Virus record (IMG/VR): IMGVR_UViG_3300020119_000096
Coordinates: 1 to 34,838 of that record
Source of the DNA: a virus
Length of the DNA: 34,838 nucleotides
Strand: one strand, 5' to 3'
This document shows, piece after piece, positions 1 through 34,838 of this stretch. The position numbers were made by a program, and so were the translations under genes. The notes beneath the pieces are model-generated. The model made no database searches. It saw only the letters and a list, made by a program, of their open reading frames with translations, and was not told the origin of the DNA. Position 1 is the first letter of the stretch. Every line of letters starts with the position of its first letter.

Positions 1-326
1 CGGTTCACGAAAGTCACCATTCCTAAATCCGGCGGTTCGGTGTAGATGCTCCGGGTTGCCGCTATCGCTTCACGGATGAGTTCGCTCGACAGATGCGGTG
101 ATTCATTGCGGAAGGCCGAGCAAATCCACGCTCCGGCCCATTGGTGCTTGACGTATTCCGCGAACGGCCAACTAGTCACCCAGAAGGCATCTCCATCTGG
201 GGTGCGAAGCACCACACAGCGACCGGGCGGAACGAACTGCGGCGCCCCAATCTTCTGGCGATTGTAATGCCGGTCGGCAATCACCCGTGCAATGGGATCG
301 GCACGATACGACAGTTGCCACCTCAT
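1..326 (-). CDS. GNAT/Mom-like phage protein, 3' end outside window
   Basis: The gene starts with ATG at 326 and is still open at base 1, giving at least 108 residues. Visible landmarks are an N-terminal ADRHYNRQKIGAPQFVPPG stretch, then FWVTSWP, WAGAWICSAFRNE, LSSELIREAIAATR and finally GMVTFVN. I recognise this pattern from small phage and plasmid proteins. The HY motif near the start and the TFVN segment resemble GNAT-fold proteins such as Mu Mom, which modifies adenine in phage DNA, but that link is inference. The start overlaps the stop of the upstream gene (ATGA), so it is the distal visible member of the early operon. The catalytic C-terminal half cannot be judged because it is cut off. 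Confidence 0.75.
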   Translation of the reverse strand, partial: MRWQLSYRADPIARVIADRHYNRQKIGAPQFVPPGRCVVLRTPDGDAFWVTSWPFAEYVKHQWAGAWICSAFRNESPHLSSELIREAIAATRSIYTEPPDLGMVTFVN

Positions 327-439
327 TCGAATCTAACCAAGCCGCACTTCTCGCAAATCCAGTATTCCCCGTCATGCGAGTCATTGACTCGCGAAAAGGT
401 CCATTTCCAAACGTGGCGGCATCTTTTTGGCAACTTCAT
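323..439 (-). CDS. Small putative zinc-binding protein, 38 aa
   Basis: A 38-residue protein, MKLPKRCRHVWKW..., with C7 and H9 near the start and a CEKC pair near the end, spaced like a small zinc ribbon. It is joined to both neighbours by ATGA overlaps (437-439 and 323-326), which is the main evidence that it is translated. It follows the SWIM-type protein and precedes the GNAT-like gene. No function can be assigned beyond metal binding. Confidence 0.6.
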   Translation of the reverse strand: MKLPKRCRHVWKWTFSRVNDSHDGEYWICEKCGLVRFE

Positions 440-618
440 CGTTCCCCTCGCTTGAACTTGGATACTTCCCGGATGTGGCGGCAGGGCCGTTCGGGACGCC
501 AACTTCCTGAGGCACAGTCGCATGTCCATTCGGGGTCGCGGCAATCGACGTTGTAGACTTCGGCCCCAGATTTCACCGTGAATGTATTGGGAATGTCCAG
601 TCTCTCGGTGACGGTCAA
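436..618 (-). CDS. SWIM-type zinc finger protein, 60 aa
   Basis: The 60-residue product contains the segment CDCASGSWRPERPCRHI, which fits the SWIM zinc-finger pattern CxCx(n)CxH; these domains bind DNA or proteins. The region before it (YNVDCRDPEW) forms the usual beta-strand lead-in. It stands alone, without the helicase or transposase domain that SWIM fingers often accompany. It is coupled by ATGA overlap to the DUF1064-like nuclease gene upstream and the 38-residue gene downstream, so a role with nucleic acid in the early operon is plausible but inferred. Confidence 0.7.
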   Translation of the reverse strand: MTVTERLDIPNTFTVKSGAEVYNVDCRDPEWTCDCASGSWRPERPCRHIREVSKFKRGER

Positions 619-965
619 AATGCCTCCTCAATCCATTCGCCTTTTTTGCGCTGCACGGCGATAAAGCGATAAGGGTGCTGTTCGGCGGCGACCTTGATTT
701 TCACCCGCGCATCGTCTTCCCAGAATCCCTTGACCTCATGGAACTCCACGGTGCCGTCGGGGCGGATGACCCGGAAGTCTGTGGTGTAGAATGTCCGGTC
801 CGCCAAGCGCAGCTTCTCTGGCTCGAAGTCGAAACGGACGAGCCATCCAGCCAACCGATGTGTCTCTAGGGTCGCGGCGTACTGCGCCTCTAGTTTGTTC
901 ATGGCTCCGTCGCGCTTCGGCTGCGCCCGCGCCTTCGCATGGAACTTCAATCCCGGGCTACCCAT
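615..965 (-). CDS. DUF1064-like PD-(D/E)XK nuclease
   Basis: A 116-residue protein that starts at 965, where ATG overlaps the TAA of the upstream gene; a second ATG 21 codons later, just before NKLEAQYAATLETH, is also possible. The core (E26 in NKLEAQYA, D63 in YTTDFRV, E77 and K79 in FHEVKGFW) has the E...D...ExK layout of the PD-(D/E)XK nuclease fold. Overall it matches the phage DUF1064 family, small endonucleases found in replication and recombination clusters that are proposed to cut branched DNA. Its place four genes downstream of the helicase supports a role in processing replication intermediates. Substrate specificity is not evident. Confidence 0.75.
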   Translation of the reverse strand: MGSPGLKFHAKARAQPKRDGAMNKLEAQYAATLETHRLAGWLVRFDFEPEKLRLADRTFYTTDFRVIRPDGTVEFHEVKGFWEDDARVKIKVAAEQHPYRFIAVQRKKGEWIEEAF

Positions 966-1285
966 TAGGCCATCCACCGGTCGTCCTGCCACGCGATATC
1001 CGACTCCACCGGCTTCCGATACCGATAGTCCTTGAGCTTCCGCAAGCTCTTGGTCAAGCCTTCCGTCTCCAAGGTTTTGCCGCTCACCCACGGCTCCAAG
1101 ACCTTCAAGGGCTCGCACTCCACCCCATCCGTCCGGAGTCCTTGCTTTCGGGGAGGAAGTCCGAGGTAGTAGATGACGTAGGACAACTTGCTCTTGGGGA
1201 CACCGATGGAACGCAACTCGGTCTGCGTTGGGGTGCGACCCAGCCGTTGCGCCAATTCCAGCGTGGCGGAGAGATAGGGGGTCAT
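965..1285 (-). CDS. Putative HTH-containing early protein, 106 aa
   Basis: A 106-residue protein of unknown function. Residues about 14-45 (LGRTPTQTELRSIGVPKSKL, followed by YVIYYLGLPPRKQG) read like a helix-turn-helix: a first helix, a turn at IGVPKS and a recognition-type helix. This is typical of phage proteins carrying a homeodomain-like or endonuclease-associated DNA-binding motif. The C-terminal half is basic and charged, with no recognised catalytic motif. Translation is coupled by ATGA at 1282-1285 to the gene upstream and by TAATG to the nuclease gene downstream. Confidence 0.65.
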   Translation of the reverse strand: MTPYLSATLELAQRLGRTPTQTELRSIGVPKSKLSYVIYYLGLPPRKQGLRTDGVECEPLKVLEPWVSGKTLETEGLTKSLRKLKDYRYRKPVESDIAWQDDRWMA

Positions 1286-1449
1286 GCGAGTTCTTCCGCG
1301 AGGCGCTTCATGGTGGTGGTGAGGTCATCCAACCGTGAGCGAATCATTTGCCGGTTCTCCTCGTTCCCATTCCAGAAGGAGCGGTCCTCCAAGCAGCGGA
1401 AGTAGTCGAGAATGGCAACGGCAAGAGTGTGGGCGCGAATATCAGTCAT
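1282..1449 (-). CDS. Small helical protein, 55 aa
   Basis: A 55-residue, probably all-helical protein (MTDIRAHTLAVAILDYF... RLDDLTTTMKRLAEELA). The start at 1449 overlaps the helicase stop by eight bases and has the GGT-rich 3' end of the helicase gene upstream. An earlier in-frame ATG at 1500 would extend it by 17 residues but needs a 59-base overlap, so I prefer 1449. No family recognised. Confidence 0.6.
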   Translation of the reverse strand: MTDIRAHTLAVAILDYFRCLEDRSFWNGNEENRQMIRSRLDDLTTTMKRLAEELA

Positions 1450-2527
1450 CACTCGCCCGAGAATCGACCGGATGTGTTCCGGGTTCGTGGTATTGGCCAT
1501 CCCGGTAGGCGAGGCGGACTTCAGTACCAACGGACCCGTGGGCGTCATACCGGATTTTGGCGAGGTCGATGGCGACCGCTTGCCGGTCCCAGAGGAGGGA
1601 TTCATTGCCGTTCCCTTTGCGGTATTCGGTGAGAAAACTCGGCGTGATGGCGGTGCCTTGAATGGTGCGGTCGAGGAACGTGCGATGGACGCCCAAGACT
1701 TGAGACGCAGCTTGGCCAAGGGCTTGGCCCCCGAACACTCCCCCCAGATGCACGCAATCCGTTGCTCTCGGAGTGGGGCCGCCTTGCCCTCGGACGTGGA
1801 CTTGATTCGTCACGATGACGGTCACGTACTGGGTCAGGGCGAAATCTTGGAGCAATTCAAGGGTGGCCTGTACCGCCGCCACGCCGTCTCGGAGGTCATG
1901 GGTGATGGCCTGAAAATGGTCCACCACCACCACCGAGGGACACGCCCGGTCGGCTTCCCGGAACAACGTATCCCGGAGCTGCGAGGCGCGGAGTCTCAGG
2001 TGTGGGGCGATGGTGATATTGCCCATTTCGAGTTCAAACACGGCTTGGCGGTGCCGCATCCGCGCCTCATCCTCGGTCATCCGAAACCCGGCTTGGGACC
2101 ACAAGCCCTGTTGCACCCGGTCGGGGTGTAACCCCGCCCGCCTTGCCGCCAAGGCCGAGAGGTAGCGGTCATCGGGAATCTCCGTGGCGAAGACCAAGGC
2201 TGTGGTCGTTGGGGGAATCTGGTTCAAGAGACTTGCCGTGAAGGTCGTCTTGCCCGAACCGGTCTGTGCCAAGACCACGGCCAAGTCCCCCATCGGCAAC
2301 GGACCTGTTGCTCTCGCAAGGGTGGGCCACGGCCACCGGAACCCATCCGGTTGGGCTACGGCCGAATGCCAGAGGGCCATCGTGGCGACCTGCAAGTCCT
2401 CGGGCAGTGTCCCGGCTCTCGCTTGCTTGAACCGGTCCACCTGCCAATCTGCGACGTTGGTCCGGGCCATCTCCTCCCCGAACGCATCGTCGTCCAAGGC
2501 AAACAGCGGGTGGTGGGTGGACCTCAC
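1442..2527 (-). CDS. DnaB-like replicative helicase (RecA-fold)
   Basis: The 361-residue protein has a clear Walker A, AQTGSGKTT (residues 87-95, K93), a FATEIP segment with the likely catalytic glutamate E116, and a Walker B strand, VVVVDHFQAI (199-208, D203). This order and spacing fit the DnaB/RecA-like ring helicases that unwind phage DNA at the fork. It is short for DnaB: about 75 residues precede the ATPase core, so the usual N-terminal helical domain is reduced. The GTG start at 2527 overlaps the stop of the DUF1376-type gene, the common partner order of initiator or loader followed by helicase. No primase domain is visible. Confidence 0.85.
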   Translation of the reverse strand: MRSTHHPLFALDDDAFGEEMARTNVADWQVDRFKQARAGTLPEDLQVATMALWHSAVAQPDGFRWPWPTLARATGPLPMGDLAVVLAQTGSGKTTFTASLLNQIPPTTTALVFATEIPDDRYLSALAARRAGLHPDRVQQGLWSQAGFRMTEDEARMRHRQAVFELEMGNITIAPHLRLRASQLRDTLFREADRACPSVVVVDHFQAITHDLRDGVAAVQATLELLQDFALTQYVTVIVTNQVHVRGQGGPTPRATDCVHLGGVFGGQALGQAASQVLGVHRTFLDRTIQGTAITPSFLTEYRKGNGNESLLWDRQAVAIDLAKIRYDAHGSVGTEVRLAYRDGQYHEPGTHPVDSRASDD

Positions 2528-3243
2528 AGGTCGTCCTCAGCATAGGGCTGGTTCGCGTCAGGATGCCCTAGGATGGACGATTGACCTTCAGCCGCCCTCC
2601 GACCCGCCTCCCCCTCTAAGAGCTTCTGGGCGCGGTCGCACCATGTCTTCAGGACCACCGGGCGGAAATCCGCTCCGGCCACGGCCATGTCCGACAAGGC
2701 CCGTAGAAGTACGGGCTCCGGCACGGGCCTGTCCGTCATCCCCTGCACGAACGACCGCAGCAGCCCAACCCGCGCCGCCCGCGTCTTGGGGTCTTGGAGG
2801 TATCCCGACGCCGCTGTGAGGATGGCGGGTGGGACGCCGACGTCTTCTCTCTGATTCTGGTTCTGAGTCTGTATCTGTGGGTTGGTCTTAGCCTTAGGGC
2901 TAACCTTGGTCTTAGCCGCTCGGGCGTGGGCCGCCGCCTTACTCTTGCCCTCGTATTTGGTGAGTTCGGTGTCGTGCAGGGCGGCCAATTTGGGATTGCG
3001 GCGGAGATTCGTATCGGGGTCGGGGGGAAAGAACTCGGTGAGGACATAGGCGACCGCCGTGTCGCTAATGCCCTTGGGCACCCCCGGTGTGACCATGGTG
3101 ACATCAAAGGGCAACGCGCCCCGCTCCCATTGCTCACAGAGGAGCCAGACGTACGCCGCCATTTGATCCCCGGAGAGCCGCCGCACTCGGGAACTCCCCA
3201 TCCAGTCACTGACGTAGAACTTGAACCATGGAAGTTGTGCCAT
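2524..3243 (-). CDS. DUF1376-type replication initiator/helicase loader
   Basis: A 239-residue protein beginning MAQLPWFKFYVSDWM, the hallmark opening of DUF1376 phage proteins, followed by a winged-helix-like domain (residues about 20-95: SGDQMAAYVWLLCEQWERG). A lysine- and glutamine-rich linker (about 100-130) separates this from a C-terminal helical domain. Such two-domain proteins usually sit directly before the helicase gene and are thought to bind the origin and help load the helicase. The start at 3243 is chosen from the family's N-terminus; longer in-frame extensions lack similarity. The gene is preceded by a 158-base gap that breaks the overlapping operon. Confidence 0.8.
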   Translation of the reverse strand: MAQLPWFKFYVSDWMGSSRVRRLSGDQMAAYVWLLCEQWERGALPFDVTMVTPGVPKGISDTAVAYVLTEFFPPDPDTNLRRNPKLAALHDTELTKYEGKSKAAAHARAAKTKVSPKAKTNPQIQTQNQNQREDVGVPPAILTAASGYLQDPKTRAARVGLLRSFVQGMTDRPVPEPVLLRALSDMAVAGADFRPVVLKTWCDRAQKLLEGEAGRRAAEGQSSILGHPDANQPYAEDDL

Positions 3244-3401
3244 AATCACCAAAGCAAGTGCCCGGGTCAGCCGTGTGGTAATCCTCTTGCGAGGGCGGGC
3301 GGGGAGCCCCACGGCCTATCGGGCACTGGAAGGTCAATGCAGTCCAAGATTACCAGCCTCGGACCCTTCCAATTTACACGCCTCGGTCCCTCCGTCAAGG
3401 G
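3244..3401 (-). promoter_or_regulatory. Intergenic gap with candidate promoter for replication genes
   Basis: This is the longest gene-free gap in the early operon. Reading the minus strand, TTGACG (3398-3393) and TAAATT (3376-3371) are separated by 16 bases, a plausible sigma70-type promoter for the DUF1376-helicase group. Two near-direct copies of CCTCGGWCCC flank the -10 region on the plus strand. There is no experimental support, and a chance match in G+C-rich DNA remains possible. Confidence 0.35.
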
Positions 3402-3584
3402 CTATTCCAGACCCTTATTCGCCGCGTCGAGATAACGATACGCCCATTCGACATGACGCTCCGCTGTCTCGATTTCGTCTCGGATGTCACCGTCTCCATC
3501 CTCATCTAGGCACCGTCGTACATGCCCGAGGTCACGGAGAACGTTGTCAAGTTTCTGCATCTGCTGCTCTCGGCTCATTCTCAT
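3402..3584 (-). CDS. Small acidic helical protein, 60 aa
   Basis: A 60-residue, strongly charged protein (MRMSREQQMQKLDNVLRDLG..., with an acidic DEDGDGDIRDE centre) predicted to form two helices. The ATG at 3584 overlaps the stop of the preceding gene (ATGA) and has GGAG a few bases upstream. Two further in-frame ATGs (3590 and 3578) are possible starts. No family recognised. It is the last gene before the 3244-3401 gap. Confidence 0.6.
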   Translation of the reverse strand: MRMSREQQMQKLDNVLRDLGHVRRCLDEDGDGDIRDEIETAERHVEWAYRYLDAANKGLE

Positions 3585-3991
3585 ACCCATCTCCACACCC
3601 GGACCGGGGCGCAATGCCGTTCCTTCCGCCGGGAGGGGACAAACTGATTCGTGGGAACCACGGCGTTCCATCCCTTCAAGACATTCCCCGTCCAGCGGGT
3701 ATCGCCTTCCCCTAACCCTAGGGCGTCCGCTGCATCGTGAACGTCATCGGCGGTCAACTGGTTCTCGGGGAACGCTCCGTCGAACCACCGTGCCTGCCGC
3801 AGCCACTCCCGCACTTGTTGGATGCGCGTTTCCCGGCCCTGCTTCGATTGGGCCAAGGCACGGTCGCGCAACTCCGCTCCACGGGGAAATTCGGGATGGT
3901 TCGGGCACTTCCCATTGAGCGCGGCGATGGTACACGTCTCAGTCATGCGTTCGTCCAGTAGGTCGTGGAGGAATCGTTCCGCTGGGGTCAT
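3581..3991 (-). CDS. Conserved phage protein with C-terminal VPSRRKERH...PVRVWRW tail
   Basis: A 136-residue protein. The C-terminal third (TADDVHDAADALGL, WTGNVLKGWNAVV, then VPSRRKERHCAPVRVWRW) matches a motif I recognise from many uncharacterised phage proteins in replication regions: a winged-helix-like fold ending in a basic, tryptophan-rich tail. The middle holds CTIAALNGKCPNH, a possible partial zinc site. It is coupled by ATGA overlaps to the membrane protein upstream and the acidic protein downstream. The molecular role is unknown; DNA binding is inferred from the basic tail. Confidence 0.65.
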   Translation of the reverse strand: MTPAERFLHDLLDERMTETCTIAALNGKCPNHPEFPRGAELRDRALAQSKQGRETRIQQVREWLRQARWFDGAFPENQLTADDVHDAADALGLGEGDTRWTGNVLKGWNAVVPTNQFVPSRRKERHCAPVRVWRWV

Positions 3992-4203
3992 TCGCTCCTC
4001 GCTTGGGAATGTTCATCGCGTTGAATCGTCACGTTCTGGAGATACCACCGCATCGTCCACGCTCCACCCACCACACCTATGAATCCCCCGAGGAACCCGC
4101 CCATCATCCACGGGAGGAGACCGGGGGGACAGGAGAAGAGGCTCATCGGCAAATCCCCAAAGCGCGGTATGTCCTCATTCTGTCGCGGCTGCACGTACGA
4201 CAT
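3988..4203 (-). CDS. Single-pass membrane protein, 71 aa
   Basis: A 71-residue protein with one hydrophobic stretch at about residues 33-53 (PWMMGGFLGGFIGVVGG), glycine-rich like a small inner-membrane helix, and a charged C-terminus (QRDEHSQARSE). A good ribosome-binding site (GGAAGG) precedes the ATG at 4203, so this start is preferred over longer frames. The gene lies mostly downstream of, and overlaps by 61 bases, the HNH endonuclease gene, which suggests the HNH gene arrived later and ran into it. Function unknown. Confidence 0.65.
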   Translation of the reverse strand: MSYVQPRQNEDIPRFGDLPMSLFSCPPGLLPWMMGGFLGGFIGVVGGAWTMRWYLQNVTIQRDEHSQARSE

Positions 4204-4580
4204 GACCTTCCCCTCTCGGATATGTAGGTGTTGGCCCCATTGAACGGATGCCCGACCTTGCAGTGTGTCTTCCGGGCGTTCATGGCCGTGTGCCCTTCTA
4301 CACGCAGAAAATTGTCGCCACGGGTCACGGGTTCTAGATGGTCGGGATTGACACACCCTCGGTTGCGACACAAATGGTCAAGGGTCAGCCCATCGGGTAT
4401 TGGGCCTTTGGTGTGCTCATACATTCTTCGGTGGGCTCGTCTGGGGGCGCGGCTACCCCATAGCCCATATCCGTCCGGTGATTGAGCCCCCACCCACTCC
4501 CAACAGCCGTTCTCCTGAATGATGTAGCCGATGGGACGTGTGCTTTGTGCATCATTTAGTTGTACAAATACCCCAACCAT
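4143..4580 (-). CDS. HNH endonuclease (free-standing homing type), copy 1
   Basis: The 145-residue protein has an N-terminal GCWEWVG segment, the HNH core LTLDHLCRNRGCVNPDHLEP (D68-H69, N79, H81) and a C-terminal zinc-like NARKTHCKVGHPF...CRTC module. This is the HNH_3 architecture of phage-borne homing endonucleases, which nick or cut related genomes lacking the gene. It is one of four members of the same subfamily in this window. Its first residues (GVFVQLND) closely match those of copy 2 (GVFVQLNE). The 3' end overlaps the membrane-protein gene, and a 10-bp inverted repeat (4598-4607 / 4650-4659) lies just upstream of its start. Confidence 0.9.
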   Translation of the reverse strand: MVGVFVQLNDAQSTRPIGYIIQENGCWEWVGAQSPDGYGLWGSRAPRRAHRRMYEHTKGPIPDGLTLDHLCRNRGCVNPDHLEPVTRGDNFLRVEGHTAMNARKTHCKVGHPFNGANTYISERGRSCRTCSRDRMRTYRALGICR

Positions 4581-4625
4581 AGAACCTCCGGCACGAAGAG
4601 CGCCCCGAAAGCTGGGCAGCGTCCC

Positions 4626-4976
4626 TCAACCTTCAAGGGCACCAGCAGACGGGGCGCTCGGCTTTGACTCCGGTGTCTCCGCGCTGACGGGGACAGGAGA
4701 AAGATAGCCATTGGGGCGACCGTCTTCAAGGCCATCGCGGCCACGCTCCTCGTTGAGCTTCACGTGGTGCGCTTCGACGTTCTTGAGGGCCGCGATGGCC
4801 TTGTCGTACTTCGCCCGGAGGACAGCGGTGGCGTCGAGGTAGGCGTCGAGGACTTCGTCCTTCTCCTCCCCGTTGCACTCGCCGAAGCCCGTGGAGTAGC
4901 CGAGGAGGTTCATCATCTCCTCAAGGCCGTTCTCTTCCCCGTTGTCGAGGACTTCTTCCAGCGTCAGCTTGCTCAT
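4626..4976 (-). CDS. Early protein, acidic, 116 aa
   Basis: A 116-residue, acidic, probably helical protein (MSKLTLEEVLDNGEENGLEE..., then a lysine/alanine-rich amphipathic helix AVLRAKYDKAIAALKNVEA) with a proline/serine-rich C-terminus. The ATG at 4976 forms an ATGA overlap with an upstream frame ending in VTLNYELPEKA, supporting this start. No recognised family or catalytic motif. Confidence 0.65.
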   Translation of the reverse strand: MSKLTLEEVLDNGEENGLEEMMNLLGYSTGFGECNGEEKDEVLDAYLDATAVLRAKYDKAIAALKNVEAHHVKLNEERGRDGLEDGRPNGYLSPVPVSAETPESKPSAPSAGALEG

Positions 4977-5079
4977 GCCTTCTCCGGCAGTTCGTAGTTG
5001 AGGGTGACTTCCACGGCACGGTCGTCGCGTGGAACCCGTTGAACCCGCCACACTCGGGGCACTTCTTGATGTCGCTCAC
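4921..5079 (-). CDS. Short CPEC protein, probably frameshifted
   Basis: A GTG at 5079 overlaps the stop of the preceding gene and opens a frame beginning MSDIKKCPECGGFNGFHATT, one half of a zinc knuckle. In this frame it would run 52 residues and intrude 56 bases into the next gene, with a low-quality arginine-rich tail. In another frame the same DNA ends DRAVEVTLNYELPEKA and stops exactly at an ATGA overlap with the next gene. The natural product is probably the CPEC start joined to that tail, about 36 residues, with a one-base change around 5010-5030. I cannot tell a real mutation from a sequence error. Confidence 0.45.
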   Translation of the reverse strand: MSDIKKCPECGGFNGFHATTVPWKSPSTTNCRRRHEQADAGRSPRQRGRERP

Positions 5080-5492
5080 TTGCCCTCCAGCGCCGCATCG
5101 AGGCCGCAGGTGCAACCAGACCCCCATGTTCGGGGGCTCGCAACACATTCCGGGCATTGAGCGGTGTGGCTCCCGTACTTCTGGAGCGCCGCCCGCAAGG
5201 CGGTGACCTCATTGTTCCGCATCGTGAGATTCTGACGGTAGCTGTCGGTGAGTCGATCCGCCGCATCGCGTTCCTGTGTCAGCCGCTCGTTCTCCTCCAC
5301 CACCCCCGCCAAGAGGAGGGGCGCGGCGGCGCTGATGACGCCCTCTGCCATGTTGTCGCAATCCGCGAGCGGAATCCACGGATAGTTCTGGTGAGGCGGA
5401 TGGGGCGTGTGGTAGCGGCTGAACACCTCGAAGGCCGCGCCTTTCGCCTGCTCGATCACTTCGGGGGTGAGATACCGGGACAGGTCACTCAC
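5076..5492 (-). CDS. Early protein with C-terminal cysteine cluster, 138 aa
   Basis: The 138-residue protein starts at GTG 5492 within an eight-base overlap with the upstream gene. It has an N-terminal helical domain (SRYLTPEVIEQAKGAAFEVF), an alanine-rich middle, a coiled-coil-like stretch (VVEENERLTQERDAADRLTD) and a C-terminal CPEC...GCTCG cluster that could bind zinc. I have seen similar helical-plus-cysteine arrangements in uncharacterised phage proteins, but no function is known. Confidence 0.65.
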   Translation of the reverse strand: MSDLSRYLTPEVIEQAKGAAFEVFSRYHTPHPPHQNYPWIPLADCDNMAEGVISAAAPLLLAGVVEENERLTQERDAADRLTDSYRQNLTMRNNEVTALRAALQKYGSHTAQCPECVASPRTWGSGCTCGLDAALEGK

Positions 5493-5838
5493 GATTCCTC
5501 CACGCCGCCAAGGCGGCTTCGGCGTCCACGAGCATGATGCCCGCCCGAGGGTGCTGGTTCTTCGGGTCATGGTACGCCTCCCGCGCCTCTTTCCACGCCT
5601 GCCAGAGACGGAGGAGGTCGGCGTAGGGCTCAACGGCGTTCTCGCGGGCGATCTGCAGAATGGTCGGAATCCGTTCCTTCACCATTCGATCCTCGTAAGC
5701 CGCGACCACGGCGGCGATAAGGGCGTCACCAGTCTGAGCGGTCAGAGCATCGAAGGCACTCTTTCTGGTGGATATCGCGTATTGGTACGCTGCCATTGCC
5801 TCCCGCACCGCCGGGTCGTTCGAGAGGTCGCGGGTCAT
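5485..5838 (-). CDS. Helical early protein, 117 aa
   Basis: A 117-residue, almost entirely helical protein (MTRDLSNDPAVREAMAAYQY..., LLRLWQAWKEAREAYHD). ATG at 5838 overlaps the upstream stop (ATGA) and is preceded by GAGGAGG in the upstream gene, a strong ribosome-binding site. No known domain or catalytic motif is visible. Confidence 0.65.
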   Translation of the reverse strand: MTRDLSNDPAVREAMAAYQYAISTRKSAFDALTAQTGDALIAAVVAAYEDRMVKERIPTILQIARENAVEPYADLLRLWQAWKEAREAYHDPKNQHPRAGIMLVDAEAALAAWRNRE

Positions 5839-6086
5839 GGGGCCTCCTCGATTGCTGCGAGTTGTCCAAGACCGCAAGAGCAGCGGTCTGGTGCGCACTT
5901 GGTGAAGTGCTGGACGGCCTTGCGGCGAAAGAACGCATAAGCCTCCTCCCCCTGCGCGAGGTGGCGGGTGTGGGCCAGGAGGAGTCGATTCATCAGCACA
6001 TCGAGTGACTGTTCACCGTCGTATTCGATGACAGCCGACCAGATGGCTTCCCGCGCCTCCGCGAGGTCACGCTGGGCATCAGACAT
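5835..6086 (-). CDS. Early protein with CxxxxCxC motif, 83 aa
   Basis: An 83-residue helical protein with a late cysteine cluster (CAPDRCSCG) that may bind a metal. The ATG at 6086 lies inside the last codons of the upstream gene (eight-base overlap). Function unknown. Confidence 0.6.
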   Translation of the reverse strand: MSDAQRDLAEAREAIWSAVIEYDGEQSLDVLMNRLLLAHTRHLAQGEEAYAFFRRKAVQHFTKCAPDRCSCGLGQLAAIEEAP

Positions 6087-6279
6087 TCGGACACTCGTAG
6101 GTGAGGGTGACGCGGACGATGCGCTTGGGACGGTACCCTATGCGGCGAAGCTGCTTCCTCGTCACGAGATTGTCGAATACATATACATCCGTGTAATGCG
6201 CTCGTTCCCACGAGCGGGTATGCTCCGACTTGAGCAGCCCCCACCGCTTCTCGGTCACCGTCTTCGCGGGCTTAGGCAT
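6079..6279 (-). CDS. Small basic early protein, 66 aa
   Basis: A 66-residue basic protein starting MPKPAKTVTEKRWGLL and ending RIVRVTLTYECPNV. The ending resembles DRAVEVTLNYELPEKA of the likely frameshifted gene at 4921-5079, suggesting the two share a C-terminal beta-strand module. The ATG at 6279 overlaps the upstream gene by eight bases. No function recognised. Confidence 0.6.
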   Translation of the reverse strand: MPKPAKTVTEKRWGLLKSEHTRSWERAHYTDVYVFDNLVTRKQLRRIGYRPKRIVRVTLTYECPNV

Positions 6280-6442
6280 GGGGCACCTCCGGTCGCACCA
6301 GAAGTCCGGTGCCGTTGCAGGGAACGCACGGCCACGGGCCGCACGACGAGGCGGAGAACGTCGGTTGATCCCCAGCGATATAGGGCGGCCGAGAGACCTT
6401 CCCTGACCCATCGCACACGGGGCACTTCTGCCATTCGCTCAC
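6272..6442 (-). CDS. DnaJ-type zinc-finger small protein, 56 aa
   Basis: Two CxxCxGxG-like motifs, CPVCDGSGKV and CVPCNGTGLL, lie about 30 residues apart, matching one zinc site of the DnaJ central domain. Only this single zinc module is present, with no J domain, so it is not a chaperone of the usual kind. GTG at 6442 overlaps the upstream stop (6439-6441). Confidence 0.65.
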   Translation of the reverse strand: MSEWQKCPVCDGSGKVSRPPYIAGDQPTFSASSCGPWPCVPCNGTGLLVRPEVPHA

Positions 6443-6897
6443 GGCTTCACCTCCTGTGCGAGTTGACGCAGGAACGCGATGGCATCGTTCCATCCTTCGT
6501 TGTAGCTGGGATCCACCACCGCATCGGCGTCCTTCTCTTGTGTGCGCTGCGCCGCCTTCCGGAGCGTGGCCCGCACCAGCGCGGCGGCTTGCGCTTCCTG
6601 AAGCGCCCACACTTGGTCGGCGGCTTTCATCGAATCCATTCCGCCATCTGCGACCTTGCCGTGGGCGGCCCACCGACCAATCTCAAGGTCGAGGCCCTGC
6701 ACCTCCGGCATGTCGCGCACCGAGGAGAGGAAGTCAGCGGGCATGGGGGGTTCCTCATGTTCTGCGCCGCAATGTTGACAGCGCCAGTAGAGGTCGGACT
6801 TCTTCTCCATCCGCTCCATCGTGCGACATCTGAGGCAGTAGGGGCGGTAGCTCGGGTCACGCTCGGCGTTCTCACGCACTAGCGACTTGTCGCTCAT
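6439..6897 (-). CDS. Zinc-ribbon early protein, 152 aa
   Basis: The 152-residue protein starts with a four-cysteine ribbon (CLRC at about residue 21 and CQHCG at about 40) followed by a mainly helical domain with many alanines and a WNDAIAFLRQLAQEV C-terminal helix. Zinc ribbons of this kind often mediate nucleic-acid or protein contacts. It is linked by ATGA overlap to the gene upstream and by GTGA to the one downstream. Confidence 0.65.
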   Translation of the reverse strand: MSDKSLVRENAERDPSYRPYCLRCRTMERMEKKSDLYWRCQHCGAEHEEPPMPADFLSSVRDMPEVQGLDLEIGRWAAHGKVADGGMDSMKAADQVWALQEAQAAALVRATLRKAAQRTQEKDADAVVDPSYNEGWNDAIAFLRQLAQEVKP

Positions 6898-7184
6898 GGG
6901 GTGTCGCCTCCGAGCTGTGAGGTGAGCCAGTCACGGGTCGCCTCCCATGACTTCGTCTCGACCATCTTCTGCGCCACTTCCTCCAGCGTGGCCTGCCGGG
7001 TCGCGGCGTGCTGGGCGGCGCGGTTCTCAGGACGATCCGATGCGCGGCGTTCCAGTCCACGGTTGTCGAGGACGCGCTTCGAGCCCTTGCAGAGGTCGCA
7101 GACGGCCTCGTAGGTCCCGGCGTCTTCATCGAGGTGGCGCACGACATAGCCGCGTCCACCACAGTCACGGCACGGATAGCTCAT
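6894..7184 (-). CDS. DnaJ-type zinc-finger protein, 96 aa
   Basis: The N-terminus, MSYPCRDCGGRGYVV, followed by CDLCKGSKRV, forms a CxxCxGxG...CxxCxGs pair, one DnaJ-like zinc site. The rest is a helical arginine- and glutamate-rich segment. It is the second such module in the operon (compare 6272-6442). The start at 7184 overlaps the HNH stop by four bases. Confidence 0.65.
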   Translation of the reverse strand: MSYPCRDCGGRGYVVRHLDEDAGTYEAVCDLCKGSKRVLDNRGLERRASDRPENRAAQHAATRQATLEEVAQKMVETKSWEATRDWLTSQLGGDTP

Positions 7185-7657
7185 CGGGCACCTCGGGCGC
7201 GGAGGAAGGCGATGGCTCGCTCCCGCTCGCGGCAGCGTTGAGCGTGGGTCTTACGGCATGTCTTGCAGTATCGAATCCACCGACCTTCAGCCAGTCGAGT
7301 GCCATCTAGTGGATGTCCGTGTATACAAGAGTTTTTACGGGCGTTGCGGGCTGGCGGCCCGAATCCCCGAAGAACGTTGTCTTTGTTGCTCACGGGTTCG
7401 AGGTGATCCGGATTCACGCAAGCGCGATTCCGGCAGAGGTGGTCAAGGGTGAGACCGTCTGGGATTGGCCACTTGTGCTGCTCAAAGACGAAACGGTGGG
7501 CTCTGATGTTGTGCGTGCCATTCCAGATTCTTCCATAGCCATCCTTGCTGAGTGGCCCAACCCAATCCCAGCACCCATTTTCTTGCAGGACGTAGCCGAG
7601 AGGATACTTTCTCGCCATGTGCGACTTTTCGTTGAGCTGCACAAAAACACCCATCAT
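7181..7657 (-). CDS. HNH endonuclease (free-standing homing type), copy 2
   Basis: The 158-residue product has GCWDWVG, the HNH core LTLDHLCRNRACVNPDHLEP and the C-terminal NARKNSCIHGHP...CKTCRKTH module, the same layout as copies 1, 3 and 4. The opening GVFVQLNE is nearly identical to copy 1, pointing to duplication within this phage lineage. It begins with two adjacent ATG codons (7657 and 7654) overlapping the stop of the HTH gene, so it is transcribed with the early operon. Confidence 0.9.
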   Translation of the reverse strand: MMGVFVQLNEKSHMARKYPLGYVLQENGCWDWVGPLSKDGYGRIWNGTHNIRAHRFVFEQHKWPIPDGLTLDHLCRNRACVNPDHLEPVSNKDNVLRGFGPPARNARKNSCIHGHPLDGTRLAEGRWIRYCKTCRKTHAQRCRERERAIAFLRARGAR

Positions 7658-7842
7658 ACATCCTCCCGGTATTTCGTTTCACGCACCAACCCGATACGCT
7701 GGGCGAGTTGCGCGGAGACCTTCCGGCGCCCGTGGAGTACGTCGTTGAGGTAGGCAAGGCTGATGCCGAGTTCCTTGGCATATGCCTTCTGGCTACCGGC
7801 TTGCTGGACTCCCTTGCGGAGTCGGTCGAGTGGGTTCGTCAT
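7654..7842 (-). CDS. Cro/CI-type HTH protein, 62 aa
   Basis: The 62-residue protein is essentially one helix-turn-helix: QKAYAKELGISLAYLNDVLH followed by GRRKVSAQLAQRIGL, matching the HTH_3 (Cro/CI) pattern of a first helix, a G-I-S turn and a recognition helix. Such stand-alone proteins act as repressors or Cro-like regulators. It sits in the middle of the early operon rather than next to a divergent promoter, so it may regulate a distant site, for example the palindromes near 18.9 kb; this is inference. Confidence 0.75.
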   Translation of the reverse strand: MTNPLDRLRKGVQQAGSQKAYAKELGISLAYLNDVLHGRRKVSAQLAQRIGLVRETKYREDV

Positions 7843-7873
7843 AGGGGTAATATGGCGATACGCTTAACAGAAA

Positions 7874-8026
7874 TCAAGCCCCATCGTCCACCTCCTCCAC
7901 CGCCAGTTGCCGCTCCAAGAACAGCAGGGCGTCGAGGAAATGGCGCACAAGGCTCACGTCACTATGGATAATCACGGTGGCGAGCGCCGCGTCCCGCTGG
8001 GCACGGAGGGTCGGGGTGTCGGTCAT
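7874..8026 (-). CDS. Small helical protein, 50 aa
   Basis: A 50-residue frame from ATG 8026 (MTDTPTLRAQRDAALATVII ...) ending in an acidic EEVDDGA tail. It overlaps the upstream stop by four bases (ATGA), which is the main support. No family recognised. Confidence 0.5.
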   Translation of the reverse strand: MTDTPTLRAQRDAALATVIIHSDVSLVRHFLDALLFLERQLAVEEVDDGA

Positions 8027-8238
8027 GCCATGTCCTCCACGTCGGCCACCGCATCCGCCCCGACTGGGGTTTCATCCGCCTCGTCGATGGTGAATGGAAG
8101 GCTTTTCACATGAGCTATAGGGAGAAACACTATCTCCATATCTCTTGATTCGTACTCCGGATGTTGGGCCGAAATCTCCTTGACCAGCTTCTCGATGGCC
8201 CGCGACATCTTGAGATGCAACGCTCCGGCATAGCGCAT
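8023..8238 (-). CDS. Small early protein with acidic tail, 71 aa
   Basis: A 71-residue protein with a basic N-terminal half (HLKMSRAIEKLVKEI) and an acidic C-terminus (IDEADETPVGADAVADVEDM). It follows the previous gene with a two-base gap and overlaps the next by ATGA. Function unknown. Confidence 0.55.
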   Translation of the reverse strand: MRYAGALHLKMSRAIEKLVKEISAQHPEYESRDMEIVFLPIAHVKSLPFTIDEADETPVGADAVADVEDMA

Positions 8239-8240
8239 AG

Positions 8241-8423
8241 TCAGTCCCTCGGGTCAAGTGAAGTGGTCTTGTACGCCTCTGTCACCATCTGCTCGGTCAA
8301 CTGGTAGAACTGGATGCTGGCCGCAATCGTCTTCACGGGGTCGGGGTTCTGGCCGGTCATGCGCCGATACTCCCGCGTCTCCTCGGCCGCCATCCGCGCT
8401 ATCGTGCTGGTGCGGTAACTCAC
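8241..8423 (-). CDS. Small helical protein, 60 aa
   Basis: A 60-residue protein beginning MSYRTSTIARMAAEETREYR from a GTG at 8423 that overlaps the stop of the membrane-protein gene upstream (GTGA). The frame can be extended upstream but the extension lies wholly inside the neighbouring gene and is arginine-rich, so it is rejected. No recognised domain. Confidence 0.55.
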   Translation of the reverse strand: MSYRTSTIARMAAEETREYRRMTGQNPDPVKTIAASIQFYQLTEQMVTEAYKTTSLDPRD

Positions 8424-8584
8424 TTGGCCCTCCACGCCTTGAGAAGTTCGGCGGCTTTGGTCACACCGAGATAGGCCAATGCCAGTCCCCCCATCGACCC
8501 GCCGAAGTGGACAGCGACACTTCCCGCCGCGAGAAAGATGAACGCCCCCAACATCTGCCACAGAATATCAGTCACGCTGCTCAT
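8420..8584 (-). CDS. Small two-helix membrane protein, 54 aa
   Basis: A 54-residue protein from ATG 8584. Residues about 7-25 (ILWQMLGAFIFLAAGSVAV) and 29-42 (GSMGGLALAYLGVT) are hydrophobic, so it probably spans the membrane once or twice, ending in a basic KAAELLKAWRAK tail. It overlaps the upstream gene by 17 bases and the downstream gene by GTGA. It is early-operon encoded, so it is not an obvious lysis protein; an effect on the host membrane is possible. Confidence 0.6.
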   Translation of the reverse strand: MSSVTDILWQMLGAFIFLAAGSVAVHFGGSMGGLALAYLGVTKAAELLKAWRAK

Positions 8585-8759
8585 CGCTTGGCTCCGTGGT
8601 GAAGGCTTTCACGGTCTGGCGCGGGAACATCAGCAAGCTCTCTAGCGCAAAGGTATCGTCGTCCCTCTCTGCTGCGTCCCGTTCCTTGTCCGGCAGGGAT
8701 TCCACATCCGCCGGGGGCCACGGAGACTCCGGGGGCTCGGGATCAGAACGGAATCGCAT
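8568..8759 (-). CDS. Small acidic protein overlapping SSB-like gene, 63 aa
   Basis: A 63-residue acidic, proline-rich protein (MRFRSDPEPPESPWPPADVE...). The ATG at 8759 lies inside the last codons of the SSB-like gene in another frame (17-base overlap). The frame extends further upstream but only as antisense-like arginine/serine sequence. Function unknown. Confidence 0.5.
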   Translation of the reverse strand: MRFRSDPEPPESPWPPADVESLPDKERDAAERDDDTFALESLLMFPRQTVKAFTTEPSDEQRD

Positions 8760-9324
8760 CGAAATCCTCGTCGGGGAACTGCTCGTGAATGACGGACTTG
8801 GCGTGGTCCCGCTCGAACTGGGCCGCTTCGGCTGCGTACGCCTTCTTGCGCTCATCCCAGAACGCGGGGCGTTCATAGGCCGGGAGGACGGGGGCCGGAA
8901 GTTGCTTCGGCAGGGGCGCGATACCGCGAATCTTCGCGTACGTCCGCCCTCCGCCGCTCACCTTGTGTTCCACCGTGAGAAGGCAGGTCTTGCCCACCAG
9001 CTTGTCAGCGGGGATGCCTTGCGCGACTTCCTCCTTGCTGTACGTCTTCCCCCGCCAGTCTTCGAGGAACTTCCGCAGGGACGCCTTCTCATGCATGGAG
9101 GCGGTGAACTCCGCGTTGACGGTGAGCATCCGTCCTTGCGCGTCCGTCTCCCCGGACTGGAACGAGACGGCGATGCAGTAGGTGAGCTTCGGCGGCGACC
9201 CGGGGAACGTCTTCACGCGGTTGCCCAAGTCGATGAAATCCACACACGCGGCAGGGAACTGCCCCTCGCTGTGGGGCGGGATGCTCGGGCCACTGTCGTT
9301 CTTCAGCAGGAAATGGTCGGCCAT
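8743..9324 (-). CDS. Phage SSB-like single-stranded DNA-binding protein
   Basis: A 193-residue protein with an OB-fold-like N-terminal two thirds (FPAACVDFIDLGNRV, LTYCIAVSFQSGE, VGKTCLLTVEHKV, YAKIRGIAPLPKQ) typical of phage proteins of the DUF669-like SSB group. Its last residues, DEDFDAIPF, closely resemble the acidic tip of bacterial SSB (ending DDIPF) that recruits replication and repair proteins. It most likely coats single-stranded phage DNA during replication, together with the helicase. ATG 9324 follows a short gap after the 58-residue gene. Confidence 0.75.
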   Translation of the reverse strand: MADHFLLKNDSGPSIPPHSEGQFPAACVDFIDLGNRVKTFPGSPPKLTYCIAVSFQSGETDAQGRMLTVNAEFTASMHEKASLRKFLEDWRGKTYSKEEVAQGIPADKLVGKTCLLTVEHKVSGGGRTYAKIRGIAPLPKQLPAPVLPAYERPAFWDERKKAYAAEAAQFERDHAKSVIHEQFPDEDFDAIPF

Positions 9325-9375
9325 CGGGTCCTCAAGTGGTTGGTGATGCGCTTCCCCGCATCGGAGGTGAAACCA

Positions 9376-9552
9376 TTACTTCGGATCGTCCTGTGTGGCC
9401 AGAAAGGCCGAAAGAGCGAATGGGTCATTGTTGAGACGGTATTGTGTGCCCAGTGCTTCGCCTAATGGCATCGTGGGGCCTAGAACCTTGCCGTCTATGC
9501 AGACACGCGCCGCCTTCATTGACCGGATTACCACTGTCACGCGCTTGGTCAT
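9376..9552 (-). CDS. Small early protein, 58 aa
   Basis: A 58-residue frame from ATG 9552 (MTKRVTVVIRSMKAARVCID...) to TAA at 9376. The start overlaps the stop of the alanine-rich protein gene (ATGA at 9549-9552). The beta-strand-rich N-terminus and helical end look protein-like, but no family is recognised. Confidence 0.55.
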   Translation of the reverse strand: MTKRVTVVIRSMKAARVCIDGKVLGPTMPLGEALGTQYRLNNDPFALSAFLATQDDPK

Positions 9553-10232
9553 ACAGACTCCTCATTGCCGGTGAGGTAGAACCACAGGCGTTGCCCTTGC
9601 CACTCACGTTCCGCAGCCCCAGCCGCAGCCCGAACCGCAGCAGCCGCAGACCAAGCCGCAGCCCCAGCCGCAGCCCAAGCCGCAGCAGCCGCAGACCCAG
9701 CCGCAGCCCGAACCGCAGCAGCCGCAGACCAAGCCGCAGCCCCAGCCGCAGCCCAAGCCGCAGCCCCAGCCGCAGCCCCAGCCGCAGACCAAGCCGCAGC
9801 CCCAGCCGCATCGGAAAGTTGTCCACGGGCGAGCATCCGTGCCGCCTTGACCGCAGCGTGACTCCGAGGGTCCGCGTTGGGGATACGGGACAGGGCGCGT
9901 TCCGCGCAGTCGGCCGCGAATAGCCGAGCCACGCGGTCATTCCATACGAGCGGCCGGATTAACCGCGCTTCCCGCACGACCACCTTGTCGTCTGCGGCGA
10001 GGAGTTCGCCGCGATACTGGACGAGATAGGGGGCCGCGCCTTCGGCAATCCATTGGGGGGCATCGGACAGGCGGCACAGATGGAGCCCGTTCTCGCACGG
10101 GACTAGGGGGCCGGTCACAGAGAGGGATGCCCCGGGTCCGGTGGTGGGCGGCAGCGGCCACGTCCCTTTCCCACCGTGAGCAGGACGGCCATCAGGCAAG
10201 AGCCACTTGATATACGGCTGGGTGTCGGTCAT
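9549..10232 (-). CDS. GLHLC-domain protein with Ala/Trp-rich repeat tail
   Basis: A 227-residue protein in two parts. Residues 1-135 form a globular domain with the landmarks CENGLHLCRL, YLVQYRGELLAADDKVVVRE and ARLFAADCAERAL, a pattern I recall from phage and actinobacterial proteins (DUF7666-like). Residues about 140-210 are repeats of AAAWSAAG / AAAWAAAG type, ending REWQGQRLWFYLTG. In related proteins a similar alanine-tryptophan-arginine tail occurs, so it is unlikely to be an artefact. The tail is encoded by tandem DNA repeats (see the repeat entry) and should vary in length. Function unknown. ATG 10232 overlaps the upstream stop. Confidence 0.7.
   Translation of the reverse strand: MTDTQPYIKWLLPDGRPAHGGKGTWPLPPTTGPGASLSVTGPLVPCENGLHLCRLSDAPQWIAEGAAPYLVQYRGELLAADDKVVVREARLIRPLVWNDRVARLFAADCAERALSRIPNADPRSHAAVKAARMLARGQLSDAAGAAAWSAAGAAAGAAAWAAAGAAAWSAAAAVRAAAGSAAAAAWAAAGAAAWSAAAAVRAAAGAAEREWQGQRLWFYLTGNEESV
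9606..9815. repeat. Tandem CAG-CC(C/A/G)-rich repeat coding for Ala/Trp tail
   Basis: About 200 bases built from short units such as CAGCCCCAGCCGCAG. At a larger scale a 69-base perfect direct repeat occurs at 9618-9686 and again at 9696-9764, offset by 78 bases, which equals 26 codons of the minus-strand gene. The 26-codon period preserves the reading frame, so slippage would change only the tail length. It is not a CRISPR: there are no unique spacers. Confidence 0.85.
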
Positions 10233-10462
10233 TCGGATTCCTCTCCTTCGGCGTAAGCGGCGGCTAGCTCTCCTTGCGGATACTCCGGCCACCCACTCTG
10301 GGACCAGTCGGTCTTGCATTCGGGGCACCGGGAGGGATGGTCTGTGAGGCGGAGCCAATAGGGATGCTGGATAGTTCCGCCGTCCACTTGTGTCACCTTC
10401 ACCGGCAGGTCGGCGGCACACGACCCATCGCCGGGGCAGCGGATGAACGACTGGCGGGTCAC
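10229..10462 (-). CDS. Zinc-binding early protein, 77 aa
   Basis: A 77-residue protein with CPGDGSC near the N-terminus and CPECKTDW in the middle, spaced to form a zinc ribbon, with WLRLTDHPSR between. The C-terminus is acidic (YAEGEESE). It is linked to both neighbours by four-base overlaps. Function unknown. Confidence 0.6.
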   Translation of the reverse strand: MTRQSFIRCPGDGSCAADLPVKVTQVDGGTIQHPYWLRLTDHPSRCPECKTDWSQSGWPEYPQGELAAAYAEGEESE

Positions 10463-10683
10463 TTGGTCTCTCCGGTCAGGGACGCGGACAGGGCTTCACG
10501 AACCGCCTTGACGATGACTTCGCCGAACGCCTTTTCCATGTCGTCGGTCGCCCGGTCCATTGCCTCGCGGTAACCGCCGCAATAGTAATCCGCAGAGACT
10601 TCGCACTCGTCGCAGCACTTATGATAGGCGCGGTTGGCTTCCTGCCATTCCTCCATCGCCATCACGAACTTGGCCATGCTCAT
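10459..10683 (-). CDS. First gene of the early operon, cysteine-containing, 74 aa
   Basis: A 74-residue helical protein (MSMAKFVMAMEEWQEANRAY, then CCDECEVSADYYCGG). Four cysteines cluster at residues about 23-35. It is the first gene after the 10684-10890 control region and thus likely the most promoter-proximal early product. An alternative ATG lies two codons later (10677). Confidence 0.6.
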   Translation of the reverse strand: MSMAKFVMAMEEWQEANRAYHKCCDECEVSADYYCGGYREAMDRATDDMEKAFGEVIVKAVREALSASLTGETK

Positions 10684-10890
10684 ACGGCCGCCTTGTGTTG
10701 GGTCATCTCAGCCTCGGAGTTACTGGGACAGGGCATGGTCTGTGGGGGTGCCCAACGGTGATGGACTGAATCTAATGGCAAGCCGCCACCAACGCAATAG
10801 TCTGGACAGGGGGTATTTGTAACAGTTTCCCCGTAGATTCAGCGAAGAGGGGTGGCTTGCTGCCACAGGAGCAATGTATTAGGTTGTCCT
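10684..10890. promoter_or_regulatory. Divergent control region between early operon and HTH operon
   Basis: A 207-base region separates leftward and rightward genes. On the minus strand TTACAA (10822-10817) and TATTGC (10799-10794) are 17 bases apart, a candidate promoter for the early operon. The same -35 region is part of TTGTAACAGTTTC (10817-10829), repeated at 14793-14805. Flanking it is a perfect inverted repeat, CTGAATCTA (10766-10774) and TAGATTCAG (10834-10842), interleaved with a second pair (GCAAGCCGCCACC versus GGTGGCTTGC at about 10851-10860). These are good candidates for regulator binding sites; no gene is evident here. Confidence 0.45.
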
Positions 10891-11115
10891 ATGGCCAATG
10901 AACCGACTGCCTACGAAAAACGTCTCGCAGAGCTAGTTGCCGAGGGGTTGAAGGACCAAGCCATCGCCGATGAACTGCGCGGCAAATACCCCACCATCAC
11001 CCCACGGGCGGTGCGGGACCACATCGACCGCCTACGCCAGAAGCTTCCCGGCAATCTTCCCGCAAGGGCGAGAATTTCGGTCTGGGTGGCGGATCAACGG
11101 AGGGGAAACCCATGA
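10891..11115 (+). CDS. LuxR/GerE-type HTH regulator, 74 aa
   Basis: A 74-residue protein, nearly all of it one LuxR-type helix-turn-helix: EKRLAELVAEGLKDQAIADE, LRGKYPTITPRAVRDHIDRLRQKL. The order GL-(x)-IA-L and T-RAVR-HI is diagnostic of the GerE/LuxR C-terminal DNA-binding domain. It has no receiver or ligand domain, so it probably binds DNA constitutively as a dimer. It heads the rightward operon next to the divergent control region, where a regulator would be expected to act. Confidence 0.75.
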   Translation: MANEPTAYEKRLAELVAEGLKDQAIADELRGKYPTITPRAVRDHIDRLRQKLPGNLPARARISVWVADQRRGNP

Positions 11116-11591
11116 TTGCGGATGGCGGGAAAGAACAAGCGATGAGCGAGCAGTATTACCACCGCCCGGATATATCGTGGCTTCGGCCTCTCACTAAGGG
11201 CGGGGAGCGGCGTCCATCGTTTGTTGAAAGTGTTACCGGGTGTTGGATTTGGCAGGGGCACGTCAACAACGGGGGCTATCCGCAAACCAAGATAGGGCGG
11301 AAGTCACATCGCGCCCACCGCGTCTTTTACGAGCATTTCGTGGGGGCCATTCCCGAGGGGATGACTCTTGACCATCTCTGCGGCAACCGCAAATGCGTCA
11401 ATCCGGCGCACCTAGAACCCACCACCATTCGGGATAATACGATGCGGTCAAATTCTATCAGTGCAATCAACGCACGGAAGACGCATTGCATCTGGGGCCA
11501 TTCCGATTGGGTGGCGCGGGAAGCGCCCTATGAGAATCAGCGGCGTTGTAGGGCTTGTCGTGCCGCCAAGCGCGTGGTGGAGGCGAAATGA
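11112..11591 (+). CDS. HNH endonuclease (free-standing homing type), copy 3
   Basis: A 159-residue protein with GCWIWQG, the HNH core MTLDHLCGNRKCVNPAHLEP, and NARKTHCIWGH...CRACRAAKR at the C-terminus, the same subfamily as copies 1, 2 and 4 but on the plus strand. The ATG at 11112 overlaps the regulator's stop (ATGA); a second start 10 codons later (MSEQYYHRP) is possible. It probably spreads by copying itself into genomes lacking it. Confidence 0.9.
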   Translation: MIADGGKEQAMSEQYYHRPDISWLRPLTKGGERRPSFVESVTGCWIWQGHVNNGGYPQTKIGRKSHRAHRVFYEHFVGAIPEGMTLDHLCGNRKCVNPAHLEPTTIRDNTMRSNSISAINARKTHCIWGHSDWVAREAPYENQRRCRACRAAKRVVEAK

Positions 11592-11770
11592 GCCTCGGAA
11601 TCTACTGTCCCGGCTGTGGGAACTACCATGACGGCGACCGCTGCAAGGCTCCCATCGGCCGTCTTGCGCGCTTGCAGCCACAACCCAAATCCCGCGAACA
11701 CATCTACGGCTATGCGGTCATCATTGCGTTAGGGGTGGTGGCGGTCTTGTCGCTGGGGTGGTGCGCGTGA
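11588..11770 (+). CDS. Zinc-knuckle membrane-anchored protein, 60 aa
   Basis: A 60-residue protein with an N-terminal CPGCGNYHDGDRC cluster and a C-terminal hydrophobic helix (about residues 40-58, YAVIIALGVVAVLSLGW). This predicts a small metal-binding domain in the cytoplasm anchored by one transmembrane segment. Joined by ATGA overlap to the HNH gene and by GTGA to the next gene. Confidence 0.6.
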   Translation: MSLGIYCPGCGNYHDGDRCKAPIGRLARLQPQPKSREHIYGYAVIIALGVVAVLSLGWCA

Positions 11771-11952
11771 GCAAAACGTTTCTAGCCCGTGACCGCTTCG
11801 ATGAATCCGTCGAGTTCCGGCGCATCGGCGACACGGTAGAGTATCGATACACGAAACACGCCTACGATAATCAGTGGCGGGTGCCGACGTGGGAAATCCG
11901 TGAATTTACGCCGACCGAACAAGCGGCCTATCGGGCGGCGTTGCTCGCATGA
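11767..11952 (+). CDS. Small protein of unknown function, 61 aa
   Basis: A 61-residue protein (MSKTFLARDRFDESVEFRRI..., YTKHAYDNQWRVPTWEIREF) with alternating polar and hydrophobic residues that suggest a small beta-sheet. GTG at 11767 overlaps the previous stop. No family recognised. Confidence 0.55.
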   Translation: MSKTFLARDRFDESVEFRRIGDTVEYRYTKHAYDNQWRVPTWEIREFTPTEQAAYRAALLA

Positions 11953-12122
11953 GCCCGCGTCAGAACGCCGCGCTCCTGCTTATCCTCTTGGGGATCGGGT
12001 GGATGGGGTTCATCTTGTGTGCCCATGCGTGGCAAGTGGAACGCCACCAACATTTGCGAGCGTGTCAGGCGGTCAATATCGCCCATGATTCGCTCCTTAC
12101 GTCAGCGTCAGGATGCCCATGA
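11949..12122 (+). CDS. Small N-terminally anchored membrane protein, 57 aa
   Basis: A 57-residue protein from ATG 11949. Residues about 7-24 (AALLLILLGIGWMGFILC) form a hydrophobic signal-anchor, followed by a short soluble segment with HAWQVERHQHLRACQ. The arrangement recalls tiny periplasm-facing phage proteins such as Rz-type spanins, but it is too short to assign. It overlaps both neighbours by four bases. Confidence 0.55.
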   Translation: MSPRQNAALLLILLGIGWMGFILCAHAWQVERHQHLRACQAVNIAHDSLLTSASGCP

Positions 12123-12370
12123 GTCCCCGAAAAAGGACTAGTGGCTTGCCCAAGCGCCCCCAAGCGGTCAGGAAGGCCCCTACAAGCCCGTCAGAGCCTT
12201 CAATTCAGGGTCAGGCGACTCCGGTAGCCCCCTATGACTTTGACGCCTTGTGTGGGCAGTTGACGCCGTTGGAGAAGGATAAAGCCCGATGGGCGGCGGA
12301 TCAGAAAGGCGTCAGCTTGCCGAATCTCTTGCGGCTCTACCCGGACTATCGGCATCAGGAAGCCCCCTAG
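12119..12370 (+). CDS. Basic/proline-rich small protein, 83 aa
   Basis: An 83-residue protein with a basic, proline- and serine-rich N-terminus (MSPRKRTSGLPKRPQAVRKA) and a helical C-terminus (TPLEKDKARWAADQKGVSLP). The start at 12119 makes an ATGA overlap with the previous gene; an ATG at 12113 adds two residues. Last gene of the short rightward operon, followed by a hairpin. Confidence 0.55.
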   Translation: MSPRKRTSGLPKRPQAVRKAPTSPSEPSIQGQATPVAPYDFDALCGQLTPLEKDKARWAADQKGVSLPNLLRLYPDYRHQEAP

Positions 12371-12381
12371 TTTCAGGGGGC
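12362..12381. terminator. Hairpin between convergent operons
   Basis: GCCCCCT at 12362-12368 and AGGGGGC at 12375-12381 form a perfect 7-bp stem with a 6-base loop at the end of the rightward operon, overlapping its stop codon, and just past the last leftward gene. No U-run follows, so it would be a weak intrinsic terminator at best. Confidence 0.4.
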
Positions 12382-12387
12382 GTGTGG

Positions 12388-12561
12388 TCAGCGGGTCAGA
12401 TACATGCGCAATCCGGCTTTTCTCGCTGCTAGACAGATGGCGGGGGCGGTGAGGCCGTAGCGTTTCCCGATTTCCACCAGTCGGTAGAGGTACCGTCCAT
12501 CCGGGCCGAGTTGCTGATACTCGGTCAGGGCTTTTTGGATGCGGTCAGAGACGGGCCTCAC
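12388..12561 (-). CDS. Small HTH-like protein, 57 aa
   Basis: A 57-residue protein from GTG 12561 (MRPVSDRIQKALTEYQQLGP...) ending LVEIGKRYGLTAPAICLAAR plus a short tail. The segment IGKRYGLTAPAICLAARKAG has the helix-turn-helix outline of small phage DNA-binding proteins. The GTG overlaps the stop of the 35-residue gene upstream. A longer frame reaching ATG 12648 exists but would overlap that gene completely. Confidence 0.5.
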   Translation of the reverse strand: MRPVSDRIQKALTEYQQLGPDGRYLYRLVEIGKRYGLTAPAICLAARKAGLRMYLTR

Positions 12562-12665
12562 AATTCCCCCCGGTGGAAGCTCCACCCGATAAACGGACAG
12601 GTCCAGAATAGGGCGTGCTGCGTCAGCAAGAGTTGATAGGTGTCCCAATCAAGGCGGTAGGTCAT
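12558..12665 (-). CDS. Very small protein, 35 aa
   Basis: A 35-residue frame (MTYRLDWDTYQLLLTQHALF...) bounded by an ATGA overlap at its start (12662-12665) and a GTGA overlap at its end (12558-12561). The two overlaps are the main evidence for translation. No function can be proposed. Confidence 0.4.
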   Translation of the reverse strand: MTYRLDWDTYQLLLTQHALFWTCPFIGWSFHRGEL

Positions 12666-12856
12666 TGGGCCCTCCGGTCGGCATCGGCAAAGGCGGCTTC
12701 CCATGAGGGGCCCGAGCCCATGACTTCCCCGCAATACTCGCGGAGTTCTCGACCGACCCGGAACCGTCCCTTGTAGCGCGGGTCAGTGCGGTTCCAGAGC
12801 TTCGCCCGGAGCCCCCACCGTCGCTGGGCCTCGGCCAACGCTTCGGCGCGGGTCAC
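12662..12856 (-). CDS. Small basic protein, 64 aa
   Basis: A 64-residue protein with MTRAEALAEAQRRWGLRAKL at the N-terminus, RVGRELREYCGEVMGSGPSW in the middle and an EAAFADADRRAQ tail. I have seen MTRAEA-AEAQRRWG-type openings in small phage proteins, but no function is known. ATG 12856 overlaps the gene upstream by four bases. Confidence 0.55.
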   Translation of the reverse strand: MTRAEALAEAQRRWGLRAKLWNRTDPRYKGRFRVGRELREYCGEVMGSGPSWEAAFADADRRAQ

Positions 12857-13101
12857 GGGGCACCGATCCGAGCGAGGAGGGCGCGGATTGCGCCCACGCT
12901 CTTGCCGTCGATGTAGACGGTGTCATTGGAGCGGCCCACCGCATTGCCGGACACGGCGCGAAGCAGCTCCAGCATCTCCGGCGCGGCGGCGATCAGGCGG
13001 GCGGTGTAATCATCCCTTGCGCTCGTTGCAGAAGCGGCAACAGAGGCAGAGGTTAGCGGCTGTGTGCTGGCCGCCATTGGCACGGGAAACGATGTGGTCA
13101 T
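12853..13101 (-). CDS. LIAAAPE-motif protein with displaced N-terminus
   Basis: The C-terminal part (YTARLIAAAPEMLELLRAVS, then VYIDGKSVGAIRALLARIG) carries the widespread phage motif ANARLIAAAPELLEAL. In relatives this is preceded by a longer N-terminal region. Here the frame continues upstream only as 3'-end sequence of the HNH gene (starts at 13101 or 13077 would give 82 or 74 residues, with a serine/alanine-rich lead). I suspect the original N-terminus was lost when the HNH gene inserted, so the gene may be a remnant still read from an internal start. Confidence 0.4.
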   Translation of the reverse strand: MTTSFPVPMAASTQPLTSASVAASATSARDDYTARLIAAAPEMLELLRAVSGNAVGRSNDTVYIDGKSVGAIRALLARIGAP

Positions 13102-13462
13102 ATCCCACCGGGTGTGTTGGGGTGAAGCGGGGCCTTACGGTTGCGCCACAGTAAACGCACACCTTGTCCCGCTCGTAAATCGCTATCAGGTCAGCTCTTG
13201 TAACGTCTCCAGCGAGGAGCCATGCGAGGCGCTTTTGATACTGGGCGGCGTCCACTTCTGGCTTGCGCCGTCTGCGCCGATTGGCGCGGTATTGCTCTCG
13301 CCGTTCTTTGCGGGCGCGATGTTCGCCGCGCCGTTTCTGCTCTAGGTACTTCTCGGGGTTTGCCTTGCGCCACGCCTTGACGGCGAGGCGGGCGCAATTG
13401 AGGCATCGGGGCCGGGAGAGCATTTCGCCGCTCCATCCACAGCTAAGGCAGGTGTAGGTCAT
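13010..13462 (-). CDS. HNH endonuclease with N-terminal zinc finger (different subfamily)
   Basis: The 150-residue protein has an N-terminal CLSCGWSGEMLSRPRCLNC zinc module, a basic arginine-rich middle (residues about 45-80) and a classic HNH core: KVCVYCGAT, VGYDHIVSRANGGQH, TAANLCLCCRFCNERKG. The McrA-like CxxC pairs and DHI/NL...CxxCN order differ from the other four endonucleases here. ATG 13462 directly follows a candidate promoter (13468-13496) and the left junction of the captured host DNA. The 3' end overlaps the LIAAAPE-motif gene by 92 bases. Confidence 0.9.
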   Translation of the reverse strand: MTYTCLSCGWSGEMLSRPRCLNCARLAVKAWRKANPEKYLEQKRRGEHRARKERREQYRANRRRRRKPEVDAAQYQKRLAWLLAGDVTRADLIAIYERDKVCVYCGATVRPRFTPTHPVGYDHIVSRANGGQHTAANLCLCCRFCNERKG

Positions 13463-13467
13463 GCCCC

Positions 13468-13496
13468 AAGATACACACCCCCAACCCGACAAACAA
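13468..13496 (-). promoter_or_regulatory. Candidate promoter for HNH gene, nearly leaderless
   Basis: On the minus strand TTGTTT (13496-13491) and TATCTT (13473-13468) are separated by exactly 17 bases. The -10 hexamer ends five bases before the ATG at 13462, so a transcript would begin at or next to the start codon (leaderless). The -10 resembles the TACCTT found at two other sites in the window. Confidence 0.4.
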
Positions 13497-13506
13497 GGCC
13501 GGGGGT

Positions 13507-13677
13507 ATGGGTGGTCATGTTCACGGTCGGGACATCGCGGCGGGGATCGTGCTGGTGCGGGAGGCGGGAGGGGTCGTGACCGACCTCGCGGGGAGGACGA
13601 TCGGGGCCGAGCACACCGGGGTGGTGGCGGGGAGCCCGCAGATGCATGAGTGGCTCCTTCGTCAGCTGCACGATTAA
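13507..13677 (+). pseudogene. 3' fragment of inositol monophosphatase gene (suhB-like)
   Basis: From about 13531 the plus strand encodes RDIAAGIVLVREAGGVVTD, LAGRTIGAEHTGVVAGSPQM and a short helix ending at TAA 13675-13677. This is the C-terminal end of inositol-1-monophosphatase family enzymes: (W)DIAAG...EAGG is the motif contributing a metal-binding aspartate, and VAG(S/N)P precedes the last helix. The rest of the enzyme (about 200 residues) is missing; the frame opens at ATG 13507 with a non-homologous lead, and the usual W before DIAAG is R. Nearly all codons end in G or C. It is a truncated bacterial gene, best read as one end of a captured chromosomal segment. Confidence 0.8.
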
Positions 13678-13722
13678 CCGCCGGCGGGTCGGGAGTTGGG
13701 AGTCGGGAGGGATGAAATGATG

Positions 13723-13750
13723 AGAGCCGTCCGATCGTGGACGGCTCTTT
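13723..13750. terminator. Hairpin terminator between suhB fragment and map
   Basis: AGAGCCGTCC (13723-13732) and GGACGGCTCT (13739-13748) form a perfect 10-bp stem with a six-base loop, followed by TTT on the plus strand. It lies exactly between the convergent ends of the suhB fragment and map, as expected for a bidirectional bacterial terminator. It is enclosed by a second perfect inverted repeat, GGAGTCGGGAG (13699-13709) and CTCCCGACTCC (13769-13779). Confidence 0.8.
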
Positions 13751-13786
13751 GCCTTGCACCCCTCCTGGCTCCCGACTCCGGACCAC

Positions 13787-14536
13787 CTACGCCGTCGTCA
13801 GGATCACCGGCCCATTCTCCGTGACCGCCACCGTGTGCTCGAAGTGCGCCGAGAGGGAGCCGTCCATCGTGACGACGGTCCACTTGTCGTCGAGGGTGCG
13901 AGTGGCGGGGTCGCCGGCGGTGATCATCGGCTCGATGGCGATGGTCATCCCGACCTTGAGGAGGGGGCCCCGCTTGGGGCGGCCGTAGTTGGGGACCTGC
14001 GGCTCCTCGTGGAAGGTGCGGCCGATCCCGTGCCCCACGAGCTCCCGCACCACCCCGAACCCGGCCCCTTCGGCGACGTTCTGCACCGCGTGGCCGATGT
14101 CGCCGACGTGGTTCCCGGCGCGCGCCTCCTTGATCCCGGTATAGAGCGACTCCTCGGTGACCGTGAGGAGGCGCTGGGCTTCGGGGGAGACCTCGCCCAC
14201 GGCGTAGGTGTAGGCGGAGTCGGCGTGGAGCCCGTCGACCTGGACCCCGACGTCAGCGGTGAAGAGGCTCCCCTCGCCGAGGACCCGCTTCTTGGAGGGG
14301 ATCCCGTGGACGATCTCCTCGTTGATCGAGGTGCAGAGGGTCGCGGGGAAGCCGTAGAGCCCCTTGAACGACGGGATCCCCCCCTGGCCGCGGATGTACT
14401 CCTCGGCGAGGCGGTCGAGCTCCCAGGTCGAGATCCCGGGGCGCACGTGGCGCTTGAGGTCCTGGAGCACGCCGAAGACGATGCGGCCGGCGGCGCGCAT
14501 CGTGTCGAGTTCGGAGCGGGACTTGAGGGTGACCAC
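13787..14536 (-). CDS. map: Type I methionine aminopeptidase
   Basis: A complete 249-residue enzyme that removes the initiator methionine from new proteins. All expected residues are visible and keep the E. coli spacing (offset by two): H77 in NEEIVHGIP, metal ligands D95 (ADVGV), D106 (HADSA), H169 (VGHGIGRTFHEEP), E202 (IAIEPM) and E233 (HFEHTVAV), plus H176. It should be active. The GTG at 14536 gives the usual family length (about 250); frames reaching 14749 are an out-of-frame reading of the upstream chimeric ORF. It starts five bases after the adk-like fragment stops, the normal adk-map order of bacterial spc operons. In the first 55 codons only one does not end in G or C, unlike phage genes, so recent transfer from a bacterium is likely. 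Confidence 0.95.
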   Translation of the reverse strand: MVTLKSRSELDTMRAAGRIVFGVLQDLKRHVRPGISTWELDRLAEEYIRGQGGIPSFKGLYGFPATLCTSINEEIVHGIPSKKRVLGEGSLFTADVGVQVDGLHADSAYTYAVGEVSPEAQRLLTVTEESLYTGIKEARAGNHVGDIGHAVQNVAEGAGFGVVRELVGHGIGRTFHEEPQVPNYGRPKRGPLLKVGMTIAIEPMITAGDPATRTLDDKWTVVTMDGSLSAHFEHTVAVTENGPVILTTA

Positions 14537-14541
14537 CGTCG

Positions 14542-14712
14542 TTACCGGCCGAGGATCTTCCGCACCCGCGCGCTCACCTCGTCCACCGTGCCGACGGCGT
14601 CGACGGTGTGGACGGTGCCGCCGAACTCCCGCACCATCCGGCCGCCGATATAACCCTTCCAGTTGCCCCAGATGTTTTGCTTGACGGTCACCTTCGGTTC
14701 CTTGCGGGCCAT
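14542..14712 (-). CDS. Chimeric ORF: phage N-terminus fused to adenylate kinase C-terminus
   Basis: A 56-residue frame from ATG 14712 (with GAGGATG-type upstream sequence) to TAA 14542-14544. Residues 1-32 (MARKEPKVTVKQNIWGNWKG, YIGGRMVREFGG) use mixed codons like other phage genes and look like a small phage protein. Residues 33-56 (VHTVDAVGTVDEVSARVRKI, LGR) look like the last helix of bacterial adenylate kinase (VDG..-(x)-EV...I...L), and every one of these codons ends in G or C. The switch at about 14612-14620 probably marks the right end of the captured segment. The hybrid cannot be an active kinase, but it may couple translation to map. Confidence 0.65.
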   Translation of the reverse strand: MARKEPKVTVKQNIWGNWKGYIGGRMVREFGGTVHTVDAVGTVDEVSARVRKILGR

Positions 14713-14792
14713 ACATCCTCACAGGGTAAGGGGGACAGCCATCATTCACAGTACGAAATTACCACCATCCCCCAGCAATGCAATAGCGGTAA

Positions 14793-14805
14793 TTGTAACA
14801 GTTTC
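14793..14805. promoter_or_regulatory. Shared 13-bp motif TTGTAACAGTTTC, copy 2
   Basis: TTGTAACAGTTTC, followed by a C-rich run, is identical to 10817-10829; in both places CAATAG stands a short distance to its left. Its TGTTACA core (minus strand) is nearly palindromic. Both copies lie in divergent intergenic regions, suggesting a binding site for one regulator. Which regulator is unknown. Confidence 0.4.
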
Positions 14806-14980
14806 TCCCCGCCCCCCCGATGAAACCCCGAACTCCTCTAGGACTGACAAACTACCCCAAGCTCGATATCCTATGGCTTGGGTGGGGGTCGATGCGTCCT
14901 ACGCGATTCTCGCGGCAACCAGAGGCATTGCGGGAGAGCTTCGGGAGTCTATCCGTACACTGTCACGCCACCGTGTTCAT

Positions 14981-15009
14981 TTGACACAAGGCCCTGCATG
15001 TCTTACCTT
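14981..15009 (+). promoter_or_regulatory. Candidate late promoter upstream of TerS
   Basis: TTGACA (14981-14986), 17 bases, TACCTT (15004-15009), about 120 bases before the TerS start. A second promoter at 18896-18924 has the same -10 (TACCTT), the same 17-base spacing and nearly the same -35. The dyad GTGTTCATTTGACACA (14973-14988) overlaps the -35, and ACACTGTC (14957-14964) lies just upstream. Confidence 0.6.
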
Positions 15010-15131
15010 CCTCCCATGACTTACCACTTCCTGTCAAGGGGATGGAACCCACATAATCACTGGGCCCATCGCTCACACCCCCAAACACCGGTTATCTTGT
15101 CGGGGGGCAATGTGGGGGGCGCGACAGCGTA

Positions 15132-15725
15132 ATGGCATCCCAGCCCATCAAACGCCAGATGATTACCCAGCTCGCCTCTCTGGCTAACCCTGACTCCCTC
15201 AATCTCCCTCCCGATACCACCGAAGACGATGCCGCCTTCGCCTACCTCCTCGCCTACATGGAGAACGGCGGTCGGTTGTCCCGCCTCGCCTCAGACCTCA
15301 ACGTGTCCCGCTTCCTGTTGGATCGCTGGGTGAAGGGAACGCCCGAGCGAGCTTCCCAGTTCTCCCGTGCGCGTGCGCGTGGGGCGGACGCGTTGGTAGA
15401 TGAGGGGGGCGACTTGTTGGACCGGGCGACGCGGGATGATGTGGCCGTAGCCAATGCCCGGGCGGGATGGCGGAAGTGGCTGGCGGGGAAGGTGAACCCC
15501 GAGGAGTGGGGGGAGAGCAAGCAGGGGGCGCCCCTCATCGGTAGCCTGCACCTGCATGCCGCGCTGTCCCGTCCCCAGCTGCAGGGAGCCGATAATTCCC
15601 CGAAGCCCCCCCTTCTGGGTCCTCCACTCGGGCAGCGGGAGGCCGGGTACCTAACAGAGAGTGAGATAGTGGGGGAGCCCGAGTTTCACGTGGAACACCC
15701 CCCTACCCCTGTCGATGGGGAATGA
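15132..15725 (+). CDS. Terminase small subunit (TerS), Sf6-like
   Basis: A 197-residue protein that recognises phage DNA for packaging. After an acidic lead it has a helix-turn-helix segment (SRLASDLNVSRFLLDRWVKG) followed by QFSRARARGADALVDEGGDL and then NARAGWRKWLAGKVNPEEWG, the helical order typical of Sf6-type small terminase subunits (DNA-binding N-terminus, oligomerisation middle). The proline-rich C-terminal 60 residues probably contact TerL. It is separated from TerL by four small genes. No strong ribosome-binding site precedes the ATG. Confidence 0.8.
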   Translation: MASQPIKRQMITQLASLANPDSLNLPPDTTEDDAAFAYLLAYMENGGRLSRLASDLNVSRFLLDRWVKGTPERASQFSRARARGADALVDEGGDLLDRATRDDVAVANARAGWRKWLAGKVNPEEWGESKQGAPLIGSLHLHAALSRPQLQGADNSPKPPLLGPPLGQREAGYLTESEIVGEPEFHVEHPPTPVDGE

Positions 15726-15747
15726 GGGATGTCTCTTTTTATTTTTC
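15701..15747 (+). terminator. Possible terminator after TerS
   Basis: CCCCTGTCGATGGGG (15706-15720) can form a 4-bp G+C stem, extended imperfectly by CCCTA/GAGGG, and is followed by TCTCTTTTTATTTTT (15732-15746). The T-rich tract is unusual for this G+C-rich genome. The distance between stem and U-run is long, so the call is tentative; it may only attenuate transcription. Confidence 0.3.
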
Positions 15748-15773
15748 TGGCTTGAACCGGAGGGTGTCTAGTT

Positions 15774-16046
15774 TTGAGACACGACGCTATGGTCAAGGAC
15801 TGTGAGAAGGACGGCTATACCAAGGTGTGTTTCCGGGGGGATAACTCCTCGTTGCACGTCCCACGGGCGTCGTTTGATGAGTTGACGACGGCCTTGGAAC
15901 AAGCCGCCTTTTGTTGGAATGGGGAGACGATTGAGGGGATGGCGGTGTGGGTCGCGTTAGGGGATGTGGGGTGTGTCATTGAGTTCCGTCCCGAGGATGT
16001 GGAGCGGTTGGACCGGGAAGAAGCACAGGAGAAGCTCAATGGGTAA
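15774..16046 (+). CDS. Unknown protein between terminase genes, 90 aa
   Basis: A 90-residue protein (MVKDCEKDGYTKVCFRGDNS from the internal ATG) with an acidic helical C-terminus (EFRPEDVERLDREEAQEKLN). TTG at 15774 is preferred as start because GGAGG lies 10 bases upstream; ATG 15789 is the alternative. No family recognised. Confidence 0.6.
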   Translation: MRHDAMVKDCEKDGYTKVCFRGDNSSLHVPRASFDELTTALEQAAFCWNGETIEGMAVWVALGDVGCVIEFRPEDVERLDREEAQEKLNG

Positions 16047-16188
16047 GGGGGATACCCGCCGTCCGATGCAGATAAGTGCCGAGGAATGGCGTCAGAACTA
16101 CGAACGTATCTTTGGGCCACCCAAGGAGCCCAAGGAGGATTCGGTGCGTCCTACGGGCAGTCAGGGCCCAAAGAAGGCATCCCAATGA
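16039..16188 (+). CDS. Small conserved phage protein MGKGD-type, 49 aa
   Basis: A 49-residue basic protein beginning MGKGDTRRPMQISAEEWRQN and continuing YERIFGPPKEP. This opening (MGKGD.RRP, then a helix ending RIFG) is one I recognise from many phage genomes, usually near terminase or structural genes; its role is unknown. ATG 16039 overlaps the end of the previous gene by eight bases and has AGGAGAAG upstream. Confidence 0.75.
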   Translation: MGKGDTRRPMQISAEEWRQNYERIFGPPKEPKEDSVRPTGSQGPKKASQ

Positions 16189-16475
16189 CGTGGTTCGGGG
16201 AATCCAAGGACGTCTGGCGGGAGCGTCTCAAGGAATCGCCCGAGGTGCGGTATGCCCGGCGGCGCGAGTCGGTGCTGCGGAAGCGCTATACCCAGAACAC
16301 GTACCATGTCTGGCTCTATGAACGCGGCCGAGAGTGGGTGCCGCAATTCATGGAATCGTGGGGACCCGATGGCGTGAGGACCAAGCCGCCCATGCAAGTA
16401 GGCTGGGAGGAAGCGAGACCCGGGCACGTGGTGATTATGCGGCGTGGAAAGCCTGTGGCGGAGTGCTGGACGTGA
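16185..16475 (+). CDS. Unknown protein upstream of TerL, 96 aa
   Basis: A 96-residue basic, aromatic-rich protein (MTWFGESKDVWRERLKESPE... QNTYHVWLYERGREWVPQFM ... VVIMRRGKPVAECW). ATG 16185 overlaps the previous stop (ATGA) and the frame ends with a GTGA overlap into the next gene. No recognised domain. Confidence 0.6.
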   Translation: MTWFGESKDVWRERLKESPEVRYARRRESVLRKRYTQNTYHVWLYERGREWVPQFMESWGPDGVRTKPPMQVGWEEARPGHVVIMRRGKPVAECWT

Positions 16476-16645
16476 AAAGTGCCGTCGTGGTAGTCGAATA
16501 CCGGGCCGAAGATTGGCAGAAGCACATCGCCCTCCCGGAACTCATGGAACGGGTGCGGGTGGCCCTCCACACGGCTGACCTGTCCTGTGACCAGAAACTC
16601 CGCGTCCCGGCCGTGATTGTCGGCGCACGACTGGAGGAGCGGTGA
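16472..16645 (+). CDS. Small protein before TerL, 57 aa
   Basis: A 57-residue protein from GTG 16472 (MKSAVVVVEYRAEDWQKHIA... LPAVIV-like end) with an alternating beta-alpha pattern. It overlaps the previous gene and TerL by four bases each, so it is translated with the packaging genes. Function unknown. Confidence 0.55.
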   Translation: MKSAVVVVEYRAEDWQKHIALPELMERVRVALHTADLSCDQKLRVPAVIVGARLEER

Positions 16646-18174
16646 GCTACGTCGAGGAATGCCTCAATCTGCAACAGCCGTTTGATGGTTGGCGGGAACC
16701 CAAAACCCGTGAGGAAATGCAGGCGTGGCTCTCCCGATATCGGAGGGGTGAAGACGGACTGGGCCCGGTCAGGTATGTCAAGGAAGTTAAACGGGCCGAC
16801 CCCGACCCGTGGCAGATTGAGCTGTTGACGGCCTATGGGAACTTGATTCGTCGGATTTCCGTGAAGTCGGGGCATAACGTGGGGAAAAGCTGTGCCGCGG
16901 CATGGTGTATCGACCACCATCAATCCGTGGAGATTGTCGCCCGGGCGGCTGTCACCGCTCCCACGGAAAAGCAGATGTTCAATGTCTTGTATCCCGAAGT
17001 GGTGAAATGGCTCCAGCGCGGACCGGAATGGTTGCAAGCCCAGTTCACCATCACGAGCGACCGCATCGCCTACACCCAGAAGCTGAAGGACTGGTATGTC
17101 AGTTTTGCGACCGCGAGAGCCGAAACGCCGGAAGCTTTGGCCGGGGTGCATTTGGCGGAAGGCTCCGTCTTGCTGGTTCCGGATGAAGCCTCCGGTATCC
17201 ACGAGAAAGTGTACGAATCCGCTTCTGGGTCAATGGCAGGCCATGAAGCCACCACCATCCTCTTCGGCAACCCCGTCCGGACGTCCGGGTTGTTCTTTGA
17301 TTCCCATACAAGGCTGAAGTGGAATCCGTTGAGTGGGCCGATTCAACCCGGCCAGTGGTACTGCATCACCGTGAACGCCGAAACCTCTCCACGGGTGGCG
17401 AAAGACTTCATCGCCGACATGGCCCGTCGGTATGGGAGAGATTCGAACCAGTACCGCGTCCGGGTCTTGGGGGAGTTTCCCTCCACGGATGCGGACACGG
17501 TGATTCCCTACGAACACATCTTGCGAGCCCAAGAACGCGATATCACCGTGGAAGAGTCTGTGCCGACGATTTGGGGCGTGGACGTGGCGCGATTCGGCGA
17601 AGACGCCACCGCTCTGGTGAAACGCCGAGGGAAGCTGGTGCCGGAGGTGCCGAAGCTCTGGCGGCAGAAGGACACCATGCAAGTGGCCAGTTTGGTGCAT
17701 GAGGAATGGAAAGCCACCCCCGGACATTTGCGACCGAAAGTGATTTGTGTGGACTCCATCGGCATCGGCTCCGGGGTCGTGGATAGGCTGAAGCAGTTGG
17801 GGTTGCCGGTGCGAGGTATCAACGTAAGCGAAATGGCCTCCTTCTCCGACCAGTATGCCAATCTCCGGGCGGAGTTGTGGTTCCAGACGAAGGCGTGGTT
17901 TGCGACGATGGACTGCAAGATTCCTCCCGACGACCTGAACCCCGGCGGCATCGCATTGGGGGCGGAACTCGCGTTGCCGAGGTTCCGATTCCTCCCCAGT
18001 GGGAAGTTGCAGATTGAATCGAAGGTGGAAATCAAGAAGAGAGGCTTTGATTCCCCCAACTGCGCGGATGCATTGATGATGACGATGGGGGAAGACGCCG
18101 CCACCTACATCCACGGGACGTTGAATAGCAATGAGCCCATCAAGCGTGGGTTGAAGTTTCTCACCGGAGTTTAG
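16642..18174 (+). CDS. terL: Terminase large subunit (TerL)
   Basis: The 510-residue packaging motor and nuclease. ATPase part: Walker A variant SGHNVGKS (residues 76-83), Walker B LLVPDE (177-182) with the catalytic E182, and a coupling motif around LFGNPVRTSG (207-216). Nuclease part (RNase H fold): D314 in WGVDVARFGED, D371 in VICVDSIGIGSG and D476 in SPNCADALMM, the three expected metal-binding acids. All key residues are present, so it should be functional. GTG 16642 overlaps the preceding stop. The SGHNVGKS variant is typical of podovirus-type terminases such as Sf6/P22 relatives. Confidence 0.95.
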   Translation: MSYVEECLNLQQPFDGWREPKTREEMQAWLSRYRRGEDGLGPVRYVKEVKRADPDPWQIELLTAYGNLIRRISVKSGHNVGKSCAAAWCIDHHQSVEIVARAAVTAPTEKQMFNVLYPEVVKWLQRGPEWLQAQFTITSDRIAYTQKLKDWYVSFATARAETPEALAGVHLAEGSVLLVPDEASGIHEKVYESASGSMAGHEATTILFGNPVRTSGLFFDSHTRLKWNPLSGPIQPGQWYCITVNAETSPRVAKDFIADMARRYGRDSNQYRVRVLGEFPSTDADTVIPYEHILRAQERDITVEESVPTIWGVDVARFGEDATALVKRRGKLVPEVPKLWRQKDTMQVASLVHEEWKATPGHLRPKVICVDSIGIGSGVVDRLKQLGLPVRGINVSEMASFSDQYANLRAELWFQTKAWFATMDCKIPPDDLNPGGIALGAELALPRFRFLPSGKLQIESKVEIKKRGFDSPNCADALMMTMGEDAATYIHGTLNSNEPIKRGLKFLTGV

Positions 18175-18184
18175 GAGCGACTAA

Positions 18185-18382
18185 ATGACCACCGACAAGG
18201 ATTTGCCCCTTCACCGGGTGATTCCCGTGAAGCTGGACCAGCAGGAACTCCGAGATGCCTTTCATAAGGCCGTGGATTCCCCACAGGATAAGCACTTCGG
18301 ACTGCCTGCGAAGCAAGCGAAGGCCAACCAGAAGCGTGCTTTGGACATCATGCGACAGGTACGAGCGAAGAAGCGGTCTTGA
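18185..18382 (+). CDS. Small basic protein downstream of TerL, 65 aa
   Basis: A 65-residue basic protein (MTTDKDLPLHRVIPVKLDQQ... KQAKANQKRALDIMRQVRAK) preceded by GGAGCGAC near the ATG. It ends only seven bases from the end of the opposite-strand HNH gene. No family recognised; a DNA- or capsid-associated role is possible from its charge. Confidence 0.6.
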   Translation: MTTDKDLPLHRVIPVKLDQQELRDAFHKAVDSPQDKHFGLPAKQAKANQKRALDIMRQVRAKKRS

Positions 18383-18389
18383 CAGTGTT

Positions 18390-18869
18390 TCACGAATAAG
18401 GGCGATAACGTTCTCTATTGCTGGTACGACGACAGGCACGGCAGAAGCGGCCCCCCTTCGGAGAACGGTAGGTATTCTCTTCGCTAAACTTGTGTCCTCT
18501 CGGGCAATGCGTTTTACGGGCATTGACGCCAGAGAATCCATTTCCTCGCAGCGCATTCTCCCGTTGAGTCACTGGCTGCATATGATAGGGATTGACACAC
18601 CCCCGATTGCGACAGAGATGGTCGAGCTGAAGCCCCGGTGGGATTGGGCCAATAGCTCGCTCGTATACAACTCGATGGGCCATTCGCAATTTACCGTCGA
18701 TGAAAGAATGCCCATAACCATCTGGGGTGAGCCGACCGGTCCATTGCCAGCACCCATTCGGGAGAATCCGATACCCGACCGAATTGCTACGAACCTTTCC
18801 TAGCAATGAGAGCACCGGGACAAACAAGGGCTTTTCCATTAGGACCGTAGGATAGAGGTCCATAAACAT
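18390..18869 (-). CDS. HNH endonuclease (free-standing homing type), copy 4, antisense
   Basis: A 159-residue protein with GCWQWTG, the HNH core LQLDHLCRNRGCVNPYHMQP and the C-terminal NARKTHCPRGHKF...CRACRRTS module, the same subfamily as copies 1-3. It is on the minus strand inside the plus-strand late operon, so it must use its own transcript. The start is uncertain: ATG 18869 has GGGATAG upstream; ATGs at 18863 and 18839 and a TTG at 18893 are alternatives. The nearby divergent promoter region (18896-18988) may serve both directions. Confidence 0.85.
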   Translation of the reverse strand: MFMDLYPTVLMEKPLFVPVLSLLGKVRSNSVGYRILPNGCWQWTGRLTPDGYGHSFIDGKLRMAHRVVYERAIGPIPPGLQLDHLCRNRGCVNPYHMQPVTQRENALRGNGFSGVNARKTHCPRGHKFSEENTYRSPKGGRFCRACRRTSNRERYRPYS

Positions 18870-18895
18870 ACTATCCCACGACATAAATAGCAAGC

Positions 18896-18924
18896 TTGAC
18901 TAGACACTGTCGCGACAGTACCTT
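18896..18924 (+). promoter_or_regulatory. Late promoter with palindromic operator in its spacer
   Basis: TTGACT (18896-18901) and TACCTT (18919-18924) are separated by 17 bases. The spacer contains a perfect 14-bp palindrome, ACTGTCGCGACAGT (18906-18919), well placed for a repressor or activator dimer. Immediately downstream the dyad GTGTC-CAATT-GACACA (18925-18940) would straddle the transcription start. It precedes the portal-capsid genes. Confidence 0.6.
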
Positions 18925-18941
18925 GTGTCCAATTGACACAG

Positions 18942-18958
18942 GTGGGGTCGCTCCCCAC
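18942..18958 (+). promoter_or_regulatory. Stem-loop in 5' leader of structural operon
   Basis: GTGGGG (18942-18947) and CCCCAC (18953-18958) form a perfect 6-bp stem with a TCGCT loop in the predicted leader, about 30 bases before the ATG at 18989 and upstream of the GGAG ribosome-binding site. It could stabilise the transcript or modulate translation; there is no U-run, so it is not a terminator. Confidence 0.4.
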
Positions 18959-18988
18959 TTCCTTCCTGACCGGTCACCGGAGACCTCC

Positions 18989-19459
18989 ATGCCCATCCTG
19001 CCCACCCTGACTGCTGCCACCGCCACCCTCACCTCCACGGGTGCGTTTACCGACACCCAGACCGTGACGGTGGGGACCAAGACCTACACCTCCCAGACCA
19101 CCCTGACGAACGTGGACGGGAACTTCCTCATCGGCGCGAACCAGACCGCCTCCCACCTGAATCTCAAGGATGCGGTGAATGGGGTGGCGAATGGCACGAC
19201 CACCGCCGCCGCGATGACGAAGAACGACTTGGTGCAGGCCGACTCCTCGGACGGCACCCATACGGTGTTCTCGGCGAAGCTCAAGGGCACCATCGGCAAC
19301 ATGATTGCCACCACCGAGACCCAGACCAACGCCTCCTTTGCCGGGGCCGTGATGACTGGGGGGGCCGGGGCCGCCGTCGATACGCTGAACCTCATCCGCA
19401 CCCAGTCGCAGTCCAAGAGCGATGAACTGCAGGCCCTCAACGGTCTCCTGAACTTCTAA
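18989..19459 (+). CDS. Virion-associated protein with TVTVGTKTYT motif
   Basis: A 156-residue threonine- and alanine-rich protein. The segment TQTVTVGTKTYTSQTTLTNV, continuing as DGNFLIGANQTASHLNLKDA, is a module I recognise from tail and head structural proteins of many phages (TVTIG.KTYTF...DGNVLIG...L..AIN), predicted to be a small beta-rich domain. Located between TerL and portal, it may decorate the capsid or be a minor virion part; this is inference from position. Start at 18989 with GGAG upstream. The portal GTG follows directly after its TAA. Confidence 0.65.
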   Translation: MPILPTLTAATATLTSTGAFTDTQTVTVGTKTYTSQTTLTNVDGNFLIGANQTASHLNLKDAVNGVANGTTTAAAMTKNDLVQADSSDGTHTVFSAKLKGTIGNMIATTETQTNASFAGAVMTGGAGAAVDTLNLIRTQSQSKSDELQALNGLLNF

Positions 19460-21829
19460 GTGGCTGCAAAGAAGGGTCCACGGCGGAAGGCCCCCACGGC
19501 GGGACAGTTCGTGGGGGGCATCGTGCATACGATGCCCGGGTATCCCGCCGATGCAGGGGAAACTGCACCGTCCTTGGATACCGAACGGCCGATGTCCAAG
19601 GACACCATCCAGTCCACCATCGTACTTCTGGCGCAGTCGGCGGAACGGTACATCGAGAACGAAATCTCCCCCGATAGGGGAGACATGCTCAAAGCGTATA
19701 AGGCCGGTCCCCAAGGCAACGAGGAAGAGGGCCGGAGTCAAATCGTCATGTCCACCGGCCGGGATAACATCTTGGCCATGGAACCCCAACTCCTCCGAGC
19801 GATTTTCGGCCCCGAACCCGCCATTGAGTTCGTGCCCAATCGTCCGGAGTTGGTCGAGCAGTGCCAGCAGCAGAGTGAGTACGTCTCCTATCTGTATCGG
19901 AATGCGCCGGATGCGTTGCACAACGCCAAAGCCTACATCACCGATGGGTTGATTACCCGGAATGGCTTTGTCACATGGTGGTGGGAACGCTATACCCAAC
20001 CGCTGACGTATGAACAGGAAGGTATCACCCGCGAACAGATTGCGGTGTACGAGAACGACCCCTCCGTCACGTACACCATCACCAAGGAATACCAGCGGGA
20101 CGATGGGACGCCGGTGTATGACTGTTCGGTGACCAAGACCCAGCACGGGACGTGTCATTGGGCCGCTGTGCCACCGGAGGAAGTCATTTGGTCAAGAGAC
20201 GCGAGAAGTTTCAAGACCGCCACGTTCATCGCCCGTCGGCAGGATAAGACCGTGGGAGAGCTGGTCGCGGACGGCTTCGATTACGACGATGTGTCCAAGT
20301 ACGCCAAAGCCTCGCGGATTTTGTGGGCCTCCGAGAATCTGGAACGCCAGCCGGATGATTCCTCCACGATGTTCTATGAGGGGAACCAGACCCCGGATGT
20401 GAGTCTCTGGCACGTCCCCTACTACCGGATGTACGTCCGCATCGACGAAGACGGCGACCGCATTGCGGAACTGCGGGAGTTTCACGGGGTGGGGCCGTAT
20501 CGGCTGATTAAGCGCAAAGACGACACGTCGAAGTTCTGGGGGACGCCGATTCCCCGGATTCCCTTGGCGAGTTGGTGCCCCTATCCCATCGCGCATACGC
20601 CGACCGGCCAGAGCGTGATGGACCTGTCCATGGACTTGCAGCGGGTCGATACCGCCTTGGTAAGAGGAACGCTGGACTCCTTGGGGTTGGCCTTGAATGG
20701 TCGGATTGCGGTGGATGAGGAGAAGGTACGGATCGGGGATGTCCTCAATACGGAAATCGGGGCCATCATTCGGACACGAGGGAATCCGAACGAGAGCATC
20801 ACGGAATACGCCCACAACTTCGTCGGGGAACGCGCGTTGCCGGTCATCATGGCGATGCGGGATATCAACGAACGCCGCACGGGGAAGAACATGGAGGCCG
20901 ACGGCTTGAATGCCGACGCCCTCCAGTCTTCGACCAAGCAGGGCGTGATGGCCACGCTCAATGCGGCGGCCGCCAGAGATGAATTGATGGCCCGCATGGC
21001 CGGGGAAGGCTTGCGGGAGATGTTTGAAGGTCTGAGAGATTTGACCAAGCAATATCAGGACTTCCCCCGGACGGTGCGGATGAATGGCCAGTGGGTGACG
21101 GTGGACCCCCGGTTGTGGGATGACTCCTGTGAAGCCAAGGTGGTAATGGGGTTGGGGATGGGATTGGCGCAGGAAAAGCTCGAACGGAAGATGGCGATTC
21201 TCCAGAAGCAGGAGCAGTACCTGCAGCTCTTGGGTCCCGCCAATCCTCTAGTGGGGTTGGACCAGTTGAGCCAGACCTTGCAGGAAGTCGTGCAGGCCGC
21301 TGGCGATGCTGATAGCGCGAAGTATTTCAAGGTGATTCCCAAAGCCGTTGCGGACCAGATGGCCCAGCAAGCCGCCCAGCAACCCCCCAAGGAAGACCCG
21401 TCCAGTCAAGCGTCGTTGATGCAGGCCCAAGCGCAAATGTTGCAGGCGCAAGTGGCGCAGCAGCGGCTACAACTGGACCAGTCGAAGCAGTCGTTCGAGC
21501 AGGAAATGGCCATCGAGAAGATGCGCTTCGACCAGATGCTTGCCGAAGAGCAGTTGCGGCAGGATGCGGCCCTGAAGGAAGCCGAGATTCAGGCAAGGTA
21601 TGCGGTGGATGTGCATGAGGCCAATATCGACGCCTATGTCAAGGGCCAAGCCCACGCGACGAACTTCACCGCCAATGATGCGGACTCCAAGCGGCAGGCT
21701 TTGGCCAAGGTGACGAGTGCCGCGATTGACGCCAAAGCCAAGGTCGAAGTGGCCAAGGAACAAGCGATGGGGAATGTCACCCAAGAAGCCGTGAAGGGCG
21801 CCTTGGCGCCGGAGCCCAATGACGGATAA
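19460..21829 (+). CDS. Portal protein (podovirus type)
   Basis: The 789-residue portal forms the dodecameric DNA-entry ring at one capsid vertex. It has the long podovirus layout: N-terminal helical part (residues about 45-60), a central body with NFVGERALPVIMAMRDINER and ADALQSSTKQGVMATLNAAA (stem/clip region), and a glutamine-rich coiled-coil C-terminus (about 640-760: QAQMLQAQVAQQRLQLDQSK), typical of the barrel of large portals. The GTG directly abuts the upstream stop, so its translation may depend on re-initiation. TerL, portal, scaffold and capsid follow in the standard order. Confidence 0.9.
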   Translation: MAAKKGPRRKAPTAGQFVGGIVHTMPGYPADAGETAPSLDTERPMSKDTIQSTIVLLAQSAERYIENEISPDRGDMLKAYKAGPQGNEEEGRSQIVMSTGRDNILAMEPQLLRAIFGPEPAIEFVPNRPELVEQCQQQSEYVSYLYRNAPDALHNAKAYITDGLITRNGFVTWWWERYTQPLTYEQEGITREQIAVYENDPSVTYTITKEYQRDDGTPVYDCSVTKTQHGTCHWAAVPPEEVIWSRDARSFKTATFIARRQDKTVGELVADGFDYDDVSKYAKASRILWASENLERQPDDSSTMFYEGNQTPDVSLWHVPYYRMYVRIDEDGDRIAELREFHGVGPYRLIKRKDDTSKFWGTPIPRIPLASWCPYPIAHTPTGQSVMDLSMDLQRVDTALVRGTLDSLGLALNGRIAVDEEKVRIGDVLNTEIGAIIRTRGNPNESITEYAHNFVGERALPVIMAMRDINERRTGKNMEADGLNADALQSSTKQGVMATLNAAAARDELMARMAGEGLREMFEGLRDLTKQYQDFPRTVRMNGQWVTVDPRLWDDSCEAKVVMGLGMGLAQEKLERKMAILQKQEQYLQLLGPANPLVGLDQLSQTLQEVVQAAGDADSAKYFKVIPKAVADQMAQQAAQQPPKEDPSSQASLMQAQAQMLQAQVAQQRLQLDQSKQSFEQEMAIEKMRFDQMLAEEQLRQDAALKEAEIQARYAVDVHEANIDAYVKGQAHATNFTANDADSKRQALAKVTSAAIDAKAKVEVAKEQAMGNVTQEAVKGALAPEPNDG

Positions 21830-22088
21830 CACCCTCGAAGACCAGCGGCGCGGCGTGAATCTCGGCCGGATTTGGGCCGATACCGATTTCCAGTTGGTCT
21901 TTGCCAAGATTCAAGCCGACACCCTGACGGATTGGGTGGGGGCGAAGACGAAGGAGAAGCGCGAGGAACTCCATGCGGATTATCGCGCCTTGACCAAGTT
22001 GCAGGAGAAATTCCAGACCTTGATGGACCGTGGCACTCACGCCGAGCGACTGGACACGCGACCGCGCACCCAGAGACTCGCCAAGTAG
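21819..22088 (+). CDS. Small helical protein between portal and scaffold, 89 aa
   Basis: An 89-residue helical protein (MTDNTLEDQRRGVNLGRIWA... DYRALTKLQEKFQTLMDRGT). It overlaps the portal end by 11 bases and stands next to the scaffold gene, where phages often keep a head-assembly or morphogenesis accessory protein. Function not assignable from sequence. Confidence 0.6.
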   Translation: MTDNTLEDQRRGVNLGRIWADTDFQLVFAKIQADTLTDWVGAKTKEKREELHADYRALTKLQEKFQTLMDRGTHAERLDTRPRTQRLAK

Positions 22089-22100
22089 TCGAGGTAACGT

Positions 22101-23087
22101 ATGGCCGACACGGGTACCCCCACCGGCACTGAAGCCCCCGCGCCTTCCCAAACCGAAGTCGTGGCCAGTTTGTTCGGGAAACTCCGACTCGCTGAGTCGG
22201 CCCCCGAGACCCCAATTGTTGCACCTGAAGCTCCCGAGGAGCCCGCCGCACCCGAGGACACGCCCGCTGCCGCCGAGGAACCTGCTGCCGAGGAGACGCC
22301 GAGTGAGGCGACCCCGCAGAAGATGAAGTTCCTCATCGACAACGAGGAAGTGGACGAGGACACGCTGGTCGGCTGGAAGAAGGACGGTCTCCGACAGGCG
22401 GCTTTCACCAAAAAGACCACCGAGTTGGCGGAACAGCGCAAGCAGATGGAGTCGGAACGCGCGAAGGAACGCGAACAGACGTTGGCGGAATGGCAGAAGC
22501 TCCAACAGGCCGTGGATGCGGTGGTGCCGAAGGAACCCGATTGGACGGCCCTCCGAAATCAGGTCCAGCAGGGGACGCTGCCGGAAGCCGACTACCAGCG
22601 GTTCGCGGCACAGTGGCTCGCGGACAAGCAGCAGCGGGACCTAATCGCGGCCAAAACCGCCGAGGCGGAGAAGGCTGTGCAAGCCGACCGCCAGAAAGCC
22701 GCTGAACTGCAAGCCGAAGCCAATGCCCAGCGTGTGTTCGAACTCCTGCCGGACTGGAAGGACGAAGGGAAGCGCAAGGCGCATTTCGGGGAGATGATGG
22801 GCTACATCAAGTCCATCGCCCCGGACGTGGAAGCGCAGGATGTGATGGCCCAGCGACCGGAGTTCTTCAAGGTCGTGGCCGACGCCCTCGCCTATCACAA
22901 GCTCATGGCGCAGACCAACGCCCCTCCGAAGGTCAAGCTCGTCACGCCGCTCAAGCCCGGGGGCCAGACCACGACCCCCAAGACCAATCCCGTAGAGGCC
23001 GCCAAACGGCGGGTGGCCCAGACCAAGACGGTCAAGGATGCCGCCCGGTTGTTCGGGGCGCTCCGGGAAGCCGGACTCGATACGTAG
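22101..23087 (+). CDS. Capsid scaffolding protein
   Basis: A 328-residue protein with the composition of a scaffold: a proline/alanine/glutamate-rich low-complexity N-terminus (residues about 10-75), then a conserved MKFLIDNEEVDEDTLVGWKK segment, then long charged helices (TKKTTELAEQRKQMESERAK; residues about 180-220) and a lysine-rich C-terminus ending in a short helix that could bind the capsid protein. It is positioned directly before the major capsid gene, as expected. It should guide procapsid assembly and leave before maturation. Confidence 0.85.
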   Translation: MADTGTPTGTEAPAPSQTEVVASLFGKLRLAESAPETPIVAPEAPEEPAAPEDTPAAAEEPAAEETPSEATPQKMKFLIDNEEVDEDTLVGWKKDGLRQAAFTKKTTELAEQRKQMESERAKEREQTLAEWQKLQQAVDAVVPKEPDWTALRNQVQQGTLPEADYQRFAAQWLADKQQRDLIAAKTAEAEKAVQADRQKAAELQAEANAQRVFELLPDWKDEGKRKAHFGEMMGYIKSIAPDVEAQDVMAQRPEFFKVVADALAYHKLMAQTNAPPKVKLVTPLKPGGQTTTPKTNPVEAAKRRVAQTKTVKDAARLFGALREAGLDT

Positions 23088-23105
23088 AGTCCAAAGGAGT
23101 ACGCA

Positions 23106-24068
23106 ATGTCCGTTACCACCAATACCATCCAGACGTTCGACCGGAAGGGTCTCCGGGAGGACCTGACGAATGGTATCTACAACATGGACCCGACCGATGT
23201 GCCGCTGTTCAGCAATGCGGGCCGGGGGAAGTGCACCAACGTCCTCCATGAGTGGCAGTCCGACAGCTTTGCGGCGGCCATCACCAACAACGCGAAGGTG
23301 CAGGGCGACAACTACACCAGCATCGACTCGCGTCCCGCGACCGTCCGGCTGGGGAACTACACCCAGATTGCCGCGAAGACCGCCCTCGTTTCTGGGACCG
23401 TCTCGTTCGTCAACGCCGCTGGGCGTGGCGATGAGATGGACTACCAGCTGGCGAAGTGCGCGAAGGAAATCAAGCGCGACATCGAGAAGGCCACCCTCTC
23501 GGCCGCGGCTGTTGGGTCGGCGGGTAACTCCTCGACAGCTGCGACCGCCGCAGGCTTGCTCGCGTGGGTGAAGACCAACGTGGACAAGGACGCGGGTGGG
23601 ACCAACCCGACGTGGACCTCGGGCGTTCCTTCTGCTGTGCGTACGGATGGGACTCCCCGTGCGTTCACCGAGACCATCCTGAAGTCGGCGCTGAAGAAGT
23701 GCTTCGACAACGGGAGTGGGGATGTCTCGACCCTGCTCATCGGGTCGGCGCAGAAGTCGGTCTTCTCGGCGTTCTCGGGCGTGGCCACCAAGACGTTCTA
23801 TCAGTCGGCGGTCGATACCAGCAAGATTATCGGCGCGGCGGATGTGTACGTCGGGGAGTTCACGACCATCGTGGCGATTGCCGACCGGTTCCAGCGGAAC
23901 ACGGACGGGTGGCTGCTCAACTTCGATGCCATCTCGTTCCCGATGCTGCGGCCGTTCCAGACCACCACCCTGCCTCCGGGCGACTACGAGGCGAAGCTGT
24001 TGCTCTGCGAATACACGTTCCAAGTCAACAACGAGCTGGCGCTTGGGCTCTGTGCTGACCTGTCGTAA
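23106..24068 (+). CDS. Major capsid protein, SU10/DUF5309-like
   Basis: A 320-residue HK97-fold capsid subunit. The N-terminal signature, FDRKGLREDLTNGIYNMDPT followed by DVPLFSNAGRGKCTNVLHEW, matches the SU10-type major capsid family (DUF5309), found in podoviruses with elongated heads and related phages. The middle (DYQLAKCAKEIKRDIEKATL, long spine-like helix) and end (LPPGDYEAKLLLCEYTFQVN) fit the same family. AAGGAG precedes the ATG. Family membership suggests podovirus or elongated-head morphology but does not prove it. Confidence 0.9.
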   Translation: MSVTTNTIQTFDRKGLREDLTNGIYNMDPTDVPLFSNAGRGKCTNVLHEWQSDSFAAAITNNAKVQGDNYTSIDSRPATVRLGNYTQIAAKTALVSGTVSFVNAAGRGDEMDYQLAKCAKEIKRDIEKATLSAAAVGSAGNSSTAATAAGLLAWVKTNVDKDAGGTNPTWTSGVPSAVRTDGTPRAFTETILKSALKKCFDNGSGDVSTLLIGSAQKSVFSAFSGVATKTFYQSAVDTSKIIGAADVYVGEFTTIVAIADRFQRNTDGWLLNFDAISFPMLRPFQTTTLPPGDYEAKLLLCEYTFQVNNELALGLCADLS

Positions 24069-24122
24069 AAATCTTCACCGGGGCTGGGCGGGTCACACCG
24101 TCCAGTCCCATTCGGAGGAGTG

Positions 24123-24449
24123 ATGGCGTTTCGTCGGCCTTTTGGCTATGACCCCCTGACGGGCAAGAAGCAAACGTTCGTCATCAACGATGACAAGACG
24201 TTCTCCATCGAGACGGAGACGGACATCGAGCCCATCTTGCGGGCGAATTACGAGGCCAAGAAAGTCGCCCCGACGAAGTGGGGGAGTTGGGACAAGCCCG
24301 GCGAAGCCTTCACGCACTACGGCAGTATCCCACTCGGGGTGTATTTCTCCCTGCCACGGGATATCCGGTGTGATGCCAGAGAAGTGACCAAGTGGTTGCA
24401 GCGGAGTGAGAATGAGGTCTTCCGGGTCCGAGGAGGGATGTTCCTGTGA
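24123..24449 (+). CDS. Unknown virion-region protein, 108 aa
   Basis: A 108-residue protein (MAFRRPFGYDPLTGKKQTFV... TKWGSWDKPGEAFTHYGSIP) following the capsid gene; GGAGGAG lies just before the ATG. The beta-rich N-terminus and basic tail suggest a small structural or head-completion protein, from position only. It ends with a GTGA overlap into the glycosyltransferase gene. Confidence 0.55.
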   Translation: MAFRRPFGYDPLTGKKQTFVINDDKTFSIETETDIEPILRANYEAKKVAPTKWGSWDKPGEAFTHYGSIPLGVYFSLPRDIRCDAREVTKWLQRSENEVFRVRGGMFL

Positions 24450-25225
24450 GCGAAACGAACGGCACGTCGCCCGACTCTCCTGAAATGCCTGCGGAGCCGC
24501 CTATCCGGCTAGCCATCTTCATTCCGTGGCAGGATATGGTGCAGGCGGAGTTCTGCCGGTCCTTTGCGAAGCTCTCCATGCGGCTGGCGATGGAGTTCAT
24601 CATGCCGGGGTACGCGGATGTGTCGTTCCAGACCATCTACGGCACCTACCTCGCCCAGCAGCGGATGTCCTTGGTGATTGCCTCGTTGCAGTGGGGCGCC
24701 ACACATCTGTTGTGGTTTGACTCGGACATGACCTTCCCCGACCACACGTTCCGCACCCTCCTCAAGCATGACGTGGACATCGTGGGCGTGAACTACGCGC
24801 GCCGCAGGCTGCCCCATTCTCCCGTCACGTTCAAGACCTTCCCCGAAGATGGTTCTCCCGAGGAACTCTGCTACACCACGGATGACAAACATGGGCTGGA
24901 GGAAGTGGCGGGGATTGGGTTTGGCGTGGTCTTGATGAAGGCATCTGTCTTCCAGTCGGACGATGCGCCCGGCATTCCCCTCCCTGCGTTTCGGACGCAT
25001 TTCGACAAGGGCCAAGCCGAAGGCGAGGACGCGTTTTTCTGTCGGGAAGCCAAGAAATACGGCAAGAAGGTGTACGTGGACCACGACCTCTCCCGGGAAA
25101 TCGGGCACATGGGGGTGTTCCAATACAAGAACTCACATTCGGTCATCATCAACGAGCCCAAGCCGTTGATTGTCCCCGCGACGGAGATTCCGAAGGAGCC
25201 GTATGGCCCTCGACTCGTACCTTAA
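24446..25225 (+). CDS. GT-A-type glycosyltransferase
   Basis: A 259-residue soluble protein. After an acidic lead it has RLAIFIPWQDMVQAEFCRSF, MSLVIASLQWGATHLLWFDS, DMTFPDHTFRTLL and GVNYARRRLPHSPVTF, followed by EEVAGIGFGVVLMKASVF. The LLWFDSDMTFP segment contains the DxD motif (DSD) of GT-A glycosyltransferases that use a nucleotide-sugar and a divalent metal. GTG start at 24446. It is coupled to virion genes on both sides; it may glycosylate a capsid or tail protein or alter the host surface. The donor sugar and acceptor cannot be read from sequence. Confidence 0.75.
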   Translation: MSETNGTSPDSPEMPAEPPIRLAIFIPWQDMVQAEFCRSFAKLSMRLAMEFIMPGYADVSFQTIYGTYLAQQRMSLVIASLQWGATHLLWFDSDMTFPDHTFRTLLKHDVDIVGVNYARRRLPHSPVTFKTFPEDGSPEELCYTTDDKHGLEEVAGIGFGVVLMKASVFQSDDAPGIPLPAFRTHFDKGQAEGEDAFFCREAKKYGKKVYVDHDLSREIGHMGVFQYKNSHSVIINEPKPLIVPATEIPKEPYGPRLVP

Positions 25226-25838
25226 CCTCCAGACCGCGATTGCGGACCTGCTGAATCGCTCCGACTTGACGGACGTGATTCCCGACTTCATCGACCTCAC
25301 GGAAGCCGAGTTGGGACGCATCCTCCAAGGACGACCGATGCGGACGAGTTTGAGTGTCACCTATGACACGTCGGGAAGTCTCTCAGTGCCGGTGGATTTC
25401 GTCCGTCCCGTCACGCTGACGCTAGAAACCTCGCTCTACAACTGGCCGATTGAAGTCAAGCCGTATGACTATCTCGTCCAGAAGCGCGGGCAGTTGGTGA
25501 CGGGGCCTCCGCGCTATGTGACGCTGGTGGGGGACACGTTCCAGTTCGCCCCGGTGGCGGATTCGGATACGGCCTATACCGGCACGTTGGTCTATGACGC
25601 TGCCCTCGCCCCGTTGACCTCGACGCAGACGACGAATTGGGTGCTGACGAACCATCCCGACGTGTATCTGTACGGCGCGGCGTTCCATAGTGCCCCGTAC
25701 CTGAAGGACGACGACCGGATGCCCCTCTGGGAATCGCTGTATCGCAAGGCCCTCGACCAAATCCGTGTGCTAGCGACTGAGAGCGAGTATGGGGCCAATA
25801 CTCCTGTCGCTCGTCCTGTCAGCTACCTCGGCCAGTAA
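25203..25838 (+). CDS. Head-tail adaptor protein (SU10-adaptor-like)
   Basis: A 211-residue protein with an N-terminal helical bundle (SYLNLQTAIADLLNRSDLTD, FIDLTEAELGRILQGRPMRT) and a beta-rich middle (SGSLSVPVDFVRPVTLTLET, LYGAAFHSAPYLKDDD, LESLYRKALDQIRVL). This matches the adaptor proteins of SU10-like and P22-like podoviruses that sit below the portal. ATG 25203 has AAGGAG upstream and overlaps the glycosyltransferase end by 23 bases; a start slightly upstream is less likely. Confidence 0.75.
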   Translation: MALDSYLNLQTAIADLLNRSDLTDVIPDFIDLTEAELGRILQGRPMRTSLSVTYDTSGSLSVPVDFVRPVTLTLETSLYNWPIEVKPYDYLVQKRGQLVTGPPRYVTLVGDTFQFAPVADSDTAYTGTLVYDAALAPLTSTQTTNWVLTNHPDVYLYGAAFHSAPYLKDDDRMPLWESLYRKALDQIRVLATESEYGANTPVARPVSYLGQ

Positions 25839-25847
25839 GGAGTCCGC

Positions 25848-26423
25848 ATGGCGAATACCACGAACTATTCTTGGCCGAAGCCCGACGTCGGTGGCTCTTC
25901 TGGCACATGGGGCACCATGCTCAATACCGACTTGGATAGCATCGACAGTCAAGTCAAGACGGTGAGCGACGCCACGACCACGGCCGCCGCCGCCGCCGCT
26001 GCCGCGCAGACCGATGCGACGAACGCACTCGCCGGGAAACTCGTCACGGCCGCCCCGACGGTTTTGACGGTCGGCGGAAGTGCCCCGAACTGGACCGCCA
26101 CACTGGACCTGTCGGTCGGTGGGCCTATCTATTCGGCGTCTATTGCCGCCAGCACGAACGTCACCCATGCCCTGACTCTCACGTTCACCAATCGCCCCGC
26201 CAGCACGGGCAAGCTGATTTGGCTCTACATCTCGGTGGTCAAGAGCAGCACGGTCGGTACGTGGGGACTGCGGGTGCAGGTCGATGCGGCCGGAAGCGCC
26301 TTTGTGGTCTCCAGCGGGGTACAGGTCAAGTCGGGGTCGCTGTCCAATCTCATGCCGGATTATAGACAGTCCACGCACGGCACCTTCCTCGTGGCCATTC
26401 CCCTCTACATCCTCGGCTCATGA
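25848..26423 (+). CDS. Fibre-like virion protein, Ala-rich, 191 aa
   Basis: A 191-residue protein starting [20 protein letters not shown], a signature I recognise from head or tail fibre proteins of many phages (W...P..G.....WG...N.D...ID). It is followed by an alanine-rich coiled coil ([20 protein letters not shown]) and a beta-sandwich-like C-terminus. Likely a short trimeric fibre on the head or neck. AAGGAG precedes the ATG. Confidence 0.65.
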
Positions 26424-26782
26424 CCGCCCCGACCCGGAGTCCCGAGCCCCGACGGCAGGACGATGCCGTGCTGCGGACCATCGCGTCCCAGACGTTCAAC
26501 GATTCGCTGAATAGCGTTCTCCGTCGCGTCTTGGTGTGGATTGCCATTTCCGGCCTTGTCACGGTCGGTGGGGTGAGTTGGGTGGCGAGTGCGTGGGCCA
26601 CCAATCGGGACAGAGATACCCGAGACTTGGATGCCCGCGTGACCGCCGTGGAGCGGGCGCAAGCCGAGCAGTTGCAAGCGATGAAGGAGCAGACACAGGC
26701 GATGGCCAACCTAACCCGAGCCTTGGATTCCGTGCGCTTCACCATTCGGGGCCGGGCTCCCGAGAACCCCCTGCGGCCGTGA
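26420..26782 (+). CDS. Membrane protein with coiled coil (spanin/holin accessory candidate)
   Basis: A 120-residue protein with one transmembrane segment (residues about 38-58: [20 protein letters not shown]) followed by a periplasmic-type coiled coil ([20 protein letters not shown]). N-terminal basic, cytoplasmic side. This topology fits an inner-membrane spanin (i-spanin) or holin regulator. It opens a three-gene membrane cluster ahead of the endolysin, joined by four-base overlaps. Confidence 0.6.
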
Positions 26783-27048
26783 CATGGGAAACGATTCTCC
26801 TCGCCATCATCAACCCCCTCATGGGGGCGGGCCTGATTGCCTTGTTCCGGCTGTGGCAACGCAATAAAGCCGTGGAACAGACGCTCTACGGGCAACCGGG
26901 CGAACCGGGCTTGGTGACGAAGTTCAATGAGTTGAAGCAAGAGGTGAAGGACCGCGACCATAGTACTCGGGGGCGGATGCAGGAAGCGGTAAGTGAATTG
27001 GACCAGAGCATCCGTGAACTCGAACGCCTCATCCCGAGGGCCAAATGA
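26779..27048 (+). CDS. Membrane-anchored coiled-coil protein, 89 aa
   Basis: An 89-residue protein from GTG 26779 (overlapping the previous stop). Residues about 4-24 (ETILLAIINPLMGAGLIALF) form a signal-anchor helix, followed by FRLWQRNK and a long amphipathic coiled coil (KFNELKQEVKDRDHSTRGRM, AVSELDQSIRELERLI). It resembles small lysis-region proteins with Rz-like topology. Function inferred from position. Confidence 0.6.
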   Translation: MTWETILLAIINPLMGAGLIALFRLWQRNKAVEQTLYGQPGEPGLVTKFNELKQEVKDRDHSTRGRMQEAVSELDQSIRELERLIPRAK

Positions 27049-27356
27049 ACATCTCCCAGACTGTCAAGAACCTCCCTGCCGTCAAGGCCCGTGCAGAGAT
27101 TCCCCCGGTGAAACGCCGTGCGCAGCTCGTGAAGACGCTCGCCGGTAGCTCGCTAGTAGCCGGGGGACTCCTCCTGCCCAAGTTGGGGTATCCATGGCAG
27201 GCCGGTCTGGGCGTGAGCGCGTTCGGGGCGTTTATCTGTTCACAGCAACTCGTCTTGGGGTATGCGAAAGCCTTGGCGCAGTTTGTGGGGGCCTTGACGG
27301 GGAAGGTGCCCGTCGATGAACCCGTGGATGGCCGTGGGGCCAAGGTGGACGAGTGA
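27045..27356 (+). CDS. Putative holin, 103 aa
   Basis: A 103-residue protein with two hydrophobic helices (about residues 31-47, KTLAGSSLVAGGLLLPKLGY region, and 52-78, AGLGVSAFGAFICSQQLVLG), basic flanks and an acidic C-terminal tail. Size, two membrane segments and the position directly before the endolysin gene suit a holin, which forms membrane lesions that release the endolysin. There is no sequence-specific holin motif. Joined by ATGA to the previous gene and GTGA to the endolysin. Confidence 0.6.
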   Translation: MNISQTVKNLPAVKARAEIPPVKRRAQLVKTLAGSSLVAGGLLLPKLGYPWQAGLGVSAFGAFICSQQLVLGYAKALAQFVGALTGKVPVDEPVDGRGAKVDE

Positions 27357-27868
27357 GATTCGCGGACGCCTTGCATTTCGTCCTCAAGCGGGAGGGCGGG
27401 TACTCGGATGACCCGATGGACCCCGGCGGCGCTACCAACTGCGGTATCACCCAGAAAGTCTACGACGACTGGCGGGACCAGAATCACTTGGTGGAGCGCA
27501 CCGTCCGCCAACTCACGCCGGATGAGATTTTCACCATCTACGACGAGCGGTATTGGCAGCCCATCCGGGGGGACGAACTCAATGCCGAGGATTCCAATGT
27601 TGCCTTGCAGGTCTTCGACATGGCGGTGAATACCGGCATCAAGCGAGCGATTATCACGCTCCAGCGGTGCCTGCATGCCACGGAAGATGGCGATTTGGGC
27701 TTCAACACGATGGCGGCCCTGCGGGCCTCGGATAAGCCGTCCTTGCGGGATGCCTATGCGGCGGAGCGCGACCGCTTCTATCGGAATCTGGTCGCCACGA
27801 AGCCGAGCCTGTCGAAGTTCTTGGAAGGCTGGTTGAAGCGGGTCCAAATCATCCGGTACGCCGTGTGA
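27353..27868 (+). CDS. Endolysin, GH108-type muramidase
   Basis: A 171-residue enzyme that cuts the peptidoglycan sugar backbone at lysis. The N-terminus, VLKREGGYSDDPMDPGGATN followed by CGIT, is the GH108 signature (EGGY, DPxDPGGxTNxGIT), with E14 the catalytic glutamate. The C-terminal half (YWQPIRGDEL, DMAVNTGIKRAIITLQRCL, DGDLGFNTMAALRA) fits the PG_binding_3 domain usually fused to GH108. No signal sequence, so release needs the holin. GTG start at 27353. Confidence 0.9.
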   Translation: MRFADALHFVLKREGGYSDDPMDPGGATNCGITQKVYDDWRDQNHLVERTVRQLTPDEIFTIYDERYWQPIRGDELNAEDSNVALQVFDMAVNTGIKRAIITLQRCLHATEDGDLGFNTMAALRASDKPSLRDAYAAERDRFYRNLVATKPSLSKFLEGWLKRVQIIRYAV

Positions 27869-29508
27869 CACTTCTCGCTCCGAAACTCCCTCCGGGCCTC
27901 TTGGCCAATGGCACCGTCTACCAGTCCAAGGGACGGTGGCGGGACGCGTCGTTGGTGCGGTTCTTCTCTGGGACGATTCGTCCGGTAGAGGGATGGCAGG
28001 AGTTGACCGCCTCCAATGACACGGTGACGACCATCACGTTGAGTGGGGTTCCTCGGACGCTGTTGGGGTGGCGCGGGAATGACGGGTCGGGGAGTCTGGG
28101 GATTGGCACCAACACCAAGCTCTACGTTCACTGGCTCGGCCATCTGTACGACATCACTCCAGTGGGGTTCACTACGGGGACGGTGGACGCCTCGGTGGGG
28201 GCGGGCACCTATGGAGCGGGATTGTATGGCGCGGGTCCCTATGGCACCACCGACCCCACCCAGAGTTCGCTGCTGCCTCCGGCGACTTTCCACCTCGACA
28301 CGTTCGGGGACTATCTGATTGCCTGTAGTTCTCCGAACGATGGGAAGATTTACTCATGGGACCGCAATGCGTCGCATATCGCCACGTTGGTCGATGCGTC
28401 GGCCCCGACGAGTTGCTTGGGGATTGTCGTGACACCGGAGCGGTTTCTGGTGGCACTGGGTGCCGCAGGTGCCGTACGAACGGTACAGTGGGCGTCTCAA
28501 GAGTCGTTGACGGACTGGACGGCCACGAATCTCAACACAGCCGGGGATTTCGTGTTGGAAGGGAAGGGAAGTCTCATCCGAGGACTGCGCGGCAAGGGCG
28601 AAACCCTCCTCTTTACCACGGCTGATTTGTGGACCATGCGCTACATCGGTGGCACACTGGTCTACGGGTTTGAACGGGCCGGAGGCGATTGCGGTCTGAT
28701 TGCCCCAAATGCCGTGACTACGGTGGATACGCAAGCCATTTGGATGGGACCCACCGGATTTTTCCGGTATGACGGGTATGTCCATCACATTCCGTGTGAA
28801 GTGGCGGATAAAGTCTTTGGGGACTTGAACAGCGTCCAGCAGGGAAAAGTCACCTGTTACCCCATCGCGGAATTCGGGGAGGTGACGTGGCACTACCCCT
28901 CGGCGAATAGCACGGAAAACGACCGGTACGTCACCTACAACTACCGGGAAGACCACTGGACCGTGGGAGCGTTGGAGCGCACTTGTGGGGCGGATGCGGG
29001 GCCGATTGCCTTCACCGTACTGGGGGCGTCCAATGGAAAGCTCTACCAGCATGGGATTGCGTGGTCCCATCTCGATACCGATGGCGTGACGGAACTCCTG
29101 CCCTATCTCGAAAGCGGCCCGTTTGAAATCGCCGATGGGGAGCAAATCATGTTCGTGGAAGGCTTGTTCCCGGATGATAAGACCTATGGGAATGTGGCCT
29201 ACACGCTCTACGGTGCGATGGACCCGACTTCCACGGAAACCAGCAACGGCCCCTATACGCTGGATACCGAGTTGAATACCCGCTTCACCTGCCGCCAAGT
29301 CCGGGTGCGGATTGACCAAGTGCTTGGGGCGGAAGACTGGCGGGCCAATATCCCCCGCTTCCTTGCCAAAGGCGCCGGGCTCCGGGGAAGCCGGAGGAGA
29401 ATCACCGAATTGCCGTCCTCAGATGTCTTGGTGCCTGCCGCGAGTCTGTGGCGGGGTACCGTCGCCGATGGAACTGACATTGCCGATGGCCGCGCTGTGG
29501 CCCTGTAA
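27865..29508 (+). CDS. Tail nozzle/stabilisation protein
   Basis: A 547-residue, mostly beta protein: KLPPGLLANGTVYQSKGRWR and GWRGNDGSGSLGIGTNTKLY at the start, then repeated beta-blade-like segments (GKIYSWDRNASHIATLVDAS, DLWTMRYIGGTLVYGFERAG) and TYGAGLYGAGPYG, which matches the YGxGxYGxGxYG signature of podovirus tail proteins that form a propeller or nozzle below the adaptor (P22 gp10-like role). GTG 27865 overlaps the endolysin stop. Function by family similarity and position; the fold itself is inferred. Confidence 0.75.
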   Translation: MTLLAPKLPPGLLANGTVYQSKGRWRDASLVRFFSGTIRPVEGWQELTASNDTVTTITLSGVPRTLLGWRGNDGSGSLGIGTNTKLYVHWLGHLYDITPVGFTTGTVDASVGAGTYGAGLYGAGPYGTTDPTQSSLLPPATFHLDTFGDYLIACSSPNDGKIYSWDRNASHIATLVDASAPTSCLGIVVTPERFLVALGAAGAVRTVQWASQESLTDWTATNLNTAGDFVLEGKGSLIRGLRGKGETLLFTTADLWTMRYIGGTLVYGFERAGGDCGLIAPNAVTTVDTQAIWMGPTGFFRYDGYVHHIPCEVADKVFGDLNSVQQGKVTCYPIAEFGEVTWHYPSANSTENDRYVTYNYREDHWTVGALERTCGADAGPIAFTVLGASNGKLYQHGIAWSHLDTDGVTELLPYLESGPFEIADGEQIMFVEGLFPDDKTYGNVAYTLYGAMDPTSTETSNGPYTLDTELNTRFTCRQVRVRIDQVLGAEDWRANIPRFLAKGAGLRGSRRRITELPSSDVLVPAASLWRGTVADGTDIADGRAVAL

Positions 29509-29517
29509 GGAGTACCT

Positions 29518-32500
29518 ATGACGATCATTCGCTACATCAACAGCACTGAACGGGAAGTGGGCAAGGGCCATCCCACCCTCGATGATACCCTCAACCGCGC
29601 CCTCCGGGATGTGCTGACCGCCTCAGGCGTGGACCCGGACGCGGATTTTGGGGGTTTCCAGACCGCCACCGGGGAAGGGGTGTTTAACGTCAAGCTCGCC
29701 GCGTATGGGGCGAAGGGCGATGGGATTACTGACGACACCACAGCCATCCAAGCGGCCGCCACAGCGGCGGCGGTGAGTGGGGGCGTGGTGTATTTCCCTC
29801 CCGGAACCTACAACATCACCGGCATCAGCCTCACATCCAAGAGCAACGTGATGTTTGTGGGGGAAGGGAAGGCTTCCAAGCTCGTCATGGCGGGGTCGAC
29901 GAACGGGGCGATGCTCACCCTGACGATGTGCAACTGGATCACCGTCAAGGACCTCTGGTTCTACGGGAACAACATCGGCACCACCGATGGCCCGTCTGGG
30001 TCGGCCATCTACTTCGACGCCACGGGGACCGCCGCCAACCTCGAAGGATTCGTGGTCTCGGGATGTAGGTTTGAGAACTTCAGGGGGGCAACATGGGTCC
30101 GGGTGCAGAACACCACGGCCTATGATGTCTCGAAGGGGTGGTGGACCAAGAACACCTGTCTCGGCGGGTCGGACCAAGACCCCACCAACATCGGCACGGC
30201 CTCGGCGCAGCTCGGACTCCGGCTTCCGTCGGGGACGGGGAACATCACGGATTGGTGGATTGAGGATAACCAGTGCGAGGCGTCCACGGTGAAGCAGGGC
30301 ATCTCCGCGATTGGGACGGGGACGGGCAAGTTCAAGCGGGTGGTGTTCCGGGGGAACACGGTGTTGAACGCGGGGTTGACGAATAGCGCCACCGTCAAGG
30401 GGGCCTATGGGCTCATCCTCTACGGTCCGAGCGAGGACTGCGAAATCACCGGTAACCGGTCGATTAACCCGGTGTCGGTGGGTATCTACACCAACCTCTC
30501 CGTGCGGTGCCGGGTGTCGGGGAATACCTGTGTCGGGCAGACCGACACCGACGACGCCTCCCTCCCCCGAGGAGGGATTGCGATGACCGACCCCGCCGAA
30601 ATGGTGGTATCGGGGAACACGCTCTACAACAACACCCTCGCGGGGATTTCGGTCGTGGTGGGGACGGCTAATACGCCAGCGGGGAATATCACCAACAACT
30701 CCATCAACGGCGGGCAGTTCGGCATCATCCTCCGTCCCGGTGGAACGAATAGCAACGTCATCGGTTTGAACGTCGCCAACAATGCGATTGTCGGCACGAG
30801 CGACTACGCCATCCTGACTCGGCGGTCGTCGGGTAGTGGGGAACTCGGAGATACGAACATCGTCGGCAATACCATCGGCTATCCCGCGTCCGCACAGTTG
30901 CGGATTGGCTCGAACGATAAGCAGGTGGCCTCCACATCGGTGTTCTACACCATTTCTGGCGTGACCTATCGGGTCGCTGCCAACTCGGTAGGCACGGCGC
31001 TGGCCGCTGGGACGATTCCGATTGACAAGTTCGGCATCTACCTGTTTTCGGCCGACACATCCGCTACGCCGGTCATCACTTGTACGCCCGGTGCGTCCAA
31101 CTTCTCGACGGGGTACAACTCGTCTGCGCTGGCGTTGGCTGGACTTCCCTCTACGCCCGCCAACCAGTTCTCACTGGGCTATGTCATCGTCCAGACCAAG
31201 GGCGGGACGACGTTCATTGGGGGGACAGATTCCCTGACCGGTGGCGCTTCGGGCAACGTCGCCCTCTCCACCACGTATGGCGGGTTCTCCGGCACCGCAG
31301 GGAAGGGCATCGGCTCCAACATCACCGGCCAGACGCTCCGCAACGTCCGCGTGGCGGATAACACCGTCAACGTCACCGGGACGGTGGGGATTGCTTTCGA
31401 CTGTACCAGCTCCACCGCTGATGGGGTGGTGGTGGAGAACAACACCGTGGACGGCCCGACGGACGCGGGCATCAATCTCCAGAACGGTACATGGACCAAC
31501 GGACGGTTGCTGCACAACGTCGTCAAGAACGCCGGGACCAACGCGGACGCGACGAAAGGGTGCTACAAGATTGCCACCACGTTCGTCGGGGATGTGTTTG
31601 GCAACATCGGGATTCCCGTGACGGGCGGGACGGTGTGTACCACCTCCTCCTTCCCGGTGGGGAACCTGTCGCGGACTATCACGGCGGCGACCTACACATT
31701 GGTGCAGGGCGACCAGACCATCATCGCGGATTGCACGTCCAACGCCATCACCCTGACGTTCCCGTTGGCGGCGAGTTATCCGGGACGGCGCATCACGATT
31801 ATCAAGTCTGATATCGCGGCGAACGGCGCGGTGACGCTCGCACGGGCGGGGTCGGACTTGTTCAACAACCAGACCTCCTACACCATCACGAACCGCTATC
31901 AGTCGGCCACGTTCGAGAGCAACGGCGCCTCGGGATGGTTGTCGGTGCAGTCGAACGTCACGAACACCAGCGGGAACCTCGAAGTTCCCGCCCTCCTCAC
32001 CTTCCCCGCCACCGCAGCGGGGCGGATTCTCGGTGGGTCCACGTCGCTGTCGTTGCGGAACAACGCGAACAGCGCGGACAACCTCCTGATTGCGGATGCC
32101 GGCGCCATCACTATTCGCGGGTCGCTGACGCAACTCACCGAAACGGCGAACGACAACTCGACCAAGAGCGCCTCCACGGCCTACGTGGACCGCGCCACCA
32201 CCCATACTGGGACGACCTCGGCGGCCCCCACCGGCACCACGTCGGCCACCGCCGTCATGATGGGGCTCGCGGGTTCCATCACGCCGACCCGAGGCACCAA
32301 AATCATCATTATGGCCTCCGGCCAGATGGCCAACTCGACCATCAACGATGGCGCGACCGTAGATTTGCGCTTCGGCACCGGGGGAGCCCCAACCAACGGT
32401 GCCGCCGTCACCGGGACGTTGGTGGGTATCGCCCAAACCTCGACCTCGTTGGTAGCGGCCTCCAAGAGCGGGTTCTGTGTCATGGGAAAGGTGACCGGCT

Positions 32501-32604
32501 TGTCGGTCGGCACAGCATACTGGCTGGACCTCTCCCTGTTGGCCGTGACGGGTGGGACGGCCACCGTGACCGGTGTGTCGCTGACCGCCTTTGAGGTGCC
32601 GTGA
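29518..32604 (+). CDS. Tailspike / receptor-binding protein with pectate-lyase beta-helix
   Basis: A 1028-residue protein, the largest in the window. A short N-terminal attachment region (residues 1-55) is followed at about residues 60-85 by FNVKLAAYGAKGDGITDDTT, AIQAA, the entry motif of pectate-lyase-type right-handed beta-helices. Long repeats of asparagine/serine-rich turns (NNSINGG, NNTLAG, VNVTG) extend to about residue 680. Then a small beta module (TLVQGDQTIIADCTSNAITL...) and a C-terminal beta-sandwich (about 920-1028). Such spikes bind and often degrade surface polysaccharide. AAGGAG precedes the ATG. Confidence 0.85.
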   Translation: MTIIRYINSTEREVGKGHPTLDDTLNRALRDVLTASGVDPDADFGGFQTATGEGVFNVKLAAYGAKGDGITDDTTAIQAAATAAAVSGGVVYFPPGTYNITGISLTSKSNVMFVGEGKASKLVMAGSTNGAMLTLTMCNWITVKDLWFYGNNIGTTDGPSGSAIYFDATGTAANLEGFVVSGCRFENFRGATWVRVQNTTAYDVSKGWWTKNTCLGGSDQDPTNIGTASAQLGLRLPSGTGNITDWWIEDNQCEASTVKQGISAIGTGTGKFKRVVFRGNTVLNAGLTNSATVKGAYGLILYGPSEDCEITGNRSINPVSVGIYTNLSVRCRVSGNTCVGQTDTDDASLPRGGIAMTDPAEMVVSGNTLYNNTLAGISVVVGTANTPAGNITNNSINGGQFGIILRPGGTNSNVIGLNVANNAIVGTSDYAILTRRSSGSGELGDTNIVGNTIGYPASAQLRIGSNDKQVASTSVFYTISGVTYRVAANSVGTALAAGTIPIDKFGIYLFSADTSATPVITCTPGASNFSTGYNSSALALAGLPSTPANQFSLGYVIVQTKGGTTFIGGTDSLTGGASGNVALSTTYGGFSGTAGKGIGSNITGQTLRNVRVADNTVNVTGTVGIAFDCTSSTADGVVVENNTVDGPTDAGINLQNGTWTNGRLLHNVVKNAGTNADATKGCYKIATTFVGDVFGNIGIPVTGGTVCTTSSFPVGNLSRTITAATYTLVQGDQTIIADCTSNAITLTFPLAASYPGRRITIIKSDIAANGAVTLARAGSDLFNNQTSYTITNRYQSATFESNGASGWLSVQSNVTNTSGNLEVPALLTFPATAAGRILGGSTSLSLRNNANSADNLLIADAGAITIRGSLTQLTETANDNSTKSASTAYVDRATTHTGTTSAAPTGTTSATAVMMGLAGSITPTRGTKIIIMASGQMANSTINDGATVDLRFGTGGAPTNGAAVTGTLVGIAQTSTSLVAASKSGFCVMGKVTGLSVGTAYWLDLSLLAVTGGTATVTGVSLTAFEVP

Positions 32605-33008
32605 GCCTCTTCCTTCCGTCTCCCGGCAAGCCTCCCGCGCAGTATTCGGCGGAGGAGGAGGGGCAGTATCGCCTGTCCATCCAGCAGGTGTTGCGGCGGG
32701 TTGCTTCCTTGTTGGGGATTGAGACCTTAGAGGGCGTGAACGTGACCACGACCTACCAGATGCGTACCACAGACGGGGTGATTCGCGCCGACACCACCAG
32801 CGCCGGGTTCACCGTCACCTTGCAGCCGTCCGCGACCGTCAAGGGACAGGTCGTGCATATCAAGAAGATTTCGACCGACGGCAACACCCTGACCGTGGAT
32901 GGCAGTGGAGCGGAACTCATCGACGGGAGCGCCACGTTGGCGTGGACAACTGCGCGGTTGAATCACATGCTGTATGCCAATGGCACGGGCTGGGATGTGC
33001 TGGTATGA
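32601..33008 (+). CDS. Small virion beta protein, 135 aa
   Basis: A 135-residue protein with a short helical start (YRLSIQQVLRRVASLLGIET) and a beta domain (TDGVIRADTTSAGFTVTLQP, IKKISTDGNTLTVDGSGAEL, MLYANGTGWDVLV). The beta domain has the same order as a module in the tailspike (D..I..D.T..A.T...P, I.K.D...A.T...AG...., S.GW), so the two probably share a fold used in tail proteins. GTG 32601 overlaps the tailspike stop. Confidence 0.6.
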   Translation: MSLFLPSPGKPPAQYSAEEEGQYRLSIQQVLRRVASLLGIETLEGVNVTTTYQMRTTDGVIRADTTSAGFTVTLQPSATVKGQVVHIKKISTDGNTLTVDGSGAELIDGSATLAWTTARLNHMLYANGTGWDVLV

Positions 33009-33397
33009 CGCCCTGTGAAGGGCCGTGGGTGGCCCCGTTCCCGAGTCATCTCCAAGCCGCCTTGGACAAAGCCTTGGTCTATGCCCCCGGGCATACCCAG
33101 CAGACGATTGAACAGGCGGTCCATGACGAGACCGTGCAGTTGTGGGAACGGGGGATGAGCTTCTGTCTGACGGAACTAAGAGAAGCCCCCAATGGGGCTA
33201 GAAGTGTGCATCTGTTCCTTGCGGGGGGAAGTCTGAACGAGTTGCGCCCGGTGTATCCCGTGATTGAAGCATGGGCCAAGAGTCAAGGGGCAACGCAGAT
33301 GACGATGCTCGGACGGCATGGCTGGCAACGCAGTTTCCTGACGAGCATCGAAGGCTTTCAACCGACGATGACGTTCTACGCAAAGGAGTTGGTATGA
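33005..33397 (+). CDS. GNAT-like protein upstream of ejection proteins, 130 aa
   Basis: A 130-residue protein. The C-terminal pattern LRPVYPVIEAWAKSQGATQM, TMLGRHGWQRSFLTSIEGFQ, then a strand and a final lysine helix is one I recognise from podovirus and siphovirus proteins of acetyltransferase-like (GNAT) fold placed before internal virion protein genes (T7 gp13-like position). No acetyl-CoA-binding RxxGxG motif is obvious, so enzyme activity is doubtful. ATGA overlaps on both sides. Confidence 0.6.
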   Translation: MTPCEGPWVAPFPSHLQAALDKALVYAPGHTQQTIEQAVHDETVQLWERGMSFCLTELREAPNGARSVHLFLAGGSLNELRPVYPVIEAWAKSQGATQMTMLGRHGWQRSFLTSIEGFQPTMTFYAKELV

Positions 33398-33924
33398 GCA
33401 AGGACGCGACCCAAACCTCGTCGGTGAAGCCTGATGCTTCCACCCAGCAGTATCAGGATATCTTCCGCAAGGTGATTGCGGGGGAACTCGGCAATCTCAC
33501 CGGCAATGATTCCCTGAAGCAGTATGCCGGAGCCTATGGCGCCGGAAGTTTGGGACTGCCGGATTACGCCGCCGGACGGACGCAGTTGCAGAACGACTTC
33601 CAACGGCAGCGCGGCGAAGCCACGTTGCAGGGGAACGACCTCGCGACGAAGGAAGGGGCGTTCGGTGGGAGTCGGAGTGCGGTGCTGAACTCCAATCTTC
33701 AGGGGGATGTAAACCGCAACGAAGCCTCCACGTTGACGAACTACGACATGAACGCGAAGCAGCAGCAGTTCCAGATGCTCGCGCAACTCCTCGGATTGGG
33801 CGGACAGGGGTTCGGACAGGCGGGCTATACCCAGTCGCAAACGATGCCCGGGAATCCGTGGGCGGGTATCTTGGGCATCGGCACGACGGCAGCGGGACTC
33901 GGTTGGACGCCGTTCGGAAAGTGA
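33394..33924 (+). CDS. Putative internal virion / DNA-ejection protein
   Basis: A 176-residue protein, low in complexity and rich in Q, N, G and A (QYQDIFRKVIAGELGNLTGN, DFQRQRGEATLQGNDLATKE, GAFGGSRSAVLNSNLQGDVN). The GAFGGSRSA segment followed by a helix and a glycine-rich C-terminus is a pattern I recognise from podovirus genes that precede the large internal virion protein. Those proteins are ejected with DNA. Role assigned by family feel and position; no catalytic motif. Confidence 0.65.
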   Translation: MSKDATQTSSVKPDASTQQYQDIFRKVIAGELGNLTGNDSLKQYAGAYGAGSLGLPDYAAGRTQLQNDFQRQRGEATLQGNDLATKEGAFGGSRSAVLNSNLQGDVNRNEASTLTNYDMNAKQQQFQMLAQLLGLGGQGFGQAGYTQSQTMPGNPWAGILGIGTTAAGLGWTPFGK

Positions 33925-33930
33925 GGCACC

Positions 33931-34838
33931 ATGTTTGACGACCCGACTCTTCCTCCCGCCCCCAGTCTGATGTCGGCTGGGGCGATGCGGGAAGCCATCA
34001 ACCCCACCCCCGGGTGGGCGGCGCGTCTCTTTGCGGGCACCGACCCCCTGGCATCGGGGCTGTTGCAGCCGCAGGAAGCCCGCACGCTGGGGAGAAGCTC
34101 GCTTTTGCAAGCGGGTCTGGACCTGTTAGCGAACTCCGGGCCATCTCCATATCGTCGCGGGATTGGGGAACTCATCGGGCATGCCTTGCAGACCGGCCAG
34201 CAGGCGTATCAGCAGGGGGTGGCCGGGACGTTGAACGCGCAGCAGAGTGTGGCCGACCGCCTTGCGGCCTCCAGACTTGCGGCGTTGCGGATGCGGTATG
34301 CCGGTCGCACCGACCCCCAGTCCATGCAAGCCTATATGATGGGCTTGATTGGAGAAGGGGACTATCACGGGGCGAGTGCGATTTCGGAACTCCTTAAGTC
34401 CCAGCAAGGAGACGCGACCCGAGGGACGCTAGTGGACCTCCCCGGTCCTAATGGGACCACGTTGCAGCAGTTCATGGACCCCACCACGGGGACGCCGATT
34501 GGGCGGCCGTTCCCCAAGCCGAGGGATACCAGCACAGCAGATAGCCGGGAGCAGCAAGCGTCCGACCTCTTTGATGCTCGGCAGTTCGTGTCCCTCCATG
34601 CCGACCCGCAGACTCGTAAGGGGGTGCAGAGTTTCCGGTTGTTCCAGAACCACCTGAACGAAGCGCGACAGGGGAACCAAGAGGCGTATAAGTCCTTGAT
34701 TTCTGCCTTTGCAGCCAATGCCGACCCGAACAACCAGTTGCGGTTGGGGATGTTGCAGTTCCTCTCGAACCTCGACCCCTCGGTGCAGGGGCAGGCGCGG
34801 TTGCTCACCGATAAGCTGGCGAGCGGCCAGATTCCCCC
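33931..34838 (+). CDS. Putative internal virion / ejection protein, 3' end outside window
   Basis: The frame opens at ATG 33931 (MFDDPTLPPAPSLMSAGAMR...) and stays open to the last base, at least 302 residues. It is alanine- and glutamine-rich and helical (LQTGQQAYQQGVAGTLNAQQ, SVADRLAASRLAALRMRYAG, YMMGLIGEGDYHGASAISEL), typical of the long helical internal virion proteins of podoviruses. A peptidoglycan hydrolase domain could follow outside the window, as in T7 gp16-type proteins; this cannot be seen here. Confidence 0.7.
   Translation, partial: MFDDPTLPPAPSLMSAGAMREAINPTPGWAARLFAGTDPLASGLLQPQEARTLGRSSLLQAGLDLLANSGPSPYRRGIGELIGHALQTGQQAYQQGVAGTLNAQQSVADRLAASRLAALRMRYAGRTDPQSMQAYMMGLIGEGDYHGASAISELLKSQQGDATRGTLVDLPGPNGTTLQQFMDPTTGTPIGRPFPKPRDTSTADSREQQASDLFDARQFVSLHADPQTRKGVQSFRLFQNHLNEARQGNQEAYKSLISAFAANADPNNQLRLGMLQFLSNLDPSVQGQARLLTDKLASGQIP

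Follow-up and report, generated by a model that had tools for sequence, protein, structure and literature searches.

Probable recent capture of a suhB–map–adk fragment of bacterial chromosome by a podovirus-like phage

Bacterial genes within a phage genome

The window analyzed here is the whole 34.8-kb stretch (34,838 nucleotides) of the IMG/VR record IMGVR_UViG_3300020119_000096, a metagenome-derived virus record from an environmental sample. Within it, a block of ~1.1 kb (~13529–14630) represents a contiguous piece of bacterial chromosome that comprises the 3′ end of suhB, the whole of map, and the tail of adk (Table 1). A previous reading of the window, based on the sequence only, described the three genes as lying side by side in a phage and the two outer ones as truncated at their 5′ ends. 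Both descriptions hold: all three gene pieces were confirmed by Pfam or homology, and suhB and adk both lack their 5′ parts. The C-terminus encoded by suhB′, a member of the inositol monophosphatase family, aligns with positions 216–267 of the 271 positions of the Inositol_P profile (Pfam; E 2.8e-10) and is 78% identical to the suhB of locus L156. The adk′ frame (14616–14542) matches the C-termini of adk genes located directly upstream of map in Gemmatimonadota loci (up to ~60% identity). The product of map matches Peptidase_M24 (Pfam; E 3.3e-50) as well as solved methionine aminopeptidases, with E-values down to 5e-71. The six metal-site residues (H78, D96, D107, H170, E203, and E234) are all present, each in an invariant column, and the protein is predicted to be a type I methionine aminopeptidase with an intact dinuclear metal site and catalytic His.

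Table 1 Coordinates of the block, its intergenic element, and the adjoining phage genes in the window
Feature	Position	Strand	Details
HNH endonuclease gene of the leftward unit, adjoining the left junction	13010..13462	-	Pfam HNH, E 9e-8; PHROG HNH families
suhB′, 3′-terminal 48 codons (inositol monophosphatase family), 5′ part absent	13529..13677	+	Stop TAA 13675-13677
Intergenic inverted repeat with central terminator-like hairpin (about 13723-13748)	13687..13784		46-nt arms, 78% complementary; fold −76.1 kcal/mol (+)
map, complete gene for a predicted type I methionine aminopeptidase	13787..14536	-	GTG start 14536-14534; stop TAG 13789-13787
adk′, last ~24 codons of adenylate kinase, 5′ part absent	14542..14616	-	Stop TAA 14544-14542
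Small phage gene, N-terminal part (MARKEPKVTVKQNIWGNWKGYIGGRMVREFG)	14617..14712	-	In frame with adk′; edge uncertain, 14617-14637
Small terminase subunit, beyond the block	15132..15725	+	Pfam Sf6_terminase, E 2.6e-11; phrog_1482

The intergenic region between suhB′ and map, in which a bidirectional terminator had been proposed, contains a hairpin with a 10-bp stem and a 6-nt loop, nested inside a 46-nt imperfect inverted repeat (13687–13732 and 13739–13784) whose arms are 78% complementary. The 109-nt region folds at −76.1 kcal/mol (z = −9.0) on the plus strand and at −67 kcal/mol (z = −6.95) on the minus strand. The T runs following the hairpin are weak on both strands, and a terminator scan of the sequence did not list it. 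The repeat resembles the inverted pairs of ~7-base tandem repeats (e.g., GAGGACT) that occur between Gemmatimonadota genes, for instance, at two sites of locus L137 (1405–1445 and 2835–2906) and downstream of map in locus L003. A rough count of such arrays, in which some of the cases are short and possibly due to chance, stands at 10 Gemmatimonadota loci (384 kb) versus 3 phage loci (712 kb), and the suhB–map repeat might be a phylum-specific intergenic element of Gemmatimonadota.

On both sides, the block is flanked by phage genes. The right arm, from ~15.1 kb onward, carries a rightward late module encoding the small and large terminase subunits, an SU10-type portal, a scaffold, an SU10-type capsid protein, other virion proteins, an endolysin, and a tail spike. 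The left arm (<13.5 kb) consists mostly of leftward genes, including those for HNH proteins, a primosomal protein, a DnaB-like helicase, and a resolvase-like protein. By its portal and major capsid proteins (SU10_portal, E 7.7e-133; SU10_MCP, E 3.1e-73; Pfam), the carrier of the block is a podovirus-like phage, a relative of those with SU10-type portal and capsid. Searches of a viral collection with TerL or the capsid protein yielded no close relative (best capsid identity ~51%), and a scan of the main ORFs in this possibly incomplete contig revealed neither an integrase nor a transposase. The window as a whole has no Rfam match and no tRNA.

Several further features of the phage arms deserve mention. 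Four similar, free-standing HNH endonuclease genes (4143–4580, 7181–7657, 11112–11591, and 18390–18893) are spread across both arms; their GC content at third codon positions (GC3), 0.53–0.64, is below that of most other phage genes, and the two that were tested both fall into phrog_826. The leftward ORF 9549–10421 contains 17 copies of a tandem 12-base repeat, CCGCAGCCCCAG (9611–9810), and its product is an Ala/Gly/Trp-rich repeat protein. Finally, a leftward ORF truncated at the window start (3–326) strongly matches phrog_24928, a family of unknown function (E 9.9e-41).

Edges and provenance of the block

The block and the surrounding phage differ markedly in composition. The contrast in codon use reported in the sequence-only reading, with block codons ending mostly in G or C and flanking phage genes using mixed third positions, was reproduced quantitatively: 311 of the 323 block codons (96%) end in G or C, as opposed to ~75–76% in phage genes (P = 8e-24 against a GC3 of ~0.76). 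By piece, GC3 amounts to 0.90 in suhB′, 0.97 in map, and 1.00 in adk′, compared with 0.74 in TerL and 0.70–0.85 in most phage genes. Tetranucleotide frequencies of the phage segments on either side of the block correlate with each other at 0.48–0.69, whereas the block correlates with the phage at 0.13–0.25 and with Gemmatimonadota loci at 0.27–0.36. The signature of such a short piece is noisy, reaching 0.43 with one distant phage relative, and codon use and synteny accordingly weigh more. Since the arms share a signature that the block lacks, the block sits inside one phage; derivation of the two arms from different phages is disfavored by the same common signature.

The sequence-only reading had placed the edges of the block at 13527 and 14615. 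Both positions needed small corrections. On the left, the codon preceding the Asp of the DIAAG motif is TGG (Trp) in all 41 distinct suhB genes and CGG in the window, and nothing upstream of this CGG resembles suhB. The changed codon together with the loss of homology indicates that host sequence starts at 13529–13531, which places the junction (13528/13529–13531) within 1–3 bases; the sequence common to phage and host at this edge is a few bases at most. On the right, a previously missed small phage gene starts at 14712 and runs leftward, and the junction falls within it, somewhere from about 14617 to 14637. The first 31 residues encoded by this gene resemble small proteins of several phages. 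Among them, Burkholderia phage BcepSaruman encodes a hypothetical protein that is 57% identical over residues 4–31, a match that is weak by itself (E 0.03); a pattern scan for the small gene gave no match. Together with adk′, this gene forms a fused ORF of 56 aa (14712–14542), although an in-frame join is expected by chance in one case out of three. The residues REFGG are attributable to either side, so that the right edge is defined as an interval rather than to the base, and a short shared stretch at this join is possible. The frame in which the small gene would be read across the excised block likewise depends on the exact edge chosen.

The gene order points to a specific bacterial source. 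In about ten Gemmatimonadota loci, suhB is convergent with map and lies 6–148 nt behind it, the corresponding distance in the window being ~109 nt. Some of these loci include adk (e.g., L013, L031, L033, L035, and L038) and additional ones represent the map–suhB part (L028, L032, L042, L048, and L077). In most of the convergent loci, adk is located directly upstream of map, in the same order as in the block, so that the arrangement for which a genome search had been suggested does exist in this phylum; in the remaining Gemmatimonadota loci, suhB is more distant, and the layout is thus variable within the phylum. In the set of proteins fetched, the identity of Map to its homologs reaches 74% for Gemmatimonadota, compared with 53–59% for other phyla. 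No near-identical donor was found in 395 Gemmatimonadota genomes and 288 genomes of the order of the closest genome, where the best matches reached 78% DNA identity and 74% protein identity. Among the 92 Map proteins of a phylogenetic tree, the window copy has a long branch (0.41, versus a median of 0.12). Without constraints, it falls next to the outgroup phyla, but weakly so (81/90); a constrained tree that places it within the main group of Gemmatimonadota is not rejected (p-AU 0.48), the placement of this long branch being weak. The block apparently comes from an unsampled relative of Gemmatimonadota, and an unsampled member or close relative of this phylum is the most likely host of the phage. 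A relative of the portal protein was detected in just one of the 395 Gemmatimonadota genomes (31% identity), and it is therefore the block that points to a Gemmatimonadota host.

Proposed capture of host DNA and alternative explanations

We consider it likely that the phage recently captured ~1.1 kb of host chromosome by illegitimate recombination. This explanation, already offered by the sequence-only reading, is consistent with the codon use and tetranucleotide signature of the block and with the way homology is lost at its two edges. The block replaces or interrupts the start of a leftward unit, between the small gene and the HNH gene starting at 13462. The capture would be recent, given that the tails of suhB and adk, although useless, are still intact and that the codons retain host-type third positions. 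Mechanistically, a double-strand break could have occurred near the start of the leftward unit, either made by a phage HNH nuclease, with the HNH gene at the left edge as the candidate break-maker, or arising during host DNA breakdown; repair through end joining or strand switching, relying on very short stretches of shared sequence, would then have used a host fragment as filler.

The main alternative is a chimeric contig: phage and bacterial DNA would have been joined by the assembler or through chimeric amplification, and the block would be absent from the phage itself. The metagenomic derivation of the record would be compatible with such an artifact, as would the failure of a sequence search to find a second virus record with the block. 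However, such an artifact would require two independent false joins, at host points separated by 1.1 kb and at the same spot of the phage, and the flanks share one phage signature and fit a single leftward gene unit interrupted by the block. Furthermore, the overlap of a few bases at the left edge is far below the assembler word, and graph errors alone would therefore not create the join. Overall, we regard a chimera as unlikely. Imprecise excision of a prophage, which would make this a specialized transducing phage with an attachment site at one edge of the block, could account for the phage–host–phage layout, which has the look of a circularized transducing genome. Yet coding sequence is cut at both edges, no direct repeat of at least 7 bases is present between the two junction zones, and an integrase is missing from the ORFs scanned; we give this explanation very little credence.

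A different question is whether map was retained for its function. Removal of the initiator methionine from phage proteins could be useful to the phage, with the flanks of map hitchhiking. Indeed, map is the sole complete gene in the block, encodes all catalytic residues, and follows the direction of leftward transcription, and a type I map is found among the phage genes of Vibrio phage V6Aob. Nevertheless, a random 1.1-kb piece often includes one whole short gene, and the block, devoid of phage-like codon use, is too young to show selection and carries, besides map, a strong hairpin and the useless tails of two genes. Selected cargo is thus improbable; the block is probably neutral cargo so far, which is the simplest view of a map gene in this phage. 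Being co-directional with leftward phage transcription and starting five bases past the stop of the fused ORF, map is in a position where expression is possible, and it may be expressed from the phage leftward unit; the hairpin that follows might impede phage genes farther downstream. A more far-reaching account, in which the phage is virulent, infects an unsampled Gemmatimonadota lineage, freshly took up housekeeping DNA beside its HNH gene through break repair with host filler, and may express map, is proposed tentatively.

Relation to known phage–host exchanges

Specialized transducing phages of the lambda gal or bio type carry a stretch of host chromosome, with the genes at its edges cut, in a phage genome. 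The window shares both features with them, but here neither an integrase nor an attachment site was seen, and the block is internal to the phage map instead of adjoining an integration site. Virulent phages also recombine, in part non-homologously, with host-resident DNA, as in the case of lactococcal phages and prophages (reviewed in PMC3231927). There, too, a virulent phage gains host-resident DNA by recombination; the donor, however, is prophage DNA under selection, in contrast to the ordinary housekeeping chromosome seen here. We found few papers on the capture of host chromosome by virulent phages. Vibrio phage V6Aob resembles the present phage in having a type I map, but its gene is just 35% identical and lacks accompanying adk or suhB pieces. 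No other virus record with the Map of the window was recovered by sequence search. A profile search returned nine virus records (L168–L176) encoding distant Map proteins (31–50% identity), which may be either phage genes or bacterial contamination. Uptake of host DNA by phages is already known as a kind of event, and the present case is a new and well-delimited one.

If the joins are real, the window contains a fresh phage–host hybrid with both edges still readable, in a phage for which no integrase was found. Such captures provide the starting material for host-derived phage genes but are usually observed only long after their useless flanks have disappeared. In that case, the block would also indicate which bacteria are the likely hosts of this phage lineage, namely Gemmatimonadota or a near relative; the lineage has no close relative in the viral collection searched.

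Follow-up and report, generated by a model that had tools for sequence, protein, structure and literature searches.

The locus raises the question of how a small phage-like reading frame comes to end in the C-terminus of an adenylate kinase (Adk), directly ahead of a methionine aminopeptidase gene (map), and whether this arrangement arose in nature. It lies in the window, i.e., the whole stretch of DNA that was analysed, a linear IMG/VR virus record of 34,838 bp that contains neither tRNA genes nor Ns. The features needed for the argument are the following.

13010..13472, minus strand: HNH endonuclease reading frame (PF01844), the last phage gene left of the host segment
13529..14620, no strand: entire host-derived segment, about 1.09 kb, GC-rich, map GC3 97%
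13529..13677, plus strand: last 48 codons and stop of an inositol monophosphatase (IMPase)-type gene, up to 72% amino acid identity (L008)
13699..13784, no strand: imperfect inverted repeat between the convergent host genes, 72% self-match to the opposite strand
13787..14536, minus strand: map, intact type I methionine aminopeptidase, GTG start (PF00557, E = 1.4e-50)
14542..14619, minus strand: last 25 codons and stop of a Gemmatimonadota adk, directly upstream of map (E = 7e-6 against L009, 3e-5 against L038)
14620..14712, minus strand: 5' part of a small phage gene of the family QNIWGNWxGYxGxxxVxEFG, from family matches
14712..14542, minus strand: 56-codon hybrid ORF, by homology a phage N-terminus (codons 1-31) and an in-frame adk C-terminus (codons 32-56)
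15132..15725, plus strand: terminase small subunit (phrog_1482, PF20901), the first recognised phage gene right of the host segment
16642..18174, plus strand: terminase large subunit, 43% identity to phiM5 and the Manatee Spring phages

The hybrid reading frame

The hybrid ORF begins with ATG at 14712, ends with TAA at 14544-14542, and encodes 56 amino acids, MARKEPKVTVKQNIWGNWKGYIGGRMVREFG|GTVHTVDAVGTVDEVSARVRKILGR. Its stop lies 5 nt ahead of the GTG start of map. The initial annotation had described a phage N-terminus fused in frame to the C-terminus of Adk, with a change of character at about residue 32 and a frame that stays open until five bases before map. Homology was found for both halves and places the junction at codon 31/32, at about 14617-14622; at the level of sequence, the observation is confirmed as right and precise. 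Codon usage, which had also been taken to mark the breakpoint, does not do so, as A/T-ending codons number 4 of 31 before it and 0 of 25 after it, a difference that is not significant (Fisher p = 0.12). The fusion is thus proven by the homology on each side and not by the codon contrast.

Residues 1-31 resemble a family of small phage hypothetical proteins (e.g., BcepSaruman_012). A protein scan of IMG/VR with the hybrid returned five loci, with matches covering residues 3-31 or 10-55, and over residues 3-31 the identity to the family in these loci is 39-59%. One additional member, L149, was found when the core motif was searched as a degenerate DNA pattern, and tblastn against INPHARED gave weaker matches (E value 0.01-0.09) in the Burkholderia phages BcepSaruman and BcepSauron and in Pseudomonas phage Ep020. 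The aligned core common to the members is xQNIWGNWxGYxGxxxVxEFG, and the hybrid has this N-terminal core. All other members continue differently. The IMG/VR members proceed with TN/TD-xIAxAxW or close variants, and the sequences of BcepSaruman, BcepSauron and Ep020 also differ from that of the window past EFG/ELG. The protein of the window leaves the family precisely after EFG; the C-terminal half of the family, A-x-x-W-(L)-x-x-G, is not present, and GTVHTVDAVGTVDEV... stands in its place, so that where the closest members end in ...TDxIAxAxW... the hybrid has the adk tail instead. The missing 3' half of the small phage gene was sought across the window and is absent. The family with the QNIWGNWxGYxG core and a variable C-terminus is spread over unrelated phages (L180, L181, L182, L004, L005, and L149).

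Residues 32-56 align with the C-terminus of Gemmatimonadota Adk. Within a small set of Gemmatimonadota comparison loci, retrieved by way of map, the tail has 54-67% identity across 22-24 residues to several genomes (best E value 7e-6). In these loci the adk ORF ends in, e.g., ...WYEARGGVHRIPAVGTIEEISARVRRALGK (L009) or ...RRIPAVGTVAEIAARVRQALGR (L008), directly before or overlapping the start of map. The C-terminal strand and helix of Adk are likewise present directly before map in the window. The P-loop and the catalytic core are missing, only the last 25 residues having been kept. A Pfam search of the hybrid protein gave no match. The hybrid and one intact family member were also modelled with AlphaFold, but too poorly for use (mean pLDDT 58-59). 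Neither of the two contrary outcomes named in the initial annotation, a whole protein forming one phage family or a tail unrelated to Adk, was seen. That the 56 residues form one native phage family that resembles Adk by chance is extremely improbable and is ruled out by synteny: C-termini do vary among the family members, but residues 32-56 match the Adk end at the precise position of adk before a Gemmatimonadota map, and the DNA similarity of map passes into the tail without interruption, reaching 14616 in L158 and L162.

The host-derived segment

The segment contains the adk tail, an intact map and a convergent IMPase tail. In the map product, the M24 domain (PF00557) spans residues 12-240 and includes the motifs EEIVHG, ADVG, HADSAY, GHGIGRTFHEEP, IAIEP, and EHTV, with the metal ligands (D, D, H, E, E) and the catalytic residues retained. 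In Gemmatimonadota, homologues of the IMPase-type gene are located downstream of map in the same relative orientation. The gene in the window is cut just before ...DIAAG, which starts at 13531, and the left breakpoint is therefore at about 13529. This is the second edge of the host segment, where the left phage arm is joined just upstream of the cut gene. The inverted repeat between the two convergent genes (13699..13784) is possibly the native host terminator region and may have a terminator-like role; a scan with a terminator consensus found none.

Phylogenetically, map groups with Gemmatimonadota (support 99/97), outside the sampled members. The nearest donor found has 78% DNA identity, with no closer one in a phylum-wide search, so the true donor is unsampled. 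A search of plasmids gave distant map genes only.

The surrounding phage genome

The right part of the window encodes, on the plus strand, the small and large terminase subunits, an SU10-type portal, a scaffold, an SU10-type major capsid protein and other virion proteins. The left part, mostly on the minus strand, includes a DnaB-like helicase, a primosomal protein and HNH endonucleases. Three of the HNH endonuclease genes in the left arm belong to one family (phrog_826; 4143-4580, minus strand; 7181-7657, minus strand; 11112-11591, plus strand), suggesting repeated invasion by homing endonucleases. Between the divergent arms, about 420 bp (14713-15131) contain no convincing gene, and their position makes them a candidate site of the genome ends or of divergent promoters.

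The two arms belong together. Their tetranucleotide profiles correlate with r = 0.87, compared with 0.83-0.84 between halves within either arm, whereas the arms correlate at 0.35-0.68 with the compared phages and at 0.46-0.64 with the host loci. Because the profiles of the arms agree, the host segment sits inside one phage genome, and a window made of two different phages is ruled out by this composition. The map segment is, accordingly, a foreign gene between the modules of a single phage genome, as a moron is.

By terminase, the Manatee Spring phages and Sinorhizobium phage phiM5 are the closest named relatives (42-44% identity). Like the window, phiM5 and similar podoviruses (LUZ24-like relatives) have an SU10-type portal and capsid, a terminase and divergent early and late arms. 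They differ from it in that terminase identity to phiM5 is only about 43% and in that phiM5 has terminal repeats between the arms where the window has host genes. The physical ends of phiM5 (357-bp terminal repeats) occupy the equivalent position, with a leftward early arm on one side and rightward terminase genes on the other. By this analogy, foreign DNA may readily become attached at this position, either in vivo or in vitro. When the terminase and the left-arm helicase of the window were each scanned against IMG/VR as single proteins, no relatives were found. The major capsid protein of the phage was not found in any of 288 genomes from the order of the donor and, therefore, provides no independent link between phage and host.

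Origin and age of the join

We consider it probable that this is a real capture of about 1.1 kb of Gemmatimonadota chromosome by a podovirus-like phage, and we infer that both junctions exist in the DNA of that phage. The DNA would have been acquired by illegitimate (non-homologous) recombination, in the present lineage of the phage or very close to it. The insert would have taken the place of phage DNA that lay between the leftward HNH gene and the terminase genes, which point rightward, and would have cut the small leftward gene of the phage short behind its codon 31; the frame would have been kept at the junction by chance (1 in 3). A search for flanking repeats revealed no target-site duplication, and the longest word common to both flanks measures 11 bp where about 10 bp would be expected.

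The age of the join can be judged from the two tails, which have no evident use. At codon positions 1+2, the IMPase tail differs from the host copies by 0.265, against 0.279 among living host copies, and the adk tail by 0.359 against 0.328, within the range (maximum 0.435). GC3 is 90-100% in the host segment (97-100% in map and the adk tail), compared with 70-78% in phage genes. As there is no excess decay in the dead tails and GC3 has kept its host character, either the join is very young or the contig is chimeric.

A chimeric contig, with host and phage DNA joined in vitro (during library preparation or whole-genome amplification) or by the assembler, is a possible but somewhat unlikely explanation, under which the hybrid ORF would not occur in nature. 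The ends of the segment fall at random points within two host genes, and neither post-capture decay, judged by the codon-position pattern, nor amelioration of GC3 is seen. The exact scan for the right junction, run on a set of virus contigs from which near-identical records may be missing, gave no second contig, leaving the junction unique to one, and the position of the phiM5 genome ends is one at which end-joining chimeras could form. All of this would fit an artefact. Nevertheless, a chimera needs two independent junction artefacts on one short fragment, inside one phage. Furthermore, there is no long identity at the junctions to confuse an assembler, as far as the relatives show, and no Ns interrupt the sequence.

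Possible translation of map

If the capture is real, ribosomes entering at the phage gene start would terminate at the adk stop 5 nt before map. The junction would thereby incidentally restore the native spacing of adk and map, and map may be translated during infection. Transcription of the leftward unit would presumably come from a phage promoter; a promoter scan of this unit identified none and was uninformative. The initial annotation had gone further, suggesting that the fusion may keep the captured gene expressed through translational coupling. This reading is possible but unsupported apart from the anatomy, and the numbers do not favour it. If the phase of the junction is random, the observed ORF results in one case out of three; in another, translation would end after 14 codons, and in the remaining one it would proceed into map with no stop on the way. 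As another phase is also open and the chance is 1 in 3, the keeping of the frame is no evidence of selection. In host chromosomes, moreover, the stop of adk and the start of map overlap or nearly do so, and the fusion thus merely preserves the native arrangement.

We regard as improbable a selected moron, in which the frame has been maintained to couple translation of map to the phage start and to supply methionine aminopeptidase (MetAP) in infection. Such selection would agree with the preserved frame and the stop 5 nt before the GTG, with the intactness of map and its conserved active-site motifs, and with the presence of map in other phages. In addition, some phages cannot complete a late step without host MetAP: a point mutation in host metAP blocks this step in several cos-type streptococcal phages (PMC6761271). 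Retention of the frame is, however, a 1-in-3 event, the second phase likewise enters map without a stop, and adk-map coupling is already native to the host. No relative has the arrangement, and the useless host tails are uneroded, which leaves little time for selection. A benefit of MetAP to the phage is plausible. We find it distinctly doubtful that this is a phage just after capture of MetAP in which the fusion of leader ORF and adk already drives map by coupling and provides the phage with its own enzyme for processing N-terminal Met.

Comparison with known phage genes and significance

Phage morons and the capture of host genes by illegitimate recombination are a known class of events, of which the window is a further example. 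Like morons, it has a complete host gene, here with ragged chromosomal neighbours, of foreign base composition and between phage modules. In contrast to them, the capture is apparently very recent, phage sequence has been lost at the edge, map stands without a demonstrated promoter or terminator of its own, and the case is known from contig sequence. The same enzyme family occurs inside phage gene arrays in Vibrio phage V6Aob (XRQ87616.1) and in IMG/VR contig 3300025015_000024 (L088). These map genes are diverged and free-standing, with 35% and 45% identity, respectively, to the map of the window, which is instead plainly of Gemmatimonadota and has its host neighbours attached. The V6Aob gene (L183:2501-3304) is annotated as a phage type I methionyl aminopeptidase and constitutes a named precedent; that of L088 (2250-3026) lies among phage-like genes on a low-GC phage contig.

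If its junctions are real, the locus would be a rare snapshot, at base resolution, of the capture of a host gene by a phage, showing the phylum of the donor, the two breakpoints, the phage gene that was truncated and host flanks free of erosion. It would link an otherwise host-less podovirus to Gemmatimonadota, and would mark methionine aminopeptidase, which some phages need their host to supply, as a gene worth carrying.
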